DNA of 64,000 nucleotides from Verrucomicrobiota bacterium. Its GTDB lineage: Bacteria > Verrucomicrobiota > Verrucomicrobiia > Chthoniobacterales > Terrimicrobiaceae. A program made the position numbers and the translations under genes. Location of the stretch: NCBI GenBank assembly GCA_026398275.1, contig JAPLTF010000066.1, positions 1 through 64,000 of the forward strand. The letters run 5' to 3'. Each line of letters begins with the position of its first letter. Position 1 is the stretch's first letter. The notes beneath the pieces were generated by a model, which was not told the origin of the DNA, ran no database searches, and saw only the letters and a list, made by a program, of their open reading frames with translations. Shown in pieces: positions 1 to 64,000 of the stretch.

Positions 1-256
1 CGGTCACAAAATCCCGCGAAAACATCACGGTCGCGCTGCGGACAACTTCAGCGACAAACCACCATGTTCATTTTCCCATTTAGTTTAATTCCATGAGAAC
101 CTGTTTTTTCAGCTTTACACTATTTTTCCGGACACTCCCTCAACCCTCGTGATTGTGCTTGTGCCTGATAATGAGCATTATACGCTCAAAAAACGCCTGT
201 TTTTTAGGCTCTAAAATGGCCCTTTTTGATGTAAAGTAACCCCCTCAACTTTACAT
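1..256. other. Left-edge stretch without a supported gene
   Basis: No convincing coding region is seen here. The stretch is clearly more AT-rich than the rest of the window and has runs of A and T around 186-212. Close to the end of the next gene there are three copies of the heptamer ACTTTAC or its complement (233-239, 248-254, 259-265), which could be a protein-binding site. On the minus strand a short open frame with ATG near position 25 leaves the window at base 1, but it is too short to identify. Confidence 0.4.
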
Positions 257-568
257 TCACTTTACGTCACGGGACCCCGAAATGACGGGTTCGCGGTGAT
301 TTCCGCGCGAAGAGCGGTTGAGGCTCACTTTGAGCGGTCGTTTTGCCAGTGGTTGAGGCTCAGAATGCGAAAAGTGGACACGCCAATTTTTCAGATCCTG
401 CTTCGTCATCACGATGACGGTCGCGCTGCCCAAGGAGCCGGCTGGGCGAATGACTCCTTCGCGGATGGCCCGGAGCATTCGGGTTTCAGGAACGTTCAGA
501 AGGCGGCACAGTTCGCTCATGCTGATGAGCGTCAGAACGTGACGGGATTTTTTGATTTGGATAGCCAT
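257..568 (-). CDS. Excisionase-like helix-turn-helix DNA-binding protein
   Basis: This 103-residue protein is probably a small DNA-binding protein. Residues about 17-60 form a MerR/excisionase-like winged-helix pattern: the helix MSELCRLLNVPETRMLRAIR, then a short wing and the ending VMTKQDLKNW. The C-terminal 40 residues are rich in Arg, Ser and Lys and look disordered. Such proteins direct excision or control transcription in phages and integrative elements. It is the last gene of a minus-strand block whose other members are also phage- or plasmid-like, and about 200 bp separate it from the ParB-like gene upstream. No integrase is present in the window, so a role in excision is only inferred. 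Confidence 0.6.
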   Translation of the reverse strand: MAIQIKKSRHVLTLISMSELCRLLNVPETRMLRAIREGVIRPAGSLGSATVIVMTKQDLKNWRVHFSHSEPQPLAKRPLKVSLNRSSRGNHREPVISGSRDVK

Positions 569-623
569 AACGCCGAGGTTGGCGTGTCAACCCGAACGAA
601 GCGTACGATCCCGCTCCTGATTG

Positions 624-662
624 ACCACCGGAGCCGGTTGAGCTTCCGGGTGATCTACTGGG
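624..662 (-). pseudogene. Decayed copy of the 3' end of the ParB-like gene
   Basis: Bases 624-662 match bases 773-811, the last codons of the ParB-like gene, at 32 of 39 positions in the same orientation. Read in the corresponding frame the copy gives Q-stop-ITRKLNRLRW against QWITRTLNQPRW of the intact gene, so a Trp codon has become TAG. This is a fragment of an old tandem duplication. The rest of the 569-770 interval shows nothing recognisable. Confidence 0.55.
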
Positions 663-770
663 CGGCGCGAGAGGCAGGAGGGCAACTGTTGCCCCTCTGC
701 TCTTTTGCCTTTCCCTTTCGCGTGACACACCAACCTTGCGGTGCAGAAACCCGAACAATCCGCGCCTAAT

Positions 771-1526
771 TTACCAACGGGGCTGGTTGAGGGTCCGGGT
801 GATCCACTGGTAGACATCCCTGTGCCTGTTGAAGGGGATGTCTTTGATGAAAGGCTCCCAGCGCTGTGCTAGGATGTCTTCCAGGGGACGTTCCCGCTTT
901 AGTGTCGGGAGTGGCGGGAATGCCGCCTCGATGATTTCCTTGCGGGTTCGCTTTTCCGTCCCGGCCATGACCTCCTTGGTGATGCCGAGTTTCGCGACCG
1001 CCGCCGCGAATTTGGCGTCCCTTGCTATTGTTCTGGCTGAGACGCCTGTTTTTTTGGCGATTGCATCGGCGATTGTTTCAGGACTGCCACTGTGGCAGTC
1101 CTCAGTTTTTGGCACTCCACCTGGGTTTGCGCTGACCCCCGGCTTGAACAACCGTTCCTTCGCCGGAATACGCTCGGCGGTGTAGAGTTTGCCCCGGAGC
1201 AACGCCGCCGCGTCCGGGGGCAAGTTGCGCCGGCCAAGCTGGTTGTTGATGATCCAGTCGAGCGCGTTTTCGCGCGTGTCGAAAACCAGCTCGGTCGTCT
1301 GGATCTCGTCCAACCTGCCAAGCTCGTGCAAAATCTCGTATCGGTTGTGACCGTCCACGAGGATCGTCTGGCCCTCGTGGTTCCAGACAATCAGCGGGGA
1401 GAGGAGCCCTGTGCGCTCGATGTCCTGCCTCAGCATCTCCCGCTCGGTTTCGGTGAGCGGCGGGCAGTGGGCGCGGAATTCTTCGTCAATGGTGATGATG
1501 TCGCAGGAGGTAGGAAGTAGAGACAT
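771..1526 (-). CDS. ParB/Srx-fold nuclease-like domain protein
   Basis: The 251-residue protein starts with a ParB N-terminal (ParB/Srx fold) domain, about residues 10-95, with the characteristic ILVDGHNRYEI segment at about 54-64 that binds CTP or substrate in ParB relatives. A linker follows, then a helix-turn-helix-like stretch (AIAKKTGVSARTIARDAKFA) at about residues 153-172. This layout is typical of ParB-like proteins on phages, plasmids and integrative elements, where they act in partition or transcriptional control; it is not the chromosomal ParB. The gene lies downstream of the SWIB gene but beyond a strong terminator, so it probably has its own promoter. Whether it acts in partition is not shown, because no ParA is adjacent; the window's parA is 9 kb away. 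Confidence 0.75.
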   Translation of the reverse strand: MSLLPTSCDIITIDEEFRAHCPPLTETEREMLRQDIERTGLLSPLIVWNHEGQTILVDGHNRYEILHELGRLDEIQTTELVFDTRENALDWIINNQLGRRNLPPDAAALLRGKLYTAERIPAKERLFKPGVSANPGGVPKTEDCHSGSPETIADAIAKKTGVSARTIARDAKFAAAVAKLGITKEVMAGTEKRTRKEIIEAAFPPLPTLKRERPLEDILAQRWEPFIKDIPFNRHRDVYQWITRTLNQPRW

Positions 1527-1565
1527 GATGCCGACGGGGCCATGTCAACCGCCCATCCGGGCATG

Positions 1566-1609
1566 AAAAATCCCCGGCAGCCCGTTTCCGGAACTGCCGG
1601 GGATTTTTT
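1566..1609. terminator. Strong bidirectional intrinsic terminator
   Basis: A 15-bp perfect stem (AAAAATCCCCGGCAG at 1566-1580 and CTGCCGGGGATTTTT at 1594-1608) with a 13-base loop is flanked by T runs on both strands. It directly follows the stop codon of the SWIB gene at 1621 on the minus strand and would end that transcript before the ParB-like gene. Confidence 0.9.
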
Positions 1610-1620
1610 GGAGATTGCGA

Positions 1621-1920
1621 TTACTTGACGTGCGCCGAAACGAGCTTGGCCATCTCGAACATGCTGACTTGCTTCTTGCCGCCGAAGACCGCCTTGAGCG
1701 CGTCGTCCGCGTTGATCTGGGTCCGCTTCTTGGGATCCTGAAGGTTGTTCTTCTTGATGTAGTCCCAAAGCTTCTTGGTCATTTCACTGCGGGGCAGCGG
1801 CTTTGATCCGACGATGACGGAGAGCACGGCATCCGGCTGGATGGGTTTCATCAGCGCCGGGTTCAGTTTGCGGGCGGGTTTCGAGGCGGGCTTGGCTGTT
1901 GGTTTTTTTGCGGTTGGCAT
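1621..1920 (-). CDS. SWIB/MDM2-domain protein
   Basis: The 99-residue product begins with a Lys/Ala/Pro-rich tail (MPTAKKPTAKPASKPARK), followed by a SWIB domain from about residue 20 to the end: an SVIVGSKPLPRSEMTKKLWD core, then YIKKNNLQDP and the final FEMAKLVSAHVK helix. SWIB domains occur in eukaryotic SWI/SNF subunits and, in bacteria, mainly in Chlamydiae and other PVC members, either alone or fused to topoisomerase I. The start at 1920 is preferred over an upstream start because it leaves only 5 bases after the H1-like gene and opens with the basic tail. With the H1-like gene it forms a two-gene chromatin-like unit that ends at the terminator at 1566-1609. The biochemical role in bacteria is unknown; DNA or nucleoprotein binding is inferred. 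Confidence 0.85.
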   Translation of the reverse strand: MPTAKKPTAKPASKPARKLNPALMKPIQPDAVLSVIVGSKPLPRSEMTKKLWDYIKKNNLQDPKKRTQINADDALKAVFGGKKQVSMFEMAKLVSAHVK

Positions 1921-1925
1921 AGAAA

Positions 1926-2393
1926 TCAGGCTTTTGCTGCGCGACGTGCTGCCCACCGGGCCTTCATGTTGGCCGCGAGTTTCGCGCGTCCTTCGGGGGT
2001 GAGACCGCTTTTCTTTTTCACCTTGGCTGGCTTGCCTGCCTTGGGAGCAACGACAACCTTGGCGGTTTTGCTTGCGCGGCGTGCCGCCCAGCGAGCCTTC
2101 GTGGCAGCGGAGATGCGGGCGCGGCCCTCGGCACTCATTGTCCGCTTCTTGGCCTTTGGTGCTTTGACGGTTTTAATCGGCGCGACGGCAACCGGATTTT
2201 TTGCTGCCGGTGCTGGCCGTGCGATTGCGGGTGATGCGACAACTTCGACCGAGATCCCACCCTGGAGGGTCCTGATGATTTCGGCATCAATCTGTTCGAG
2301 GATCTGGAGGATTTCTTCCTTCTTCTCCGTCAGGCTGAGCAGATGGAGAAGGGATTGGCTGTTGATGAGTGATATATCCATGCTTGGAAGCAT
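1926..2393 (-). CDS. Histone H1-like basic protein with duplicated motif
   Basis: The 155-residue protein has an acidic/leucine-rich N-terminal helix (about residues 10-45, with SLTEKKEEILQILEQIDAEI) that looks like a coiled-coil or dimerisation segment. A Lys/Ala/Pro-rich tail follows. It carries two copies of a basic helix: MSAEGRARISAATKARWAAR at about 85-104 and LTPEGRAKLAANMKARWAAR at about 131-150, joined by a linker rich in AKxxKxAK. The composition resembles bacterial H1-like proteins such as chlamydial Hc1/Hc2, and the duplicated GRA-(K/R)-(I/L) motif suggests two DNA-contacting helices. It sits 5 bases upstream of the SWIB gene. A second ATG at 2381 is an alternative start. Nucleoid binding is an inference from composition and context. 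Confidence 0.75.
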   Translation of the reverse strand: MLPSMDISLINSQSLLHLLSLTEKKEEILQILEQIDAEIIRTLQGGISVEVVASPAIARPAPAAKNPVAVAPIKTVKAPKAKKRTMSAEGRARISAATKARWAARRASKTAKVVVAPKAGKPAKVKKKSGLTPEGRAKLAANMKARWAARRAAKA

Positions 2394-2466
2394 CGAGTAA
2401 GAATCAGATCAACGGCCTAATGCAATAGCAAATGCCTGACCGCTCACCCGATATAATCCGCTCATG

Positions 2467-2501
2467 CCGCCCTCGATTGCGTTCAACGTGCGGCTTGGGA
2501 C
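2467..2501 (-). pseudogene. Fragment of a second small-endonuclease gene
   Basis: Bases 2467-2501 match 3018-3052 inside the intact endonuclease gene at 29 of 35 positions, same orientation. The translated fragment reads PSRTLNAIEGG against PSRTLIEIEGG, which is the conserved acidic core of that enzyme family. Flanking sequence no longer aligns well and contains stops, so this is the remnant of a duplicated or exchanged gene. It overlaps the 3' end of the small cysteine protein in another frame. Confidence 0.5.
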
Positions 2502-2773
2502 GGTGGCTCGCAGATTTTCTTCTGATCGAGTGAATCTCTTTTTTCTCTGAAACATTTCCGATGCCCGGTGAACATATCAAAACGCTGCTCATCGGAAAAA
2601 GAGGCAAGAATTCGGATTCTTTCCGCCACTGGGTTTGTCCGAAGCTCGTAGCAGATGCATTTCTCCGGGTTCCCCCCTTCCATCGGACACTCAAAACTGA
2701 GTCCGGCAAGATAAGTCCGAATAGATGCGTTGTCTGACAGTAAATTCACCTTTTCAAATTCTGAAGGTGTCAT
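2483..2773 (-). CDS. Small cysteine-containing conserved-type protein
   Basis: The 96-residue protein has the order C-P-x(6)-PEKCICYELR, then NPVAERIRILASFSDEQRFDMF, then GHRKCFREKR. This resembles a family of small proteins, found in Planctomycetes and Verrucomicrobia as far as I recall, with spaced cysteines before an ERI-x-W/L-LSDEE helix. Its function is unknown; metal binding by the cysteines is possible. The last 10-12 residues run into the decayed endonuclease fragment in a different frame, so the natural C-terminus may have been altered by that insertion or duplication. Confidence 0.55.
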   Translation of the reverse strand: MTPSEFEKVNLLSDNASIRTYLAGLSFECPMEGGNPEKCICYELRTNPVAERIRILASFSDEQRFDMFTGHRKCFREKRDSLDQKKICEPPSQAAR

Positions 2774-2817
2774 CCTGTAGCATCAATCCCCGTGATTGGG
2801 AATTCTCGTTTTTGAAT

Positions 2818-3198
2818 TTACATCATGGGGGAAGAGAAACATCCCGGTTGAGAGGATGCCAATTTCACGAAGAGCACGATCCGCTCCACGGCTTCGAGCG
2901 TGAGCTGGCGCTCCGAGAGACGCAGGACAGTCCAGTCAGCCATGGCCGCCTCGAAGTATTTTTCGATGTCGGCCAGGAATCCCTCCGCCCGATTGTGCCG
3001 GCCCTGAATCCAAATTCCGCCCTCGATTTCGATCAGGGTGCGGCTCGGGATGTGGGCGAAGTCGGCTCGCCAGCGGCGACCGGGATGAAAGACGAGTTCC
3101 TTTTCAAGGGCTGGGCCGTTTGCTGCCCGCCAGAGGAAGGCAAATCGGGCTTCCAGGCGGGACGGAGATCGTTTGTCACGGAATCGGAGACGGGGCAT
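2818..3198 (-). CDS. Small VSR/PD-(D/E)XK-like endonuclease
   Basis: The 126-residue protein has the plan of small phage-type endonucleases related to Vsr and Holliday-junction resolvases: an N-terminal basic stretch, EKELVFHPGRRWRADFAH (about residues 33-50), then RTLIEIEGGIWIQGRHNR (about 53-70) and EKYFEAAMADWTVLRLSE (about 78-95). The acidic residues in ADFA and EIEGG and the following basic residues fit the PD-(D/E)XK arrangement. In phage genomes such proteins act in recombination or DNA repair. It lies between two small cysteine-containing genes. A decayed fragment of a second copy lies 0.5 kb downstream. The exact substrate is not known. Confidence 0.75.
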   Translation of the reverse strand: MPRLRFRDKRSPSRLEARFAFLWRAANGPALEKELVFHPGRRWRADFAHIPSRTLIEIEGGIWIQGRHNRAEGFLADIEKYFEAAMADWTVLRLSERQLTLEAVERIVLFVKLASSQPGCFSSPMM

Positions 3199-3229
3199 CC
3201 CCAGGGTGCGGAGTCAACCTTTTGCCGAA

Positions 3230-3427
3230 CTACCGATCTGCTACCGATTTATCCGCAATCGGTAATTCAGCTTTTCGCGTCCACTCCCATCCCCTGCCAT
3301 GGACATGTGAGACCTTGCACCCGCACTCAAAAATGAGTCCGGCGAAAATGCAATGCGACACGGGCTGCCGCCCATGCCACGGACATTCGCCGTGGAGCAG
3401 GTTCACCGTTTTTGTCGAATCGCTCAC
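3230..3427 (-). CDS. Small cysteine/histidine-rich protein of unknown function
   Basis: The 65-residue frame contains C-P-W-H-G, H-C and C-G-C-K-V-S-H groups, which could form a zinc site. Its ATG at 3427 overlaps the stop codon of the upstream gene (TGA at 3424-3426) as ATGA, the same coupling used elsewhere in this block, which supports it being translated. I recognise no family. The last 15 residues look less protein-like, so confidence is moderate. Confidence 0.45.
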   Translation of the reverse strand: MSDSTKTVNLLHGECPWHGRQPVSHCIFAGLIFECGCKVSHVHGRGWEWTRKAELPIADKSVADR

Positions 3428-3672
3428 AGCAAGTCCGGCTGATTCGGATCCGGCACGCTCGTCTCGATTTCGTCGGTGAGCGATTTGGAGATCCGGGACG
3501 TGACCTTCAGTTTTGTTGGCGAGTGGGAGCGGTCGAATGTGACCTTGAACCCGATGCCGAATTTCCCGTCCTCGTCCGCCGAGTCAACGGCTTCGGTATA
3601 ATGGGAGGTGAGGAGTTCAGTGATCGCGTCGAGGGCGGCTTTTTGTTCGGAGTTGGCGGGTAGTGTGGTCAT
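3424..3672 (-). CDS. Small phage-type protein of unknown function
   Basis: The 82-residue, acidic protein (MTTLPANSEQKAALDAITEL at the start) has a central beta-like segment GKFGIGFKVTFDR followed by LKVTSRISKSLTDEIETSVP. It has a plausible alpha-beta layout and no membrane segment. Its start ATG at 3672 overlaps the upstream stop as ATGA and its stop overlaps the next start, so it is a middle member of a translationally coupled set. I do not recognise a named family; similar short proteins are usually annotated as phage hypothetical proteins. Confidence 0.6.
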   Translation of the reverse strand: MTTLPANSEQKAALDAITELLTSHYTEAVDSADEDGKFGIGFKVTFDRSHSPTKLKVTSRISKSLTDEIETSVPDPNQPDLL

Positions 3673-3851
3673 TGTTGGAGAAGGTGGAGTTCGAGTTGAG
3701 AGGTGAGTTTGATGATCTGGACGGCTTCGGTGAGCCGGTTCCTGGCGGCGACGAATGCGGCCCGGCGGATGCCCAAGCGGGGCTGCCCGTTAATGTCGCT
3801 ATTGCCGACATTAGAACGGGTGAGGCCAATCATGCTGTTGCCTCGTTGCAT
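3669..3851 (-). CDS. Small protein coupled to the antirepressor gene
   Basis: A 60-residue frame follows the antirepressor gene, beginning inside its 3' end (22-base overlap), and its TGA overlaps the ATG of the next gene. A second ATG at 3833 would give a 54-residue product (MIGLTRSNVG...). The C-terminal half (RRAAFVAARNRLTEAVQIIK) is a likely amphipathic helix. The product has no family that I recognise. The start/stop overlaps on both sides are the main support. Confidence 0.45.
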   Translation of the reverse strand: MQRGNSMIGLTRSNVGNSDINGQPRLGIRRAAFVAARNRLTEAVQIIKLTSQLELHLLQQ

Positions 3852-4462
3852 GCGAGTTGGAATTCGAGTTGGCTGACGTGGAGGTTGAATGCGGCGGCGT
3901 CCTTGAGTCGGTGGAGTGCCTTGGTGACGCTTCCCCGGCGAAGTCCGGTGAATGGCTTTCCGTCGTCGTCAATCGTGCCGTAGAGGTGGAGGTTGCTCGG
4001 GAGCACGGCAGCGATGATCTTCTCCTGGGTGCGCGACAACTCGCGAAAGTGGAGCGCCGAGGTCAGGACTTCGTCGTAGCTGTGCTTGAATGCCGCCTTC
4101 CTTGCCTGCTCCTCGACCTGGATGAAATACCGGCGGGCGAGCTTTCCCTTTTCGTTGTTCTCGACCATGGATAACTCCTTCGCCATCGCGGTCGCCAGGT
4201 GGTATTCGATGCAGGGCCGCCCGCCTTTGGAGGTTTTCCCCAAATTTGGGGAAAACTCACCGCTGCCACATTTTGAGTTCGCCAAATTTGGCGCGCTCAA
4301 CTCTTCGACAACAACGAAGTCTTTGTCCTGCTCAAATCCGTATTGCTGAATGCGGTTGTTGATCCAAGTGGAAAAATCCTTCCCCACCCCCATCCTCGAA
4401 TGCTGATTTACCCCCACCGGGTTTCCACGCACACCCGCTTGCGAAAGTCGTTCCTTCCGCAT
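3830..4462 (-). CDS. AntA/AntB-family phage antirepressor
   Basis: The 210-residue protein carries an AntA/AntB domain in roughly residues 15-110: MGVGKDFSTWINNRIQQYGF, then the DKDFVVVEE strand, the Gly/Arg-rich GGRPCIEYHL and AMAKELSMVENNEKGKLARR. In coliphages such as P1, AntA/AntB-type proteins inactivate the lysogenic repressor. The C-terminal half (about 110-210) is helical and may bind the target repressor or DNA. It is the first gene of the minus-strand block and lies directly downstream of the GACGAAC repeat cluster, which is a natural operator region. No repressor gene is visible in the window. A start at 4393 (MGVGKDF) is possible but would cut into the domain. Confidence 0.85.
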   Translation of the reverse strand: MRKERLSQAGVRGNPVGVNQHSRMGVGKDFSTWINNRIQQYGFEQDKDFVVVEELSAPNLANSKCGSGEFSPNLGKTSKGGRPCIEYHLATAMAKELSMVENNEKGKLARRYFIQVEEQARKAAFKHSYDEVLTSALHFRELSRTQEKIIAAVLPSNLHLYGTIDDDGKPFTGLRRGSVTKALHRLKDAAAFNLHVSQLEFQLACNEATA

Positions 4463-4487
4463 TAAAATTGGCGCGGAGGAGGAGGGG

Positions 4488-4652
4488 TCGTCTGTTCGTC
4501 TTTGGTCGTCTTCAGTAGTCCAGGGACGAACGAAATTAGTCGTCTAATTTGGGGTTCGTCCCCGTCCCTATATAGGACGGGACGAACCTCAAAGACGACG
4601 AACCTACAAAGACACACCAAACACGAGTCCGTCCCGGGACGACTGGACGAAC
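4488..4652. promoter_or_regulatory. Cluster of GACGAAC/GTTCGTC repeats and palindromes (operator or iteron region)
   Basis: Six copies of the heptamer GACGAAC or its complement lie within 159 bp: GTTCGTC at 4494-4500 and 4554-4560, GACGAAC at 4525-4531, 4581-4587, 4597-4603 and 4646-4652. Extra GTCGTC/GACGAC hexamers occur at 4488, 4505, 4539, 4594 and 4638. Two of the heptamers form the arms of an almost perfect inverted repeat (4553-4588) centred on TATATAGG at 4570-4577. Beside it a perfect palindrome AAATTAG-TCGT-CTAATTT lies at 4533-4550. The array is immediately upstream of the antirepressor gene (ATG at 4462, minus strand). Such an arrangement fits an operator region bound by an element-encoded repressor, or plasmid-type iterons. 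Which of the two cannot be decided here. Confidence 0.7.
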
Positions 4653-4861
4653 CGAGCGAGATTTTCCCCACCGCTCCTCCGCGTTGACCAGGCGAAAAAA
4701 ACGGCCGCGTGAAAGTCCGGTTGGCGACAACTCGTGCAGGCGGATCGGGGAAGATGCCATGTCAGCAACAGCGGGCGATGCCTCCTCCGCGACAATGCGT
4801 GCGAAGCGAATCGCGCATGACGAAAGCCAAGGGTTGAATCCCAACCAGACCATCACCGCGT

Positions 4862-5420
4862 TTCGCCAGAATGGCCGCCAGAGCGACTTTCCCGCCGCAG
4901 ACATGTCGTGGCCGCGATCGGGCGCTTCCGGGAACTCCTGTGTCAGATTTTCAGCGAGCACATGGATCGACTGCGCCCCAGGCCAACACTGCCCGCGTTC
5001 ATGTTTCCCAGTTCCGCCGACAAGGTTGCTGCGCAACGAAAATTGTGCCGAACCGTTGGTCGCGGAAATGCGGGCGAATACTGAAACAGTTTTGCACACC
5101 AATCGGTGCGGGTCTGCGTGGCGAACTCAACCGGCGATCTTCTCAGCCTGACATCGGGCATTGATGACTCCGCTGCTGTGGCATATTGATTCGGCATGAC
5201 CGCGCGATTTGGGAAGCAGGTGCGACGATTGCTTCACCTGTCCTCCTGCGAACACTCTGCGAGACGATGCGAATTCTTCATGCAGATTTCATGCAAACCG
5301 GAAGTATTCCACGCGAAATCTTGCAACACCTCAAAATCTTGATAACGTATAAACCGTTATGGAAACGCATGTTTACGCAAACAGCGCGCTTCCTGAATCA
5401 GACAGGATGACCAAGGCACG
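4862..5420 (-). repeat. Interspersed repeat, copy A, split in two parts
   Basis: On the minus strand, 5420-5366 (CGTGCC.TGG.CATCCTGTCTG and onwards) and 4990-4862 both match the contiguous element at 63451-63630 on the plus strand. The first part is about 90% identical over 49 bases. The second part (from GTCGATCCATGTGC to TCGCTCTGG) is lower but unmistakable, with a 3-base indel. In this copy the two parts are separated by about 375 bp (4991-5365), which hold no recognisable gene and include a tandem TTCATGCA at about 5277-5296. Either this copy has an insertion or copy B is the shorter form. It ends exactly where the fau gene begins. The 4653-4861 stretch shows nothing recognisable. Confidence 0.75.
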
Positions 5421-5960
5421 ATGATGAAAGCGGAAAAAGACTCCCTTCGAAAAAAAATGCGCAGGCTCGCCCGCCACTGCGTCCCCGCGCGATCCGCCGG
5501 CCTGGCCGAACGTCTTCGGGGGTGGACGTTCTGGCAGTCGGCCTCGTGCGTCTGCGCGTTCTCCGCGCTTGCTGGCGAACCGGATGTCCTCGCTCCCTGG
5601 CCGGAAGGAAAACGGATCGCCATGCCGCGGGCGGAGGGAGATGATCTTCAATTCCACTGGGTCGCCAGCCGGGCGGAACTCCGGCCCGGACGGTTCGGGA
5701 TCCTTGAGCCCGCAGCGCAGGCCCCCGATGCCGGCAGCGGGTTTGATCTGATCCTCGTGCCCGGTCTGGCATTTGATCTCCGGGGCGGAAGGCTGGGCCG
5801 CGGAAGGGGATTTTATGACCGCTTCCTCTCGAACGCACGCGGGCTGCGCGTGGGCGTTTGCTTCGAGGATCAGATCGTGGGCGACGTTCCTGAGGAGCCG
5901 CACGACCTGCGGATGGATTTTGTGGTCACGCCTTCCGCAATTTCCCGCTGCGGATTTTGA
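5421..5960 (+). CDS. fau: 5-formyltetrahydrofolate cyclo-ligase
   Basis: This 179-residue protein converts 5-formyl-THF to 5,10-methenyl-THF using ATP. The N-terminal KxxLRKKMRRLAR helix fits the ATP-binding region, and the signature GFDLILVPGLAFDLRGGRLG followed by RGRGFYDRFL (about residues 107-137) is the family's folate/phosphate-binding motif. Length is usual for the family. Two adjacent ATGs (5421, 5424) are possible starts. The 3' end overlaps the convergent exonuclease gene by 35 bp. It starts directly at the edge of repeat copy A, so the repeat supplies its upstream region. The folD pseudogene at 16.2 kb belongs to the same C1-folate pathway. Confidence 0.9.
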   Translation: MMKAEKDSLRKKMRRLARHCVPARSAGLAERLRGWTFWQSASCVCAFSALAGEPDVLAPWPEGKRIAMPRAEGDDLQFHWVASRAELRPGRFGILEPAAQAPDAGSGFDLILVPGLAFDLRGGRLGRGRGFYDRFLSNARGLRVGVCFEDQIVGDVPEEPHDLRMDFVVTPSAISRCGF

Positions 5961-6540
5961 AATAGCTCTCAAGCCCGGCCGCCTTGAGCACCTCCGCCCC
6001 GGCATCGGCCAGCCCGCAGACCGCGATCAAATGCCGGAGCAGCACGAGCGAGGCGATGGCATCGCAGCGGGCGTCATGCCAGCGAAAACCCCCGTCCTGG
6101 ATCTCCGGTTCCTTTTCCAATCCGAGCGCCTTGATCACCTCGCCCAGCGCGTGCGAGGCAAGGCCGGGATACACGGCACGGGCGAGGTCGAGCGTGTCCA
6201 CCCACGGGCCGAACGAGTGGAATGGAAATACCCGCAGGAACCGCTTCTCCGTGCCCGCGCCGTGCGCGACGATCCAGCTCCCCTCCATGTCGGACTTGAT
6301 GCGTGGCCACAGGTCCACGAGCCGCGGCGCGTCCTGGATCATGGAATCCGTGATGCCATGGACTTTCCGGGCTGCCCAGGTGACCGAGCTCCCGGCTTTC
6401 ACGTAGGAGCAGAGCGACGGCGCGATCTTTGACCCGAGCAGATGCACAATCGCAATCTGCACCGGCTCGTCTGTCCTGCCGGGCGCGGCTCCCGCGCCCT
6501 CAAAATCAATCGCCGCAAACCGTGTTTCGCCGATCCTCAA
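5926..6540 (-). CDS. DEDDh 3'-5' exonuclease (DnaQ-like)
   Basis: The 204-residue product has the DEDDh exonuclease motifs: Exo I FAAIDFEGAG (D and E) near residue 10, Exo II in the WIVAHGAGTEKRFL region (about 90-103; H and A in place of the common N-A-x-F-D), Exo III with HDARCDAIASLVLL (about 167-180; H and D). It is probably a stand-alone proofreading or RNA-processing exonuclease. No ATG precedes the first motif in frame; the start proposed here is TTG at 6540, which overlaps the stop of the DAHP synthase gene as TTGA. That implies translational coupling. The canonical Exo II aspartate (NAxxD) is not obvious, so activity is not certain. Confidence 0.75.
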   Translation of the reverse strand: MRIGETRFAAIDFEGAGAAPGRTDEPVQIAIVHLLGSKIAPSLCSYVKAGSSVTWAARKVHGITDSMIQDAPRLVDLWPRIKSDMEGSWIVAHGAGTEKRFLRVFPFHSFGPWVDTLDLARAVYPGLASHALGEVIKALGLEKEPEIQDGGFRWHDARCDAIASLVLLRHLIAVCGLADAGAEVLKAAGLESYFKIRSGKLRKA

Positions 6541-7601
6541 GAGCGCAGCAAGGTTTCCGTGGATTGCCAGTCGAGGCAGGCATCGGTGATCGAGACCCCG
6601 TATTTCAGCTCGGATGCCGAAGCCGCCAGCGGCTGGTTTCCGGCGTGGATGTGGCTCTCGATCATGGCCCCGATAATTTCGCGGCGCCCGCCCTGCCGCT
6701 GGGCGAGAATGCTCTTCCAGACATCCACCTGCCGGAGCGGATCCTTGTCGGAGTTCGCATGGCTGCAGTCCACCATCAGGGCCGGCTTGAGCCCGGATTT
6801 GGAAAGCGTCTCGCAAGCCGCTGCCACCTGGTGCGGATGGTAGTTCGCACCGTCCCGACCGCCGCGGAGAACGACATGGCTGTCCGGGTTGCCGGCGGTC
6901 TTCACGATGCTCGTGGCCCCGTCCTGGTCGATGCCGAGAAAGCTGTGCGGAGCGCGGGCGGACCTCATCGCGTCGAGCGCGGTCTGGATGCTTCCATCGG
7001 TCCCATTCTTGAAGCCAACCGGCATCGAGAGCCCGCTCGCCATTTCGCGGTGGGTCTGGGACTCGGTCGTCCTTGCCCCGATCGCCGCCCAGCTGATCAG
7101 CTCGGCGGTATATTGCGGCATGATCGGATCCAGGAATTCCGTGCCCGCCGGCAGGCCGAGGTCCAAAATGTCGAGCACGAGTTTGCGCGCGAGCGCGATC
7201 CCGTGCGCGACATCGCACGAGTCGTCGAGATGCGGATCGTTGATCATCCCCTTCCACCCGATCGTGGTGCGGGGCTTTTCAAAATACACGCGCATCACGA
7301 TGAAGAGGCGGCCCGAAACCTCCTGGCTCACGGCCGCGAGGCGGCGCGCGTAATCCAATGCGGACTCCGGATCGTGAATCGAGCACGGACCGACGACGAC
7401 GAGCATCCGGTCATCCTCGCCGCTGAGAATCGCCCGGGCGGTCGACCGGGCCTTGCTCACGAGCTGCAGGTGGCGGGCCTTGGCCGGAAGCTGCTCCTTG
7501 ATCTGGGCAGGAGTGATCAGCCGGGTGACCCCCACCACGTGCAGGTTGTCCACCGGAACTCCGGAACCGAGGCGTTCCTTTTTAAAAATGGTCATGGGCA
7601 T
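6537..7601 (-). CDS. aroG: 3-deoxy-7-phosphoheptulonate synthase (DAHP synthase, class I)
   Basis: The enzyme condenses phosphoenolpyruvate and erythrose-4-phosphate, the first step of aromatic amino-acid synthesis. The about 354-residue protein has the AroF/G/H hallmarks: VVVGPCSIHDPESALDYARR, FEKPRTTIGWKGMINDPHLD, PAGTEFLDP, IGARTTESQTHREMASGLSM, PVGFKNGTDGS, VLRGG, and MVDCSHANSDKD. The N-terminal region needed for feedback binding is present, but the effector (Phe, Tyr or Trp) cannot be read from the sequence. ATGs at 7601 and 7595 are both possible; a TTG at 7622 is less likely. The downstream exonuclease starts in its stop codon. The aroG symbol denotes the family, not the isozyme specificity. 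Confidence 0.92.
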   Translation of the reverse strand: MPMTIFKKERLGSGVPVDNLHVVGVTRLITPAQIKEQLPAKARHLQLVSKARSTARAILSGEDDRMLVVVGPCSIHDPESALDYARRLAAVSQEVSGRLFIVMRVYFEKPRTTIGWKGMINDPHLDDSCDVAHGIALARKLVLDILDLGLPAGTEFLDPIMPQYTAELISWAAIGARTTESQTHREMASGLSMPVGFKNGTDGSIQTALDAMRSARAPHSFLGIDQDGATSIVKTAGNPDSHVVLRGGRDGANYHPHQVAAACETLSKSGLKPALMVDCSHANSDKDPLRQVDVWKSILAQRQGGRREIIGAMIESHIHAGNQPLAASASELKYGVSITDACLDWQSTETLLRS

Positions 7602-7649
7602 GAAGTGCCAACTATTCCGCAAATCTCCGCAGCGCGCAACTGCTACGGC

Positions 7650-8888
7650 TCAGTGTTCCATTTTCACGCCCCGGCCGCCGAGCCGGTCCGAGCCGCTGAG
7701 CCTCGGCCACGCATAGCCGTAGAAGGCCACGAACGCGAAGCAGACGAGCGGGACAATGAACGCTCGCGACATCCCGTGGAGGTCGCCGACATGCCCCATC
7801 AGCTTCGGCAGGATCGCTCCGCCCATGATCGCCATCACGATGAATGCCGACGCCTGCTTCGCCCGCTGCCCCAGGCCGTGGATGCCCAGCGCAAAAATCG
7901 TCGGAAACATGATCGACATGAAAAAGTAGCTCAGGAACACGCAGGCCACGGACAGCCAGCCCAGCTTGAGAAACACCAGCAGGCAGACGATCACGTTGAG
8001 AAGCCCGTAAAGTCCGAGCACCTTGTGCGCGGCAAATTTTTTCAGGATGGCCGCCCCGCTGAACCGTCCGGCCAGGAAGAAGATGAACCCGAGCGACGCC
8101 AGCTGCGCCGCCCCCTGGTCGCTCAGCGCCAGCGCCCCGGTCTTCCCCGCCTGAAACCACGACTTCAGCAGGCCCGACGTCCAGGAATCCGGCAGCGGGG
8201 GAGTCTGCGTGGTCATGTAGTTGATGAAAAAGCTGAAGATGCCCGCCTGCGCGGCGACGTAAAGAAACTGGGCGCACACGGCCAGGACGAAGTGCGGCTG
8301 CTTCCAGATCGAACGCCTGATGTCCGGCCCGGAATCATCGAGATGGTAGTCGTCCTCCATCTTCACATCCGGCACGGGCGCGAAGAAAAAGACGACGGCA
8401 AGGACGAGCACCACGACACCGACTGCGGCGTAGGGAATCCACAGGGTTTCCGACCCGGTGCTCGCGCCGGCGGCATCCTTCCCGTAAAAGAACATTCCGC
8501 CGGCGATGGGGCCGAAGATCCAGCCGATCCCGTTGCACGACTGCGCGAGGTTGATGCGCGTGGCGGCGTAGCGCTGGTCGCCCAGCACGGTCGTGTAGGG
8601 ATTCGCGATCGTTTCCAGGAACGTCAGACCGGCGGCGATGATGCAGACGCCGAGAAGAAATGCCCAGAACGAGGCGATGTGGGTCGCGGGGATAAACCAG
8701 AACCCGCCTACCGCGACCATCAGCAGCCCCGCAATAATGCCGCCCTTGTAGCCCAGTTTGGTCGCCAGCCATCCGGCGGGCAGCGCCATCAGGAAATAGC
8801 CAAGGTAGTGCGCGAACTGGACCCAGGCCGACTGCGCGAGCGTCAGCTTGAGCTCGGTCTGGAAATGCTTGTCCATCACGTCGATCAT
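7650..8888 (-). CDS. FucP-like sugar permease, MFS, with damaged or unusual start
   Basis: This is a major-facilitator transporter of the L-fucose/glucose-galactose permease family. The encoded 412 residues contain the family motifs CNGMIDVMDKHFQ (just before and at the start), LGYFLMALPAGWLATKLGYK, FLETIANPYTTVLGD and the C-terminal FGI/LG repeats, with 11-12 membrane segments. The family's first helix (…SSLFLLWGFCNGMIDVM…) is encoded upstream in the same frame, from about 8957, but there is no in-frame ATG, GTG or TTG between the TGA at 8961-8963 and ATG 8888. A perfect AGGAGG (8952-8957) precedes an out-of-frame ATG at 8950. So the gene may be frameshifted near its start, or may start at a CTG. 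It follows manC by about 22-96 bp. Confidence 0.8.
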   Translation of the reverse strand: MIDVMDKHFQTELKLTLAQSAWVQFAHYLGYFLMALPAGWLATKLGYKGGIIAGLLMVAVGGFWFIPATHIASFWAFLLGVCIIAAGLTFLETIANPYTTVLGDQRYAATRINLAQSCNGIGWIFGPIAGGMFFYGKDAAGASTGSETLWIPYAAVGVVVLVLAVVFFFAPVPDVKMEDDYHLDDSGPDIRRSIWKQPHFVLAVCAQFLYVAAQAGIFSFFINYMTTQTPPLPDSWTSGLLKSWFQAGKTGALALSDQGAAQLASLGFIFFLAGRFSGAAILKKFAAHKVLGLYGLLNVIVCLLVFLKLGWLSVACVFLSYFFMSIMFPTIFALGIHGLGQRAKQASAFIVMAIMGGAILPKLMGHVGDLHGMSRAFIVPLVCFAFVAFYGYAWPRLSGSDRLGGRGVKMEH

Positions 8889-8984
8889 CCCGTTGCAGAA
8901 GCCCCAGAGCAGGAACAGCGAGCTGACGAGAAGAAATGTGAAGAATACATTCCTCCTGAGTCACCGGAGCCGCAATTCGGCCGG

Positions 8985-10079
8985 TCAGAGAAGATCCTGC
9001 CCGTGGTCGTCCCCGACGCGTTTGTGGAGGGCCTTGATGTTTTCCGCCTGGTCGGCGTGGCAGACGAGTGTTGCGTCCGGCGTGTGGATGATGATCAGGT
9101 CCTCGCAGCCGATCGCGGTGATCAGGTGGTCGGGATCGCTTGAGGCGACGAGCGTGCGGCGGGTGTCGAGGAGCGTGTTGCGTCCGCCGCCGGCCGCGTT
9201 GCCATCCGCATCGCGCGGGCAGGTCTCGGCGAACATCGGCCAGGAGCCGACATCCAGCCACTGGAGCGGCATCGGGACGGCGGCGACGCGGACCTGCGGG
9301 TCGCGCGAGGCAGGCTCCATGACCGCGAAATCGACGCTGATCTTTTTCAGTGTGGGAAAGATTTCCGCGAGGACGGCGTCGCGCTGCGGGCTGTTCCAGG
9401 CGGCACCGATCTTTTCGATTCCCGCGAAATTCTCCGGCTCGTAGCGGCGGATGCAGTCGAGAAGCGTGGACGCCCGCCAGACGAACATCCCGCTGTTCCA
9501 GAGGTAGCGCTCCGCCCCGGCGGCGAAGTAGGTGCCGGCGGTTTCGGCATCCGGCTTTTCGCGGAACTGCCCGACGACGCGCGCAGAACCATCGATGGCG
9601 TCACCGAGTTCGAGGTATCCGTATCCGGTGGCCGCAGCGGTCGGCGTGATGCCGAACGTGACGAGCGTTGGGGAGGCCTCCTCGGCCAGCCGGAACCCGT
9701 GCTCGACAATTTTCAAAAACTGATCCACCGGCTCGATGATGTGGTCGGCGGTGAAGACGGCGATGACGGCATCCGGGTCGCGCGCGGCGATCGCGGCGGC
9801 GCTGAAACCGACGGCGTTGAGCGTGTCGCGGCCGATCGGCTCGCCGAGAAACTGTTCCTGCGAAAAGCCGTCGAGCGCGGCCGCGATGACATCCGCATGT
9901 CCCCTCCCCGCGCAGATGTAGCGGTTCGATGCGGGGACGAGTCCATCCAGCCGGTCAAATGCAAGCTGGAGCAGGCTTTTGCCGCCAATGAACGGAATGA
10001 GTTGCTTCGGGAGCCTGGCCCGGCTCATCGGCCAGAGCCGTGTTCCCGAACCGCCGGCAATGATCAGCGCGTGTCTCAT
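8985..10079 (-). CDS. manC: Mannose-1-phosphate guanylyltransferase
   Basis: The 364-residue protein makes GDP-mannose from mannose-1-phosphate and GTP for surface polysaccharides or GDP-fucose. It starts with the nucleotidyltransferase signature IIAGGSGTRLWPMSRARLPK (about residues 6-25). It has FTADHIIEP, GYGYLELG, FREKPD and YLWNSGMFVW in the usual order, which are typical of the ManC family. It lacks the C-terminal isomerase (cupin) domain of bifunctional ManC/AlgA proteins and ends after the guanylyltransferase domain. The neighbouring FucP-like permease fits a link to sugar metabolism, but that is inference only. Confidence 0.9.
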   Translation of the reverse strand: MRHALIIAGGSGTRLWPMSRARLPKQLIPFIGGKSLLQLAFDRLDGLVPASNRYICAGRGHADVIAAALDGFSQEQFLGEPIGRDTLNAVGFSAAAIAARDPDAVIAVFTADHIIEPVDQFLKIVEHGFRLAEEASPTLVTFGITPTAAATGYGYLELGDAIDGSARVVGQFREKPDAETAGTYFAAGAERYLWNSGMFVWRASTLLDCIRRYEPENFAGIEKIGAAWNSPQRDAVLAEIFPTLKKISVDFAVMEPASRDPQVRVAAVPMPLQWLDVGSWPMFAETCPRDADGNAAGGGRNTLLDTRRTLVASSDPDHLITAIGCEDLIIIHTPDATLVCHADQAENIKALHKRVGDDHGQDLL

Positions 10080-10088
10080 GGCGTGGAA

Positions 10089-10886
10089 TCAGGCGGCTGC
10101 GCTGGTGAAGGCGACACCGCTTTTTTGGCGCGCCAGCAACTCCGTGGCGAGCGCCCGGTAGGCGGCGGCTCCGGCGCATGCGGGGTCGTGTTCGAAGATC
10201 GTGCGCCCGTGGCTCGGGGCCTCGGCGAACCGGACCGTGCGCGGGATGACCGTCTCGTAGACGACCTCCTGAAAATGGTTGCGCACCTCGGCGACAACCG
10301 CCGGGTTGAGGTTTGTGCGTCCGTCGAACATCGTGAGGAGAAGGCCTGAGATCGAGAGCGTCGGGTTTGCACCGCTTGCGCGGATGCGCTCGGTGACCTC
10401 CATGAGCAGGCCGAGGCCCTCGAGGGCGTAATACTCGCACTGGATCGGAACGAGGATCTCGTCCGCCGCGGCGAGCGCGTTGGACATCAGGATGCCCAGC
10501 GAGGGCGGGCAGTCGAGGAGGGCAAAATCAAAGGCGTTCTGCTCGCGGATATCCCCGAGCACCTTCCGGAGCTGGACCAGCGGCTCATCCATTCTTGCGA
10601 CCTCGATTTCGGCTCCAACCATGTCGAGGTCCGCCGGGATCGCCGAGAGATTCGGGATCCGCGTCGGCAGGATCAGCTCCCTGGCGTGCCGGACGCCGAT
10701 CAATGCCTGGTAGATGCTGCCCGAGGAATTTTCCTTCAAACCCAGCACGCTTGTCGCGCTGGCCTGGGGGTCGAGATCCACGAGCAGGATCCGCTGCCCG
10801 GCGTCGGCAAGGGCGGCGGAAAGGTTCACCGTCGTCGTGGTTTTTCCGACCCCGCCTTTTTGGTTCGTGATGGCAATGATTTTCAT
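10089..10886 (-). CDS. parA: ParA/Soj-family ATPase
   Basis: This 265-residue protein is a chromosome-partition-type ATPase. It has the deviant Walker A KGGVGKTTTTVNL at residues 10-22, the Walker A' DLDPQASATSVLG (about 38-50), LDCPPSLG (Walker B) and the PIQCEYYALEGLGLL segment common to Soj proteins. Length fits the short chromosomal ParA type without an N-terminal HTH. Chromosomal parA normally has parB next to it; here the neighbours are manC and an amidase, and the only ParB-like gene in the window (771-1526) is not of that type, so the partner must lie elsewhere. Confidence 0.9.
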   Translation of the reverse strand: MKIIAITNQKGGVGKTTTTVNLSAALADAGQRILLVDLDPQASATSVLGLKENSSGSIYQALIGVRHARELILPTRIPNLSAIPADLDMVGAEIEVARMDEPLVQLRKVLGDIREQNAFDFALLDCPPSLGILMSNALAAADEILVPIQCEYYALEGLGLLMEVTERIRASGANPTLSISGLLLTMFDGRTNLNPAVVAEVRNHFQEVVYETVIPRTVRFAEAPSHGRTIFEHDPACAGAAAYRALATELLARQKSGVAFTSAAA

Positions 10887-10894
10887 GATGGTTT

Positions 10895-12103
10895 TTATCT
10901 CTGGGAGTAATACTTGACGAGGCCTGCGGTGACGGCGTCCGCGTATTCGCGGTAGATGCTCTGCCGGGCGACGCCGCCGAACGTCCGCCGGCCGTTGTAG
11001 TCGCCTGCCTGGATGCGCGCGAAGCCTGAGCGGCTGTTCATCACGTAGGGTTCGATATAGACGACCGGGCAGGTGAAGAGGCGGTTGGCGAGGAGGTTCC
11101 TGGCCCAGAGATACGGGTTGTCATTGACGCGGACGACGCTCCCTCCGCGATAGACGTAAGGCGGGAGTCCGGTGGCCTTGGACATGACGCCCGACAGGGT
11201 GTTCGCAAGAGGCAGTTCCTCGCTGAAGGAGCGGTTGAGCAGCTTGACCAGCATGTCCAGCCGCTGGTCCTCATACGTGAGCTCCTCCTTGCTCCATGCC
11301 CCGGTGACGAGAAAATGCATGTGGTTGTCGTTCACGAGGCGCGGATCTTTTTCGTTCCCCCAGTCCTCCGCGTTGAAGTGCAGGCAGAGGACGATGTCCG
11401 GCTTGATCGATTCGTTCACGAGGCGGCCGCGCTTGCGGATCTCGCTGACCCGGTAAAACAGCCGCTCGCTTTCCTTGGTCACGGATTCCCTCGTCACCGG
11501 ATCGTTTTTTTGTTGGAGCGACTCCACCGCCGCGCTGCGGAACTGCGACGGGCGCGCGCTCGTGACCGGGGCCGGCTTGGAGCGCGTGAGGAAAACCTCC
11601 GCGCCGAGCTCGGTCAACCTCGGGACCAAAAGCTTCGCGACCTTCAAGGTCATGTCCCCCTCGGTCACCGGCGTGGTGTTTCCGATCTGGAACCACCTCT
11701 CCTCCATCCGGGCCCAGCTTCCGCCCAGGTGGCCTGGATCGATGGCGATCTTCAGCCCCGCGAGCGGCTTTCCCGGCTCAAAGGGCGGCAGGACGCGGCG
11801 CGATCTCCAATAGACCGGTGCCTGGCGGACCGACGCCTCGTCCGGCGCAAATCTGAAAACATAAGGGGATTTATCCGGCGATGTCTTGATGATGGCCGCG
11901 TCCTTGGTGAACGAGATCGCGTCGCTCCAGGCTCCACCGGGCGCGTAGATCCTGTCCAGAAGGGCCATGAAATCCGCCTTGGTCATCGTCTCCTGGAACC
12001 CGTCCAGGCTCGACCATGACGGCCTCGGGGCCAGCGGGCTCAGGCGCGCCTCGGCATGGATGGCAAGAAAAAAGACGGTGAAAATGAGGAAGAGTTTTTT
12101 CAA
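10895..12103 (-). CDS. Secreted N-acetylmuramoyl-L-alanine amidase-like hydrolase
   Basis: The product of about 402 residues has a signal peptide (MKKLFLIFTVFFLAIHAEA) if translation starts at the TTG at 12103. An amidase_3-like zinc hydrolase domain begins near residue 120 with LAGLKIAIDPGHLGGSWARM, where H is a zinc ligand. A second region contains EVFLTRSKPAP, and SIKPDIVLCLHFNAEDWGN supplies the next ligand. It probably cleaves peptidoglycan cross-linked peptides in the periplasm. No ATG occurs at the right place; the open frame extends upstream only antisense to the divergent phosphoesterase gene. A 49-bp intergenic gap separates the two divergent genes and must hold both promoters. Confidence 0.8.
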   Translation of the reverse strand: MKKLFLIFTVFFLAIHAEARLSPLAPRPSWSSLDGFQETMTKADFMALLDRIYAPGGAWSDAISFTKDAAIIKTSPDKSPYVFRFAPDEASVRQAPVYWRSRRVLPPFEPGKPLAGLKIAIDPGHLGGSWARMEERWFQIGNTTPVTEGDMTLKVAKLLVPRLTELGAEVFLTRSKPAPVTSARPSQFRSAAVESLQQKNDPVTRESVTKESERLFYRVSEIRKRGRLVNESIKPDIVLCLHFNAEDWGNEKDPRLVNDNHMHFLVTGAWSKEELTYEDQRLDMLVKLLNRSFSEELPLANTLSGVMSKATGLPPYVYRGGSVVRVNDNPYLWARNLLANRLFTCPVVYIEPYVMNSRSGFARIQAGDYNGRRTFGGVARQSIYREYADAVTAGLVKYYSQR

Positions 12104-12152
12104 GAGGTTCTTTTTTAAATGCGTTCGCCCGTTCTTACGATAAAAAGGATGA

Positions 12153-12941
12153 ATGATCCGACTTCTTTTTCTTGGTGACATCGTGGGGGAACCCGGCCGC
12201 AAGGCGGTGACAGCGGCAGTTCCCGCGTTTTTAAAGGAGCAAGGCGTGGATTTCGTTGTTGTCAACGGGGAGAATGCCGCAGGCGGGCGGGGGATCACAG
12301 GAAAAATTGCGATCGACCTGCTTCGGGCGGGGGTGGCGGTGATCACGACCGGCGACCATGTCTGGGATCAGAAGGAAACCGCCGGGTTCATCGCCTCCGA
12401 GCCGCGGCTTCTGCGCCCGCTGAACTATCCGCCGACCGCGCCCGGGCACGGAAGCATCGTCCTTGATACGTCGAAGGGGAAAATTGCCGTCATGAACCTC
12501 CAGTGCCGGACGTTCATGAACCCGCCGCTTGAGAGCCCGTTCCACTGCGCCGAGGCCGAGGTCGAGCGCCTGCGGAAGGAGACGCCGGTGATCTTTGTCG
12601 ATGTCCACGGGGAAACCACGAGCGAGAAGATCGCGATCGCCCGCTTCCTCGACGGAAAGGTCTCCGCCGTCGTGGGCACCCATACCCACGTCCAGACCGC
12701 CGACGAGCAGATCCTCGCGGGCGGGACCGCATTTCTCTGCGATGCCGGAATGTGCGGGCCAGCCGACTCGATCCTCGGCCGGGATCCGGTGGCGATCATC
12801 CGCCGGTTCACCCACTCCCTTCCGGTGTCGTTCCCGATCGCGCAGGGTCCGGTTCATCTTTGCGGGGCGATGATCGAGATCGACCAGGCCACCGGCCGGG
12901 CCGAGTCGATCCAGCGAATCCGCGAAGTCGTCCGCGTCTGA
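12153..12941 (+). CDS. ymdB: YmdB-type metallophosphoesterase (cyclic nucleotide phosphodiesterase family)
   Basis: The 262-residue protein is a member of the TIGR00282 calcineurin-like family, whose studied member in Bacillus (YmdB) hydrolyses 2',3'-cyclic nucleotides. The metal-binding motifs are FLGDIVGEPGRKAV (D and residues after it) at about 6-19, VVNGENAAGGRGIT at 36-49, TGDHVWDQ at 65-72, DVHGET and GTHTHVQTADEQIL near residues 146-188. Length and order are as usual. In some bacteria the gene is downstream of rny; it is not here, but is followed by a MATE gene at 24 bp. Confidence 0.88.
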   Translation: MIRLLFLGDIVGEPGRKAVTAAVPAFLKEQGVDFVVVNGENAAGGRGITGKIAIDLLRAGVAVITTGDHVWDQKETAGFIASEPRLLRPLNYPPTAPGHGSIVLDTSKGKIAVMNLQCRTFMNPPLESPFHCAEAEVERLRKETPVIFVDVHGETTSEKIAIARFLDGKVSAVVGTHTHVQTADEQILAGGTAFLCDAGMCGPADSILGRDPVAIIRRFTHSLPVSFPIAQGPVHLCGAMIEIDQATGRAESIQRIREVVRV

Positions 12942-12965
12942 CCGCGGGCAGCCGCCGCTCCCTCC

Positions 12966-14309
12966 ATGCTGCGCTCGATGCTTTCCGAGAACCGCCGGAC
13001 GCTGTCCCTCGCGGTGCCGATCATCTCCGGCCACCTCGGGCAGATGCTGATGGGGCTGGTGGATTCGGTGCTGGTCGGCCGGGTCGGGGTGGTGCCGCTG
13101 GGGGCGTGCGGATTTGCGAACACCCTGCTCTCGGTGCCGCTGGTCCTCGGGTTCGGCGTTCTCTCCGCAGTCAGCGTCAGGGCGGCGCACTCGCATGGCG
13201 GCGGGCGTCCGCGCGAGGCGGGCGAGAGCGTGCGCGGGGGGCTGGCGGCGGCAACGATCCTCTCGGTTCCGGTGCTGGTGGCGCTCTACGCGCTTCTCCC
13301 GCACATCGGGATTTTCGGCCAGCCTCAGGCGGTGAACGACGCGGTCGGCGGGTATCTGATCATCTGCGGGTGGTCGATGGTCCCGGTCTTTTTTACCTGC
13401 GTGAGCAAAAATTTCTGCGAGGCCCTCGGGCGGCCGTGGGAGCCGTTCTGGATCATGCTGGGCGGCGTCCTGCTCAATGCGCTGCTCGCCTGGATCCTGA
13501 TCTTCGGAAAATGGGGGGCGCCGGCCATGGGGCTCGAGGGCGCGGGCTTGGCGACGCTGCTCGCGAGGATTGTGGTGATGGCGGCGATGTTCGCCTATCC
13601 GGCGCTCTCGCGTTCGCTGCGCGCGGCGTGGCCATCGGAATGGTTTGCGGGCGGGGCCGGCGCATCGCTCCGGAGGATTCTGGCGATCGGGCTGCCCGCC
13701 GGGGGGCTTCATCTTTGCGAGGTGAGCGGGTTTGCATTCGGCTCGATCATGATGGGATGGATCGGCGTGGTCCCGCTCGCGGCACACCAGATCGCGATGA
13801 CCTGCGCGGCCACGACATTCATGGTTCCGCTCGGGCTCTCGCAGGCGGTGTGCGTGAGGATCGGCCAGTCGAGAGGAGCCGGCAACACGGGCCGCCTCCG
13901 CGCGATCAGCTTCGGCGCGCTCGGGCTGGCGGTCGGGTTCATGGGGGTGTTTGTCGTGGTGTTCATGATGTTCGGAAGAGCGATCGCAGGGTGGTTTGTC
14001 GCGGATCCGCAGGTCGTGCTCCTGACCGCACAGCTGCTGCTGATCGCGGGGATTTTTCAGATTTTCGACGGCATCCAGGTGGTGTCCGTCGGAGCGCTGC
14101 GGGGATTTGAAGACACGCGGATGCCGATGTATATCGGGATCCTTTCCTACTGGCTCGTCGCGCTGCCGGTTTCCTGGCTCGCCGGATTCGTCCTCGGCTG
14201 GGGCGCCCGCGGCGTCTGGTTCGGCTTCGTCGTCGGGCTCGCTGTCGCAGCCGCCACGCTCCTCTCCCGGCTGATCTGGAAAATCGGGCGAACGGTGGAA
14301 CGGAGCTGA
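12966..14309 (+). CDS. MATE-family multidrug/Na+ antiporter
   Basis: The 447-residue membrane protein has about 12 hydrophobic segments in two similar halves. The first half opens with LAVPIISGHLGQMLMGLVDS and the second half with ILAIGLPAGGLHLCEVSGF. This is the duplicated layout of the MATE (multidrug and toxin extrusion) family, NorM-like branch. Such proteins export cationic drugs in exchange for Na+ or H+. The gene starts 24 bp after ymdB and is probably transcribed with it. A palindromic repeat element lies only 6 bp after its stop and may act as its terminator. Confidence 0.9.
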   Translation: MLRSMLSENRRTLSLAVPIISGHLGQMLMGLVDSVLVGRVGVVPLGACGFANTLLSVPLVLGFGVLSAVSVRAAHSHGGGRPREAGESVRGGLAAATILSVPVLVALYALLPHIGIFGQPQAVNDAVGGYLIICGWSMVPVFFTCVSKNFCEALGRPWEPFWIMLGGVLLNALLAWILIFGKWGAPAMGLEGAGLATLLARIVVMAAMFAYPALSRSLRAAWPSEWFAGGAGASLRRILAIGLPAGGLHLCEVSGFAFGSIMMGWIGVVPLAAHQIAMTCAATTFMVPLGLSQAVCVRIGQSRGAGNTGRLRAISFGALGLAVGFMGVFVVVFMMFGRAIAGWFVADPQVVLLTAQLLLIAGIFQIFDGIQVVSVGALRGFEDTRMPMYIGILSYWLVALPVSWLAGFVLGWGARGVWFGFVVGLAVAAATLLSRLIWKIGRTVERS

Positions 14310-14315
14310 TCTCAC

Positions 14316-14456
14316 GGCGTGTGATCAAGTGTGGATGCGGTTTCCTTGGTGTGCGAAAGGGGCGGACCTCCGGGCTGACCGTTCCCCACGCGGCGGGCCG
14401 GGGACGTCCCGCCCTACCGGGCATTGCTTCCAACCTCACCCGGTTTTGATCGCGCC
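14316..14456. repeat. Palindromic hairpin repeat, family 1, copy 1
   Basis: This element of about 141 bp begins GGCGTGTGATCAAGTGTGG and ends CACCCGGTTTTGATCGCGCC. The two ends are imperfect inverted repeats of each other, and the interior (GGGGCGGACCTCCGGGCTGA and GCCGGGGACGTCCCGCCCTA) can fold back as well. A second copy with better-preserved ends is at 47753-47901. It occupies nearly all of the gap between the MATE and phosphatase genes. It codes for nothing apparent. Confidence 0.7.
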
Positions 14457-14518
14457 CGATCCCACCAAGTGGGAAAAAATGGAGTTTTGGTTTTGAAAGT
14501 TGCCGCTAGTCTGGCCGG

Positions 14519-15523
14519 ATGCCCCCCGCCTCACATGACGATCTCCGCCGCCTGCTGTGCGGGCTGGGGGTCGCTATCCGCGATGCGGTTTTGCAGCGGC
14601 GAACCGGCGTCCGCTCCGCGGATCTCGCGCTGGTGTCCGGCTTTGGCGGCGGCGACACCATCTATGCGGTCGACAAGTTCAGTGAGGCGGCGATCCTGGA
14701 GTGGTTTGAAAAATCCTGGCCGGCGGAATGGCCGGTGCAGGTCGTCATGGAGGGCATCGAGCACGACCTCTGTTTTCCGTCCGGCACGGCGGTCTCCGAA
14801 ACCCATTGGAAATGCATCCTGGATCCCATCGATGGCACGCGCGGCATCATGTATGACAAGCGGAGCGCCTGGGCGCTCGGCGGCATCGCCCCGCAGAGAG
14901 GCGAAGACACACAGCTCTCGGAAATTGTCGCCGCCGCGATGACCGAGATCCCGACCTCGAAGCAGTGGCGGTCCGACCAGCTCAGCGCGACCGCCGATGG
15001 ACCGCTTGTCGGGAAGTCGTTCGATATCCGGGCCCACACCGTCGAACCGCTCGACACCGCGCCCTCGACGGCCGGGGACTTTGCACACGGGTTCTCGTCG
15101 TTTGTGAAATTTTTCCCCGAGGGCCGGACGCTGACCGCGCAGATCGAGGAGCGGATCTGGGACGAGTTGATCGGCCTGAACTCGTCGCCATCCCCAACGG
15201 TTTTTGACGACCAATATATTTCTACAGGCGGGCAGTTTTACGAGGTGGTTGTCGGGCATGACCGGATGGTCGGCGACCTGCGCCCATTGGTTTTCCGCAC
15301 GCTCGACATCGAATTTTCCTCGCTCGTCTGCCACCCGTATGATGCCTGCGCCTGGCTGGTCCTCACAAAAGCCGGGGCTGTCTACGAGCACCCGCTGGGT
15401 GGGTTTCCGGATGCGCCACTCGACACGTCGACCGGGATCGCGTGGATCGCATACGCGAACGGGACGCTCGCTTCGCTCGCGCGTCCGGTGATCAGAAAAG
15501 TTCTGGCCCAGTTTCTCCCATGA
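14519..15523 (+). CDS. Inositol monophosphatase-superfamily protein
   Basis: The 334-residue protein has the metal-binding core of inositol-phosphatase/FBPase-type enzymes: an acidic VVMEGIEHD (about residues 76-84) and LDPIDGTRGIMYDKRSAWAL (about 101-120) with the D-P-I-D-G-T signature. It is longer than standard SuhB-type enzymes (about 270 residues) and has an insertion after the signature with HGFSSFVKFFPEGRT. The C-terminal metal ligand is probably the aspartate in CHPYDACAWLVL (W-D of the family is replaced here by YDAC). The substrate is unknown. Its stop codon overlaps the next start (ATGA at 15520), so the two genes are translationally coupled. Confidence 0.75.
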   Translation: MPPASHDDLRRLLCGLGVAIRDAVLQRRTGVRSADLALVSGFGGGDTIYAVDKFSEAAILEWFEKSWPAEWPVQVVMEGIEHDLCFPSGTAVSETHWKCILDPIDGTRGIMYDKRSAWALGGIAPQRGEDTQLSEIVAAAMTEIPTSKQWRSDQLSATADGPLVGKSFDIRAHTVEPLDTAPSTAGDFAHGFSSFVKFFPEGRTLTAQIEERIWDELIGLNSSPSPTVFDDQYISTGGQFYEVVVGHDRMVGDLRPLVFRTLDIEFSSLVCHPYDACAWLVLTKAGAVYEHPLGGFPDAPLDTSTGIAWIAYANGTLASLARPVIRKVLAQFLP

Positions 15524-16155
15524 CGCGCGAACGGCTCCTCGCCCTTGTTGGCTCGACCATCCTGAAAGCGCTCTTTCTGACGATCCGCCTGCGCCTCGAC
15601 GACCGCTGCGGGATCGGAAGAAATGCGGTTCCCGGGCCATGCCTGATCTGCTTCTGGCACAACCGGATCCTCGGCATCACCTATGCCTTTCACCGGCGCT
15701 ATCCTAGAATGCTGCGCCGTGGCGTCACCGTGCTCACCAGCCCCAGCAAGGACGGCGAGATCCTCTCGCAGCTTGTCGGTGCCTTCGGCATGGGATCGGT
15801 CCGCGGATCCAGCTCCCGCCGGGGCTCGCGGGCGCTTCTCGAACTCGTAAAAATCATCCGCGCCGGCGGAGATATCGCGATCACGCCCGACGGGCCGCGC
15901 GGGCCGCGCTACAGCCTCGGCCCCGGCGTTATCCTCCTCGCGCAGACGACCGGTGCCTCGATCGTTCCCGCCCACGCGAGCTTCTCGCGGTGCTTCCGCA
16001 TGAAGACATGGGACGGATTTATCATCCCGTTGCCATTTTCCACCATCTCGGTCACGACGGCGGAAGAAATCCACATTCCCAAAGACCTGACCGAAGTGGA
16101 ATTCGAGCAGGCGAGGAAAAACCTGGAGGAGACCCTGAAAAATGCTGCGGATTGA
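15520..16155 (+). CDS. DUF374-type lysophospholipid/lipid A acyltransferase-like protein
   Basis: The 211-residue protein belongs to the DUF374 group related to lysophospholipid acyltransferases. An N-terminal hydrophobic segment (residues 6-22) precedes FWHNRILGITYAFHRR, in which the histidine is the likely catalytic base (H-x4-D-like site). TSPSKDGEILSQLVGAFG, SRRGSRALLELV and DIAITPDGPRGPRYSLGPGV follow in the usual order. Such enzymes act at the inner membrane on lipid A precursors or phospholipids. It overlaps the phosphatase gene by four bases. Its 3' end lies 24 bp before the folD remnant. Confidence 0.85.
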   Translation: MTRERLLALVGSTILKALFLTIRLRLDDRCGIGRNAVPGPCLICFWHNRILGITYAFHRRYPRMLRRGVTVLTSPSKDGEILSQLVGAFGMGSVRGSSSRRGSRALLELVKIIRAGGDIAITPDGPRGPRYSLGPGVILLAQTTGASIVPAHASFSRCFRMKTWDGFIIPLPFSTISVTTAEEIHIPKDLTEVEFEQARKNLEETLKNAAD

Positions 16156-16179
16156 CGGCACCGCGATCCGGCAATCCAT

Positions 16180-16479
16180 GGCATCCTCGTGCACTCCCCT
16201 CCCCCTCCGCATATCAACGAGGCGGAAGTCGTCCGCGCAATCGATCTCCGCAAGGATGTCGACGGGTTTCATCCGGTGAATGTCGACATCAACCGGGTGG
16301 ACGATCCCGCCAGCCCGAAAGGCGACCGCCTCGTCGGAGATGTGGACTACGAGGCCATCGCGTAGCGCTGCGCCGCGATCACCCCGCTGCCCGGCGGCAT
16401 CGGCCCGATGACCATCGCCATGCTGATGTCCAAGACGGTCACAGCGGCGGAGCGGTTCGGCGGCCTCAGGTGTATTTAA
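16180..16479 (+). pseudogene. folD: folD pseudogene (internally deleted)
   Basis: Read in one frame the sequence gives [20 protein letters not shown], then [14 protein letters not shown], which is the central FolD segment (LPLPxHIN...[11 protein letters not shown]). It continues directly to [20 protein letters not shown], a TAG stop, and [20 protein letters not shown], which is the FolD C-terminus. The N-terminal third and the nucleotide-binding middle (about 110 residues) are missing, and the tag codon interrupts the rest. FolD makes 10-formyl-THF, used by fmt at 21.5 kb, so a working copy must exist elsewhere or be replaced by formate-THF ligase. The remnant overlaps the 3' end of the convergent PilB gene by 14 bp. 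Confidence 0.9.
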
Positions 16480-18160
16480 CGACTTCCTCGATGGTCGTGA
16501 GCCCGTCGTAGATCGAGCGGAGCCCGTCCTCGCGAAGAGTCGTCATGCCGAGTTCGATCGCCTTCTGGCGCAGGAGGACGCCGGGGGCGCGCTCGTTGAT
16601 CATCTCGCGGATCGGATCGGAGATTTTCAGAAGCTCGTAGATGCCCTTGCGGCCTTTGTATCCGGTGTTGTTGCAGGCTTCGCAGCCTTTGCCGTAGTAG
16701 AAATTTTTGTCACCGATGTCGTGGATGCCGAGGCCGAGCGAGGCGAGGACGTGCTCGTTCGGTTCGTAGGCGGTGCGGCAGTTGGTGCAGATTTTTCGGA
16801 TGAGGCGCTGGGCGAGGATGCACTCGAGCGAGGCCGAGATCAGGAACGGCTCGATCCCCATGTCCACCAGGCGGGTGACGGCTCCGGTCGAGTCGTTCGT
16901 GTGCAGCGTGGTGAAAACGAGGTGGCCGGTGAGCGATGCCTGGATCGCAATCTGCGCGGTCTCGATGTCGCGCGTCTCGCCGACAAGAATCCGGTCCGGA
17001 TCCTGGCGGAGAAACGCCCGGAGCACGCGGCCGAAAGTCAGGCCGATCCCCTCGTTGATCGGAACCTGGATGATTCCGTCGATCTCGTATTCCACCGGGT
17101 CCTCGGCGGTCAGAAGCTTGGAGTCGATTGTGTTGATTTTCCGCAGGCAGGAGTAAAGGGTCGTCGTCTTGCCGGAGCCGGTCGGTCCGGTGACGATGAA
17201 GATCCCGTTCGGCTTCTGAAGAACCTGGAGGATGTAGTTGTAGATGTTTTCCGGAACCCCGAGTGTTTCGAGTTCGAGGTTCACGCTCGACCGGTCGAGG
17301 ACGCGGAGCACCACGCTCTCGCCGAACGTTGTCGGGAGGGTGGAAACACGGAGGTCGACCTGCCTTCCATTGATCGTCCTCTGGATCCGGCCGTCCTGCG
17401 GCAGGCGGCGCTCGGCGATGTTGAGATTCGACATCACCTTCACGCGGGAGATGACAGGTAGGGCGAGATGGAGCGGCGGCGGATCCATCTCATAGAGCGC
17501 GCCGTCCACGCGGTAGCGGATTTTAAACTCGGTCTCGAACGGCTCGAAGTGAATGTCGCTCGCCCGCGCCGCGATCGCCTTGTCGAGGATCAGATCCACG
17601 TATTTGATAATCGGCCCGGTATTGGCCTCCGCCGTGACGGCCTGGAGATTGAAGCTGTCGCCTCCGCCCTCCGTGACCACCAGATCGGAACCGGCACCGA
17701 GCTGTGCGATGATGTCGTCGAAATTCGTGACCTCCGACCCGTAGTGCTGGCGGATGAGGCTGGCCACGCGCGAGGGAAATGCGACCATCACCTGGATCTC
17801 GCGGCCGAGCGCAAATCTTAAATCCTCGATCGTCTGCGGATTGAGCGGGTCGGTGAGGGCGACGACGATCGTGTTCCCCGAACCCATGACCGGCATGGCC
17901 CCGTGAAGCCGGGCGAGGCCAGACGGGATGAGGCCGAGGACGGTTGTATCCGGGGCGAACTCCTGAAGGTTGTAAGCCTCCGCCCCGATCGAGTCGGCGA
18001 TCACGCGGATGAATCCCTCCTCATCAACAATCAGATGATCGAGCAGCAGCTGCTCGATGGGCTTCTCTCCCTTCGCGGCCATCTTGATATACTCCTCCGC
18101 CTGCTCATGCGTGAGGAGGCCGCGCTCCACAAAAATATCCGTAACTTGTCGTGCGTCCAT
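16466..18160 (-). CDS. pilB: PilB/GspE-family secretion ATPase (second of tandem pair)
   Basis: The 564-residue protein is a hexameric traffic ATPase that powers type IV pilus or type II secretion pseudopilus assembly. It has an N-terminal MshE/GspE-N domain (about residues 5-160, with [20 protein letters not shown]), then [15 protein letters not shown] (Walker A, about 323), [11 protein letters not shown] (Asp box), [16 protein letters not shown] (Walker B) and [18 protein letters not shown] (His box). A C-terminal zinc-site tetracysteine is present: CTNC and [12 protein letters not shown]. It lies 4 bp downstream of a paralogue of similar length and is probably cotranscribed with it. The window holds no pilin, so the system they serve is not visible. 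Confidence 0.92.
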
Positions 18161-18164
18161 ACGG

Positions 18165-19823
18165 TTAGTCCAGATCGGTCATGGTGGTGGTGAGGACTTC
18201 CTCGGCGGTGGTCATTCCGGCGAGAACCTTCCGGATGCCGTCCTCGCGCAGGGTCCGCATTCCGAGCTCCCTCGCCCGCTGGCGCAGGGCGATCGTCGAG
18301 GCGTTGTTGTTGATCATGTTGCGGACCTCGTCATCCACGAGGAACAGCTCGAAAATCCCCATGCGTCCCTTGTAGCCCTTGCCGCGGCAGAGCTCGCATC
18401 CGACCGGACGCATGATGTGGGCGCCCTCCAACTGCCCCGCATCGATGTGGAGCATGTTCATCTCGTATTCCGAGAGTTCCGCCTCAACCTTGCATTTCGG
18501 ACACAGCCGCCTCACCAGGCGCTGAGCCAGCACCGCGCGGACCGAGGTGGAGACAAGGAATGGCTTGATGCCGATATCCACCAGACGGGCGATTGCGCTC
18601 GGGGCGTCGTTGGTGTGGAGGGTCGAGAGCACGAGGTGGCCGGTGAGCGACGCGTTCGTGGCGATGCTCGCGGTCTCCATATCGCGGATCTCTCCGATCA
18701 TGATGATGTTCGGGGCCTGGCGCAGGATCGAGCGGAGGGCGGCGGGAAAGGACATGCCGATGCTCGCATTCACCGGCACCTGGTTGATCCCGCTCATCTG
18801 GTATTCCACCGGATCTTCGACCGTGATCAGCTTCCGGTCCGGCTTGTTCATGTAGTTCAGGCAGCCGTAGAGGGTCGTGGTTTTTCCCGAACCGGTCGGC
18901 CCCGTCACCAGGATGATTCCGTCCGGCAGGTTGATCTGCTTCTCAAACTTGGCCTGGTCGTCGGAAAGAAACCCGAGGTCCGGCAATCCCAGCATGAGGG
19001 AGGTTTTGTCGAGGATACGCATGACCACGCTCTCGCCATGGACGGTCGGGATCGTCGAGACGCGGAGGTCGATCGCTTTTTCGCCGAGCTTGATCTGGAT
19101 GCGCCCGTCCTGCGGCAGGCGCTTCTCCGCGATGCTCATCGACCCGCTCATGATCTTGATGCGGCTCACCATCGCCGCCTGCAGCTTTTTCGGCGGGCTC
19201 GGCATTTCCTGAAGCACGCCGTCGATGCGAAAGCGTACCCGGAATTTCGATTCCATCGGCTCGAGGTGAATGTCGCTCGCCCGGTTCTGGTGGGCTTCCA
19301 CCAGGAGGAGCGAGACCATTTTGATGATCGGAGCATCATCGGCTCCGGCCTCATCGCTGCCAAGTTCCATCTCCTGCCCGAGGTTCGATGTCGCATCCGC
19401 CCCGTAATACTGGATCAGGCTGTTGCGGATCGAGTCCGGGGTCGCGCAGACGAACTCCACTTCGCGGTGAAGCTTGAAGGCCAGATCGTCCATGGTCTGC
19501 ATGTCCATGGGATCCCCGATCGCCATGAGCAGTGCGCCCTCCCGCTCCCCGATCGGAACCGCCTTCCATCGCTTCGCATCCTCCGCGGGGAGAAGCTCGA
19601 TGATGTTCGGCGGAACGACGATCAGCGACAGGTCCATGAACTCCATGCCGTTCTGCGCGGCGAGCGTGCGGCCGACATCCTCCTGGGTGATGAACCCCTC
19701 GTGGATCAGCGAGTCGATGACGCTGTGACCGGTCATGTGCCCGCGGGCATATTCCACCTGGGTGCGGGTCACGAGCCCGACATCCATCAGGATTTCTACG
19801 ATATAATCTTCATTCTGGGCCAC
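18165..19823 (-). CDS. PilB/GspE-family secretion ATPase (first of tandem pair)
   Basis: The 552-residue paralogue has the same plan as its neighbour: N-terminal GspE domain (SVIDSLIHEGFITQEDVGRT), Walker [16 protein letters not shown], Asp box VEDPVEYQMSG, Walker B IIMIGEIRDMETAS, His box LVLSTLHTNDAPSAIARL, and zinc motif CPKC and CELCRGKGYKGR. The Walker B segment IGEIRD is the canonical form, whereas the neighbour has VGETRD. Translation appears to start at a GTG (19823). Two such ATPases in tandem can drive pilus extension and secretion separately, or form mixed assemblies, but the genes give no further hint. Spacing to the next gene is 4 bp. Confidence 0.92.
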   Translation of the reverse strand: MAQNEDYIVEILMDVGLVTRTQVEYARGHMTGHSVIDSLIHEGFITQEDVGRTLAAQNGMEFMDLSLIVVPPNIIELLPAEDAKRWKAVPIGEREGALLMAIGDPMDMQTMDDLAFKLHREVEFVCATPDSIRNSLIQYYGADATSNLGQEMELGSDEAGADDAPIIKMVSLLLVEAHQNRASDIHLEPMESKFRVRFRIDGVLQEMPSPPKKLQAAMVSRIKIMSGSMSIAEKRLPQDGRIQIKLGEKAIDLRVSTIPTVHGESVVMRILDKTSLMLGLPDLGFLSDDQAKFEKQINLPDGIILVTGPTGSGKTTTLYGCLNYMNKPDRKLITVEDPVEYQMSGINQVPVNASIGMSFPAALRSILRQAPNIIMIGEIRDMETASIATNASLTGHLVLSTLHTNDAPSAIARLVDIGIKPFLVSTSVRAVLAQRLVRRLCPKCKVEAELSEYEMNMLHIDAGQLEGAHIMRPVGCELCRGKGYKGRMGIFELFLVDDEVRNMINNNASTIALRQRARELGMRTLREDGIRKVLAGMTTAEEVLTTTMTDLD

Positions 19824-19947
19824 TGGTCGGGAGAAAGTTGTGTGATGTGATTACGGGAGCAGTGCCACAAAGTCAACGCCTCTCCCCAAATCTGTCGCCC
19901 CTCCCCAAATCTTCACAGCAGAGTTGCAGGCCGGGGTTGCTGCCGCT

Positions 19948-20589
19948 ATGTTCCGCGGCATTGTGTCAACAAAATACCCCACCTATCTCTTCTTTGGCGC
20001 CCCCGGAAGCGGCAAGGGCACACAAGGCTCAACAATCGGAACACTCCCCAGGTTTTTCCACTGCGCATGCGGCGATGTTTTTCGACGCATCGACACGCGG
20101 AACCCGATCGGCCAGGCGTTTCTGGAATACTCGAGCAACGGCCGCCTGGTGCCGGACGAGATCACGGTCGAGCTTTGGAAAGTCAGCATCGAGCACGCGG
20201 TTGAAGCCCGCACCTTCAAGCCGGACATCGATTTTCTCGTGCTGGACGGAATCCCCCGCAACACCAACCAGGCCGAGCTCATGGCGGACGTCATCGATGT
20301 CCGGCGGGTCTTCCACCTCAACTGCCCGGACCGGGACAAGGTCGTGGCCCGCCTGAAAAAGCGGGCACTGAAGGACAACCGGCTCGACGACGCGAACGAG
20401 GATGTGATCCGCCGCAGGCTCGACACCTACGAAAAGGAATCTCTTCCGCTGCTCGACTATTACGGCCCGGAGCTGACCGTCGAAATCGATGCCACCGAGC
20501 CCCCGGTTGTGGTCCTGCAAACCATCCTCACCCACATCGTCAAAGACCGCAAAAATCCCGGCGACTTCACAGAGACTCCCCATTCCTGA
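19948..20589 (+). CDS. Short-form adenylate/nucleoside monophosphate kinase
   Basis: The 213-residue protein is a P-loop nucleoside monophosphate kinase. It has GAPGSGKGTQ (Walker A, about residues 17-26), the NMP-binding GDVFRRIDTRNPIGQ segment, LVLDGIPRNTNQAELM (family signature DGxPR) and a short LID region (KKRALKDNRLDDANEDVIRR). The LID is shorter than in classical Adk, as in UMP-CMP kinase-like or short adenylate kinases. It catalyses transfer of phosphate from ATP to AMP (or another NMP). A TTG 24 bases upstream is an alternative start. The small zinc-ribbon gene follows after 5 bp. Confidence 0.75.
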   Translation: MFRGIVSTKYPTYLFFGAPGSGKGTQGSTIGTLPRFFHCACGDVFRRIDTRNPIGQAFLEYSSNGRLVPDEITVELWKVSIEHAVEARTFKPDIDFLVLDGIPRNTNQAELMADVIDVRRVFHLNCPDRDKVVARLKKRALKDNRLDDANEDVIRRRLDTYEKESLPLLDYYGPELTVEIDATEPPVVVLQTILTHIVKDRKNPGDFTETPHS

Positions 20590-20594
20590 TCCCC

Positions 20595-20813
20595 ATGCAG
20601 CAGTTCGAAAGTTTTCGCGCCTCGTCGCTGTATTGCAACAAGTGCCAGAAGGCCATGCCGGTCCGCGAAAAGCTTTTGCTCGTACTGCCCGACAAGGAGA
20701 TCTTCGACTACCTCTGCACCGGATGCGCCTCGTCGCTGGGCCAGCGCGAGGTGACGGCCGGCGACCGGCTGCCCGCCCGGCGCGGGCCAGCCGCCCGTCC
20801 GCGCAGATTTTGA
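20595..20813 (+). CDS. Small zinc-ribbon-like protein
   Basis: The 72-residue protein has two CxxC knuckles, CNKCQ near residue 14 and CTGCA near residue 42, spaced as in a small zinc ribbon. A basic, Pro/Arg-rich tail follows (RLPARRGPAARPRRF). It begins 5 bp after the kinase gene and probably belongs to the same transcript. I do not recognise a named family. Similar short proteins are common in Verrucomicrobia. Confidence 0.55.
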   Translation: MQQFESFRASSLYCNKCQKAMPVREKLLLVLPDKEIFDYLCTGCASSLGQREVTAGDRLPARRGPAARPRRF

Positions 20814-21007
20814 AGTGGACATCGGCAAGAAATTCCAGGGCAGCCTCCGCATTGCAAAGAAGGAAATTCACCGCCATTTTGCACTTATGCACGGACTCCG
20901 CGAGGGTTTATGATAATTTCAGAATATCAACATTAAATGGCTGACCCATTTTTGCCTTTGCATCGAACGAGAGAATTGAGTCCCTGCGACGTCTTCCATG
21001 GTATTCA

Positions 21008-21424
21008 GTGGACTTGCCTCCGGAAGTTGCTGGGAGCGTTGGAATGATTCATGCGGACGAGCGCCGGATGCTTTACACGCTGGCGCGCGACTACTTTACC
21101 GGAAGCGGGAGAATCATTGATGGCGGGGCATTTTTGGGAACCTCATCGCTCTCGCTTGGTCATGGGCTCAAGGACCGTCACCACGAGAAGTCCCCAGTGA
21201 TTGACACCTTCGACTGGTTCCTCATCGATGAGTATAGCGTGCGAGGCTACCTGGACGAGGGCAGGTTGTTCGGAAAGGAAGTCAAAACCGGCGACAACAT
21301 CCGGTTCGCCTACGAGCAGAATATCGCCTCCGTTGCCGAATATATCGAGGTCCATGAAGGAAATCTTCTGGCGAAGCCGTGGGAGAAGGGGCCGATTGAA
21401 ATCCTGTTGGGCTTGGTTTTGTAA
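21008..21424 (+). pseudogene. C-terminally truncated SAM-dependent methyltransferase
   Basis: A GTG start at 21008 opens a 138-residue frame with a class I methyltransferase motif I (GRIIDGGAFLGTSSLSLGHG, about residues 34-53). A middle part follows (VIDTFDWFLIDEYS, then VHEGNLLAKPW), and it reaches the expected IEIL segment before stopping at TAA. In intact relatives the segment IEILFxD is followed by about 100 more residues, so the C-terminal part is absent. The GC content here is visibly lower than the flanks. It lies just before fmt. Probably a leftover of a glycan- or natural-product-type gene cluster, no longer active. Confidence 0.6.
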
Positions 21425-21489
21425 CGCCCGATGAAAACAGCTCCGCAGATTGACGCGCGCTTCGGAATGAGATACCGGCTGGAGCATTG

Positions 21490-22431
21490 ATGAGAATCGT
21501 ATTTTGCGGCACGGGCGATATAGGGCTGCCCTCATTGAAGGCATTGGCGGATTCGCCGCGGCATGAGGTGGTCGGGGTCATCACGCAGCCCGACCGTCCG
21601 GCGGGGCGCGACATGCGCCCCCGGCCGCCGGCGGTGAAGACTGAGTCGCTCTCAAGAGGGATCCCCTTCGCTCAGCCGGAGCGGATCCGAAAAGACTACT
21701 CAGCGCTCGCCGCGTGGGACCCTGATCTCATGGTGGTGGTGGCTTACGGGCAGATCCTTCCACGCGAGGTGCTGAATCTTCCCCGGTTCGGCTGCCTGAA
21801 CCTCCACGCGTCGCTCCTGCCCCGCCACCGGGGAGCCTCGCCGATCCAGGCCTCGATCCTCGCGGGCGACAGCGAGACTGGGATGACAACCATGTTCATG
21901 GACGAGGGACTCGACACGGGCGACATCCTGCTCATGCGGAAGACCTCCATTTTTCCAGACGAAACCGCCGGGCAATTGCACGACCGGCTCGCGGACCTCG
22001 GGCCGGAGGTTCTGCTCGACTCACTGGATCTTTTGGAGAAGGGAGCCACGCCGCGGATCCCGCAGGATTCGGCGCTGGCGACCTATGCGCCGAAGCTTGG
22101 GAAGCAGGACGGACGGCTCGACTGGCGCGAACCCGCGGAGCTGCTCGCGCGCAGGGTGCGGGCGATGAGCCCCTGGCCGGGCGCGTCGGGCAGGCTCGCG
22201 GGCGGGATCCTGAAAATCCATTCGGCACAGGAGTCCGGCGAGGCCGGGGATCCCGGAACCATCCTCTCCGCCGGTCCCGACGGAATTACCGTGGCCGCCG
22301 GGCGGGGAAGCCTCGTGCTCCGCGAGGTCCAGCTCGAGGGAAGGAAACGCCTGGCCGCCGGCGATTTTCTCCGGGGATTTCCGCTGGATGCGGGAACGAA
22401 TTTCGATTTGTCCTTTTCAGGTTCGCTCTGA
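21490..22431 (+). CDS. fmt: Methionyl-tRNA formyltransferase
   Basis: The 313-residue enzyme formylates initiator Met-tRNA with 10-formyl-THF. The N-terminal Rossmann-type formyltransferase domain shows [16 protein letters not shown] at the start, [35 protein letters not shown] (folate-binding SLLPRHRGA with the catalytic N-H-D set: N, H) at about 108-125, and [10 protein letters not shown]. The C-terminal OB domain begins near residue 205 with [14 protein letters not shown]. The ATG at 21490 follows a TTG that would add one residue. It is followed by pyrH 25 bp after its stop, and leads a translation gene set fmt-pyrH-frr. Confidence 0.95.
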
Positions 22432-22456
22432 TGCGGTTGGATGGTCGGACATCCTC

Positions 22457-23199
<743 letters not shown>

Positions 23200-23203
<4 letters not shown>

Positions 23204-23760
23204 GCGTGGACGAAATCACATTCGGGGCGGAGGAGGCGATGGAGAAGGCTGTGGAGTTCATGATGCATGAGTTCAACGCCATCCGCACCGGCAAGGCGTC
23301 CCCCGCACTTGTCGAAAATCTCGACGTGCATGCCTACGACTCGGTGATGAAGCTCAAGCAGCTCGCACTCATCTCCGCCCCGGAACCCCGGCTGCTCGTC
23401 ATCCAGCCGTTCGACGGATCGACGGTCAAGGACATCGAGCGCGCAATCAACGAGTCGCGCCTCGGGATCAACCCGGCGGTCGACGGCAAGATCATCCGCA
23501 TCCCGATCCCGGAGCTCTCCGAGGAGCGGCGTCGCGACCTCGCCAAGACGGTCAAGCAGATCGCCGAGGAGAGCCGCGTTCGCGTCCGCTCGTGCAGGCG
23601 GACCGCCATGGACGCCTCCAAAAAGTTGGAGAAGGACGGCGATCTGACCGAGGATGGCCTCCGCGATGCGGAAGCCGAAATCCAAAAACTCACCGACCGC
23701 TTTATTGCCGACCTCGACAAACACACCGCCACCAAAGAAACGGAGCTGATGAAAATATGA
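23200..23760 (+). CDS. frr: Ribosome recycling factor
   Basis: The 186-residue protein splits the post-termination ribosome with EF-G. It has the typical RRF plan: long N-terminal helix ([20 protein letters not shown]), the beta-domain with [20 protein letters not shown] and the [15 protein letters not shown] helix region, ending in the [20 protein letters not shown] helices. The ATG overlaps pyrH's stop, and its own stop overlaps the next start (ATGA at 23757). It is the third gene of a tight translation-related operon. Confidence 0.96.
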
Positions 23761-24230
23761 AATCCCTGATCCTTTTTCTCGCCCTCGCGGCGGGCACATT
23801 GCACGCCGACGTCGTCCGCCCGTCCCCGGAATATTCCTGGGTGGATTCGATCGGCGCGCGGAAGAGCTCCAAGGCGTTCCTCGGCCGTCCGGTGGTCGTC
23901 CTCGTCGCCAACTCCCCGCGCGACTGGGCCTTTCGATCCCAGGTCGGGCAGCTCCAGAAAATGTATGAGCGGCTGGCCGCGGAGAAGATCGTCTGCGTCG
24001 CGGCGTTCTCGCAGGCGCCGGGAGTCGTCCGATCGAACATCCCGTTCGTCACCGCGGCCGACGGGCCACGCCTTTCCTACGATCTCCAGACCGAGAAGGG
24101 GTTTGCCATCGCCGTGATCGGCAAGGATGGAAACCTCGATTATTTGGGAAACAAGGTCCTGCCCGTCCAGCGCATCTACGACATCCTGGACAATTCCTAC
24201 GTCGTCCAGAAAGCGCTCAGGAGGCCCTGA
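23757..24230 (+). CDS. Secreted thioredoxin-like protein of unknown function
   Basis: The 157-residue protein starts with a signal peptide ([17 protein letters not shown]) and appears to be a small periplasmic protein. The body, with PVVVLVANSPRDWAFRSQVG (about residues 46-65) and later GFAIAVIGKDGNLDYLGNKV, resembles a thioredoxin-like/DUF4174 layout, but there is no CxxC. Its ATG overlaps the stop of frr, so it is translated in the same operon. Function unknown; the thioredoxin-fold idea is only a resemblance. Confidence 0.6.
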   Translation: MKSLILFLALAAGTLHADVVRPSPEYSWVDSIGARKSSKAFLGRPVVVLVANSPRDWAFRSQVGQLQKMYERLAAEKIVCVAAFSQAPGVVRSNIPFVTAADGPRLSYDLQTEKGFAIAVIGKDGNLDYLGNKVLPVQRIYDILDNSYVVQKALRRP

Positions 24231-24263
24231 GTTCCGCAGCGCATCCAACCGCTTTTCTCCGGC

Positions 24264-24812
24264 ATGGTCTCCGACATCGCCAAAGTCCTCTATCAGGAAT
24301 CCACGATCCTGAGCCGGCTGGACGAGATGGCCCGCCAGATCACCGGGGACTACAAGGGCAAGGAGCTCACGGTCATCGCGATCCTCAACGGCAGCTTCAT
24401 CTTCATGGCCGACCTCCTCCGCCGGATCCCCCTCCCCCTTCAAGTGGATGGATGGAGCGTTTCCAGCTACCATGGAACCAATACCACCGGCCGGATCAAC
24501 TTCCGGCAGACCCAGCTCGCGGATGTGAAGGGCCGGCACGTTCTGCTGCTTGACGATATCCTCGACAGCGGCCTGACCATCCATTCGATCAAGGAGCGCC
24601 TGGAGAAGGAAGCCGGTGCCGCAAGCCTGCGCGTCTGCGTGCTCCTCCGGAAAAATGTCGAGCGCGTCCGGCACGTGGATGCCGACTATGTCGGATTTGA
24701 CATCCCCAATGAATTTGTGGTCGGCTACGGGCTGGACTACAACGAGCGATACCGCAACCTCCCTTACATCGGAGTCCTCAACGAGGAAGGAATCAGGCGC
24801 TATGCGCGTTAA
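24264..24812 (+). CDS. hpt: Hypoxanthine phosphoribosyltransferase
   Basis: The 182-residue protein salvages hypoxanthine (and possibly guanine) with PRPP. It has the flexible-loop region VIAILNGSFIFMADLLRR, the SYHGTNTTGRI segment and the PRPP-binding motif VLLLDDILDSGLTI (about residues 95-108), ending with DYVGFDIPNEFVVGYGLDYN, which fits the Hpt/HGPRT family. ATG 24264 is consistent with the family's length. It overlaps the MoaD-like gene by 11 bp. Confidence 0.93.
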   Translation: MVSDIAKVLYQESTILSRLDEMARQITGDYKGKELTVIAILNGSFIFMADLLRRIPLPLQVDGWSVSSYHGTNTTGRINFRQTQLADVKGRHVLLLDDILDSGLTIHSIKERLEKEAGAASLRVCVLLRKNVERVRHVDADYVGFDIPNEFVVGYGLDYNERYRNLPYIGVLNEEGIRRYAR

Positions 24813-25047
24813 GGTCGAGTTCTACGACATCTTGCGCGAGCTCACCGCCTGCCATGAGTGGTGCCCGGACGTCCCGCCCGGGTCCACGGTCGCGGAGCTT
24901 TTTTTCGTGGCCAAACGCACGTTTCCGGCCCTGTCCGCCTATCCGCAGCAGCCCGTGTTCACCTCCGGGCTGGATTATGTGGAAGATGTCCACATCCTCC
25001 GCGAGGACGAGACGATCTCGATTCTCCCGGCTCCGCCCCGCTGCTGA
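24802..25047 (+). CDS. MoaD/ThiS-like ubiquitin-fold protein without the terminal Gly-Gly
   Basis: The 81-residue protein has the beta-grasp pattern of MoaD/ThiS sulfur carriers: VKVEFYDILRELTAC, VPPGSTVAELFFVAKRTFPAL and VEDVHILREDETISILPAP. Sulfur carriers end in Gly-Gly, which is adenylated and thiolated. This one ends ISILPAPPRC and has no GG. It is therefore either a non-carrier member or a degenerate one. It begins within the end of hpt (11 bp overlap). No other molybdopterin or thiamin gene is near. Identification from the fold pattern is moderately secure. Confidence 0.65.
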   Translation: MRVKVEFYDILRELTACHEWCPDVPPGSTVAELFFVAKRTFPALSAYPQQPVFTSGLDYVEDVHILREDETISILPAPPRC

Positions 25048-25055
25048 GCCTCCGC

Positions 25056-25580
25056 TCACAACAGCAGGATCGCAAGCAGGATCCCCGCTATGACAAGCAC
25101 CGCGATAAGCGCCATCAGCAGGAGCTTGTTGAAGATCGATATCTTGAGAAGGTTCGAGCGCGTGGCAGGCTTGCGGGGACCGGGAACCGGGGCGGCCATC
25201 TGCTCGGCATGACTCTTCGCACACTCGATGATTACCAGTCGGCGCTGGATCAACGCCTGCCCGTGGGTCGCCCGCTGAAGCTTCTTCAGCAACACCTCAA
25301 GCCGCAGCGGATCGCTGAACTGAAGCGCGTAAACAAGGTGATCGCGCTTATCCTCACGGAAGGGATCCGGCTTACTGTCGAGAATCTCGGTGCCGGCAAG
25401 GCAAAGCTCGCTGACATTGATCTGATACGAACGGCAGAGCCTGTGAATGGCCGCGTCCGCCTGCGTCTCCAATATAAAATTCCTGACGAGGTTCGCGCCC
25501 TGGCGCGAGCGAACGCTTTTCCCAAGTCGCAAATATCGCAGAAGTTCCTTCCGGGCGGATTTTGGCTCATTGCTGCTCAC
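25056..25580 (-). CDS. Membrane-anchored protein of unknown function
   Basis: The most likely product is 174 residues, starting at GTG 25580. It has an N-terminal basic helical part (KSARKELLRYLRLGK), a central region with IHRLCRSYQINVSELCLAGT and VYALQFSDPLRLEVLLKKLQ, and a C-terminal membrane helix (residues about 150-174, FNKLLLMALIAVLVIAGILL) that would anchor it. Upstream frame continues but is not convincing. No family recognised. It lies downstream of trmD on the same strand and ends 8 bp from the stop of the convergent MoaD-like gene. Confidence 0.5.
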   Translation of the reverse strand: MSSNEPKSARKELLRYLRLGKSVRSRQGANLVRNFILETQADAAIHRLCRSYQINVSELCLAGTEILDSKPDPFREDKRDHLVYALQFSDPLRLEVLLKKLQRATHGQALIQRRLVIIECAKSHAEQMAAPVPGPRKPATRSNLLKISIFNKLLLMALIAVLVIAGILLAILLL

Positions 25581-25666
25581 TTTGTAGGAAGGCGATTCTC
25601 GGCTCAAAACCGGCGGAAGGCAATTCCGAGTATGTCGGAGGGAACGTTTCCCCGAACTTTGAACCG

Positions 25667-26347
25667 TTACGTGCCGCCATCGGACAAAAGGTCGGGACGC
25701 TTTCTGCGCGTGGCCTCGGCGGCCTGCTCGCTGCGCCATTTCCCGATGGCCGCATGGTTGCCGGAGAGAAGGACTCCGGGCACTTCCCAGCCCCGGTAGT
25801 TTTCCGGCCGCGTGTAGTGCGGATGATCGAGCTGCCCGCTGACAAAGGAATCCTGCTGGGCGGACTGGATGTCACCCAGAACCCCCGGAATGAGCCGGAC
25901 GACCGCGTCGGTGATCACAAGCGCCGGAAGCACGCCGCTCGTCAAAACGTAATCCCCGATCGAGATTTCGTCGTCCACGAGATGGTCGGACACACGCTCG
26001 TCCACCCCTTCGTAGTGGCCGCACAAAAAGATCAGATGGCTCTCCCGGGCGAGTTCCTCCGCGATCTTGTGCGAAAACCGCCGCCCTTGGGGAGAGAGGA
26101 AAATCACCCTGGCCTCCGGTGAGCGGAGCGAGGCGAGCGCCTTGTCGATCGGCTCGATCGTCATCACCATCCCCGGTCCGCCTCCATAGGGAGCATCATC
26201 GGTGCTCCGGTGCCTGTCGGTCGTCCAATCGCGAAGGTCCGCCGCCTCCAGCTCCACGAGCCGCTTCTCCTGCGCGCGCTTGAGAATGCCTTCGCGCAGA
26301 ACGGCACGGCAAACTTCCGGAAAGATGGTGAGGATTTGGATTTTCAC
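25667..26347 (-). CDS. trmD: tRNA (guanine37-N1)-methyltransferase
   Basis: The enzyme (about 226 residues from GTG at 26347) methylates G37 of tRNAs. SPOUT-family features include DDAPYGGGPGMVMTIEPIDK, FLSPQGRRFSHKIAEELARE, FLCGHYEGVDERVSDHLVDD and the trefoil-knot segment ISIGDYVLTSGVLPALVITD, with the conserved GDYVLTGGE-like region. The C-terminal half contains QLDHPHYTRP. A TTG 18 bases upstream is another start. In many bacteria trmD is next to rpsP, rimM and rplS; here they are absent. Confidence 0.93.
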   Translation of the reverse strand: MKIQILTIFPEVCRAVLREGILKRAQEKRLVELEAADLRDWTTDRHRSTDDAPYGGGPGMVMTIEPIDKALASLRSPEARVIFLSPQGRRFSHKIAEELARESHLIFLCGHYEGVDERVSDHLVDDEISIGDYVLTSGVLPALVITDAVVRLIPGVLGDIQSAQQDSFVSGQLDHPHYTRPENYRGWEVPGVLLSGNHAAIGKWRSEQAAEATRRKRPDLLSDGGT

Positions 26348-26425
26348 GGGCAGACGCCACTTCAATAACCCATCCCGCGGAGAGTTCGCTGAGCGAACCC
26401 AACCTCCATTGGGGTGTCACAAAAT

Positions 26426-26474
26426 TGGCTGGGCAGGGAGTCGAACCCCGGACACGAGGATTTTCAGCCCCATC
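26426..26474 (-). tRNA. 3' half of a tRNA (Phe-like), probably a non-functional fragment
   Basis: On the minus strand the sequence reads GGGGCTGAAAATCCTCG (anticodon-loop CTGAAAA, anticodon GAA), then a variable loop, then CGGGG-TTCGACT-CCCTG (T-arm) and CCCAGCC-A (acceptor 3' side). The T-arm stem pairs well. No upstream GGCTGGG partner for the acceptor stem is found within 100 bases, and no D-arm is convincing, so only the 3' half is preserved. Such fragments often mark the attachment site of an integrated element. No encoded CCA. It lies between trmD and purF. Confidence 0.5.
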
Positions 26475-26626
26475 GTGAGAACGCTTGCTATTAACTACTT
26501 AACCAACAGTCAAGCTTTTACAGGACAGGAGCCGGGCTCATTTATGCCCGTTCAACAACTCCTGCACGGCACCCCCGCCCACCTTTTGCAGCATTCAAAC
26601 CTTGATCGAAGGCATGCGCCGGTTCA

Positions 26627-28099
26627 ATGTGCCCCCCTCACGATTTGAACTCACTTTTGTCCACGCACTACAAACCCAGGGATGAATGCGGCGTCTTTGG
26701 AATCTTCGGCCATCCCGATTCCTCGCTGCTCACGTATTACGGGCTGTTCGCCCTTCAACACCGCGGGCAGGAGAGCGCCGGGATTGTCTCGGCGAAGGGC
26801 TCGGAGCGGACGTTTCAGGTCCACAAGGGCATGGGGCTCGTGTCGCAGGTCTTCTCGATGGACGAGCTGGAACGGCTCACCGGAACGCGCGCCATCGGGC
26901 ACGTGCGGTATTCGACGACCGGCTCGAGCAACGCAAAAAATGCCCAGCCGTTCGTGGTCGACACGGCGCGGGGGCAGCTCGCTGTCGCCCACAACGGAAA
27001 CCTGACGAATGCCGCTGCTCTCCGCACGGAACTCGAAGCCCGGGGATCGATCTTTCAAACCACGGTCGACAGCGAAATCGTGCTGCATCTTCTGGCCCAG
27101 CCTCGGGGCGCGGGCGGCGGACTCGCGTCGCTGCGAAGGCTCGAGGGGGCTTTCTCGATCGTGCTCATGGGCGAGCGCGAAATCATCGGGTTCCGCGATC
27201 CTCAGGGATTTCGTCCGCTGTGCCTGGGAAAATTGGACGGGGCGTATGTCCTGTCGTCCGAGAGCTGCGCGTTTGATCTGGTCCACGCGGAGTTCATCCG
27301 GGACATCGAGCCCGGCGAGGTCGTGATCATCGACAACAACGGGATCCGCAGCGAATGGCCGTTCAAAGCCAGCAAGAGCGCGTTCTGCATGTTCGAGTAT
27401 GTGTATTTCGCAAGGCCCGACAGCACGGTCGGCGGGGTCAATGTCAGCAAGGTGCGCGTCGAGATGGGCCGCGAGCTGGCGAGGCAGTGCCCGGCGGAGG
27501 CGGATCTCGTGGTCCCCGTTCCCGACTCGGGGATCTTCGCGGCGCTTGGGTTTGCCGAGGAGCTGGACATCCCGTATTTCCCCGCATTCGTCAGGAACCA
27601 CTACATCGGGCGCACGTTCATCCAGCCCACGCAGCTCATCCGGGACTTCAATGTCCGCGTGAAGCTGAACCTGATCCGCGAGGCGGTGGAGGGCAAGCGG
27701 GTGGTGGTGGTGGACGACTCGATCGTCCGTGGCACGACCGCTCGCACCCGCGTGATCAACCTCCGCGAGGCCGGGGCCAAGGAGGTCCACATGCGGATCA
27801 GCTGCCCGCCGCACAAGCACGCCTGCTTCTACGGCATCGATTTTCCCGATCCGGAAAAGCTGCTCGCGAACCAGTGCACGCACGAGGAAATCTGCAAGTA
27901 TCTCGGCGCGGACTCGATCGGATACCTGGGCGTGGAGGGGATGGTGCGCGCGACCGGGCGGCCGTTCAACGAGTTCTGCATGGCCTGCTTCAACGGGGAC
28001 TATCCCGTTCCGTTCGATGCCAATTTCGACAAACTCATCATGGAAACACGCCGCGACAACGCCCGCCTGCTGGAACCGGAATCCAACCGCCTTCTCTGA
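26627..28099 (+). CDS. purF: Amidophosphoribosyltransferase
   Basis: The 490-residue enzyme makes phosphoribosylamine from PRPP and glutamine. The N-terminal glutaminase domain has its catalytic Cys in DECGVFGIFG, preceded by about 20 residues that may be a cleaved propeptide, and HRGQESAGI shortly after. PRPP loop VVVVDDSIVRGTTARTR lies near residue 365. Cysteines at CMFEYVYFARPDS, HACFYGID and CMACF match the Bacillus-type PurF with an Fe-S cluster. The start is uncertain: GTG 26627 is used here, but TTG 26645 is possible. purM follows directly (1 bp). Confidence 0.93.
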   Translation: MCPPHDLNSLLSTHYKPRDECGVFGIFGHPDSSLLTYYGLFALQHRGQESAGIVSAKGSERTFQVHKGMGLVSQVFSMDELERLTGTRAIGHVRYSTTGSSNAKNAQPFVVDTARGQLAVAHNGNLTNAAALRTELEARGSIFQTTVDSEIVLHLLAQPRGAGGGLASLRRLEGAFSIVLMGEREIIGFRDPQGFRPLCLGKLDGAYVLSSESCAFDLVHAEFIRDIEPGEVVIIDNNGIRSEWPFKASKSAFCMFEYVYFARPDSTVGGVNVSKVRVEMGRELARQCPAEADLVVPVPDSGIFAALGFAEELDIPYFPAFVRNHYIGRTFIQPTQLIRDFNVRVKLNLIREAVEGKRVVVVDDSIVRGTTARTRVINLREAGAKEVHMRISCPPHKHACFYGIDFPDPEKLLANQCTHEEICKYLGADSIGYLGVEGMVRATGRPFNEFCMACFNGDYPVPFDANFDKLIMETRRDNARLLEPESNRLL

Positions 28100-28100
28100 A

Positions 28101-29120
28101 ATGCCACGCAAAATCAAAGCCTATGCAGAAGCCGGGGTGGATGTGGACCTCGGAAACCGCGTCAAAAAGGGAATCCACGACCTCGCCGCCGCGACGCACG
28201 GGCCGGAAGTGCTCGGAAAAATCGGCGGCTTCGGCGGGCTCTTCCGCCCGAATCTGAAAGGGATGAAGGACCCGGTCCTCGTCTCCAGCGTGGACGGGGT
28301 CGGCACAAAACTGAAGATCGCGTTCGCCACCGGACGCCACGACACGGTCGGGCAGGACCTCGTGAACCACTGCATCAATGACATCGCCGTCATCGGAGCG
28401 CGCCCGCTCTTCTTCCTGGACTACATCGGGGGGGAGAAGCTGGATCCCGTGGTCTTCCGCCAGATCCTCAAAGGGTTTGCCACGGCGTGCAAGGCCGGCG
28501 GCTGCGCGCTCATCGGCGGCGAGACAGCCCAGCTGCCGGGGATGTATCACCCCGGGGAATACGACCTCGCGGGCACGATCGTCGGGATCGTTGACCGGCC
28601 AAAAATGCTCGACGGCTCAAAAATCCGCCCCGGCGACGTCCTCATCGGGCTGCGCGGCAACGGGCTTCACACGAACGGCTACTCGCTGGCACGCAAGATA
28701 CTCCTTCAGAAGCTGCGACTGCCGCTCGACAAGCCGGCCCGCGGAATGAAATCCACACTCGCCGCCGAACTCCTCCGGGTTCACCCGAACTACCAGCCGC
28801 TCATGGCCTCGCTGCCGGCCGGCATGCTCCGCGGGGCCGCACACATCACGGGCGGCGGCCTGCTGGACAATCTGCCCCGCGTCCTGCCGGAAGGCTGCCG
28901 CGCCCTGATCAACAGCCGGTCCTGGAAGATACCGATGCTTTTCGAGCTGATCCAGCATGGCGGCCAGGTGCCCGAGAAGGAGATGTATCAGGTCTTCAAC
29001 ATGGGCATCGGGATGGTCCTCATCGTCCCCGCCGCACTTGCCGGCGAGGCGGTCCGCCTGACCAACGGCCTCGTGATCGGGGCCGTCGTCAAGGGGGCGA
29101 AGGACGTGGTCATCAAGTGA
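28101..29120 (+). CDS. purM: Phosphoribosylformylglycinamidine cyclo-ligase (AIR synthetase)
   Basis: The 339-residue enzyme closes the imidazole ring in purine synthesis. Signatures: YAEAGVDVDLGN near the N-terminus, KDPVLVSSVDGVGTKLKIA (about residues 56-74), HCINDIAVIGARPLFFLDY (about 93-111), ALIGGETAQLPGMY (about 134-147), LIGLRGNGLHTNGYSLAR and HITGGGLLDNLPRVLP. The start ATG at 28101 lies right after the purF stop, so the two form an operon. Length is usual. Only these two of the purine pathway enzymes are in the window, plus hpt for salvage. Confidence 0.95.
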   Translation: MPRKIKAYAEAGVDVDLGNRVKKGIHDLAAATHGPEVLGKIGGFGGLFRPNLKGMKDPVLVSSVDGVGTKLKIAFATGRHDTVGQDLVNHCINDIAVIGARPLFFLDYIGGEKLDPVVFRQILKGFATACKAGGCALIGGETAQLPGMYHPGEYDLAGTIVGIVDRPKMLDGSKIRPGDVLIGLRGNGLHTNGYSLARKILLQKLRLPLDKPARGMKSTLAAELLRVHPNYQPLMASLPAGMLRGAAHITGGGLLDNLPRVLPEGCRALINSRSWKIPMLFELIQHGGQVPEKEMYQVFNMGIGMVLIVPAALAGEAVRLTNGLVIGAVVKGAKDVVIK

Positions 29121-29124
29121 TTTT

Positions 29125-30117
29125 GTGAAGCTCTGGAAACGCAAACCCGCACTCGGCATCGGCATCGGTGTCGGCGTGCTCGGAGCCGTCGCGCTGGCGC
29201 TCCGCTACGGCATGAACCGCGCGGTGCGCGAGCCGATCCCGGATGCGATCTCCCCGGCGATCTTCGCCACTCGGGTCGCGCGGACGAATTTCGGCGAGAT
29301 GATCTACCACGCGAGCGGGTCGGGCGAGCCGCTGGTGTTCCTGCACGGCGTCTTCCTCGGCGCCTCTTCCTACGAATGGTCGGGGGTCTATCCGCGATTC
29401 GTCATGGACCACGAGGTGATCGTGCCGGACATCATCGGCTTCGGAGAGTCGGAGCGACCGTCCACCCAGATGGATGCCGCGGATTATGCCTCGGCCCTTG
29501 CGGAATTTCTGCGCGAGGTTTGTCCCGGGAAAAAGCCGGTGGTCGTGGCCAGCGGGCTCACGGCCGGAATTTCCCTGCTCCTGGCCGCCCGGCATCCGGA
29601 GTTGATCTCGCGACTGGTACTTTTCCTGCCCACCGGGCTGAAGGAAACTGGCAACTGGCGTGCGATGGGGATGCTGGCGCTGAGCGGGATTCCCGGAGTG
29701 CGGCGGTTCATCTACCGGAACTACCTTTCGCGGGCTCCCTTCATCCGCGCCTGGCTCACCCGCTTTGCCTTGACGGACCCCGAATCCCTCACCGAGGAGA
29801 TGGTGACGATCCTCGCGACGTGCGCCCAGCAATACGGGGCGGAGCATGCGATTCTGGGATTCCTGCGCGGGCGGATGGCCTTCGACATCGAGCGGCGCCT
29901 GCGCGACGTGCCCGCCCCGGTGCATATTCTCTGGCCCGACCGGGCGACCGGATTTTCGCCCGATGGCGGCGCGGCGATCTGCCGCAAGCTCCCGCGCGCA
30001 TCCATGGAAATCCTGTCCGGCTGCGGGATCCTGGCCGCCTTGGAAAGTCCGGATCTGTTGGAGGCTGCAATCGCGCAATCGCTGGCCGGGGACTTGCCTC
30101 CGGAACCCGCAGGGTAG
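29125..30117 (+). CDS. Alpha/beta hydrolase-fold protein lacking the catalytic Ser and His
   Basis: The 330-residue protein begins with an N-terminal membrane anchor (residues 9-29, LGIGIGVGVLGAVALALRYG). The alpha/beta hydrolase body has PLVFLHGVFLGASSYEW (oxyanion loop HGV) and VIVPDIIGFGESERP. The nucleophile elbow reads VVASGLTAGISLLLA, where the family has GxSxG, so the serine position is Gly. At the C-terminus the histidine motif is GCGILAALESP where GHxxxLExP is expected, so His is Ile. It is therefore probably a non-enzymatic member or has a different mechanism. It follows purM after 4 bp and may be cotranscribed. Confidence 0.65.
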   Translation: MKLWKRKPALGIGIGVGVLGAVALALRYGMNRAVREPIPDAISPAIFATRVARTNFGEMIYHASGSGEPLVFLHGVFLGASSYEWSGVYPRFVMDHEVIVPDIIGFGESERPSTQMDAADYASALAEFLREVCPGKKPVVVASGLTAGISLLLAARHPELISRLVLFLPTGLKETGNWRAMGMLALSGIPGVRRFIYRNYLSRAPFIRAWLTRFALTDPESLTEEMVTILATCAQQYGAEHAILGFLRGRMAFDIERRLRDVPAPVHILWPDRATGFSPDGGAAICRKLPRASMEILSGCGILAALESPDLLEAAIAQSLAGDLPPEPAG

Positions 30118-30129
30118 ACGTTCCCGGAC

Positions 30130-31320
30130 TCAGTCCTTCTTCGTGTAGGTGATCGGAAGGATTCCCATCTCACGCGCCTTTTCGAGGTCGATGAGTTGAT
30201 AATCGAGATCGTCGCTGTCGAACTTTTTCTGATTTTCCTTCAGGGCATCGGTTCCGACGGAGACGGCGGATTCGAACGATGCCCAGGATTCCTTGTTCTT
30301 GTGCTCCTCGAGCTTTTTCAGCGCGGAGTTTTTGTCGTCCCTGACCGGCCGGAGATCCTTTTCTCCGAGCAGCGTGGTTTCCAGGCCGATCGTCGTGTCG
30401 TCGTCGATGTCGACGGCGAGGAACATGTGGCCGGGGATCAGCGCCAGGCTTGGCCGGAGGCCGATCTTGCGGAGGATCGCGGCCATCAGAACGGTCCCGT
30501 CCACGCAGTTTGCCTGCGAGGCGGTCACCGATTCGTCGAACAGGCGGACATGCTGGCTGTAGACGCCATTGTCGACAGCGGCGGTGGTGGTGACGTCGCT
30601 GTATTTCAAGCCGTGACGCTGCATCACATTCCAGATGGCAAATATCTGCAGGAGCACCTCATCCTTGTCGTCGCTCTGGTAGCCGGTGAACGAGGAGACG
30701 AGCCCGGTATCCAGCGCCTCCTTGAGAATCCGGTCGACCCAGGGATGGTTCTCGTTCACGTAGGCCGCAAACAGCCAGCTGTAGTCCGAGGTGCGCGGGT
30801 CGTCCCCGTCGCCGCTGGCTTCCTCGACCCCGAAGAGGCAGTCGTTGATCGACCGCAGGGTGGTGGTCACGGTTTTCTCGCCAAGGCTTTTTCCGTTCAC
30901 CGTCACCGCAATCGTGATGTTGAGCGGCACCGCCTGGGAAACCTGCGCCAGCGCATCATACTTGTAGGCAATCTTCGGATGGATCAGCAACTCCTCCGCA
31001 TCCTTCTCGAGCTTCCCCGAGAACCGGCTCTCGCACATGTAGGCGTTTTCTTTGACGACCACCTCGACCTTCGAGCCGGCGTCCGCCCCCGAAAGCGTGA
31101 TCCCGATTCCCCCCTGGGGATCTCCCAGATGGTTGTCCCCCCATACCGCAAAAAGCTCCTCCGGCAGGTCCACCCTCGCGGTCCCGATCAGGAACGAGGG
31201 AAAGATATTGCTCTGCGGATAGATGTCCGTGTCCCACTCCGGCTCCGCATCTTTGGGCGGCATCAATGACTGCACGGACAGGGCCGCCGCCAGAATCAGG
31301 GATGAGAAGAGATGGCTCAC
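30130..31320 (-). CDS. Secreted transglutaminase-like protein
   Basis: The 396-residue protein starts with a signal peptide (MSHLFSSLILAAALSVQSL). The C-terminal half carries a transglutaminase-like core: TASQANCVDGTVLMAAILRK (Cys), then LIPGHMFLAVDIDDD (His and Asp), in the C-H-D order. The N-terminal half has beta-sheet-like segments and one early motif, FAVWGDNHLGDPQGGIGITL. It may hydrolyse or cross-link cell-surface proteins. GTG at 31320 is the apparent start. It is followed by another secreted gene 15 bp upstream on the same strand, which suggests a shared secreted-protein operon. Confidence 0.65.
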   Translation of the reverse strand: MSHLFSSLILAAALSVQSLMPPKDAEPEWDTDIYPQSNIFPSFLIGTARVDLPEELFAVWGDNHLGDPQGGIGITLSGADAGSKVEVVVKENAYMCESRFSGKLEKDAEELLIHPKIAYKYDALAQVSQAVPLNITIAVTVNGKSLGEKTVTTTLRSINDCLFGVEEASGDGDDPRTSDYSWLFAAYVNENHPWVDRILKEALDTGLVSSFTGYQSDDKDEVLLQIFAIWNVMQRHGLKYSDVTTTAAVDNGVYSQHVRLFDESVTASQANCVDGTVLMAAILRKIGLRPSLALIPGHMFLAVDIDDDTTIGLETTLLGEKDLRPVRDDKNSALKKLEEHKNKESWASFESAVSVGTDALKENQKKFDSDDLDYQLIDLEKAREMGILPITYTKKD

Positions 31321-31335
31321 GGCGGTTATGAAATG

Positions 31336-32553
31336 TTACTGGCCTTCGGGCGTCAGGGATTCCTGGCAGACCGTCGCCGGCGGGCGCAGCGAGCGTCCGG
31401 CCAGGTAGGGGCTTTTTTCGTCGTCTTCCAGGAGTTGATAGACTGCCAGTCCATCCGGGCGGATCACGGCGAGCCCGTCGCCGAGGGCGAGGCCCTGGCC
31501 CGGAATGACTTTCTTGCCGAGAGCCCAGCGGACGGTTTTGCTCACATCTCCTCCGGAGATTTTTGCGGTTCCCTCCTCCTGGCTGTCCCCGGGAGATTCG
31601 CGCACCCAATCGTAGGAGCCGTTGATTTTTGAGACAGGGATTTTGGCTTTCTCCATATCCCCCTGCCCGACCAGGATGACCTCACCGGCGGATTCCTCGG
31701 CACCTTCCGCCGCCCAGCGCCCGATCAGCGAAAACCCTTCCGCCTGCGGAAAAATGTGGTAAATCGCCAGCCCGTCGTCCAGGGCAACGCCGAGCGTCAT
31801 CCCCTCGAGCAAGCCGGTGCCGTGGCTCGTTTTTCCTTGGATGTCCCACTCCATGAACACGAGTCCCTTCTTGATGCGAACGGTGACCGTGCCTTCGTAT
31901 TTTGATCCATCGGGATTTGTGCCCTTGCAGGCATGGGTTCCAGCGATCTGCTTGGGATCGAGCTGGTCGGCTGGATAAGGCTCCTCCTTCTCCGGTTCGG
32001 AATCCGAGACGGAAACCGGCTTCGCATTGTTCCCATCCATGGCCACTTCCGCCCAGAAATTCGCATTCCCCGGCTTCTGCTTCTCATCCGTGACGCGCTC
32101 TTCCGCCCAGACGTGGATGAGCAGGTTTCCTTCCGGCGACCACCTCACCACATCCGTGCCGCATGCGGCAAAATCCCCCTTCAGCTTTCGCAGCGGCGCC
32201 GACTGGGCGAGCGTGAACGGGACAACATCGACGGAGGAAACCTTCCCTTTGGCCACGCGGTAAAGAAAAACCTGCCGGTCCCTCGGGCTGCCCCCGTTCA
32301 CCGCAAGGTAGTCGCGGTCGGGAGACCAGAAAAACTCCGGCGTCACATTGCCGTCGGCGGAATATCCGCAATCGCTTTTGGCCTCCTGCGGATTCCAAAA
32401 CAGCGTGCGGCTTTTGCCTGCTTCCTTATCGATTAGATAATATACCGCACCGGCTGGCGTCTTCTCGGTTTCGATGTCGGGAGAGCACCAGGCGGGCGCC
32501 AACATCGCCGCAAAGCATGCGCAGATCAGCGGACGATGGGAAAAGCGCGGCAT
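31336..32553 (-). CDS. Secreted protein with tandem GxYxxxGxNPDGSxYxG-type domains
   Basis: The 405-residue protein has a signal peptide (MPRFSHRPLICACFAAMLAP). The N-terminal half (about 30-190) contains a beta-propeller-like stretch WSPDRDYLAVNGG and DVVRWSPEGNLLIHVW. The C-terminal half holds two copies of a roughly 90-residue beta domain. The first starts AGTHACKGTNPDGSKYEGTV and the second INGSYDWVRESPGDSQEEGT; both end in a DGLAIYHI/DGLAVYQL segment. This domain type is sometimes annotated as fibronectin-binding-like, but its true function is unknown. It is cotranscribed with two other secreted genes (30130-33095). Confidence 0.6.
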   Translation of the reverse strand: MPRFSHRPLICACFAAMLAPAWCSPDIETEKTPAGAVYYLIDKEAGKSRTLFWNPQEAKSDCGYSADGNVTPEFFWSPDRDYLAVNGGSPRDRQVFLYRVAKGKVSSVDVVPFTLAQSAPLRKLKGDFAACGTDVVRWSPEGNLLIHVWAEERVTDEKQKPGNANFWAEVAMDGNNAKPVSVSDSEPEKEEPYPADQLDPKQIAGTHACKGTNPDGSKYEGTVTVRIKKGLVFMEWDIQGKTSHGTGLLEGMTLGVALDDGLAIYHIFPQAEGFSLIGRWAAEGAEESAGEVILVGQGDMEKAKIPVSKINGSYDWVRESPGDSQEEGTAKISGGDVSKTVRWALGKKVIPGQGLALGDGLAVIRPDGLAVYQLLEDDEKSPYLAGRSLRPPATVCQESLTPEGQ

Positions 32554-32588
32554 GGTGCGGCGGAATGAACGCGCGGCGCGTGTGGCAA

Positions 32589-33095
32589 TCAGGGGGCCTT
32601 CAGGGAATTGGCGATCTTCTCGGCCACGGCGATTCCCTTCTCATCGGTGAGGTCGGCAACAAACCAGAACTCCGCAATTTTTCCGTCCTCCAGCGCAGCC
32701 CATCCCATGCCCACGCGAACCTTCTCGTCGTCCTGCTTGTCGATCGCCGTGCCGACCAGATAAAATCCTTTCAGGCCGTTCGGCGTCCAGTCCTGCGGAT
32801 CGCCGAGCTCCGCGCCTTTGTATTCGGATTTCAGCTCATCCATCGCCTCGTCGATCGCCTTCTCCATGGAGCCAGCCGAGCCTTTGATCGTGCGGAAGGA
32901 AAAAACCGCGCCAGTGGGGCCCTGAAGATGGAAGTAGTCCCCGGCATCCTCCGCCTGCTTGATCTCCCAATCTTCGGGAGCCGTGATCTCGAAGCTTTCC
33001 GCTTCCGGGGTCGGATACGCAATCGTCTGCATGTCCGCGCTGCGGGCGGCATGGGAAATGGTCAGGGCTAGGATCGCGGCGAGGATTTTTTTCAT
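32589..33095 (-). CDS. Secreted protein of unknown function
   Basis: The 168-residue protein has a clear signal peptide (MKKILAAILALTISHAARSA). The mature part begins MQTIAYPTPEAESFEITAPE and has a central GFYLVGTAIDKQDDEKVRVG beta segment, ending in a helix (VAEKIANSLKAP). It resembles short periplasmic stress- or signal-type proteins that use a conserved ADLTDE segment. I recognise no family. It is the first of three secreted-protein genes on the minus strand. Confidence 0.6.
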   Translation of the reverse strand: MKKILAAILALTISHAARSADMQTIAYPTPEAESFEITAPEDWEIKQAEDAGDYFHLQGPTGAVFSFRTIKGSAGSMEKAIDEAMDELKSEYKGAELGDPQDWTPNGLKGFYLVGTAIDKQDDEKVRVGMGWAALEDGKIAEFWFVADLTDEKGIAVAEKIANSLKAP

Positions 33096-33189
33096 ATGGG
33101 TGTAATTAATAAGGTCATGAATCCGATGACGTTTTATCACGGACCCGTTTGCTCCAGTAAAAACATTTTTGACCCGCGTCAAGAGGAAC

Positions 33190-33906
33190 TTATGAAATCA
33201 GCTCGCGGAGGTTGCCGGTAATGTGGCCGTCGTAGAGGGCTTTGCCGATAATCGCGCCGTAGAGGCGCGGGATCTTCGACAGTTTCCTCAGGTCCTCCGC
33301 GCTGGAGACCCCGCCGCTTGCAATGAGCTGGCATTCGAGGATCTGCAGGAGATTTTCCAATTCGACAAAATTCGGCCCGGTGAGCATCCCGTCGGTGGCG
33401 ATGTCGGTATAGATGATCGTTCCCGCGCCCGCCACCTGGGCGATCAGCGCGAGGTCGGCGGCGGATGTGGACGTCGTCTCGGTCCAGCCTTTCACGGCGA
33501 CCTTGCCGCGGTTGGCATCGATGCCGACCGCGATCCGCTCGCCGCCGAATTCCGCGCAGATCTCGGCGATGAATTCCGGGGACTCGCACGCCCTGGTTCC
33601 CAGGATCACCCGGCTGACCCCGCAGCTGAAGGCCGCGCTCACGTTTTTCAAACTCCGCATCCCCCCGCCCAGTTCGCACGGGATGTTCACCGACAGGCAG
33701 ATTTTTTCGATCGCGGGCAGGTTTTCCGGCTCCCCGGAAAATGCGGCATCCAGATCCACGATATGGAGCCAGTCCGCCCCCGAGTCCTCCCACTTTTTTC
33801 CAAAGGCAACGGGATCGGAGGAGTAGACGGTCTTTTCGGTGGCAAGCCCGCGCTTGAGGCGCACGACTTCCCCGCCCATCAGGTCAATGGCTGGAAGCAG
33901 GATCAT
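33190..33906 (-). CDS. hisA: Phosphoribosylformimino-5-aminoimidazole carboxamide ribotide isomerase
   Basis: The 238-residue TIM-barrel enzyme isomerises ProFAR in histidine synthesis. Signatures: ILLPAIDLMGGEVVRL at the N-terminus (catalytic Asp in IDL), LHIVDLDAAF, CELGGGMRSL, VSRVILGT, TIIYTDIATDGMLTGPN (catalytic Asp) and LIASGGVSS. Length is typical. The start overlaps the hisH stop by four bases, so the genes are coupled. The order hisB-hisH-hisA on the minus strand is a common arrangement. Confidence 0.95.
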   Translation of the reverse strand: MILLPAIDLMGGEVVRLKRGLATEKTVYSSDPVAFGKKWEDSGADWLHIVDLDAAFSGEPENLPAIEKICLSVNIPCELGGGMRSLKNVSAAFSCGVSRVILGTRACESPEFIAEICAEFGGERIAVGIDANRGKVAVKGWTETTSTSAADLALIAQVAGAGTIIYTDIATDGMLTGPNFVELENLLQILECQLIASGGVSSAEDLRKLSKIPRLYGAIIGKALYDGHITGNLRELIS

Positions 33907-34517
33907 AGTGTGGATAGAAAATTCCGCAGAACAGCCAGGCCCGCCGCCTGGCTCTTTTCCGGATGGAATTGCGTGGCATGGAGCGCATCAACTGAAATGC
34001 TGGCCGCGAACCGCTGCCCGTAATCGCACGTGGAACTCGCCAGCGAGGCATCCGCCGGAACCGGATAAAAAGAGTGAACAAAATAAAACGAGGTCTCCTC
34101 CGGGAGGCCCTGGAACAGCGGGCCTTTCAGATTCGAGAGCGAATTCCATCCCATGTGGGGCACCTTCAGCCCGGCACCGGAAAACCGGATCACCGTCCCG
34201 GGCAGCACCCCGAGCCCATCCACCCCGGGCGATTCTTCGCTGGATTCAAACAATAGCTGGTAGCCCAGACAGATCCCGAGATACGGGCGTCCCGCCTTGA
34301 TCCATTCGCGAAGCGGCTCCCAGAGACCGGTCGCCTGCAGGTTCGCCGCGCAATCCCCGAAGGCCCCCACCCCGGGCACCACGACCGCATCAAGACCGGC
34401 CAGTTGGGAGGCATCGGACACAAGCGCTGCCGATGCTCCGGATGCCTCAAGCGCCTTGCACACGCTGCGCAAGTTCCCGCTGCCGTAATCCACGACTCCG
34501 ATAGAACTTGAACTCAC
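33903..34517 (-). CDS. hisH: Imidazole glycerol phosphate synthase glutaminase subunit
   Basis: The 204-residue glutamine amidotransferase supplies ammonia to HisF. The start GTG at 34517 overlaps the hisB stop (GTGA). Signatures: VVDYGSGNLRSVCKALE, VVPGVGAFGDC, the nucleophile elbow LGICLGYQLLFESSEE (Cys at about 83), and near the C-terminus HATQFHPEKSQ (catalytic His and Glu). Its partner hisF is not in the window. Confidence 0.95.
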   Translation of the reverse strand: MSSSSIGVVDYGSGNLRSVCKALEASGASAALVSDASQLAGLDAVVVPGVGAFGDCAANLQATGLWEPLREWIKAGRPYLGICLGYQLLFESSEESPGVDGLGVLPGTVIRFSGAGLKVPHMGWNSLSNLKGPLFQGLPEETSFYFVHSFYPVPADASLASSTCDYGQRFAASISVDALHATQFHPEKSQAAGLAVLRNFLSTL

Positions 34518-35104
34518 AGAATTCCCTTTGTGCTGGGAACCCCCTCCACCCTCGGATCAATCCGGGTCGCCTGATCCAACGCACGGGCAAGAGCTTTGAA
34601 AACCCCCTCCGCCATGTGGTGCGCATCGCGCCCGGCCAGGATCTCCACATGCAGGTTCATCCCACCGTGAACCGACACGGCACGAAGAAATTCCTCAACG
34701 AGCTGAAAGGAAAAATTTCCCCCAATCGGCTCGACGTTTTTCGGGGCGTTGAATGCCAGATACGGGCGCCCACTGAGGTCGACGACCACGCGGACAAGCG
34801 CCTCATCCATGGGCACATACGAAAATCCGTAACGACAGATCCCCGCCTTGTCTTTAAGGGCCTTCCCCAGCGCCTGCCCGAGCGTAATCCCGGTATCTTC
34901 AACCGTGTGGTGAAAGTCCACCGCGATATCCCCCTGGGCATCAAGCTCCAGGTCAAAAAGCCCGTGCCTCGCAAAAAGCGTCAGCATGTGGTCAAAAAAG
35001 GGGATCCCAGTGACGAGTTTAGAGTCTCCCTTCCCGTCAACCACCAGCCTCATGACGATGGATGTTTCGGATGTCTTTCGTTCGATTTTTGCTTCCCGGA
35101 CCAT
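34514..35104 (-). CDS. hisB: Imidazoleglycerol-phosphate dehydratase
   Basis: The 196-residue enzyme dehydrates IGP to imidazole-acetol phosphate. It is monofunctional, lacking the phosphatase half of the enteric HisB. Mn-binding histidine clusters are in GIPFFDHMLTLFARHG, VDFHHTVEDTGITLG and SVHGGMNLHVEILAGRDAHH. ATG at 35104 gives the standard length; the open frame starts upstream at 35182. It heads the hisB-hisH-hisA group. A 291-bp gap to the RRM gene upstream contains no recognised feature. Confidence 0.95.
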   Translation of the reverse strand: MVREAKIERKTSETSIVMRLVVDGKGDSKLVTGIPFFDHMLTLFARHGLFDLELDAQGDIAVDFHHTVEDTGITLGQALGKALKDKAGICRYGFSYVPMDEALVRVVVDLSGRPYLAFNAPKNVEPIGGNFSFQLVEEFLRAVSVHGGMNLHVEILAGRDAHHMAEGVFKALARALDQATRIDPRVEGVPSTKGIL

Positions 35105-35395
35105 GCGCGAAAGCAAATCAGATAATCCGTCGCTTGGAAAGTCCGCCTTTTTTGGTTCTTGAATTGCGCGTGGAACATGCAAAGATATTCACAATCCTCT
35201 GGTGCCAATCTCATGGAAACCGGATCTCAGGGCTCTTGGGTCCGTTTTTCCGGTCAATGCATGGCGCCATTCATGTTCCTCGCGATGCGCTGACCAAAGC
35301 CCTCGCGGGGGGATGCGCATCGCCGGAGGACTTAACGGCTGGCTCTCCGGCTCCGATGGGAGTTCTGGAGTTGCCGCCAATTCAGAAAAAGAACA

Positions 35396-35971
35396 ATGCC
35401 AACTGACTACACACCGAGCGGATCGCGCCGCTCGTCCCGCGGGGGCGGCCGCCGCCCATACCGTGGAGATCGTCCCGCGACATCCAGCCGCCAGGATGCA
35501 AAACCGGCGAAGAAAAAGACGCTCGTCGAAAAAATCCTCGGGTTTTTCAGCCCGAAGCCCGCTGCCGCACCGAGGAAGCCCGCGGCGGCAACGTCATCCC
35601 AACCAGCCCCCCGAACCCGGGAAAAGTCGTCGCGTGGCGAACGCCCGACCGGGATGCGCAAGCCGGAGCTCGTGGAAGTCACTTCCGCGCGCCTCTATGT
35701 CGGCAATCTGTCGTTTGACGCGGCGGAGAGCGACCTGACCGAGCTCTTCAGCGGAGTCGGAACGGTGCAGAACGTGGAGATCGTCATGAACCGCCACACC
35801 ATGCGGTCGAAAGGCTTTGCCTTCGTCCAAATGCAGTCGGTCGATGAAGCCAAGCGGGCAGTCACCGAGCTCCATGACAAAGAATACATGGGCGGCCGCA
35901 AGCTCGTCGTGAGCGGGGCCAAGGCCGTCGAGGAGCGCCGCAGCGAGCGCACCCGCCAGCCTGAACAGTAA
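35396..35971 (+). CDS. RRM-domain RNA-binding protein
   Basis: The 191-residue protein has a basic, Ser/Arg/Gly-rich N-terminus (residues 1-85) with a repeated lysine-rich patch, and a single RNA-recognition motif at about 95-175. RNP2 is ARLYVGNLSF and RNP1 is SKGFAFVQM, and the fold segments SDLTELFSGVGTVQNVEIVM and ELHDKEYMGGRKLVVSGA fit the canonical beta-alpha-beta pattern. Single-RRM proteins of this kind are common in Cyanobacteria and in PVC bacteria and may bind cold-shock RNAs. It starts ATG 35396. miaA follows 34 bp downstream. Confidence 0.88.
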   Translation: MPTDYTPSGSRRSSRGGGRRPYRGDRPATSSRQDAKPAKKKTLVEKILGFFSPKPAAAPRKPAAATSSQPAPRTREKSSRGERPTGMRKPELVEVTSARLYVGNLSFDAAESDLTELFSGVGTVQNVEIVMNRHTMRSKGFAFVQMQSVDEAKRAVTELHDKEYMGGRKLVVSGAKAVEERRSERTRQPEQ

Positions 35972-36005
35972 ACCAACATCGTTTCCCGGGCCCCGTCCGA
36001 TCATC

Positions 36006-36890
36006 GTGACGGGGCCTACGGGAGTCGGAAAATCCGCGCTCGCCGTCGCGCTCGCGGAGAAGATTCAAGGGGAAATCGTCGGCGCCGACGCTTTCCAAAT
36101 CTACGCCGGGCTGCCGATCCTGACAGCCCAACCCGGCCCCGACCTGCTCGCCAGGGTCCCGCACCACCTGATCGGAATTCTCCCGCCGGAGGATTCCTGC
36201 GACGCGGCTCGCTACGCCCGCCTGGCCAAACGGGCGATTCGCGAAATCCAATCCCGCAACCGCACGCCGGTTCTCACAGGCGGCACCGGACTTTACCTCA
36301 AAGCCCTCACCCACGGGCTCGCCGAGATGCAGCCGGTCGATGCCTCCCTCAGAAAAAATATTTCCGAAATGTCGCTCCCCGAGGCGCTCGCCCACCTTCG
36401 CAACACAGATGCCGATGCCCCGGGCCAGATCGATGTCCAGAATCCCGCGCGTGTCCGCCGCGCCTTGGAAATCGTGCTCTCGACGGGCAAGCAGTTGTCC
36501 GCATCCCGCACAACGTGGAAGTCCGCCTCGAAGGATTTCGCCGGAATCCTCCTCGAAAGGGACCGCGGCGACCTCCGGCTCAGGATCGCCGCGAATGTCG
36601 ATGCCATGTTCGACGAGGGCGTCATCGAGGAGGTGCGGAAGGCAGGGCCTGTCGGACCGGGGCTCTCGCGCGCGATCGGATTCCGGGAAATCCAGGAGCT
36701 GATCGCCGGCAGACTGAGCCTCCTCGAATGCCGGAGCCAGATCCTCACCTCCACCCGCCGCTACGCCAAAAGGCAGTTGACCTGGTGCCGCCACCAATTT
36801 AATTTTCCAGTCATCAATTTGACTCCGGCGACCTCCCCTGACGAGCTCCTCGAAACCGCCCTGCGCCTCACGGGCGGTTCGGACGCATGA
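36006..36890 (+). CDS. miaA: tRNA dimethylallyltransferase
   Basis: The 294-residue enzyme adds an isopentenyl group to A37 of tRNAs. It starts GPTGVGKSALAVALAEK (P-loop, residues 3-19), followed by IVGADAFQIYAGLPILTAQP, PVLTGGTGLYLKALTHG (substrate site) and ILTSTRRYAKRQLTWCRHQF at the C-terminus. The start is GTG at 36006; upstream in frame there is no ATG before the stop, and the first strand is IIVTGPT, so the true start may be a rare codon. The 3' end overlaps hflX (ATGA). Confidence 0.92.
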   Translation: MTGPTGVGKSALAVALAEKIQGEIVGADAFQIYAGLPILTAQPGPDLLARVPHHLIGILPPEDSCDAARYARLAKRAIREIQSRNRTPVLTGGTGLYLKALTHGLAEMQPVDASLRKNISEMSLPEALAHLRNTDADAPGQIDVQNPARVRRALEIVLSTGKQLSASRTTWKSASKDFAGILLERDRGDLRLRIAANVDAMFDEGVIEEVRKAGPVGPGLSRAIGFREIQELIAGRLSLLECRSQILTSTRRYAKRQLTWCRHQFNFPVINLTPATSPDELLETALRLTGGSDA

Positions 36891-38152
36891 CCACGATTTC
36901 TCCCCTCGGAAGCGAAAAGACCATGCTCGTGGGTCTCGAGCACAGCGGCATCAGCCGCTGGGATGTCGAGGATTCGCTGAGCGAACTCCGCCAGCTGGCC
37001 GATACCGCTGGAGCGAATGTCGTGGAGACGGTCATCCAGCGCCTCGACCGCCCGACCGCTCCACATTACATCGGCAAGGGCAAGGCGGAGGAGATCGCGA
37101 AACAATGCGAGGAACACGGGATCACGTCGCTGATCTTTGATGACGAGCTCACCCCCGCCCAGGGCCGGAACCTCGAACTCCTCACCTCCCGCAAAGTCCT
37201 CGACCGCACGCAGCTCATCCTTGATATCTTCGCCCAGCGGGCCCGCACGAAGGAGGGCCGCCTGCAAATCGAACTCGCCCAGCTCCAGTATCTCCTCCCG
37301 CGCCTCACCCGCATGTGGACCCACCTCTCGCGCCAGAGCGGCGGCATCGGCACCAGGGGGCCTGGCGAAACCCAGTTGGAGGTGGACCGCCGCCGCGTCC
37401 AGGAGCGGATCGCCCGCCTCGAACGCGATCTCAAGGAGGTCCGGAAAAACCGCGGCGTCCAGCGCGAGGGACGGCTGCGCAAGAACTGGCCGGTCGCCTC
37501 GCTGGTCGGCTACACAAATGCGGGAAAATCCTCGCTCCTCAACCGCCTCACCGGTGCCGGCGTCCTCGCCGTGGACAAGCTCTTCGCCACCCTCGACCCC
37601 ACGACCCGCCAGCTCACGCTGCCGAACCACCAGAAAATCCTCCTCACCGACACGGTCGGCTTCATCCGCAAACTCCCCCACACGGTCATCGAATCGTTCA
37701 AGGCCACGCTGGAGGAGGTCCAGCTCGCCGACCTCCTCATCCACATCGTCGACCTCAGCCATCCGCAATACCACGAGCAGATGGCCGCTGTGGATGCCGC
37801 GCTCGCCGAGCTCGATGCCTCGGGAAAACAGACGATCATCGTCTTCAACAAGACCGACCTCGTTCCGGACAGGGCGATCGTCGCCAACCAGCTCGCCCGC
37901 CACCCGGGCAGCGCCGCCATCTCCGCCCGCACCGGCGATGGCATCACCTCGCTGATCGAGGAACTCGAAGTCCGCCTCGCCGCCTGGCGCCTCCGCGGGC
38001 AGTTCCGCATCCCAACCAACGAGTCCGCCCTCCTCGCCGAAATCCACCGCGCCGGCCACGTCCTCGACATCCGCTACGAGGGCGACAACGCCATCCTCCA
38101 CGCCCACGTCCCCCCGGAACTCAGCGCAAAGCTCGCTCCCTACGAAACCTGA
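36887..38152 (+). CDS. hflX: GTPase HflX (ribosome-associated)
   Basis: The 421-residue protein rescues stalled ribosomes. The N-terminal HflX domain (RPTAPHYIGKGKAEEIA) is followed by RLTRMWTHLSRQSGGIGTRG and PGETQLEVDRRRVQERI, the hallmark coiled part. The GTPase domain has G1 GYTNAGKSSLLNRLTGA, G3 LTDTVGFIRKLPH, and G4 FNKTDLV. A short C-terminal region follows, with YEGDNAILHAHVPP. It is coupled to miaA by ATGA, as in many bacteria (miaA-hfq-hflX). Confidence 0.93.
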   Translation: MTTISPLGSEKTMLVGLEHSGISRWDVEDSLSELRQLADTAGANVVETVIQRLDRPTAPHYIGKGKAEEIAKQCEEHGITSLIFDDELTPAQGRNLELLTSRKVLDRTQLILDIFAQRARTKEGRLQIELAQLQYLLPRLTRMWTHLSRQSGGIGTRGPGETQLEVDRRRVQERIARLERDLKEVRKNRGVQREGRLRKNWPVASLVGYTNAGKSSLLNRLTGAGVLAVDKLFATLDPTTRQLTLPNHQKILLTDTVGFIRKLPHTVIESFKATLEEVQLADLLIHIVDLSHPQYHEQMAAVDAALAELDASGKQTIIVFNKTDLVPDRAIVANQLARHPGSAAISARTGDGITSLIEELEVRLAAWRLRGQFRIPTNESALLAEIHRAGHVLDIRYEGDNAILHAHVPPELSAKLAPYET

Positions 38153-38291
38153 GAGTGCGCATCTTCGATAAGCTCAAAAACGGCGTTTCTTGTAGCGGAA
38201 CATGAAACATGTCTCGTGAACGCGGTTTTCGGGATAACTAACCTCCCCTGATTTTCCGCTGTGTTCCGCGAATTCTCTGTGCTAGTTCTGC

Positions 38292-39587
38292 GTGTTTCCG
38301 AAAGTGAACGTTTCTGACTTACGCGAGATTTTGCAATATGTGCCCCGGTTCCGGGAGCGCACGTTTGTGGTTGCCGTCGATGGCGAGGTCGTGGCCTCGG
38401 AGAATTTTTCGAACGTCCTTCTCGACCTCGCGGTCCTGAGGTCGCTGAGCATCAAGGTGGTCCTTGTCCACGGGGCGAGCTACCAGATCCAGCGGCTCGC
38501 GGCGGAGCGGAAGCTCGCGATCTCGAACTCCGACGGCATCGGCCTCACCGACCCGGCCACCCTGCAGCTCAGCATCGATGCGGCGATCCGGCTCACGAAC
38601 GAGATCATGGAGGGGCTCTCCTCGGTGGATCTGCGGGCGGCGTATATCAACGCACTCATCGCCCACCCGGCGGGAATCCTGGGCGGAATCGACCAGCAAT
38701 ACACAGGCAAGGTCGAGCGGGTGGATGTCAAGGCGCTCAAGCTCCTCCTCGACGAGGGAATTATCCCGGTCGTCCCCCCGCTTGGTTTCGACGGCGAGGG
38801 CAGGACCTACCGGGTCAACTCCGACAGCATCGCGCTGGAGATCGCCGAGGAGCTCTCCGCCGCAAAAATTCTTTATCTCACGCCGAGCAGCGCATTCGCC
38901 ACGCCCGCGGCACTGCCCCGGCAGCTTTCGGTCTCCGAGACGCAGGACCTCCTGAAAAAGCGCCGCACCGAGTTTGCTCCCGGCCTCGTGTCGAAACTCG
39001 AATACGCCGCGCGGGCCTGCGTGCAGGGGGTGCCCCGGGTGCACGTCCTCGATGGCGGGGTCAACGAGGCGCTCCTGAGCGAGGTCTTCAGCCACGACGG
39101 CATCGGGACCATGATCTACTCGAACGAATACCAGCAGATCCGGCGGATCTTCAAAAAGGACGTGCGGGCCGTGATGTCCCTGATCCGGCAGTCGGTCCAC
39201 AACGAGGAACTCGTGCGGCGGACGCGGGCCGAAATCCTCGAACACCTCGAAGATTACTGGCTCCTGGAAATCGACCGCTCGCCGATCGCCTGCGTGGCAT
39301 TGCACCTCTACCCTGCGGATTCCTCCGCCGAGCTCGCGTGCCTCCATGTCAGCAAGGCGCACGAGAACCAGGGCCATGGCAAAAAACTCATGGCCTTCGT
39401 CGAAAATCTCGCGCGCGAAAAGGGCGTGAAAAATTTGTTCGCGCTCTCCACGCAGGCCTACAGCTACCTGCAGCAGAAGGGCGGCTATGAGCCGGCGGAA
39501 CCGGTGCTGCTACCAGCGGAACGCCGGTCAAAATACGAGGCAAGCGGACGGAATTCCAAGGTCCTCCTGAAGGCGCTCCGCTCCTGA
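38292..39587 (+). CDS. argA: Amino-acid N-acetyltransferase (N-acetylglutamate synthase)
   Basis: The 431-residue protein performs the first arginine-synthesis step. It has an N-terminal AAK (amino-acid-kinase-like) domain with VVLVHGASYQIQRLAAER (about residues 57-74) and VVPPLGFDGEGRTYRVNSDS (about 155-174), and a C-terminal GNAT domain containing LHVSKAHENQGHGKKLMAFV (acetyl-CoA site, about 353-372). GTG at 38292 is the start. This is the classic ArgA fusion. Upstream 38153-38291 has no gene; it is AT-richer and may carry the promoter. The downstream symporter starts 1 bp after the stop. Confidence 0.92.
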   Translation: MFPKVNVSDLREILQYVPRFRERTFVVAVDGEVVASENFSNVLLDLAVLRSLSIKVVLVHGASYQIQRLAAERKLAISNSDGIGLTDPATLQLSIDAAIRLTNEIMEGLSSVDLRAAYINALIAHPAGILGGIDQQYTGKVERVDVKALKLLLDEGIIPVVPPLGFDGEGRTYRVNSDSIALEIAEELSAAKILYLTPSSAFATPAALPRQLSVSETQDLLKKRRTEFAPGLVSKLEYAARACVQGVPRVHVLDGGVNEALLSEVFSHDGIGTMIYSNEYQQIRRIFKKDVRAVMSLIRQSVHNEELVRRTRAEILEHLEDYWLLEIDRSPIACVALHLYPADSSAELACLHVSKAHENQGHGKKLMAFVENLAREKGVKNLFALSTQAYSYLQQKGGYEPAEPVLLPAERRSKYEASGRNSKVLLKALRS

Positions 39588-39588
39588 C

Positions 39589-41244
39589 ATGCACCCCGCG
39601 CAGAATTGGTTCAACCTCGGCGTGGACGGGGCGGTCATCCTGATCTATTTCGTCGGCATCGTCGGCATCGGGCTCTACGCGGCCCGCAAGAACACGACGC
39701 TCCAGGACTTCGCCCTCGGCGGCCACTCGATTCCGTGGTGGGCGGTGCTGGCGTCGATCATCGCGGCGGAAACCAGCGCTGTCACATTTCTCGGCGCACC
39801 GGCCGAGGGGTTCAAGACCAGAAGCTACGCCTACGCGCAGCTCGCGGTCGGCACGATCCTCGCCCGCATCATCATCGCCTGGCTCTTCATCGCCCCCTAC
39901 TACCGCTACAAGGTCGAGAGCATCTACCAGTTCCTCACCCTGCGCTTCGGCGAGTGCACGAAAAACATGGCGAGCGGGATCTTTCTGGCGACCCGCGTTC
40001 TCGGCATCGGCGTGCGCCTCTACCTCGGCGGCGTGATCCTGGTCGTCGTCTACCGCTACCTTTTCCCCGGCTCGGAAATCACGATCTGGACCTACTTCTG
40101 GGGCATCGTGTTTGTGACCCTCATCACCACGCTCTACACCGCGGCAGGCGGCATCAAGGCCGTCGTCTGGACCGACCTCATCCAGGCCTGCCTGATGATC
40201 GGCGCCATCCTGTTTTCGATCGTCGCCGTGCTCCACGACATCCCCGGCGGAATGCAGACCGTGCACGAGCACCTCGCCGGACAAAACCTCTCGATGTTCC
40301 AGACCGGATGGGATGCCACGAAGCCGTTCGGCGAGGCGTTGAGCGGGATGCTCCAGACCGAATACACGATCTTCGCCGCGATCATCGGCATCACGTTCTT
40401 CACCATGGCCACGCACGGGACCGATCAGGACATGGTGCAGCGGATGCTCACGGCAGAGAACACGGCCAAGTCCCGGCTTTCGCTGGTGCTGAGCGGGTTC
40501 GCGGACATTCCGATCGTCCTCTCCTTCCTCACCGTCGGCCTCCTGCTCTGGGTGCGCTACCAGGTCCACCCCGACCCCTCGCTGCCGCCGGAGGACAACG
40601 AGATCTTCGCGCACTACATCGTGAACGAGATGCCGGTCGGGATCCGGGGGCTCATCATCGCAGGGGTGTTCGCCACGATGATGGGATCGACGTCCGCGGC
40701 GCTCAACGCGCTGGCCACCTCGTTCATCAAGGATTTTTACCAGCCCTACATCCGGCCCTCCGCGACCGACCGCCAGGCGGTGAGCGCCGCGCGCTGGGCC
40801 ACGTCAATTTTCGGGATCCTGATGATCGCCGTCGCAACGGTCGCGGCCTACACCGTCCTGCACACAAACATCACGATCATCCCGCTCGCCCTGGGCATCC
40901 TCGGCTACACCTACGGATCGCTGCTGGGAGTCTTCCTCCTCGGCGTGCTCACCCGCACGCGCGGGCACGACCGCGCCAACATCTTCGCCATGGCTGTCGG
41001 AATCCTCGCCGTCCTCGTGCTCTGCAAAATATCCGTTCCGCTCTGGGAATCCACCGGGAGCAACGGCGAAGTCGTGAAGCGCGCCTTCCGGTTCGGAATC
41101 CTTCTTCCCGATTGGTGGCCGGCCATCGCCTGGCCGTATTTCGTCTTCATCGGCAGCTCCGTGACATTTTTGCTGGGAATTCTTTTCCCCACCGGCGACG
41201 GCACCAGCATCGGGGAGGCGCGGAAAAACCAAGCCAGCGCTTGA
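39589..41244 (+). CDS. Sodium/solute symporter (SSS family)
   Basis: The 551-residue membrane protein has about 14 hydrophobic helices. The SSS signature region DFALGGHSIPWWAVLASIIA (about residues 38-57), ETSAVTFLGAPAEGF and the GIKAVVWTDLIQACLM segment (about 190-205) match sodium-coupled sugar or sialic-acid-like symporters. HGTDQDMVQRMLTAEN (about 285-300) is also characteristic. The exact solute cannot be read. It begins 1 bp after argA and may be cotranscribed with it. Confidence 0.9.
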   Translation: MHPAQNWFNLGVDGAVILIYFVGIVGIGLYAARKNTTLQDFALGGHSIPWWAVLASIIAAETSAVTFLGAPAEGFKTRSYAYAQLAVGTILARIIIAWLFIAPYYRYKVESIYQFLTLRFGECTKNMASGIFLATRVLGIGVRLYLGGVILVVVYRYLFPGSEITIWTYFWGIVFVTLITTLYTAAGGIKAVVWTDLIQACLMIGAILFSIVAVLHDIPGGMQTVHEHLAGQNLSMFQTGWDATKPFGEALSGMLQTEYTIFAAIIGITFFTMATHGTDQDMVQRMLTAENTAKSRLSLVLSGFADIPIVLSFLTVGLLLWVRYQVHPDPSLPPEDNEIFAHYIVNEMPVGIRGLIIAGVFATMMGSTSAALNALATSFIKDFYQPYIRPSATDRQAVSAARWATSIFGILMIAVATVAAYTVLHTNITIIPLALGILGYTYGSLLGVFLLGVLTRTRGHDRANIFAMAVGILAVLVLCKISVPLWESTGSNGEVVKRAFRFGILLPDWWPAIAWPYFVFIGSSVTFLLGILFPTGDGTSIGEARKNQASA

Positions 41245-41673
41245 TCGGACGCCGGGGCTTTTCCCGGTCAAGATAAAAGCGAAATATTTGGATGCTTTTT
41301 CCTGCACGATTCCGCGTATTTTTCTTGAGCCACCGGTCCCGGAGTTTTTATGTTTCACCTCCCCTGCGAGAACACTGGGATGCTGGCCGTGATATTTTTT
41401 CTGCACAACTCCCCCCCGGAACTTTCGAGTGCCTGCACCGCACCCGCTCCGCCGCTTGCCCGCCGCGGATGCTGCCGGACAAAAATCCGCCGCACAATTA
41501 TTTTTCGCGCTCAATCAATTATAAAGGAGCGACTTAAATCGCGCAGGATTCCGGCGGATAAATTCGGACCTTTCACAGCCGCGAAGATTCTGCAAATCTC
41601 AGAGCCCTCTTGGGAGTGCTTTGGGGCATGCTGATTGTTGGGGGAAAGAATAAACGAGATTCAAAATGAAGTC
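41245..41673. other. Intergenic region upstream of dnaA
   Basis: The 429-bp region is AT-rich compared with the surroundings, particularly at 41510-41535 (AATCAATTATAAAGGAG), and probably carries the dnaA promoter. No copy of the canonical DnaA box TTATCCACA or its complement is seen, and no cluster of near matches stands out. So it does not look like a typical oriC. A pair of near-inverted segments, ccggggc and ttttcccgg, lies at 41253-41268 and may terminate the symporter transcript. Confidence 0.45.
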
Positions 41674-43017
41674 ATGATCACAGAGACAAAGGATATTTGG
41701 TCGGCAGTTTCCACGCGGATCCGGGAGCGCGTGAGCGCGGATGGCTACGACAGATGGTTTTCCGGCGTCACCGCCTCGGCCCTCGATGGCGACTCGATCA
41801 CGCTCTGCGTGCCGAACCCGATCCACCAGTTTTTTATCGAGAGCAACTACCTGCCCATTCTGGAGGAATCCGTGCGCGAGGTCGTTCCCACCGTGACCGC
41901 CGTTCATTTCTCCACCGTTTCGCCAGAGAGCGAACTTCCGCAGCGCCCGGTCGCCGCGCAGCGGACGCAAAAAGAAAAGCCCGCACCCGCGAATGCGACC
42001 GGGATGAACACGCGGAACACGTTCGACTCGTTTGTCGTCGGCTCGAACAACCAGTTCGCCCACTCGGCCGCGATGGCCGTGGCCAAGGCCCCGTCCAGAA
42101 CCTACAACCCGCTCTTCATCTACGGCGGCAGCGGGCTCGGAAAAACCCACCTCCTTCAGGCGATCGGCCACCACGTCCTCGCCTCGACCAAATCCTCGAA
42201 GGTCGTCTACCTCTCAAGCGAGCAGTTCACCAACGAGTTCATCGATGCGATCCAGCACGGAACGCTGGTCAAATTCCGGAAAAAATACCGCAATGCCGAC
42301 GTCCTGATGATCGATGACATTCAGTTCCTCGCCGGCAAGGAGCGCTCGCAGGAGGAATTCTTCCACACGTTCAACGCCCTCCACGACGGGCACAAGCAGG
42401 TCGTCCTCTCGAGCGACCGCCCCGCGAGCGAAATCGACAAGCTCGAGCAGCGGCTCGTTTCACGATTCGAGTGGGGGATGACCGCCGAGATCCAGCCCCC
42501 GGATTCCGAAACCCGCATCGCGATTCTCCGGAGCAAGGCCGCCGGGCTGAACATCCAGCTCGACGCCTGGGTGATCGAATTTCTCGCCGACAAGATCCGC
42601 AACAACGTCCGCCGGCTCGAGGGCGCCCTGATGCGCGTGGCTTCCTATAAGTCGCTGAGCGACCGCCCGATCACCCGCGAGGTCATCGAAAACCTTCTGC
42701 GCGACATTTTCCAGGAACAGGCCCGCAAGAGCGTGACCATCGACCAGATCCAGCGCCGGGTCGCCGAGCACTTCGACGTCCGCCTCGCCGACATGACCAG
42801 CAAGCGCCGCCCCGCAAATATCGCATTCCCCCGCCAGGTCGCCATGTATCTGTCCCGCGAGCTCACCAAATCCTCGCTCAGCGACATCGGCGATGCGTTC
42901 GGAGGCAAGGACCACGGCACCGTCATTCACGCCTGCAAGCTCGTGAAGCGGCGCATCGAGGAGGACGAAAAGACCCGCAGCGCGGTCTGCCTGCTCGACA
43001 CCCAGCTCCAGCGGTAG
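41674..43017 (+). CDS. dnaA: Chromosomal replication initiator DnaA
   Basis: The 447-residue protein has domain I (about residues 1-85; IWSAVSTRIRERVSADGYDR), a short linker (about 90-115), the AAA+ domain III with GGSGLGKTHLLQAIGHH (Walker A), DVLMIDDIQFLAGKERSQEE (Walker B), SSDRPASEIDKLEQRLVSRF, and domain IV with SLSDIGDAFGGKDHGTVIHA as the DNA-binding signature. The start ATG 41674 is preferred; a TTG 39 bases earlier is possible. The usual neighbour dnaN is absent, and no DnaA boxes were seen upstream, so this locus need not be the origin. Confidence 0.95.
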   Translation: MITETKDIWSAVSTRIRERVSADGYDRWFSGVTASALDGDSITLCVPNPIHQFFIESNYLPILEESVREVVPTVTAVHFSTVSPESELPQRPVAAQRTQKEKPAPANATGMNTRNTFDSFVVGSNNQFAHSAAMAVAKAPSRTYNPLFIYGGSGLGKTHLLQAIGHHVLASTKSSKVVYLSSEQFTNEFIDAIQHGTLVKFRKKYRNADVLMIDDIQFLAGKERSQEEFFHTFNALHDGHKQVVLSSDRPASEIDKLEQRLVSRFEWGMTAEIQPPDSETRIAILRSKAAGLNIQLDAWVIEFLADKIRNNVRRLEGALMRVASYKSLSDRPITREVIENLLRDIFQEQARKSVTIDQIQRRVAEHFDVRLADMTSKRRPANIAFPRQVAMYLSRELTKSSLSDIGDAFGGKDHGTVIHACKLVKRRIEEDEKTRSAVCLLDTQLQR

Positions 43018-43038
43018 CGCCGGACAGGCGGTCTCCCC

Positions 43039-43260
43039 TCAGCCGACAGCGACCACGATCCGCTGATCCCCGATCGCAACCATATCGCCGGAGACGATCT
43101 TCCGGCGCTTGCGCGTTTCAACCTCGCCGTTCACGGAAACGAGTTCCTGGACGATCAGGTGCTTGGCCTCGCCGCCGGTCCCCGCGAGCCCCGCGAACTT
43201 GAGGAGCTGGCATAATTCAATCGGCTCCTCGCGGATCAGGATCGTCTTCACATCATTCAT
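43039..43260 (-). CDS. Small S4-domain RNA-binding protein
   Basis: The 73-residue protein is an S4-type RNA-binding domain like YbcJ or the YaaA/RlbA group: EPIELCQLLKFAGLAGTGGE AK then LIVQELVSVNGEVETRKRRK and a final IVVAVG strand. Such proteins often sit near dnaA (for example YaaA in Bacillus, where it lies between dnaN and recF). Here it is convergent with dnaA (22 bp apart). Function is unknown but RNA binding is likely. Confidence 0.75.
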   Translation of the reverse strand: MNDVKTILIREEPIELCQLLKFAGLAGTGGEAKHLIVQELVSVNGEVETRKRRKIVSGDMVAIGDQRIVVAVG

Positions 43261-43340
43261 GGTGGCGATTCAACCAACTTTCCGCGATTGAACCACTCAT
43301 TTTCAGTGCCATTTCGCGACGGTTGGTGGTTTATCAATTC

Positions 43341-43838
43341 ATGACCGCTGAGCTCCCATCCGCCGCAGCCCGCCTTTGCGCGGCATGTGGCATGTGCTGC
43401 AACGGGGTCCTATTCCACTCGGTCCTGCTTCAGACCGGCGACTCCGCCCGCGCGCTCTCAGCGGCGGGCCTGAAAATCAAACGCAAAGCGGGCCAGGAGT
43501 TTTTTCTCCAGCCCTGTGCTGCGCACCGGGAATGCCAATGTGCGATCTACGACCGGCGGCCGGCCCGCTGCCGGCTCTTCAACTGCCGCCAACTTCACCG
43601 CGTCACGGCGGATGAAACCGCGGAGGCCTCCGCCTTGGACAAGATTGCCGAAGCACGCATCCTTGTGGACCGCGTCAACACGCTCATCAACCATCTCGCC
43701 GAGACAAACCAGAACCGCGCGCTGGCCCAGCGCTGCGCAAACGCCCTGACGACATCCGACTGGACCCTGCTCCACGGTGAACTCCAGTCCACCATGCAGG
43801 AACTCGAAACGCTGCTCGCCCTCGAGTTCAGACCGTAG
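43341..43838 (+). CDS. YkgJ-family cysteine-cluster protein
   Basis: The 165-residue product has cysteines in CAACGMCCNG near the N-terminus, then CAAHRECQCAIYDRRPARCR, which is the YkgJ/zinc- or iron-binding CxxCGxCC pattern. It has a helical C-terminus (ASALDKIAEARILVDRVNTL). Family members bind a metal cluster, and many lie near electron-transfer genes. ATG at 43341 is chosen over TTG 43323. It is divergent from the S4 gene (80 bp gap). Function not known. Confidence 0.75.
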   Translation: MTAELPSAAARLCAACGMCCNGVLFHSVLLQTGDSARALSAAGLKIKRKAGQEFFLQPCAAHRECQCAIYDRRPARCRLFNCRQLHRVTADETAEASALDKIAEARILVDRVNTLINHLAETNQNRALAQRCANALTTSDWTLLHGELQSTMQELETLLALEFRP

Positions 43839-43930
43839 GTTTTTGATCTGCTCCGCAGAATCATGCCATCTCCTGGAAATACCCGGACGCTTGGGCTTGT
43901 GGAGGCCCTTGTGCCAAGGGCCTGCAGGAT

Positions 43931-44569
43931 TCAACAGATTTTCCCGGCTGACGGGCAGATGTCCCGCAGTTCGCATCCCGGGCAATCCGGCTTTCGGGCC
44001 TGGCAGCGGCGGCGGCCGTGGAAGATGAGCCAGTGGCTGAGATCGGTCCATCGCTCGCGGGGAAATAGTTTGACCAGGTCCTGCTCGATGTGGACCGGAT
44101 CGCTGGATTTTGTGAGGCCGAGGCGGCGCGAGAGCCGGGTGACATGGGTGTCGACCACGATCCCCTCATTTTTCCCGAAGGCATTTCCGAGCACGACGTT
44201 GGCGGTCTTGCGGCCGACGCCGGGCAGGGCGGCGAGCCCCTCAAGCGATTCCGGGACCCTGCCGCCGTGCTTCGCGAGCAGCCCGGCTGCCATGTTGCGG
44301 ATGTTCTTCGCCTTGTTCCGGAAGAACCCCGTGGAGCGGACGATGGCCTCGAGCTCGGAAAGCGGGATCCCGGCGAAATCCTGCACGGACCGGCAGCGTT
44401 GGAACAGCTCGCCGGTCACGATGTTCACACGCTTGTCCGTGCATTGCGCGGACAGGATCGTGGCCACCAGCAGCTCCAGCGGGCTCGAGTAAACGAGCTC
44501 GCAATGGGCGTCGGGGTAGATCTCCGGAAGGCGGGCGAGCAGCTCCCCCGCCCGCTCCTTCCTGCTCAC
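43931..44569 (-). CDS. nth: Endonuclease III
   Basis: The 212-residue DNA glycosylase/AP-lyase repairs oxidised pyrimidines. It has SPLELLVATILSAQCTDKRV, the helix-hairpin-helix LAALPGVGRKTANVVLGNAF with the catalytic lysine (GRKTA) and Asp in IVVDTHVTRLSRRLG, and the 4Fe-4S cluster motif CQARKPDCPGCELRDIC (C-x6-C-x2-C-x5-C). Length is typical. Its start overlaps the end of the large TPR gene (ATGA), so it is transcribed from the same promoter. Confidence 0.95.
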   Translation of the reverse strand: MSRKERAGELLARLPEIYPDAHCELVYSSPLELLVATILSAQCTDKRVNIVTGELFQRCRSVQDFAGIPLSELEAIVRSTGFFRNKAKNIRNMAAGLLAKHGGRVPESLEGLAALPGVGRKTANVVLGNAFGKNEGIVVDTHVTRLSRRLGLTKSSDPVHIEQDLVKLFPRERWTDLSHWLIFHGRRRCQARKPDCPGCELRDICPSAGKIC

Positions 44570-47500
44570 TTCACGCCCAGCGCCGCCAGCCTCTCCTTGG
44601 CTTTGGGAGCATACGGGCTGTCGGGGAAGTCTTTGACGAGCTGCGCGTAGAATGCCTTGGCACGGTCCAGCTGCTGAGCCTTGAATTTTGCATCCGCGCT
44701 GGCATTCGCCTGCTCTTCCAGCAGCTGGCTGGCCTGCCAGAGCCCTTCGGTTGCGGCCAGCGGAACTCCGGAAAACAGCTGGGCGATCTTCGCAAAGAAG
44801 TCGATCGCCTGGCCCCGGTATTCGGCCTTTTTCTTGGGATCCGTCTCGGCATCCGACTTCTGCTTCATGATCGCGCCAGCGAGAAGGAAGGCCTTCGCGC
44901 GAAGATCCGCACTGCCGTTCTGCGACCGGATGATTGTCGGAAGGAGCAGGAGCGCATCATCCAGTTTGCCCTCGGCGCGCAGAGACTCCGCGATCCCATA
45001 GTCTGCCTCGAGGGCCTTCGGCGACCACGGATACAGCGCCTTGAGCTGCTTGAAGAGCGTGCCCGCCTCCGCGGTCTGCTTGCTCTCCTGCGCCACCCGG
45101 CCGAGTCCGAAAATCGAAATGGCCTGGGCCTCCTGGATGGTTGGAGGCGCCGTGGTGGCGGTCGTTCCCACCGGATTGGGGAAATCCGCCGCAAGCTTCT
45201 TGAAGACGGCTGTCGCCTGGTCGGGCTTCTTGTCGTCCACGAGAGCCAGCCCGTAAATATCGAGGTCCTTGGCTGAATAGATCACAGCGGGATCGTAGGC
45301 CTCGTTCATCTTCGCCAGCGCCCGCGCCTTGTCCTTCGCGGAGAGGAATCCCGCAAGGGTGAACAGAATTTTGCTCCTGGCCCCGGCATCCGGCGACTTC
45401 TCCGCGAGCTGCTGGAAATACTCCTCGACCTGGGCGTTCGTCTTCAGCTCTGCCCGCAGGAGCATGCGCTGGGCCTCCAGGAGCGATTGCAGGCCGAGGG
45501 CAAGATCCGGGCTGGTCGGGTATTTGGCCAGCATCTCCTCGGCGGTCGCCACCGAGGCCTGGACCGCCTCCTTCCACTTGGCCTGGTCCGCTTCGTTGAG
45601 CGACGAGTAGTTCGCCGCAAGCCGCTCGGCGGTTCCGCGCTGAAGATCCGCAACCTTGCAGAGCGCCTCGGCGGCCTTCGGATGCTCGGAATACCGCTGC
45701 GCGAACTCGGTGTAGGTGGCGGCCGCCTCGTCCGGCTTGGACGCCGCGATGGCGTTCTGCCCGATCGAATCGTAGGCGAAGTAGATCCGCTCGTCCCGGG
45801 GATACTTCTCGATGAACTGCCGCATCAGCTTGTTGAATTCGGCGGTGTTCTGCGCTGCCGCAGCAAGCTGGGCGCGCAGGAAATACGTGTAGGGCGCGGC
45901 CTGGCTGTCGGGATATTTTTCGGCCAGCATCGCGAGCGTGGCCCCGCCCTCGTCCTTTTTTCCGAGCGCGATCTGCGCGCCGCCGAGAGCGTAGGTCGCA
46001 AGCGGGATGAGCGGATGCTTGTCATTCGCCTTGATGAAGGCATCCAGCTGGGTGGCGGCCCCTGCGTTGTCGCCCTTCTGCTGGGTGGCGATGGCGACCC
46101 AGTAGTCCGACTCGACCGCCTGCGGGGTGCCGGGGAACTTGTCCTTCACGATCTTATAGGCGGCGATGGCATCGTCCCATTTCCCGGTGTCCTTGTTGAT
46201 GCCCGCCAGCCCGTATTGGGCGATGACCGCCACATCGGGAGCCGGATTGCTGGCGAGGTAGGTCTGGAAGGTTTTCAGCGCCTCCTCGTAATTTTTCAAG
46301 CCGGCCTGGGCCTGGGCCTTGCTGACGACCGAATGCCCGATCACCCGGCCTTTCGGATACAGTGAAAGGGACTCGTCAAAATACTTGATCGCATCGGTCG
46401 GCTTGCCGAGTCCGAGATACATGTTGCCCATGGCAAACGGCAGGCTCTCCGCGATGGGCTTGCTTTTGTAGGCCGCCGAAAAATCCTGGTAGCCCTGGAC
46501 CGCCTTGTCCACGGCGCTCTGGATGACGTATCCCATGGTCTTGTAGTAGAGCGAGCGCATCTTCTCGTCGTCCGTGGTCAGGAACGGCGTCACGTGGGTG
46601 ATGAGCACGCGCGACTCGTTGTATTTCTTCGCGTTGAAATAAATTTCGCCCATCTTGAGCATCGCGGTCGCGATCTGATCCGGCTTGGCGTTGACCTCCG
46701 CGAGCTTTTTGAGCTCCCGCTCGTTGTCCTTGTCGAGCTGCTTCTTCAATGCCGGATTGTTCGCGCGCAGTGCGGCGGCCTTCAGCGAGGGGAAGGCTTT
46801 GATTTTTTCCTGTTGGAGCTGGATGATCTCCTCCTTCGGAAGGACCGACTGGTAAGCGTCAAGCGCCTTCTGGTAGATCGGGGGCTGGTCGGCCTCCGGG
46901 CTGAACGCCGCCATCGTGAACAGGATCTCGCCGATCTGGAAGTAGGCGTCGTTGATGAGCGCAACGTCCTTTTTCTCCGCGACGATCTGCCGGAGGATGT
47001 CCTCGGCCTGCTTGAGCTGCGACATCCCTTTGGCCTTGTCGCCGCCATCCTTCATCAGGTCGCCGCTCCCGATTGTGGCAAGCGCGAGCGAGAGGATGTT
47101 CTTGCTGGCCGGCAGGGTCCCGCTGTTGGGAAATTTTTGGATGTTCGACTGCATGTCCTCGACGACCTTGTCGAAATTCCCGATCTGAAAGTTCGCGACC
47201 CCCCGCCCGTAGGTGGCGGATTCGACTTCCGGGGACTGCGGATATTTCGTGATGAAATCCGTGAACTTGGCGATGGCGTCCTCAAACGCCTGCTTGCGCT
47301 TGGGATCGGTCGCGGGGAGGGCGGACGCCTTCGAGGAGAGGATCTGCGGCAGGAAGCTGCTCGCAACCTGGGCGAGTTCGGGTGCCAGCCCGGGAAATGA
47401 CGTCGCCTTCGTCAGGGTCGTCTGCGCGAGGTCATACTGGCCGAGAAAATACTGAGAAAATGCGAGCTGGATCGTGGCGACCATGGCGACCGGATCCGTC

Positions 47501-47679
47501 GGGTAGTCCTTGAGAACCTTTTCATACGCTGCTGCGGCCCCGGCGTAGTCGCCGGCCGAGAAGAGGTTGTAGGCGGCCTCATTTGCCGCAGCCGCGCCCG
47601 TGGACTGGGCGCTGAGCGGGTGCGAAAAAAGGACTGCGGTCAGTAGGACGATGGCGAGACGGACGGGGAGCGCTTTCAT
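44566..47679 (-). CDS. Large secreted TPR-repeat protein
   Basis: The product of about 1,037 residues has a signal peptide (MKALPVRLAIVLLTAVLFSH, about 25 residues to LSAQ). The rest is a run of tetratricopeptide-like repeats, such as AAYNLFSAGDYAGAAAAYEK, IYQKALDAYQSVLPKEEI, AIKYFDESLSLYPKG and SDQ-AAPYTYFLRAQLAAAA, giving roughly 20 or more repeats. It is probably a scaffold in the periplasm or outer membrane. ATGs at 47694 and 47748 are alternative starts. nth follows, with ATGA overlap. It shares the TPR character of the BamD-like protein at 55 kb, and the two could be in the same envelope pathway. Confidence 0.8.
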   Translation of the reverse strand: MKALPVRLAIVLLTAVLFSHPLSAQSTGAAAANEAAYNLFSAGDYAGAAAAYEKVLKDYPTDPVAMVATIQLAFSQYFLGQYDLAQTTLTKATSFPGLAPELAQVASSFLPQILSSKASALPATDPKRKQAFEDAIAKFTDFITKYPQSPEVESATYGRGVANFQIGNFDKVVEDMQSNIQKFPNSGTLPASKNILSLALATIGSGDLMKDGGDKAKGMSQLKQAEDILRQIVAEKKDVALINDAYFQIGEILFTMAAFSPEADQPPIYQKALDAYQSVLPKEEIIQLQQEKIKAFPSLKAAALRANNPALKKQLDKDNERELKKLAEVNAKPDQIATAMLKMGEIYFNAKKYNESRVLITHVTPFLTTDDEKMRSLYYKTMGYVIQSAVDKAVQGYQDFSAAYKSKPIAESLPFAMGNMYLGLGKPTDAIKYFDESLSLYPKGRVIGHSVVSKAQAQAGLKNYEEALKTFQTYLASNPAPDVAVIAQYGLAGINKDTGKWDDAIAAYKIVKDKFPGTPQAVESDYWVAIATQQKGDNAGAATQLDAFIKANDKHPLIPLATYALGGAQIALGKKDEGGATLAMLAEKYPDSQAAPYTYFLRAQLAAAAQNTAEFNKLMRQFIEKYPRDERIYFAYDSIGQNAIAASKPDEAAATYTEFAQRYSEHPKAAEALCKVADLQRGTAERLAANYSSLNEADQAKWKEAVQASVATAEEMLAKYPTSPDLALGLQSLLEAQRMLLRAELKTNAQVEEYFQQLAEKSPDAGARSKILFTLAGFLSAKDKARALAKMNEAYDPAVIYSAKDLDIYGLALVDDKKPDQATAVFKKLAADFPNPVGTTATTAPPTIQEAQAISIFGLGRVAQESKQTAEAGTLFKQLKALYPWSPKALEADYGIAESLRAEGKLDDALLLLPTIIRSQNGSADLRAKAFLLAGAIMKQKSDAETDPKKKAEYRGQAIDFFAKIAQLFSGVPLAATEGLWQASQLLEEQANASADAKFKAQQLDRAKAFYAQLVKDFPDSPYAPKAKERLAALGVK

Positions 47680-47752
47680 GAGAGAAGCAGCCATTCTATA
47701 GATGACGGGCCGATGTTTCCATCGCAAAATTGCAGCGGGGCCCTGCATCGAA

Positions 47753-47901
47753 GGGTGTGATCAAAAGTGGGGGCGGTTCCAGAGAGCGATGGTAGGGGCG
47801 GGCCTCTGGACCGACCGCCTCTTCAAACCGCGCCTCGGCCGGCCCGGAGGTCCAGCCCTACCAATTCTTGCATCCAACCTCACCCACTTTTAATCACACC
47901 C
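47753..47901. repeat. Palindromic hairpin repeat, family 1, copy 2
   Basis: The 149-bp element has 19-bp terminal inverted repeats, GGGTGTGATCAAAAGTGGG (47753-47771) and CCCACTTTTAATCACACCC (47883-47901), with one mismatch. Inside, GGTAGGGGCGGGCCTCTGGA and GGCCGGCCCGGAGGTCCAGC are also imperfect inverted repeats, so the whole element can fold into a long hairpin. It matches copy 1 at 14316-14456 in end and core sequence. There is no open frame. It sits between the convergent ends of nothing: it separates the upstream region of the TPR gene from the end of the aminotransferase gene. Confidence 0.85.
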
Positions 47902-47921
47902 GCCATCGAAGCCGGGACGGA

Positions 47922-49079
47922 TTACGCAATCGCGGCGCGCAGAACCCCGGCCACGCGGCCCATCTCTTCGAGGGAATTGTAGAAGTGCGGACTGAACCGG
48001 ATCCACCGGGAACCGTCTCGGAGCGATCTCAGCGAGGCGATGATCCCGGCCTCCTCCAGCTTGGCAAAGAGGGCGGCGGAATCCTTCGCAGGGTGCCGGC
48101 ACGTCAGGATGCCGGATCTCAGCGGTTCGGTTTCGCCGGGGGAGAGGAACTCAAATCCCATCTCCCGCAAATCCCCCTGCAGCGCGTCGCGCACCTGGAG
48201 GATCGACAGCCGGACATTGCCCAGGCCGGCGGCGACGAGCATTTCGAGCGACGCCTTCATCCCATACATCCCCGCGATATTCAGGACCCCAGGCTCATAT
48301 CTCCTGGCGGTTTCCTCGAAAATAATTTCCTCCTGCGCCACAAATTCCGGCGAGCGGACATTCCACGCGCCCAGCAGCGTCGGTCGGCAGCGCTCGAAAT
48401 TGCGCTTGGCCACATAGACGATCCCGATCGCGAGCGGCCCGAGCATCCACTTGTGCGCATCCGCGCTGAGGAAGTCCACGTTCTCGACGCTGAACGGCCC
48501 CGCCCCGACGGTCTGGATCGCGTCCACAGAAAACAATATCCCGCGCGAGTGAAGCAGTCGGCCGATCGCGTCCACATCGATCCGCCATCCGCTCAGGAAA
48601 TGGGCCGACGCCAGCGCGACCAGCTTGGTCCGGCCGGTCAGCGCAGCCGCCACCACATCGGGCGTGATCCTGCCCGGGGACTCGGGCCGCACATGCCGGA
48701 TCACCACCCCGCGCGAGGCGAGCGCGGCCCAGGGGTAGACGTTGGACGGATAGTCGTCCGCGTAGCAGACGAGCTCGTCTCCGGGCTTCCAATCCAGGCC
48801 GTTGGCAAAAAGGCTCAGCCCCAGCGAGGTCGGGCCGAGCAGCGCAATCTCGTCCGCATGGGCCCCGATCGCCTTGGCGCAGACTCCGCGCGTGCGCGCC
48901 ACATCCTTCAAAACATCGCCGAATTCCTGGTGGTGCAGGCAGGCCGCCTCGACATGGTTCCGCATCGCATCGGCCGCGCACCGCGGCAGGATCGTGACGC
49001 CCGCGTGGGCGAGGAAAATCCGCTCGCGGGCGACCGGAAACGCTTCCAGCCTCAACTTCTCGTCCGTGAACCAGCTCAC
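47922..49079 (-). CDS. Class V aminotransferase (cysteine desulfurase-like)
   Basis: The 385-residue PLP enzyme has the class V fold. FLAHAGVTILPRCAADAMRN lies near the N-terminus, LFSVDAIQTVGAGPF gives the PLP-binding Asp, and DFLSADAHKWMLGPLAIGIV contains the Schiff-base lysine (about 215). The active-site Cys loop of cysteine desulfurases is not obvious, so selenocysteine lyase, kynureninase-like or other activities are possible. GTG at 49079 overlaps the stop of the upstream RelE-like gene (GTGA), so the pair is coupled. Confidence 0.8.
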   Translation of the reverse strand: MSWFTDEKLRLEAFPVARERIFLAHAGVTILPRCAADAMRNHVEAACLHHQEFGDVLKDVARTRGVCAKAIGAHADEIALLGPTSLGLSLFANGLDWKPGDELVCYADDYPSNVYPWAALASRGVVIRHVRPESPGRITPDVVAAALTGRTKLVALASAHFLSGWRIDVDAIGRLLHSRGILFSVDAIQTVGAGPFSVENVDFLSADAHKWMLGPLAIGIVYVAKRNFERCRPTLLGAWNVRSPEFVAQEEIIFEETARRYEPGVLNIAGMYGMKASLEMLVAAGLGNVRLSILQVRDALQGDLREMGFEFLSPGETEPLRSGILTCRHPAKDSAALFAKLEEAGIIASLRSLRDGSRWIRFSPHFYNSLEEMGRVAGVLRAAIA

Positions 49080-49438
49080 TTCCGGGACTCCTCGGCCTCG
49101 TGGATCAGCGTCCAGAAATCCTTTGTTCCCGCCAGCCCGCCGTCCTCGTCGTCGAGCGGAAGGTTCGATCGGAACAGAAAATCGCGGATCGTGTTTTTGT
49201 GGAGGACCCGGTGGATGAGCAGCCCTTCGGGATGGCGCTCAAAATAGATCCGGTAATCCTTGGCCCGGTAGCGGTGGAGCGTCCGCCCCTCGCGCGTGAC
49301 ATGCCCGAAGCCCTCCATGTCGAGCGAACCGAGGTCCTCGGGCAAAAAGTGGAACTCCGAGAGCAAGTCAAGCTGGAGATCTTTCGGCAGCGCGGCCATC
49401 TCGGCGGCGCTGATTTTGTTGAAGATGACCTGGAACAC
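49076..49438 (-). CDS. RelE/ParE-fold toxin-like protein without visible antitoxin
   Basis: The 120-residue protein has a RelE-type core: VIFNKISAAEMAALPKDLQL, HRYRAKDYRIYFERHPEGLL and HRVLHKNTIRDFLFRSNLPL, with the basic and aromatic residues of mRNA-cutting toxins in part (R, Y, H). No antitoxin gene is found directly upstream; the next gene is the divergent peroxiredoxin. It is coupled to the class V aminotransferase gene downstream. It may be an orphan or a housekeeping variant of the fold. Confidence 0.6.
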   Translation of the reverse strand: MFQVIFNKISAAEMAALPKDLQLDLLSEFHFLPEDLGSLDMEGFGHVTREGRTLHRYRAKDYRIYFERHPEGLLIHRVLHKNTIRDFLFRSNLPLDDEDGGLAGTKDFWTLIHEAEESRK

Positions 49439-49541
49439 GCCCCCATCTTTCGCGCGGATCGGGCGCGCATGGCAAGAAGGGAAATTTTTGCTGGCGAATC
49501 TCCCGGTTGGTGGTATCTGGACAGTTCATCACAAAATCACC

Positions 49542-50126
49542 ATGAGCGTTCTTGTTGGAAAACCCGCACCCGATTTCAAAGCCGACGCCGTCCACCTCGG
49601 ACAGTTCACCCAGGTCGAACTCTCGAGCTACCGTGGCAGCAAATACGTCGTCCTGTTTTTCTATCCGCTGGACTTCACGTTCGTCTGCCCGACCGAGCTC
49701 CACGCATTTCAGGAGAAGCTCGAGGAGTTCCACAAGCGGAACGTCGAGGTCATCGGGTGCAGCATCGACAGCAAATTCTCCCACCTCGCCTGGCTGACCA
49801 CACCGAAAAAGCAGGGCGGCATCGAGGGCGTCGAGTATCCGCTCGTCTCCGATCTCCAGCGCACGATCTCGCTCGATTACGACGTCCTCTCGCCCGATGG
49901 CGTCGCCTTCCGCGGGCTCTTCCTGATCGACCGCGAGGGCGTCGTGCGCCACCAGCTTGTGAACGATCTCCCGCTCGGCCGCAGCGTGGACGAGGCGATC
50001 CGCATGGTCGATGCCCTCCAGCATTTTGAAAAGCACGGCGAAGTCTGCCCGGCAAACTGGGCCCGTGGCAAAGACGCCATGAAGGCGACCAAGGACGGCA
50101 CGGCGGACTACCTCAGCAGCCACTAG
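49542..50126 (+). CDS. 2-Cys peroxiredoxin (AhpC/Prx1 type)
   Basis: The 194-residue protein reduces peroxides. It has the peroxidatic cysteine in FYPLDFTFVCPTELHAF (residue about 48) and the resolving cysteine in HFEKHGEVCPANW (residue about 169), as in typical 2-Cys peroxiredoxins. Start is ATG 49542; there is no clear ribosome-binding site. It is divergent from the RelE-like gene, with 103 bp between. No ahpF-type reductase is next to it, so thioredoxin probably recycles it. Confidence 0.93.
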   Translation: MSVLVGKPAPDFKADAVHLGQFTQVELSSYRGSKYVVLFFYPLDFTFVCPTELHAFQEKLEEFHKRNVEVIGCSIDSKFSHLAWLTTPKKQGGIEGVEYPLVSDLQRTISLDYDVLSPDGVAFRGLFLIDREGVVRHQLVNDLPLGRSVDEAIRMVDALQHFEKHGEVCPANWARGKDAMKATKDGTADYLSSH

Positions 50127-50282
50127 CAGCCTGGGGCCCACCAAAATCACCCCTGCGTGGGCGTGATGGGAGCGAAACGCTCTCAGCTCATCCCGTTGCC
50201 CGGCAAAACGCGAGCGGACTTGCGCCTCGCTCCGCTTCCCGGGATCCGCCAACTCAAAAAGTGATCGCCTCCCCGAAAGAGA

Positions 50283-53144
50283 TCAAAAATTGGCGGAGTT
50301 TTCCGCTTTTAAAAAGTCCGATGGGCTGCCAGGAGCCGCTGGATCCGGAAGGTGAAACTCTCGGACCAGGCCTGCCAGGAGCGATCGAAACGCGTCTTCG
50401 GCCGCAGGGAGGAGTTCGGAAAGTCGGTCGAGATCGCCCTTCTGGCCGGCCATCTGCATCTCATCCGCAATCCGGCTGATCTTCTCGCCCCCCATATTCG
50501 CGCTGGATCCTTTGAGGTTGTGGGCGAATTTCGCGGCAGAAGCCGGATCGGCGGACGAAACGGCCCCGGCGAGCTGAGTGAAAAGCGGCGGCGCATCGGC
50601 AAGGAACACCGCCGCGATCTCGGCGGCGAGTTGGGGATCCCCCATCGCTCTTTCCAAAAATCCCTCCCTGTCAAAATCGAGCAGGCCCGCATCGAGGGCG
50701 TGCGGCGGAAGCGGGGCCGCGTCCCCGACGCGCGATCCCCGCGCACCCCAGCGCTCGAGCGCCTCCGCAAGGCACTGGGGGCTGACAGGCTTGGAGAGGT
50801 AGTCGTTCATGCCCGCGTCCAGGCAGAGTTCCCGGTCGCCCTTCATCGCGTGCGCCGTGAGCGCAATGATCGGGATCTGTGGATTCCGGACGCCCGAGTC
50901 GGCGCGGCGGATGAGCCTCGTCGCATCAAAACCGTCCAGGACCGGCATCTGGCAGTCCATGAGAACAATGTCGTAGGGCAACCGTTTCAGGGACTCGACC
51001 GCCTCACGGCCGTTCCCGACGGCATCCGCCACGTGGCCGAGTTTCTGCAGCATTTTGATGGCGATGATCCTGTTCGTGGTGTTGTCCTCGGCGACAAGAA
51101 CCCGGAGCCGCCGCCGCGATGTCTCCGCGATGGTGTGGCGGGTGATCAGCCCGCGGTCGGACCCCGTGGCCTCCTCGCGCCCGAGCACGAGCGCGAGGCA
51201 CTTCCGAAGAAGCGCGGGGCGGATCGGCTTGGGCAGGTAGCCGGAAAATCCAAACCCGGCAAGGCGCTCCGCATCTCCCCGCTTCCCCTGAGAGGTGAGC
51301 ATCACGAGGCGCGTCGACTGGATTGCCTCGTCGGCCTTGATCACGCGCCCAAGATCCGCGCCGCTCATTCCGGGCATGTGCATGTCGAGCAGGGCCGCCA
51401 CGTAAGGGTCCCCATCCTGCACGGCCTTCCTCAGCAAAGGCAGGGACGAGTCGGCATCGGGCGCCTCGTCGGGCCGGCAGCCCCAGCGCCTCAGCAGCGA
51501 GGTGACCAGCATGCGATTGGTCTTGAAGTCATCCGTCACGAGCACCCGGATGCCGGAAAGGTCCGCCTCCCTTGGAGGGGGCTTGATCTCGCCGGCAGTC
51601 GGCTTTTCAAAAACGGCGGTGAAGGTGAACGTGGAGCCGTTGCCGGGTTCGCTGGCGACGCGGATCTCGCCGCGGAAAAGCTGGACGAGCTGCCGGCAGA
51701 TCGCGAGCCCGAGCCCCGACCCGCCGAACTCCCGGGTCGTGGAGGGATCCGCCTGCGTGAATTTCGAAAAGATCGTCTCCTGCTTCTCCTCGGGAATCCC
51801 GATCCCGGTATCGGCCACGCTGAACCGCAGGGTCGCGGAGGATTCGCTGATCTCAACCGGATCCACGTGGATGGTAACCCCCCCCTTCTGGGTGAACTTG
51901 ATTGCATTTCCAATCAGGTTGAAGAGAACCTGCCGCAGGCGCCCGGGATCTCCGCGAAGGTATTCCGGCGCGTGCTCATCGACGATGCACACGATGTCGA
52001 GCCCCTTCTCCTGCGCCTTGAATGCGAGGACCTCGACGGCGTCCTCAAGCGTCGTGCGGAGATCGAAGTCGAGGCTCTCGAGCACGAGCTGCCCCGCCTC
52101 GACCTTGGAGAAGTCCAGAATGTCGTTGATGAGCGTGAGCAGGGAGTCGCCGCAGGACTGGATCGCCTCGGCGTATTCCCGTTGCTCCTCGTTCAGGCCG
52201 GTCTCGATCAGAAGGTCTGTCATCCCGATCACCCCGTTCATCGGGGTGCGGATCTCATGGCTCATATTGGCGAGAAATTCGCTTTTTGCGCGGTTCGCGG
52301 CCTCCGCCTTGTCCGCCAGCTCGCCCGCCCGGGAAAGCGCCTCCTGGATATGCTCATTGGATTTGCGGAGCTGCTCCTCGGTGCTCTTCCGGAGGGTGAT
52401 GTCCTCCTTCACCGCCAGGAAGTGGGTGATCGCGCCGCAGTCGTCGCGGATCGGGGAGATCGTGGCAAATTCCCAGTAGCTCTCGCCGCTCTTCTTCCGG
52501 TTCTCGAGCTCCCCGCGCCACTCCTCGCCCGACAGGATTTTTTCCCAGAGCCCGGCGTAAAATTCCCGGGACTGCTTGCCGGATTTGAGAATCCTGGGAT
52601 TTTTCCCGATCACCTCCTCCTTCGTATATCCGGTCACCTGAAGGAATTTCGGGTTGACGTATTCGATGGCCCCGGAGGTGTCGGAAATGATGATCGAAAC
52701 CGGGCTTTGCTCGACCGCCCGCGAGAGCATGCCGAGCCGCCCCTCGACCACACGCTTCTCCAGCCGCGCATTCCGGCGCTCAAGGACGGTTTGGACGGCG
52801 AACGGCAGGTGCGCGATGTTCTGCTTCAGGACATAGTCATCGGCCCCCGCGCGGATGCAGATGACGGCCGCCTCATCGCTGAGCGCGGCGGTATGCAGGA
52901 CAAAAGGCGCGCCGGGAAGAAGCTTCCTGCACAGGCGCAGTGCGCTGAGACCGTCAAACTCCGGCAGCGAATAATCCGAGATGATGACATCGGGAACGAA
53001 CTCCCCGAGCGCTCGCGTGACACCCGCGGCATCCTGCTCGCGCCGGGACGTGAAATTCAGGCTCTCGACCCGCATGGCCCGCTCGGCGAGCTCCGTGTCT
53101 TCCGGATTGTCATCGATAAAGAGGATGCGGAATGTCTGATCCAT
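50283..53144 (-). CDS. Hybrid sensor histidine kinase (REC-PAS-HisKA-HATPase-REC-REC-HPt)
   Basis: The 953-residue protein is a soluble multi-step phosphorelay kinase. It has, in order: a receiver (residues about 7-125, phospho-Asp in DVIISDYSLP), a PAS domain (SDTSGAIEYVNPKFLQVTGY, with PAC), HisKA (SEFLANMSHEIRTPMNGVIG, phospho-His), HATPase (RQVLFNLIGNAIKFTQ, DTGIGIPEEKQETIFSKFTQ, GGSGLGLAI), two more receivers (LLDMHMPGMSG and LMDCQMPVLDG) and a C-terminal HPt (AHNLKGSSANMG). No membrane segment is found, so the signal must come through the N-terminal receiver or PAS. Start ATG 53144; ATG 53156 is possible. The final output regulator is not encoded nearby. Confidence 0.92.
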   Translation of the reverse strand: MDQTFRILFIDDNPEDTELAERAMRVESLNFTSRREQDAAGVTRALGEFVPDVIISDYSLPEFDGLSALRLCRKLLPGAPFVLHTAALSDEAAVICIRAGADDYVLKQNIAHLPFAVQTVLERRNARLEKRVVEGRLGMLSRAVEQSPVSIIISDTSGAIEYVNPKFLQVTGYTKEEVIGKNPRILKSGKQSREFYAGLWEKILSGEEWRGELENRKKSGESYWEFATISPIRDDCGAITHFLAVKEDITLRKSTEEQLRKSNEHIQEALSRAGELADKAEAANRAKSEFLANMSHEIRTPMNGVIGMTDLLIETGLNEEQREYAEAIQSCGDSLLTLINDILDFSKVEAGQLVLESLDFDLRTTLEDAVEVLAFKAQEKGLDIVCIVDEHAPEYLRGDPGRLRQVLFNLIGNAIKFTQKGGVTIHVDPVEISESSATLRFSVADTGIGIPEEKQETIFSKFTQADPSTTREFGGSGLGLAICRQLVQLFRGEIRVASEPGNGSTFTFTAVFEKPTAGEIKPPPREADLSGIRVLVTDDFKTNRMLVTSLLRRWGCRPDEAPDADSSLPLLRKAVQDGDPYVAALLDMHMPGMSGADLGRVIKADEAIQSTRLVMLTSQGKRGDAERLAGFGFSGYLPKPIRPALLRKCLALVLGREEATGSDRGLITRHTIAETSRRRLRVLVAEDNTTNRIIAIKMLQKLGHVADAVGNGREAVESLKRLPYDIVLMDCQMPVLDGFDATRLIRRADSGVRNPQIPIIALTAHAMKGDRELCLDAGMNDYLSKPVSPQCLAEALERWGARGSRVGDAAPLPPHALDAGLLDFDREGFLERAMGDPQLAAEIAAVFLADAPPLFTQLAGAVSSADPASAAKFAHNLKGSSANMGGEKISRIADEMQMAGQKGDLDRLSELLPAAEDAFRSLLAGLVREFHLPDPAAPGSPSDFLKAENSANF

Positions 53145-53317
53145 GGGAGCCGGCATGTTCAGGTGTCCGGGGTTTCCCTCATGGTTGGCCGGAAGAAGCC
53201 CGCCTGCCGGATGTCCGGCTCAAGAAGACGCGGGAACACAAGAATCGCTGCGATCCATTTCCCTGGAACCGGAATTCCCTTCGTCATATCCGCTTTGGTA
53301 TTCATCAGAGTTGCGGT

Positions 53318-53342
53318 GGGCGGGCATTCCGAACGCCCGCCC
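53318..53342. terminator. GC-rich hairpin after the DUF2752 gene
   Basis: An 8-bp stem (GGGCGGGC at 53318-53325 and GCCCGCCC at 53335-53342) with a 9-base loop lies between the DUF2752 stop (53386, minus strand) and the histidine-kinase start. It has no following T run, so it is only a weak terminator candidate and may be a short palindromic repeat. Confidence 0.4.
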
Positions 53343-53385
53343 CGTTGTTCCCTACATCAAATCCTCTGCGGGAAAAAGCGAATTT

Positions 53386-53874
53386 TCAACGTGTGCGATC
53401 CACCAGCGCCTTGGCTCCGGCGGCGATCGGATTCCGGAAATCCACGAGCTCGGGCTTCGGCGTCCTGAGCGCGGAGTAGATGTGGAACATCCACCAGGCC
53501 AGGGCCGGCACGATCAGGATCGGCGCGAGGCGGTTCATGCGCCGGAGAAATGCCTCCCACGGGGCGAGCGGGCGCCCGGACGCCGCCTCCACGAGCAGCG
53601 CCACCAACGTTGTCGAAAGCAGAGCGAGCGCCGGAAAAGCCAGGATATTCAGCCGGAGCGCCGCGCGCGGATTCCCGTCAAGGATCGCGCACGCCGCCCG
53701 GGTCCCGCCGCAGAAGAGGCAGGGCAGGCCGCTGATCGAATGAAACGCGCAGGGCAGGGCCGGAAGCGTCACCCGGCGCTCCGATCGCAGAAAGGCCAGG
53801 GAAAGCAGGACCAGAACCATCGCGAGAGCCAGCCCGAACCTCAGCCAGCGGCCCTCCGGAGCAATCCTATTCAT
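53386..53874 (-). CDS. DUF2752 membrane protein
   Basis: The 162-residue protein has about three or four membrane segments. It carries the DUF2752 signature PCAFHSISGLPCLFCGGTRA (residues about 41-60), and the family is widely distributed in Bacteroidetes, Verrucomicrobia and Actinobacteria; its function is unknown. Start ATG 53874 (MNRIAPEG) overlaps the end of rsmI by 8 bp, and the frame continues upstream without a likely start. It is followed by the hairpin at 53318-53342. Confidence 0.75.
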   Translation of the reverse strand: MNRIAPEGRWLRFGLALAMVLVLLSLAFLRSERRVTLPALPCAFHSISGLPCLFCGGTRAACAILDGNPRAALRLNILAFPALALLSTTLVALLVEAASGRPLAPWEAFLRRMNRLAPILIVPALAWWMFHIYSALRTPKPELVDFRNPIAAGAKALVDRTR

Positions 53875-54562
53875 CAGCGGCGGGAGCATGCGCGCCCTTG
53901 TCCATTGCGGCGACCAGAAGCGTGATCTCGCCTTTGGGCGGATGCTTTTCAAAATGCTCCAGCAGGACGTCCGGTGTGCCCCGCTGATAATCTTCGAATG
54001 CCTTGCTCAGTTCCCTCGCCACACAAACCAGACGCCCGGGGCTCGATTCCTTGAGGGCCTCCAGAGTTCTCACAATCCGGTGTGGAGACTCGAAGTAGAT
54101 GCTGGTTTCCAGGCGCGCGGCCGCCCTCGCGATCTCTGCGGCGCGGCGGCCGCTCTTCACGGGCAGAAACCCTCCAAAATAAAACCGGTCGGCAGGAAAC
54201 CCCGAACCCACCAATGCGGTGAGGACCGCCGAGGGGCCGGGGAGAACGGTGAGCGGGATACCCCGCTCGATGCACGAACGGATCAGCCGGTGGCCGGGAT
54301 CCGATATCCCGGGCATCCCCGCATCGGTGATCAGGGCGACGTGCGCGCCCCCGGCCATCCGGTCCACAAGCTCGGCCGAACGCGAGGCCTCGTTGTGCTC
54401 GTGCAGGCTGACAAACGGCTTTTTGAGGCCGAGATGCTGCAGAAGCATCCCGCTGTGCCTGGTGTCTTCTGCGGCGACAAGATCCGCAGCGCGCAAAACC
54501 TCTATCGCCCGGAGGGTGATATCCTGGCGGTTGCCAATGGGTGTGGGAACGACGCTCAGCAC
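53867..54562 (-). CDS. rsmI: 16S rRNA (cytidine1402-2'-O)-methyltransferase
   Basis: The 231-residue enzyme modifies C1402 of 16S rRNA. The tetrapyrrole-methylase-type fold is seen in VVPTPIGNRQDITLRAIEVL, AAEDTRHSGMLLQHLG, LITDAGMPGISDPGHRLIR and LPGPSAVLTALVGSGFP, with FYFGGFLPVKSGRR later. The start is GTG at 54562. It shares the transcript with the lptE and bamD-like genes. The 12-bp gap to lptE and 8-bp overlap with the DUF2752 gene point to one operon. Confidence 0.93.
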   Translation of the reverse strand: MLSVVPTPIGNRQDITLRAIEVLRAADLVAAEDTRHSGMLLQHLGLKKPFVSLHEHNEASRSAELVDRMAGGAHVALITDAGMPGISDPGHRLIRSCIERGIPLTVLPGPSAVLTALVGSGFPADRFYFGGFLPVKSGRRAAEIARAAARLETSIYFESPHRIVRTLEALKESSPGRLVCVARELSKAFEDYQRGTPDVLLEHFEKHPPKGEITLLVAAMDKGAHAPAADE

Positions 54563-54574
54563 GGGAGGATCCCG

Positions 54575-55075
54575 CTACCAGCCCTCGGAGACTTCGGCCA
54601 TGATATTGTTGGCGAGGTCCGAGGCCGCGTTGGAGAAGGCCTGCCGCTCGATCGTCTGCAGGTCGTTTCCGCTGAAGAACGTCGTATTCCCCTGGGCGAT
54701 CGACTTTATGAGGATCGCTCCCGTCACACGGTCCTGGACCTCGTAGGTCACGAAGACCCGGAGCCCGAATTCGCTCGTCGCCAGAACGTTGTTCTGAACC
54801 GACCGCAGCGACCGCCGCTCGATCTTGTCGATCGTGCAATAAAGGATCGCATCGGCCCTGTCATCTCCGACCAGTTCGTAGGTGCCGTCCTGCTGCAGGC
54901 GCTTGACCAGCGTGTCGGCAAACAGCACTTCGAGCCGCGGCTCAAAGGTTTTGTTCTTGAAGGTGGGAACGGCCAGCGTCCTCACGGAGCGCATCGGAGT
55001 CGGGCGGATCTCCCCGAGTTTATACCCGCAGCCTGTGAGCAGGACTGCAACAGCGAGGATAAGAGCAGGCTTCAT
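54575..55075 (-). CDS. lptE: LPS-assembly lipoprotein LptE-like
   Basis: The 166-residue lipoprotein has a signal peptide with lipobox LLTGCGYKLG, so Cys-16 or so is the acylated residue. The mature part has the LptE/RlpB-like pattern: VRTLAVPTFKNKTFEPRLEV, LVKRLQQDGTYELVGDDRAD, then an ILYCTIDKIERRSLR strand. LptE plugs LptD in the outer membrane. It overlaps the BamD-like gene by an ATGA. The family is only weakly conserved, but the lipobox and context are convincing. Confidence 0.85.
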   Translation of the reverse strand: MKPALILAVAVLLTGCGYKLGEIRPTPMRSVRTLAVPTFKNKTFEPRLEVLFADTLVKRLQQDGTYELVGDDRADAILYCTIDKIERRSLRSVQNNVLATSEFGLRVFVTYEVQDRVTGAILIKSIAQGNTTFFSGNDLQTIERQAFSNAASDLANNIMAEVSEGW

Positions 55076-56256
55076 TGAGTGGGAAGGGCAGGTTCGACGG
55101 AGGGAAGCGGACGCACATCCCGCGAGTCCGTCCGGAGTTTTGGCCTGTTGACGACAGGCAATTCGTCGGGCACCACGTCGCGGCGCGAGGGGCCGTTGAA
55201 ATCCGACAGCGCGGAGGTCTCGACCTGGGCCTGCAGGCGGCGGCGCAGGGCGGCCTTCTCGCCCGTCTCCGCGCGCTCCGGTCCCGTCCTCAAAGCATCG
55301 TCGCCAACATCGCTGCGAAGCGTCTCAATCCGGCTGCGGGCGAACTCGGCGTCCTTGCTGCCGGGCTGGCGGCGGATCACGTCGTTGTAGTAGATCGCGG
55401 CGGCGCGGTAGTTTTTGTAGCGGTCGTAAAACTGGGCGATCGCAAGCAGGTCGCCGGATTCCTTGCCGCCGATCGAAGCCAGGTTGTCCTTCGCCTGCGC
55501 CGCCTTTTCGCTGTTCGGATACTGGAGCAGGAAGTCCTCGAAGGTGTTCTTCGCCATGACGAGCGCTGAAAGGTCCTGGGACTTTCCGCTGCGCCCGACC
55601 TGCATGTAGATATAGCCGATCTGGTAGAGGGCGTCGTCCGCGATCGAGCTTGTCGAATATTTGTCGAGCACGGTCTGATAAGCCCCCGCCGCCTCCTTGA
55701 GCTTGCCCTGCCGCTCGTAGGTCAGGCCGAGGTTGAACTGCGCAATCGGCGCGTTTTTGCTGAATGGCGCATTCTTGATGATCGAGGCAAACATCTGCTC
55801 CGCCCGGTCGGTGGACGGAACAATCTCCAGCCCGAAAAATTTCAATTTGCGGCCGGCGAGGAACGCGTTGGCGATCAGGACCTGCTTGGTCACCGATTTC
55901 TCGAACTCCGGCGTGTCGGGGTAGCGGGTGATCAGCGTCTGATACCCGTCAAATGCCTTGCTGAGATCTCCGGTCGACTCCAGCAACTCCGCGATCCGGT
56001 ATTGGGCTTTGGAAGCCAGCGGGGACGCGGGCGAGCCCTTGATAAATTGACGGTAGGCCGCGATCGCCTGCTGGGTGGCACCGGACTCGTCGTAGTCCTT
56101 CGCCAGATTGAAGCTCGCCTGATCGTCAGGAGAGATCTTGACGACGGGGGCTGGTGCCGGGGCAGGCCTGCCCTGCTGGCTGGGATTCTGCCCGGATGCC
56201 GGCACGACGGCCGAGAGGAACACGGCGGTGCAGAACGTAATAAAACAAGATCTCAT
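55072..56256 (-). CDS. BamD-like TPR protein
   Basis: The 394-residue protein has a signal peptide (MRSCFITFCTAVFLSAVVPA) and no clear lipobox, followed by a Pro/Ala-rich linker and TPR-type repeats (QASFNLAKDYDESGATQQAI, KAQYRIAELLESTGDLSKAF, APIAQFNLGLTYERQGKLKE and others). The arrangement is similar to BamD/YfiO, which links the Bam complex, but classical BamD is about 245 residues and lipidated. It may be a longer relative or a CpoB-like periplasmic TPR protein. It is transcribed first in the bamD-lptE-rsmI-DUF2752 group. Confidence 0.65.
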   Translation of the reverse strand: MRSCFITFCTAVFLSAVVPASGQNPSQQGRPAPAPAPVVKISPDDQASFNLAKDYDESGATQQAIAAYRQFIKGSPASPLASKAQYRIAELLESTGDLSKAFDGYQTLITRYPDTPEFEKSVTKQVLIANAFLAGRKLKFFGLEIVPSTDRAEQMFASIIKNAPFSKNAPIAQFNLGLTYERQGKLKEAAGAYQTVLDKYSTSSIADDALYQIGYIYMQVGRSGKSQDLSALVMAKNTFEDFLLQYPNSEKAAQAKDNLASIGGKESGDLLAIAQFYDRYKNYRAAAIYYNDVIRRQPGSKDAEFARSRIETLRSDVGDDALRTGPERAETGEKAALRRRLQAQVETSALSDFNGPSRRDVVPDELPVVNRPKLRTDSRDVRPLPSVEPALPTQ

Positions 56257-56355
56257 CAGGAGGGGAGATAATTAAGAGAGTTCATCCCCCTGCGTCAAGC
56301 GCCTCCGACGGATTCCGCTTGGTTCCCCACTTGCGAGAGGGCATGTTTTCCCACC

Positions 56356-57264
56356 ATGCGACTGCTTCTCGTTGACGGGCACTACTATCTCTACCGCTCA
56401 TTCTACGCGATCCGGGGTCTGCGGAACTCGCGGGGCGAGCCGACGAATGCGATCTACGGTTACGCCAAGGCGATCCGGAAAATGCTCGCGGATCTGAAGC
56501 CGGACCTCGCGGCCGTCGTCTGGGACAGCGGGCTCCCCGCCCGCCGGACCACCCTCCAGCCGGAATACAAACAGAACAGGACCTCCATGCCGGACGACCT
56601 CCGTCCGCAGGAGGAATGGCTCCAGGAAAACATCCCCCTCTTCGGCCCGGCCAGCGTCAGCGCGGAGAATACCGAGGCGGACGATCTGATCGCCACGTAT
56701 GCCCGCGCGGCCTCGGGCGAGGGAGTGGAGGTCATCATCGCCACGAACGACAAGGACATCCTCCAGCTCACCTGCGACAAGATCCGGATCTACTCGACCG
56801 CGAAGCCCGAAGCCGGACCCGAGGGGTTCTGCCTCCTCGGCATCCCGGAGGTCCAGTCCAAATGGGGGGTCTCCCCCACACAAATCGCAGACGTCCTCGC
56901 GCTCACAGGCGACGCCTCGGACAACATTCCAGGCGTCCCGGGCGTCGGGGCCAAGACCGCGGTCGCCCTGATCTCCGCACACGGATCCATCGAAAACCTG
57001 CTGGCCGACCCCGGCGCGATTGCCAATCCGAAGCTCCGCGAAAAAATCACCTCCTCGCGCGAACAGATCATCGCGAACCGCGAAATGGTCCGACTCGACG
57101 AGGACCTCCCCCTTCCCCTCCCCTGGTCCGCATTCCAGATCCGTCCAAAATATCCGGAACTGATCCAGGCCCTCCGCACCTGCGAATTCAAAGGCCTCCT
57201 CCAGGAAGTCGAGTCCGAAGCCGCCAGGGCAACCGGCCCCATCGGCCAGCAGGAATTGTTCTGA
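56356..57264 (+). CDS. Stand-alone 5'-3' exonuclease (DNA Pol I N-domain type)
   Basis: The 302-residue protein is the flap/5'-exonuclease domain normally fused to DNA polymerase I. It contains LLLVDGHYYLYRSFYAIRGL, EYKQNRTSMPDDLRPQ, ENTEADDLIATYARAASGEG, IIATNDKDILQL and the H3TH segment LTGDASDNIPGVPGVGAKTA. The acidic residues for the two metals are present. It has no polymerase domain; a separate Pol I may be elsewhere or this may act alone in Okazaki-fragment processing. The upstream gap of 99 bp to the divergent BamD-like gene would hold both promoters. Confidence 0.9.
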   Translation: MRLLLVDGHYYLYRSFYAIRGLRNSRGEPTNAIYGYAKAIRKMLADLKPDLAAVVWDSGLPARRTTLQPEYKQNRTSMPDDLRPQEEWLQENIPLFGPASVSAENTEADDLIATYARAASGEGVEVIIATNDKDILQLTCDKIRIYSTAKPEAGPEGFCLLGIPEVQSKWGVSPTQIADVLALTGDASDNIPGVPGVGAKTAVALISAHGSIENLLADPGAIANPKLREKITSSREQIIANREMVRLDEDLPLPLPWSAFQIRPKYPELIQALRTCEFKGLLQEVESEAARATGPIGQQELF

Positions 57265-57337
57265 AAGCCACCGCAGAAATTGAGATCCGCGCCGGGGCAA
57301 CCTATGCCCGGGACCTGATAATCCCCATCATCGGTAT

Positions 57338-57355
57338 AACGGCCAATAAGCCGTT
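57338..57355. terminator. Short hairpin between convergent genes
   Basis: AACGGC-CAATAA-GCCGTT forms a 6-bp stem with a 6-base loop just downstream of the exonuclease gene and before the end of the M16 peptidase gene, so it may separate two convergent transcripts. It has no U-run, so this is a weak call. Confidence 0.35.
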
Positions 57356-57361
57356 GGTGGT

Positions 57362-58633
57362 TCACAGCCCGAGGACGTTACGGAGCATCGCCTCGTCGGG
57401 CGATGGCCCGACGATGGCGAGCGTCATCTGCGAGGGGTTCAGGATTTCCGCGGCGGCGAAGCGGACCTCCTCGGCTGTCACCGCACGGATCTTCTCATGC
57501 ACGGTCTCGGGGTTGACGATTTTCCCATAGACGAGGACCGAACTGCCGAGGCGCATGTTCTGGCTCGATGTGCGTTCGAGGGACATCCGGCTGGAGCCGA
57601 CGGCGTATTCCTTCGCGCGCTTGAGCTCGGCGGGTCCGACGAGCTTGGTGGAGAGCGACACGAACTCCGCAAGGATCAGGCGCAGGGACTTTTCGAGGTT
57701 CTTTTTGTCGAGGCCGACCGAGATGTTGAAGACGCCGGAATCATCGAGCGTCAGCGGGTGCGTGCTCACCGAGTAGCAGAGGCCGCGCTTTTCGCGCAGC
57801 TCCTGGAACAGCCGTGAGCTGGCGTTGCCTCCAAGAAGGATATGCATCAGGTGGAACGCGTATCGGCGTTCATCCTTGTGGCTGAAGGCCGGGAGCGCCA
57901 TCGCGACCTGGGTCTGCTGGATGTCCCTTGCCTCCACGCAGAGGCGCGGTCGGGCCGGGGGAACCGGCGAGGGCTTGGCGGCGGGTTTGCGTCCGCGGCC
58001 GAGTCCGCCGAGCGCCTTTGTGACGCGGGCGACCACATCGTCGTGCGTGACTTTTCCCGCAGCGGATACCACCGTGCTCGACGTGTGGTAATGGCTGGCC
58101 CGGTAATCGAGAAATTCCTGCCTCCCCATCCCCTCGATCGTTTCCAGCGTGCCCGTGAGCGGGCGCCCCAGCGGGTGCTTCGGCCAGAACGTGGCGTTGA
58201 GCAATTCCTGCACATGCGAGGACGGCTCGTCGCGATACATCAAGATCTCCTCGCCGATCACCCCGCGCTCGCGGTCGATGTCCTGCTTCGAAAACCGGGG
58301 GCTGAGGTAGATGTCGCTGAGGACGTCGCACACGCGCGGAAAATACTCCGCGGCCGCCGTGGCGTAGTAGCACGTCCGTTCCTCGGCGGTGTAGGCGTTC
58401 ATGTCGCCACCCACCCCTTCGATTTCCTGCATGATCCTGCGGGCCGAGCGCCGGCCGGTCCCCTTGAAAAGCATGTGCTCGATGAAGTGCGAGATCCCGT
58501 TCATCGGTGCCGGTTCATGGCGGCCGCCCACCGAGGCCCAGATCCCCATCGCCGCAGTCTGGGCGTGCGGCATTTCGCAGGTGGCCACACGCAGTCCGCC
58601 GGGCAGCGTTGTCAGTTTGGTAGTGTTCGACAT
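57362..58633 (-). CDS. M16-family zinc metallopeptidase
   Basis: The 423-residue protein is a processing-protease-like M16 member. The zinc motif HFIEH (H-x-x-E-H) is at about residues 49-53, in NGISHFIEHMLFKGTGRRSA, with the more distant glutamate in AYTAEERTCYYATAAA. The family is organised as two homologous halves; LREKRGLCYSVSTHPLTLDD in the second half is the usual R/Y-containing site. It may be a cytoplasmic or membrane-associated peptidase. No partner subunit lies next to it. tRNA-Ser is 177 bp upstream of its start. Confidence 0.9.
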   Translation of the reverse strand: MSNTTKLTTLPGGLRVATCEMPHAQTAAMGIWASVGGRHEPAPMNGISHFIEHMLFKGTGRRSARRIMQEIEGVGGDMNAYTAEERTCYYATAAAEYFPRVCDVLSDIYLSPRFSKQDIDRERGVIGEEILMYRDEPSSHVQELLNATFWPKHPLGRPLTGTLETIEGMGRQEFLDYRASHYHTSSTVVSAAGKVTHDDVVARVTKALGGLGRGRKPAAKPSPVPPARPRLCVEARDIQQTQVAMALPAFSHKDERRYAFHLMHILLGGNASSRLFQELREKRGLCYSVSTHPLTLDDSGVFNISVGLDKKNLEKSLRLILAEFVSLSTKLVGPAELKRAKEYAVGSSRMSLERTSSQNMRLGSSVLVYGKIVNPETVHEKIRAVTAEEVRFAAAEILNPSQMTLAIVGPSPDEAMLRNVLGL

Positions 58634-58809
58634 CAGGAGAGCCGCCGACCTTATCCGGCTTGGCCCCCGAGGTCAAACTTCGGAAAATTGGACATTGGAC
58701 ACGGGGGAATAAGGCATTTTCATTTGAATAGGATTTTTCAGATCATGTTGGGATGTCAAAATACATCGTGTCATAACACGCTGATTTCCTGTTAGTTTCT
58801 GAATAAACA

Positions 58810-58901
58810 TGGCGGAAGGGGTGGGATTCGAACCCACGGTGGGTTTAACCCCACGCTCGATTTCGAGTCGAGTGCCTTCAACCGGACTCAGCCACCCTTC
58901 C
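58810..58901 (-). tRNA. tRNA-Ser (anticodon CGA)
   Basis: The minus-strand sequence folds into a class II tRNA: acceptor GGAAGGG/CCCTTCC with discriminator G and an encoded CCA (plus strand TGG at 58810-58812). The anticodon arm ACTCGA-CTCGAAA-TCGAG has anticodon CGA, followed by a long variable arm (GTGGGGTTAAACCCAC) as expected for serine, and the T-arm GTGGG-TTCGAAT-CCCAC. It decodes UCG codons. This is the only complete tRNA gene seen in the window. Confidence 0.95.
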
Positions 58902-59181
58902 TTACTGATTACTTATGAGGCAGCTCTGGATATCCCCTGTTGCCATTTATTGGGGGCATTTCCACGGCTGCCGTAAAAATTGCGCGATGACAACCACGGA
59001 ATCCCCTGTTTTAAGGAAGCCGTCCGGCCACCGAGCAAAGTTCAATCTCTGTATCGTCACCACGAACGAGCGACACTACGCCGGCACCTTCGCCGACGGC
59101 AAGGAAAAATGCTGTCGGCGCGTATCGCGCCGTGTATTCTGAGTGTGGTTTCCCCGCTCAACTCCCCCATTCCCGACATTC

Positions 59182-59369
59182 CCGACAGCCCTGATTGCGA
59201 TTGTCGTGCTGATCACGTTTTCTCCCTGAGAATGGCCCTCCCGGTCGGAAAATGGCTGGGCAAACCGGCATCAACGTCCTTCCCCCCCCTGGCCGGGATC
59301 CTCGCCGCGGCCATCGCCCTACAGATGATTTTGAGCGGGCTGCTCGAAACATTTCCTGCCTGGAAATAG
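59182..59369 (+). pseudogene. Fragment of a MarC-family membrane protein gene
   Basis: Near the end of the 496-bp gap after the tRNA the plus strand encodes the C-terminal part of a MarC/NAAT-type membrane protein. Read in one frame from 59185 it gives TALIAIVVLITF, then after a -1 frameshift near 59220 it gives LRMALPVGKWLGKPASTSF, then LAGILAAAIALQMILSGLLE before a stop at 59370. This matches the MarC end (…RLMGLILAAIAVQMILSGL…). The N-terminal two thirds are gone. The remainder of the gap (58902-59180) shows no recognisable gene. Confidence 0.7.
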
Positions 59370-59397
59370 ACCAGTCGCTCGGCGGGAAACCGGGAGA

Positions 59398-60348
59398 TCA
59401 ACAGACCGCATTCTCGGTTCGCCCCTCCAAAAATGCCCTCACATTCCCGGCGGCGGTGTCGAGGAGTCTTTTTCTCGCCGAGAGAGTGGCCCACGCCTGA
59501 TGGGGGGTGATCAGACAGCGGGGTGCGGAGAGCAGCGGGTTGTCGGCTGCGGGAGGCTCGGCTGACAGCACGTCGAGCGCCGCCCCGGCGATCTGGTTCT
59601 GCCGGAAAGCCGCAGCCAGCGCTTCCTCGTCGATCAGCGGACCTCGCGAGGTGTTGATCAGGAAGGCGGATGGTTTCATCCGCGCCAGGGACTTTGCGCA
59701 GATCAGGTTCCTCGTTTCTTCGGTGAGTGGACAATGGAGCGTGACGATGTCGCTGTCCTGGAGGAGTTGATCCAGCGGAACAAACGTCACGTTTTCCCCC
59801 GACTTTGAACCCGGCCGGGCCGGTGCCAGGATTTTCATTCCAAACGCCCGGGCGAGTTCCGCGACCTTCCGCCCGATGCTCCCGTATCCGATGATCCCCA
59901 GCGTCAGATTCTGGAGTTCGATCAGCGTGGCGTCCCAGTAGGCAAAGTCCTTTGAGTTCGTCCAGCGGCCTTCGCGCACGCCTTGGGCGTGATGCCCGAC
60001 CTGGTTGGTCAGTTCGAGGATCAGTGCCAGGGTGTGCTGGGCCACCGAGGCGGTCCCGTATCCAGGAATGTTTGTCACGCGGATCCCGCGCGCCTGCGCA
60101 GCAGCGACATCGACAACATTATATCCGGTCGCCAGCACCCCGATGTAGCGGAGCTTCGGAAGTTTTCCGATAACGTCGGCGGAAAGAACGGTCTTGTTAG
60201 TCAGCACCAAATCGGCGTCCAGAGCCCTCGCCACGACCTCTTCCGGCGGCGTCCGGTCATAGACACGGCAATCGGCCATCGCCAGAAATGCGTCCCAGCT
60301 CAAGTCGCAGGGGTTTGCGGCGTATCCGTCCAGAATGACGAGATTCAT
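59398..60348 (-). CDS. D-2-hydroxyacid dehydrogenase (glycerate/hydroxypyruvate reductase-like)
   Basis: The 316-residue NAD(P)-dependent enzyme has LGIIGYGSIGRKVAELARAF (Rossmann GxGxxG, about residues 147-166), HCPLTEETRNLICAK, INTSRGPLIDEEALAAA, LDVLSAEPPAADNP (catalytic Glu) and LITPHQAWAT (catalytic His at about 284). It resembles glycerate dehydrogenase (HprA) most closely. The start ATG 60348 is 8 bp after the end of the OsmC-family gene, so the two are in one transcript. Substrate is uncertain. Confidence 0.88.
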   Translation of the reverse strand: MNLVILDGYAANPCDLSWDAFLAMADCRVYDRTPPEEVVARALDADLVLTNKTVLSADVIGKLPKLRYIGVLATGYNVVDVAAAQARGIRVTNIPGYGTASVAQHTLALILELTNQVGHHAQGVREGRWTNSKDFAYWDATLIELQNLTLGIIGYGSIGRKVAELARAFGMKILAPARPGSKSGENVTFVPLDQLLQDSDIVTLHCPLTEETRNLICAKSLARMKPSAFLINTSRGPLIDEEALAAAFRQNQIAGAALDVLSAEPPAADNPLLSAPRCLITPHQAWATLSARKRLLDTAAGNVRAFLEGRTENAVC

Positions 60349-60355
60349 GAGCAGC

Positions 60356-60766
60356 TCACCCGACCCAGTCGAAACGCACGACCTGCTCGATGTCCGGATG
60401 CAGGCTGTGGTGGACCGGGCAGGCCAGCGCGGCATTCTCGAGGGTTTTCCGCTTAGGAAAATCCGGCGGCAGCGGGATCGTGAAGGCCACTTCGAGCTTC
60501 ACGATCCGTCGCGGGGAGTTGGTGGACATCACCTTGTCCACTGAGACTTTCACTTTCCCCAGCGCGACCCCGTGCTGCTCCGCAGCGATCCCCATGATCG
60601 TCGCCATGCAGGTTCCGAGCGATGTCGCCGCAAGATCCGTCGGCGAAAAGGATTCGCCCTTGCCGTGGTTGTCCACCGGAGCGTCGGTCAAAATCTTCGC
60701 TCCCGACGGACCATGCACCGCTTCGCACCGGAGGGAACCCAAATAGGTGATGTCAATGTGAACCAT
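60356..60766 (-). CDS. OsmC-family peroxidase-like protein
   Basis: The 136-residue protein has the OsmC/Ohr fold with the two redox cysteines: TSLGTCMATIMGIAAEQ (about residue 53) and NAALACPVHHSLHP (about 117). HGKGESFSPTDLAA, which precedes the first Cys, is the usual loop. It probably detoxifies organic hydroperoxides or acts as a redox regulator. It is followed by the dehydrogenase gene 8 bp downstream, and is divergent from the flavoprotein gene by 103 bp. Confidence 0.9.
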   Translation of the reverse strand: MVHIDITYLGSLRCEAVHGPSGAKILTDAPVDNHGKGESFSPTDLAATSLGTCMATIMGIAAEQHGVALGKVKVSVDKVMSTNSPRRIVKLEVAFTIPLPPDFPKRKTLENAALACPVHHSLHPDIEQVVRFDWVG

Positions 60767-60869
60767 GCCGGGTATTCCACGCAGAAAACCCCGCAAACAT
60801 CAACACCGATCCGCATTTCAAAATCCAGCGCTTGCATGACAGCAAGACATCTTCTTTAGTGTGCAGCCC

Positions 60870-62009
60870 ATGTCGTCCGAATCTGGATTCTCGCGAAAAA
60901 AACCCTTCCCAGCCACGCTCACCGCGAACCGTCTGCTGACGGCGGAGGGGTCGGGCAAGGAGACGCGGCACTTTGAGATCTCGATCGCGGGTTCGGGACT
61001 GACATATGAGGTCGGGGACTCGTTGGGGGTTGTTCCCTCCAATCCCCCTGAGCTTGTGGAACTGATTCTCGGCGAGCAGGGATTTTCCGGGACCGAGGAG
61101 GTGGCGACTGCGGACGGGCATCCGGTTTCCCTGCGGGATGCCCTGCTGAAGCATTTCGTGATCACCGAGCCTTCGAAGCAGCTGCTGCACGCGGTCTCCG
61201 AAAAGGACAGCTCCGGGAAATTTCTGGCGGCGTTGCTGGATCCGGCGGCGGGCGCGGATTTGTCGAGCTATCTTTGGGGCCGCGATATTCTGGACGTGCT
61301 CCAGGAATTCCCGGCGGCGAAGCTCACGCCGGAGGAATTTGTCAAAACCCTGCGCAAGCTCCAGCCGAGGCTGTATTCGATCGCCTCCTCGCAGCAGGCG
61401 GTGGGCGAGTCGGTTCACCTGACGGTGGCGGTCGTGAGATACGGGGTGAAGCACAGCCTGCGCGGGCGCAACGGGGTCTGCTCCACGTTCCTGGCCGAGC
61501 GGGCGGATGGCCTCCCGGTGTTTGTCCACTCCGCAAAATATTTCCGGCTGCCGGAAGATCCGCAGGTGCCGGTCATCATGGTCGGCCCGGGAACCGGCGT
61601 GGCCCCGTTCCGTGCGTTCGTGCAGGACCGGCAGGCAACGGGAGCGGGCGGTCCGGCGTGGCTCTTCTTCGGGGAGCAGCATGCCAAAACAGATTTCCTC
61701 TACGATTGGGAATGGAATGCCGCGATCCAGGCGGGGAGCCTGACCAGATTGACAACAGCCTTTTCCAGGGACCAGGCGGAGAAGATCTACGTCCAGCACC
61801 GCATGCTCGAGCACGGGGCGGAGTTGTTTGACTGGCTGCAGCGCGGCGCGTATTTCTACGTCTGCGGCGACGCGGCCCGGATGGCCAAGGACGTCGATGC
61901 CGCGTTGCACCGGCTTGTGGAACAGCACGGGGGCATGTCGGCGGAACAAGCAAAGGAATATGTGGATTCGATGAAAAACGTGAAGCGCTACAGGAAGGAC
62001 GTCTACTGA
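60870..62009 (+). CDS. CysJ-like FAD/NADPH flavoprotein without the flavodoxin domain
   Basis: The 379-residue protein matches the C-terminal part of sulfite-reductase alpha subunit and related reductases: VGDSLGVVPSNPPELV, LQPRLYSIASSQQAVGESVH (FAD site RxYSxxS), RNGVCSTFLAERADG, IMVGPGTGVAPFRAFVQDRQ (NADPH site), FFGEQHAKTDFLY and the terminal YVCGDAARMAKDVDAAL. The flavodoxin-like FMN domain of CysJ is absent. It may transfer electrons directly to sulfite reductase or another partner. A GTG at 60861 is an alternative start. No cysI is in view. Confidence 0.88.
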   Translation: MSSESGFSRKKPFPATLTANRLLTAEGSGKETRHFEISIAGSGLTYEVGDSLGVVPSNPPELVELILGEQGFSGTEEVATADGHPVSLRDALLKHFVITEPSKQLLHAVSEKDSSGKFLAALLDPAAGADLSSYLWGRDILDVLQEFPAAKLTPEEFVKTLRKLQPRLYSIASSQQAVGESVHLTVAVVRYGVKHSLRGRNGVCSTFLAERADGLPVFVHSAKYFRLPEDPQVPVIMVGPGTGVAPFRAFVQDRQATGAGGPAWLFFGEQHAKTDFLYDWEWNAAIQAGSLTRLTTAFSRDQAEKIYVQHRMLEHGAELFDWLQRGAYFYVCGDAARMAKDVDAALHRLVEQHGGMSAEQAKEYVDSMKNVKRYRKDVY

Positions 62010-62043
62010 TGTCGCGGCATTGCACCACCGGAGTTGTCGAGGC

Positions 62044-63426
62044 ATGAGCCCCCCCTTCCGACACGTCCATTTCCTCGGCATCTGCGGGACCGCCATGGGC
62101 TCGGTCGCGGCCGCCATGCATGACCGGGGATTCACGGTCACCGGGCAGGACGACAAGGTCTATCCGCCGATGTCCACATTTCTCGCCTCGAAAGGTGTGG
62201 GTATCATCCCGGGGTATCGACCGGAGGACATCCCGGCCGCCGACATCATCGTAATCGGCGATGCCATGACGCGCGGGAACGCCGCTGTCGAGGCGGTCCT
62301 CAACCGGAAGCTTTTCTACCTGTCGCTCCCGGAGATCCTCAAACAGTTCTTCCTGCGCGGGCACCACAATCTTGTGGTCACCGGCACGCACGGAAAAACC
62401 ACGACCACCTCCCTGCTGGCCTGGATTTTTGAATCCGCCGGGCAGGCGCCCGGATACCTGATCGGCGGCATTCCCGCCAACCTCGGTCAGGGAGCCAGCC
62501 TCCGGGAGTCGAAGCATTTCATCATCGAGGGGGATGAATACGACACGGCATTTTTTGACAAGCGCTCGAAGTTCGTCCACTACCTGCCCGAGCTCGTGAT
62601 CGTGAACAACATCGAGTTCGATCACGCCGACATCTACAGCAACCTGGACGAGATCAAGACCAGCTTCCGGCGCCTGCTGAACATCGTCCCCTCCGAGGGC
62701 CTTGTTCTCCTGAATGGCGATGACCCGAACTGCCTCGACGTCGCGAAGACGTGCCCGGCCCCGATCGTCGAGGTCGGGTTTTCCGCGAATGCGGGGAACC
62801 AGATCCGGAGCGTCGCGCATGGGAAGGACGGATCCTCGTTCGAGCTGTTCGGGGAGAAATTCGAGATTCCGATGTCCGGGGATTTCAACATCCGAAATGC
62901 GGCGATGGCGGCCTCCGCCGCGCATTACTACGGGATTTCCGCCGCCGAAATCCGCAAGGCGCTCGCCTCGTTCCTCGGCATCAAGCGCCGCCAGGAAGTC
63001 CGCGGAACCGTGCGCGGCATCACGGTCATTGATGATTTCGGCCACCATCCGACCGCGATCCGGGAAACGCTGGCCGGGCTGCGCGCGAAGTATGGCAAGG
63101 CGCGGATCTGGGCGATCTTCGAACCGCGCTCGAACACAACACGGCGCGCGGTTTTTCAAGGGCAGCTACCGGAGGCATTCGACGATGCAGACGGGGTCTT
63201 CATCGCCGGTGTTGCCCGGCTCGACCAGCTCCCGGAAAGCGAACGCCTGAACCCCGAGCGCGTGGTCGCGGACATCGCCGCATCCGGAAAGCCCGCATTC
63301 TACGAGCCGACGGCGGACGCGATTGTCGCCCGCCTCAGCCCGCTCGCCGAGACCGGCGACATCGTCGCCGTCTTCTCCAACGGCGGCTTCGACGGCATCC
63401 ACCAAAAGCTTCTCGACCGGCTCTGA
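62044..63426 (+). CDS. mpl: UDP-N-acetylmuramate--L-alanyl-gamma-D-glutamyl-diaminopimelate ligase
   Basis: The 460-residue Mur ligase recycles murein tripeptide. HFLGICGTAMGSVAAAMHDR is at the N-terminus, VVTGTHGKTTTTSLLAWIFE is the P-loop (about residues 113-132), IIEGDEYDTAFFDKRSKFVH is diagnostic for Mpl, and VIDDFGHHPTAIRETLAGLR is the C-terminal ligase motif. It indicates a Gram-negative-type diaminopimelate peptidoglycan. The start ATG 62044 lies 34 bp after the end of the flavoprotein gene. Confidence 0.94.
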   Translation: MSPPFRHVHFLGICGTAMGSVAAAMHDRGFTVTGQDDKVYPPMSTFLASKGVGIIPGYRPEDIPAADIIVIGDAMTRGNAAVEAVLNRKLFYLSLPEILKQFFLRGHHNLVVTGTHGKTTTTSLLAWIFESAGQAPGYLIGGIPANLGQGASLRESKHFIIEGDEYDTAFFDKRSKFVHYLPELVIVNNIEFDHADIYSNLDEIKTSFRRLLNIVPSEGLVLLNGDDPNCLDVAKTCPAPIVEVGFSANAGNQIRSVAHGKDGSSFELFGEKFEIPMSGDFNIRNAAMAASAAHYYGISAAEIRKALASFLGIKRRQEVRGTVRGITVIDDFGHHPTAIRETLAGLRAKYGKARIWAIFEPRSNTTRRAVFQGQLPEAFDDADGVFIAGVARLDQLPESERLNPERVVADIAASGKPAFYEPTADAIVARLSPLAETGDIVAVFSNGGFDGIHQKLLDRL

Positions 63427-63450
63427 GGCCCCGGCGGATACCGGGCAATA

Positions 63451-63630
63451 CGTGCCATGGGCATCCTGTCTGATTCAGGAAGCGCGCTGTTTGCGCAAGC
63501 ATGCACGGGGGCGGTGTTGGTCCGAGGCGCTGTCGATCCATGTGCCCGCCGAAATTCTCACGCGGGAGTTCCCGGAAGTGCCCGGGTGCCGCACGATGTC
63601 TGCGGCGGGAAAATCGCTCTGGCCGTCCAC
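63451..63630 (+). repeat. Interspersed repeat, copy B (contiguous)
   Basis: This copy begins CGTGCCATGGGCATCCTGTC at 63451 and ends at the TCGCTCTGGCC segment near 63630. It matches copy A (4862-5420, minus strand) in two blocks; here the blocks are contiguous. In one frame both copies read SIHV(P/L)AE-x-LT-x-EFPE-x-P, then MSAAGKSLW, with a 3-base difference, so the element may descend from a coding sequence, though all frames are similar. The rest of the gap (63631-63688) shows nothing clear. Confidence 0.75.
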
Positions 63631-63688
63631 TTTCCACCGGGCGCAAAAGCAATTTCCCAGCAGCCAGTCAGTCGGGAGCCAGGACGGT

Positions 63689-63794
63689 AGCGGTTTAAGT
63701 AAAGGTGTAGCAACTGTCGCCGTGCCGCTGCTGCGCCTCGACAGAGCGAGGCGACTACAACGATCTCTCCGGCCATGACTTTATTTAAACCGCT
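63689..63794. repeat. Palindromic element with 16-bp inverted ends
   Basis: AGCGGTTTAAGTAAAG (63689-63704) and CTTTATTTAAACCGCT (63779-63794) are inverted repeats with one mismatch. An internal hairpin (CGCCTCG-acagag-CGAGGCG, 63733-63752) lies in the middle. The element ends directly at the stop codon of the AraC-type gene and may end its transcript. No second copy was seen in this window. Confidence 0.7.
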
Positions 63795-64000
63795 CTAACT
63801 TGCCGGGAGCGTGCGGCGGGCCATCTGACGGAACTGGCCGGGTGGAATTTTGTAGGCGTTTTTAAAAAGATCATAGAAATGCCCCAGATGATTCCAGCCG
63901 CACTCCAGAGCGATTCCGAGGATGCCGTCCTCGGTTGTGGCAAGCAGCGACGCCGCCCTTTTCAGCCGGTGCTGGTTGAGCAAATCCGAGGGGCTCAGCC
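63795..64000 (-). CDS. AraC-family transcriptional regulator, C-terminal part (runs off the window)
   Basis: The minus-strand frame enters from the right edge (about position 64000) with LSPSDLLNQHRLKRAASLLA, then TTEDGILGIALECGWNHLGH, then FYDLFKNAYKIPPGQFRQMA. This is the second helix-turn-helix of an AraC/XylS DNA-binding domain (IALECGWNHLGHFYDLFKNA). The N-terminal effector-binding domain is outside the window. The stop at 63795 abuts the palindromic element. Confidence 0.85.
   Translation of the reverse strand, partial: LSPSDLLNQHRLKRAASLLATTEDGILGIALECGWNHLGHFYDLFKNAYKIPPGQFRQMARRTLPAS

Follow-up and report, generated by a model that had tools for sequence, protein, structure and literature searches.

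The repeat cluster just before the antA gene in the window (the whole 64,000-nucleotide stretch of DNA analyzed here) is probably the orphaned replication origin, of the iteron/stem-loop kind, of a phage-like or satellite-like mobile element, and would be recognized by the C-terminal tail of a helicase. The first-pass annotation had offered iterons for replication of a plasmid-like element as one of its two readings, and this reading is supported by the position of the array, by the order of its words and by the association with a helicase gene in relatives.

Architecture of the array

The six heptamers described in the first-pass annotation, GTTCGTC/GACGAAC, are present (minus strand at 4494 and 4554; plus strand at 4525, 4581, 4597 and 4646), as are the five GTCGTC/GACGAC half-sites (4487, 4505, 4539, 4594 and 4638) and the 36-bp inverted repeat, which consists of a perfect palindrome of 34 bp plus two additional C. 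There is likewise an AAATTAG-TCGT-CTAATTT palindrome (4533-4550), but it is broken in the second copy of the array in this genome (on contig C49) and is thus not a conserved part of it. The six heptamers do lie within the 165 bp originally delimited, but the feature is larger, forming a nested foldback over about 4470-4684 (Table 1). In it one short word, in both orientations, surrounds a central hairpin of the CCC..TATA..GGG type.

That this density exceeds chance was borne out: none of 300 dinucleotide shuffles of the segment reached six copies of any 7-mer, and none of 1596 same-length windows of the 64 kb holds six copies of one 7-mer. GACGAAC occurs 13 times in the 64-kb window against 12.3 expected, six of these inside the 165 bp, and outside the cluster the heptamer is no commoner than chance. 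The folding z-score was obtained for the 221-nt foldback 4470-4690, and the two strands of the array fold about equally well. In the C49 copy one outer-arm pair is G-C where the window has A-T, both arms having changed. The AT content of the array reaches a maximum of 60% in 30 bp, with no clear AT-rich stretch.

Table 1. Positions of the array, its parts and the neighboring features in the window
Feature	Positions	Strand	Basis
ParB-like protein encoded by the same decayed phage-like element	771..1526	-	PHROG ParB-like matches; copies on C49, C41 and a viral contig
antA body (AntA/AntB, PF08346), 5'-truncated at the recombination junction	3830..4395	-	Pfam E 2.5e-18; DNA match to a viral contig, 97.6% identical, stops at 4395
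False N-terminus of antA, left over from a different coding sequence (..RKERLSQAGVRGNPVGVNQHSRMG)	4387..4462	-	85% DNA match of 4387-4752 to C49 2208-2598
Entire nested foldback	4470..4684		Outer arms 4472-4481 and 4674-4683; fold z -7.2
Left word set, + + + - + +	4487..4560		GTCGTC 4487, GTTCGTC 4494, GTCGTC 4505, GACGAAC 4525, GTCGTC 4539, GTTCGTC 4554
Palindrome GGTTCGTCCC(C)GTCC(C)TATATAGGACGGGACGAACC, serving as hairpin at the center of the array	4553..4588		Same type as hairpins of phage arrays (CCC..TTTA/TATA..GGG)
Right word set, all inverted	4581..4652		GACGAAC 4581, GACGAC 4594, GACGAAC 4597, GACGAC 4638, GACGAAC 4646
Right flank kept in common with the C49 copy	4690..4752		Within the 85% match to C49
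Remnant of the region upstream of hthR (Xis-like)	5012..5058	+	85% over 47 bp to C49 2624-2670, E 9e-9
Remnant of the 173-aa gene after hthR	5063..5134	+	78% over 73 bp to C49 3223-3295, E 7e-10

Copies in the same genome and the junction in antA

Direct searches of the contigs of this genome, an incomplete assembly of 117 contigs of which several end inside this element, found one other full copy of the array (C49:2310-2534, 93%) and a left-half copy, also on C49 (C49:1318-1373; locus L023, 1304-1371), which has a 10-bp deletion and lies just upstream of an intact ParB-like gene. The full copy on C49 is flanked by a leftward DUF2786 phage gene and, rightward, by a small Xis/MerR-like gene that we call hthR and then by a gene for a 173-aa protein; there is no antA. 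To the right of its array, the window keeps remnants of the region upstream of hthR and of the 173-aa gene in the same order as on C49 (array, hthR, 173-aa gene). No helicase gene adjoins either full copy.

The antA gene has an ortholog of 97% identity on an IMG/VR contig (IMGVR 3300029268_002252; L032/L054), where it is part of an operon, begins with an N-terminus of its own (MNNLNALLPVADLEVG..) and lacks the array. Homology between the window and this contig breaks off within antA, and residues 1-25 encoded by the window's antA ORF derive from the left flank of the array. In that flank (4387-4462) the differences from C49 in the minus-strand frame are mostly synonymous, as read by eye, and the remnant bears a weak likeness to a ParB-like linker (E 0.37). 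The array therefore adjoins antA because a rearrangement fused a truncated antA to its left flank. The first-pass annotation had offered, as its other reading, the operator of an unseen repressor that the antirepressor relieves, and the place of the array immediately before the antA ORF speaks for it; we regard this as the least probable of the readings weighed here, since the array is absent at the orthologous antA, whose 5' region differs, the junction cuts antA at 4395, and the other full copy is not upstream of antA. Absence of the array upstream of antA in relatives had been named at the outset as what would refute that reading. By these sequence comparisons the link between antirepressor and array is false, an accident of rearrangement.

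With antA cut at 4395, a foreign left flank and the ordered remnants of hthR and the 173-aa gene, the copy in the window is probably a rearranged relic, which lacks the helicase, has lost the Xis-like gene by deletion and has a truncated antA fused to its left flank. Because no helicase lies beside it, we call it an orphan rather than a working member.

Several other features of these elements were seen. A second decayed block of ParB/SWIB/DUF559-like genes lies on C41 (L028, 16645-19685, against window 257-3672), 86% identical and truncated within an 82-aa gene. A SWIB/MDM2-domain protein (PF02201, E 6.6e-27) is encoded in a phage-like operon at 1621-1956(-) of the window and also in the viral contig. 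The same viral contig (L054, reverse strand, 4058-6490) carries a DEAD-type phage helicase ORF with an apparent intein-like insertion (..VKPTGCHAPGSPILMADGSLR..HHNSGKT..) in its Walker A motif, as read by eye. Inside an antirepressor/BRO-like ORF (L023, 5739-5811) a stretch with the palindrome AGTCGGTGACAAATTGTCACCGACT is tandemly duplicated. The element family shares an end region of 200-300 bp (window 85-318; L023 6229-6504; L085 8155-8394; L057 144-431; L087 5286-5523) with repeated ACTTTACRT words, possibly integrase arm sites, and a core CTATTACCTATCAATGACTTAGG; a matching repeat at the other end was not found, nor were att repeats at the ends of an integrative element. Many genes of the family (ParB-like, HTH_17, hthR) have TTGACA 13-16 nt ahead of their ATG, a shorter distance than an ordinary -35 box would have (window 1548(-), 590(-); L023 2668(+), 1297(-), 475(-); L085 9478(+); L087 8439(+), 5647(+)), and in the window 3 of 14 TTGACA stand in this way before an ORF, against 18 of 401 for anagrams.

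Related arrays in other genomes

The GTTCGTC array itself was found in no collection searched outside its own genome. Its DNA had no true match in phage and plasmid collections, viral contigs or genome contigs, and DNA and covariance-model searches over the family, order, class and phylum returned it from its own genome only. Three 20-mer matches in other phyla were set aside as they carry no array, and the weak model matches L064-L067 and the DNA match L030 proved to be ordinary sequence without one.

Foldback arrays, each with a word of its own, lie upstream of hthR on another contig of this genome (C23, L085) and in other genomes of the same order (L087, L089, L090), these relatives having been found by a search with the 173-aa protein. 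The C23 array (9159-9377) uses the word TGCGCCATG and folds with a z-score of -16.7; in a related stretch (C49:5195-5406) the word is TGCCCCATG, with the change at one and the same position in several copies and in both arms. The array of L087 (genome G076, 8188-8345) uses CTCGTC, and the two of genome G059 (L089 and L090, with the control region of the latter at 2232-2387) have GGGACGSTTGGGAC arms that change together. In homologous arrays the word changes in several copies together, though the p-values of the paired changes are generous because the structure was chosen on the same alignment. The hthR proteins of C49, C23 and L087 are 53-58% identical, while the words of their arrays are wholly different. 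Direct alignment of the window array with that of L087 scored 92.5 against a background maximum of 88, just above background.

In L087 the array starts a few bases past the stop of an AAA_25 helicase gene, which is preceded by a primase-like ORF, so assigned from an SGGKSxHxW motif read by eye and without a Pfam match. On the viral (phage) contig, the AAA_25 homologue precedes an AT-rich stretch that contains CTGCAAAAA repeats as well as an inverted repeat. Of the gene set typical of SaPI/PICI elements (int, rpr/stl, xis and pri-rep), an Xis-like gene and a primase and helicase are seen in relatives; an integrase was seen only beside one distant relative (L088).

Arrays behind AAA_25 helicase genes

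A search of viral contigs for the helicase gave 80 loci, of which 34 were non-redundant with a C-terminal tail of at least 40 aa. An array-like 3' region follows 21 of these 34 tailed helicases. The same holds for 13 of 267 control windows, taken as the 220 bp behind other ORFs of at least 200 aa (Fisher p 4e-15), and for none of 10 tail-less helicases (p 6e-4 against the tailed ones). With the thresholds applied, no array was called behind the remaining 13 tailed helicases, and since counting k-mers alone misses arrays of degenerate words, 21 of 34 may be low. Location directly 3' of the helicase gene is accordingly seen in L087 and in these 21 viral loci, and is not seen in the window or on C49. 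The first word mostly lies 0-20 bp past the helicase stop in the viral loci, and the words include GGACA, TCCAA, GCCAA, GGTGAA, TTCACG, TTCTAC, CTCCGC, TGCCGC, CTGACA and CTGCAA; L145 and L165 have CTGACA, L099 has GGACA and L098 has TCCAA.

Most viral arrays have a central hairpin of type CCCCCTTTAGGGGG. Reading the orientation of the words around the hairpin (marked by a slash), the order is +++-++/----- in the window, +++-++/---- in L087, +++-++/-- in L141, +++-++/-+ in L149, +++-++/-++ in L105, ++-++/-- in L104 and ++++-+/-- in L108. The string +++-++/- is common to the window, L087, L141, L149 and L105, the last four of which use other words than the window; this comparison was made after the strings were seen.

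The helicase tail and the word

The tails carry helix-turn-helix signatures in sequence (weak Pfam HTH matches and alignments). A model of the tail has three helices, with pLDDT of 78-88 in that part, and its nearest solved folds are homeodomain-DNA complexes, none of them significant by E-value. Similarity of the words follows similarity of the tails (Mantel r 0.59; partial r 0.26 given helicase-domain identity; p <0.0005), shared ancestry being only partly removed. By eye, two AVTERTIWRWW tails go with CTGACA, two RTFRRKWQQ tails with GGACA, and two STFxTKWE tails with (T/G)CCAA-type words. Such covariation is what direct recognition of the word by the tail would predict, with shared ancestry partly remaining as an alternative.

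We lean slightly toward a broader proposal, namely that phages and satellites with AAA_25 helicases share a self-contained initiator-origin module, in which a homeodomain-like tail on the ring helicase would read a short word, and the origin behind the gene would repeat that word in a set order on either side of a hairpin. Rapid joint change of tail and word would then yield, from a single architecture, many origins that do not cross-react.

Alternative explanations

The words could be an operator cluster, bound by a repressor that the element encodes or by hthR, the Xis/MerR-like protein, and controlling the operons on either side. The array on C49 does lie upstream of hthR and between oppositely directed genes, and the partial copy there (C49:1318-1373) is just upstream of the ParB-like gene, with a deletion that corresponds to one helical turn. 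Nevertheless we consider this unlikely, because hthR is conserved among contigs on which the words differ completely, the words track the helicase tail instead, and in viral contigs the array stands behind a helicase gene and not a repressor gene.

Strong folding, which is still stronger in the C23 copy, and the paired changes in the arms would also suit a structured RNA, that is, a non-coding RNA or a leader working through its hairpin. We find this more improbable still, as the two strands fold to much the same extent, some copies of the word persist unpaired (for example, the three central copies in C23), an Rfam search of the array gave no match, and the correlation of word and tail points to recognition of DNA. 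The terminal inverted arms and nested palindromes are likewise reminiscent of an independent mobile repeat (MITE/REP-like) or a protelomerase site, but either is very improbable: the genome holds only two full copies and one partial copy, with homologous flanks on both sides and no further copies at unrelated sites, and a telRL-like protelomerase site was rejected as the protelomerase family PF16684 was not found in the genome by a search whose control was positive. Against the replication-origin reading itself stand the absence of a helicase gene by either full copy and of a clear AT-rich stretch, unlike in PICI origins.

Proposed mechanism and implications

In the replication-origin reading, intact relatives have genes for a primase-like protein and for a ring helicase of the AAA_25 (RepA-like) kind just upstream, with the putative origin starting a few bases past the helicase stop. 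This putative origin is a foldback of about 200 bp, with short words in the order +++-++, a central hairpin and then ----, followed in this element family by the small Xis-like gene. The C-terminal helix-turn-helix tail of the helicase may bind the words on both sides, so that the helicase assembles on the DNA, plausibly as two assemblies on the opposed word sets. The central stem would then melt or extrude, and the partner primase would prime.

An AAA_25-related phage protein is a 5'-3' helicase, and in 2022 AAA_25 proteins were said to have no described function (PMC8965321). From the association described here, a specific candidate role follows for many of them, that of an origin-binding replicative helicase, and it predicts where the origin of each element lies and which word it uses. 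As word and tail vary together inside one architecture, they form a natural series on which to test the evolution of initiator-origin specificity and the ways in which related phages and satellites avoid cross-replication. If the module proposal is true, it would amount to a natural protein-DNA recognition code.

Comparison with known systems

The closest parallels are the origins of SaPIs and PICIs. The C-terminal domain of SaPI Rep acts on iterons downstream of its own gene (PMC7581432), and the PICI ori lies 3' of rep with two sets of iterons (PMC6092414). The arrays described here similarly have short words in two sets, directly downstream of a helicase gene whose C-terminal domain recognizes them in the known systems and is predicted to do so here, and the words vary by element (PMC6092414, PMC7581432). 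They differ in that the helicase is AAA_25/RepA-like and not of the SaPI Rep type, and in that the array folds back around a GC-flanked central hairpin; the copy in the window, moreover, has no clear AT-rich spacer between the iteron sets and no adjacent rep gene. In the putative origin of the SCCmec cch2-ccrC region the helicase also binds repeats just downstream of its own gene and has a primase partner, but the repeats there are three 5-nt direct iterons, and inverted repeats are dispensable for binding (PMC7581432).

Plasmid pRN1 needs a stem-loop of about 100 bp just 3' of its gene for a primase-helicase-winged-helix protein, of which the structure is kept and the sequence varies, and phage BIP-1 has been reported to have a similar loop 3' of its rep genes (PMC4234260). 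In pRN1 the helicase is of the SF3 class and no word array has been identified, whereas here the words are explicit and ordered and the associated helicase is AAA_25, so that the array does not follow a primase-SF3-winged-helix gene. At the oriV of RSF1010, RepA is the helicase, RepB' the primase and RepC a separate initiator. The relatives of the window array are like RSF1010 in combining a RepA-type ring helicase with a dedicated primase (PMC8965321), but in place of a separate initiator such as RepC the helicase itself carries a predicted DNA-binding tail.

Follow-up and report, generated by a model that had tools for sequence, protein, structure and literature searches.

Eukaryotic Pack-MULEs carry Mutator-like ends and 9-bp target duplications around unrelated interiors. 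The p-MULT elements are bounded by ends of 18-39 bp and flanked by repeats of 8 or 9 bp and, in the ISMich2 group (p-MULT 4), contain two ORFs arranged with a -1 frameshift, as set out in the portions of the report drawn upon here (PMC3942029, Guerillot et al. 2014). MITEAba12, in the excerpts of its description, is a non-coding, AT-rich element of 113 bp with an 81-bp core and a co-resident IS (PMC6382973). A further system of relevance is a REP superfamily with a GTAG/CTAC tag, which is found in the PVC superphylum and is abundant in O. terrae according to the cited portions of PMC3733652. No description of a MITE tied to ISKra4 or ISMich2 was found in open-licence literature, and the portions of that literature consulted held nothing of the kind on REPs inside MITEs, on Pack-MULE-like bacterial IS, or on MITEs of Verrucomicrobia.

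The locus compared here with these systems lies in a window, by which we mean the whole 64-kb stretch of DNA that was analyzed, from a genome (G000) of 4.66 Mb in 117 contigs, with completeness 98.7 and contamination 3.8. At 47753-47901 this window contains a 149-bp hairpin with 19-bp inverted ends, the left copy being GGGTGTGATCAAAAGTGGG (47753-47771, +) and the right copy its inverse with one mismatch (47883-47901, -). At up to 3 mismatches this sequence matches the window only at these two ends, where 0.02 matches would be expected by chance. The RNA fold predicted for 47745-47910 reaches -84.2 kcal/mol (z -6.2), and none of 200 shuffles was equally good. Within the element, the interior also folds back, through a REP-a palindrome with a CCCTAC/GTAG end at 47791-47815 (-; 1 mismatch to the REP-a pattern) and a second, REP-a-like palindrome in inverted orientation at 47838-47862 (+; 2 mismatches). 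The only ORF of at least 80 aa that touches the element (47868-49247, +) is antisense to a neighboring aminotransferase gene and is not counted as a gene, leaving the element with no ORF of its own. The neighbors are co-directional genes for a TPR protein (44566-47679, -) and a class-V aminotransferase (47922-49079, -), and directly outside the ends lie the two copies of a decayed 9-bp target duplication, TGCATCGAA (47744-47752, +) and GCCATCGAA (47902-47910, +), which agree at 7/9 positions. Some ISKra4-group elements have been described as inserting 13-17 bp upstream of promoters; the single promoter-like site near 47753-47901 starts 32 bp from the edge of the element, so that this spacing was not seen there.

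A second member of the family, 141 bp in length and about 70% identical to the first, occupies positions 14317-14457 of the window, between a MatE gene (end 14309) and an ORF (start 14519). Its interior combines REP-a with another palindrome, REP-b, and its flanks hold a decayed duplication of their own, GATCTCACG (14308-14316, +) and GATCCCACC (14458-14466, +), again matching at 7/9. The one-mismatch ends, the folding interior, the 149-bp size with no ORF and the relationship to this 14-kb copy had all been described in an earlier sequence-only reading of the DNA, and each of these descriptions was borne out.

The genome-wide search proposed in that reading returned 60 DNA matches in G000. 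The end motif, at up to 3 mismatches, occurs there 45 times in forward and 44 times in reverse orientation, against 3 and 1 occurrences of a reversed control pattern, and its occurrences form at least 36 paired elements, including the window copy, 35 of which span 114-213 bp. This number is a lower bound, as some single ends at 3 mismatches were left out. Overlapping alternatives, 19 of 66 raw end pairs, were removed; one pair that is probably spurious (L032, 301 bp, duplication 5/9) and one that is mis-registered at its left end (L042, 1/9) stay in the counts. The closest relative of the window copy, at C116:113581, is 92% identical to it, and the remaining near-full-length matches in G000 show only 69-76% identity, so that most copies in this genome look old. 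Outlying forms were also noted. The shortest element (L082:1687-1744, in G005) is 58 bp long, with two ends and about 16 bp between them, and has no duplication. Beyond two single-ended copies (L068 and L094, at contig ends of G000 C69 and C60), the sequence is the same in both until the contigs stop. In the record JAIFLJ01 (bin_182), among loci L099-L190, many contigs stop about 40-130 bp from an end motif, a pattern suggestive of assembly breaks at a related high-copy element.

Inspection of the flanks for target duplications, which had also been suggested, revealed a strong signal at a length of 9 bp. At this length, 203 of 324 flanking positions match across the G000 pairs, against 88.9 when flanks are permuted (sd 8.9, maximum 116, 2000 permutations), and 14 of the 36 copies have duplications matching at 8-9/9, where 0.39 are expected (permutation maximum 4); seven copies reach 9/9. 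Lengths of 5, 6, 7, 11 and 12 are at background, and lengths of 8 and 10 show a weaker excess. The other 22 copies, including both in the window at 7/9, fall below 8/9. By eye, the repeat is displaced by one base in several G000 copies, and the shortfall is in some cases such a boundary shift and in others decay or false pairing. Eleven pairs from G001, G005, G010 and G038 (5 at 9/9 and 6 at 2-4/9) bring the totals, G000 included, to 267/423 positions and 19/47 copies at 8-9/9. Among 16 pairs from GTDB contigs, 9 stand at 8-9/9 and 7 (L104, L110, L121, L127, L143, L150, L175) at 1-3/9.

A congener, G001, offers a view of the corresponding site without the insert. The class-V aminotransferase neighbor is 80% identical in that genome and adjoins the same TPR gene there. 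At this one site compared, the orthologous gap measures 90 bp in G001 versus 242 bp in G000, on the assumption that the TPR gene starts at 47679, a start preferred over that of a longer ORF at 47748. The element plus one duplication accounts for 158 bp, and 242 minus 158 leaves 84. No end motif was seen in the 90-bp gap of G001, over which the alignment is patchy. The empty gap implies either that the insertion took place in the G000 lineage after the two had split, or that it was precisely lost in G001.

Beyond these genomes, a search of GTDB genome contigs for the pattern GGTGTGATYAAAAGTGGGTGAG found 93 stretches carrying it, all of them from MAGs, which are verrucomicrobial wherever a group is named and otherwise labelled only "bacterium"; an order-level search with a similar end pattern, at up to 1 mismatch, found it in 5 of 213 genomes. 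The suggestion that insertion sequences with these ends be sought was rewarded along two independent routes, and the terminal repeats of the window element are common to both of the IS elements recovered. The first, L133, was found through its ends, which lie 1.4 kb apart, fit the 22-bp pattern exactly and are flanked by a duplication at 8/9; its reverse strand encodes an ISKra4-type transposase in broken frames (NF033572, 2e-20 and 2.6e-26). The second, L212 (1.4 kb), was found through its transposase family, has one mismatch to the 22-bp pattern at each end, and is bordered by a perfect 9-bp duplication, TTGGAAATG. Both come from families of Verrucomicrobiota other than that of G000. A more distant IS of 1443 bp, L208:1132-2574 (in G239), has perfect 20-bp ends of related sequence, a perfect 9-bp duplication (CTCACGCGG) and an A8 run at its ORF overlap. 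A second NF033572 match in G239, at C23, was recorded in addition to L208.

The transposases of these partner elements resemble one another to differing degrees, L212 being 62% and 80% identical to the two L133 pieces and 45% identical to L208. NF033572 is their best NCBIfam match, with best E-values from 6e-60 to 2e-20. In the class-level search with this family, 63 of 384 genomes match and 16 exceed the curated cut-off of 205 bits. None of L133, L212 and L208 attains that value: the genome search scored L212 at 185.9 and L208 at 203.7, and orfB alone gave 178.1 and 187.3, respectively; the L133 pieces scored 73.3 and 92.7. As judged from the E-values, the three transposases are homologous to NF033572, yet are not curated members. 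The Pfam family UPF0236 is matched weakly, over its cut-off, by L212 and L208; L133, searched with stops as X, has no Pfam match, and its family is named by NCBIfam. In L133, L208 and a relative on a plasmid of Opitutaceae TAV5, orfB lies in the -1 frame relative to orfA, with the overlap at a run of A8 or A9; the terminal ends of the TAV5 relative were not found by the GGG-to-CCC test. L212 has the A9 run and orfB, but its orfA frame stops just before the run and may be damaged.

Thirty ISKra4-family loci (L192-L221) were checked for the ends. L212 has them at no more than 1 mismatch on both sides, L208 has related ends at 6, and L215 has one end at 6 mismatches and then reaches the end of its contig; the end pair is absent from the other 27, several of which sit at contig ends, where an end may be missing. 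A phylum-level search added L229, with related ends at 5 mismatches each and no duplication by eye. Across the 26 family genomes searched, G000 among them, no L212-like transposase was found, and the best transposase matches, from 3 of the 26, reach 24-31% identity. Likewise, no transposase was seen by eye in the 150 bases behind single-ended places (mostly in G001, G005, G010 and G038), nor in the two longest open frames per end at single-ended GTDB loci, except for the L133 pair. Multicopy IS are often lost from metagenome assemblies, and the missing transposase in the family genomes is therefore weak counter-evidence. The only ISKra4-type transposase remnant in G000 covers 41 positions (L191:1501-1623, corresponding to G000:C97:18671-18793). 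It was rejected as the partner IS, as its flanks, examined for 1.5 kb each way, lack these ends (the closest match has 7 mismatches).

Overall, the ends shared with IS elements, the 9-bp duplications, the dispersed copies and the absence from the orthologous site of the congener make the assignment of the 149-bp element, on sequence grounds, as a MITE with ISKra4/ISMich2-like ends a well-supported one. The sequence-only reading had likened the element to a MITE or to a REP/BIME-type repeat; the first likeness applies to the whole and the second to the core, in that the element is by its sequence a MITE outside and BIME-like inside, with an interior in which two GTAG-type REP-like palindromes lie in opposite orientations. 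From the shared ends and the duplication length, the hairpin is best read as mobilized in trans by a transposase of this kind. We consider it very probable that the element is a non-autonomous insertion whose ends are cut by an ISKra4-type (ISMich2-like) DDE transposase supplied from elsewhere. The ends of about 22 bp would then represent putative binding and cutting sites of this prokaryotic Mutator-like enzyme, insertion would duplicate 9 bp of the target, and the interior would be free to vary, because only the ends would be needed. The likeliest order of events would begin with an IS and proceed to an internally deleted short element, which a REP pair would enter before amplification by the DDE transposase. 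This order, with REP entry preceding amplification, is suggested by an alignment of the 29 REP-bearing copies described below, in which each outer arm is always found on one and the same side of the REPs. Lying between co-directional genes, the hairpin is presumably transcribed and may affect their mRNA.

The composition of the interiors bears directly on how such elements might diversify. The REP-a pattern has 48 sites in G000 at up to 3 mismatches, against 0 for its reversed control, and it occurs (at up to 2 mismatches) in the interior of 29 of the 36 copies, that of the window included. REP-b, at up to 4 mismatches, stands beside REP-a in 24 of these 29; in the window copy, as in the 92%-identical element at C116, both halves of the interior are REP-a-like. 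A different palindrome, REP-C, is carried in the interior of 3 of the 36 copies, and 4 of the 36 have neither type. REP-a, like REP-b, ends in GTAG/CTAC, the tag of the REP superfamily introduced at the outset. The same GTAG-REP module is present in G000 also as a free unit or between other terminal repeats, one alternative context having ends near GGTGCATAACGCGAAAGTTACC (10 motif matches, control 0). Five loci, L265, L268, L054, L266 and L269 (G000 C1, C86, C86, C32 and C96, respectively), represent this second MITE-like type, with GGTGCATAACGCGAAAGTTACC-like ends and a GTAG-REP interior; at L268 a direct repeat, ATTCGTGAGG, is visible by eye on both sides. In a third context, observed at L022, L056, L057 and L271 (G000 C68, C50, C80 and C117, respectively), the two REPs appear in the opposite order, and the ends, where seen (L271), are near TGATACCA.

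When 62 interiors were grouped on their BLASTN matches (E 1e-4), 14 clusters resulted, of which 7 hold at least one copy with a duplication at 8-9/9: GTAG-REP, REP-C, L098, L027 (which groups with L041 through a weak link), L085/L086, L049 and L162. Seven interiors whose mutual similarity is undetectable by sequence comparison thus stand between the same ends with duplications. Strong palindromes (z of -3.5 or below) represent 5 of these 7 clusters. Such diversity could have arisen through REP insertion, repeat recombination or filler capture. Filler capture, a proposal that concerns the interior only, holds that the diverse cores were taken up as filler during transposition, in the manner of Pack-MULEs, and not through REPIN entry or repeat recombination; it accords with the Mutator-like affiliation of the transposase group in the cited portions of PMC3942029, and with the finding that the 14 clusters, seven with a copy at 8-9/9, include cores that are not strongly palindromic (L162 and L027 among them). 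Weighing against it, strong palindromes characterize 7 of the 14 cluster representatives, REP-type cores make up the two largest clusters, and a search of part of the G000 DNA revealed no donor from which a core had been captured. We therefore regard filler capture as possible, if rather unlikely; the strong palindromes and the REP identity of the largest clusters favor REP insertion or repeat recombination for the REP-type cores.

The same REP content raises the question of whether the whole unit might be a REPIN or BIME mobilized by a Y1 tyrosine transposase (RAYT), its outer arms being longer flanks. The inverted REP pair with GTAG ends in the interior of the element would suit that explanation, as would the presence in G000 of 9 Y1_Tnp matches, 2 of which are flanked on both sides by REP-C, a type found inside three copies of the element. 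These two loci, L258 (G000:C51 near 29291) and L260 (G000:C31 near 24566), encode RAYT-like Y1_Tnp proteins; REP-C itself is not matched anywhere in the 64 kb of the window. However, the 9-bp duplications directly outside the outer ends contradict RAYT movement of the whole unit, and the same outer ends surround interiors with no detectable similarity to these GTAG REPs as well as IS elements with ISKra4-type transposases. The occurrence of GTAG REPs in free form or between other terminal repeats also argues against it, as does the absence of REP-a and REP-b from the flanks of all 9 Y1_Tnp loci (0.3-1.5 kb per side examined). RAYT movement of the entire element thus appears highly improbable, and mobilization of a MITE by an ISKra4-type transposase remains the preferred explanation.

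The very stable fold and the intergenic position between co-directional genes might suggest a conserved RNA structure at related loci, such as an attenuator, riboswitch, sRNA or terminator. This is highly improbable, given that Rfam at gathering thresholds matches only a tRNA (58813-58901) in the whole window and nothing over the 149-bp element, that no terminator-like site occurs in 47600-48000, that target duplications are evident at the group level, and that the orthologous gap in G001 lacks the element. Two specific candidates were rejected for the locus itself: a riboswitch or sRNA, for want of an Rfam match at the gathering threshold, and an intrinsic terminator, none being detected in that interval. 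The sequence-only reading had held that the idea of a mobile repeat would fall if the element belonged to a described family of riboswitches, sRNAs or attenuators, and this was not the outcome.

From a broader perspective, bacterial Mutator-like ends of the ISKra4/ISMich2 type might constitute a reusable cassette into which unrelated host repeats, most of all RAYT-type REP palindromes, are repeatedly drawn, and which disperses them with 9-bp duplications. Such a cassette would parallel Pack-MULEs in a prokaryote, with a DDE transposase disseminating repeats that belong to a tyrosine-transposase system. We advance this notion tentatively and with more doubt than conviction. The analysis assigns a target-duplication length to a Verrucomicrobiota repeat family and points to its likely partner transposon. 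If the cores have truly been exchanged, two transposition systems with no relation to each other meet in a single element, and the origin of MITE interiors becomes testable in a bacterium.

In relation to the ISKra4 family and its ISMich2 group, as treated in the cited portions of PMC3942029, the partner IS elements share the 9-bp duplications, an NF033572-homologous transposase and the -1 frameshift layout at an A run. The element described here differs from ISMich2 in being 149 bp long and gene-free, and the partner IS elements, which lie below the NF033572 cut-off, are likened to ISMich2 by description. With Pack-MULEs, the family has in common Mutator-like ends and 9-bp duplications around unrelated interiors (PMC3942029, in part); unlike them, many of its interiors are repeat palindromes and not gene fragments, and no capture event was observed. 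The resemblance to MITEAba12, judged from excerpts of its description (PMC6382973), lies in imperfect ends shared with an IS, in 9-bp duplications, and in IS identity confined to the ends; in contrast to that element, the cores in G000 are mostly GC-rich REP pairs, the remaining cores bear no relation to these, and the IS was not seen in the genome. Finally, the interior recalls GTAG-REPs, REPINs and BIMEs, as outlined in the cited portions of PMC3733652, in having two inverted palindromes with GTAG at one end, and REP-C flanks two Y1_Tnp genes; in distinction from REPINs and BIMEs, the REP pair in this element is enclosed within DDE-type ends, and belongs to a family that carries 9-bp duplications.
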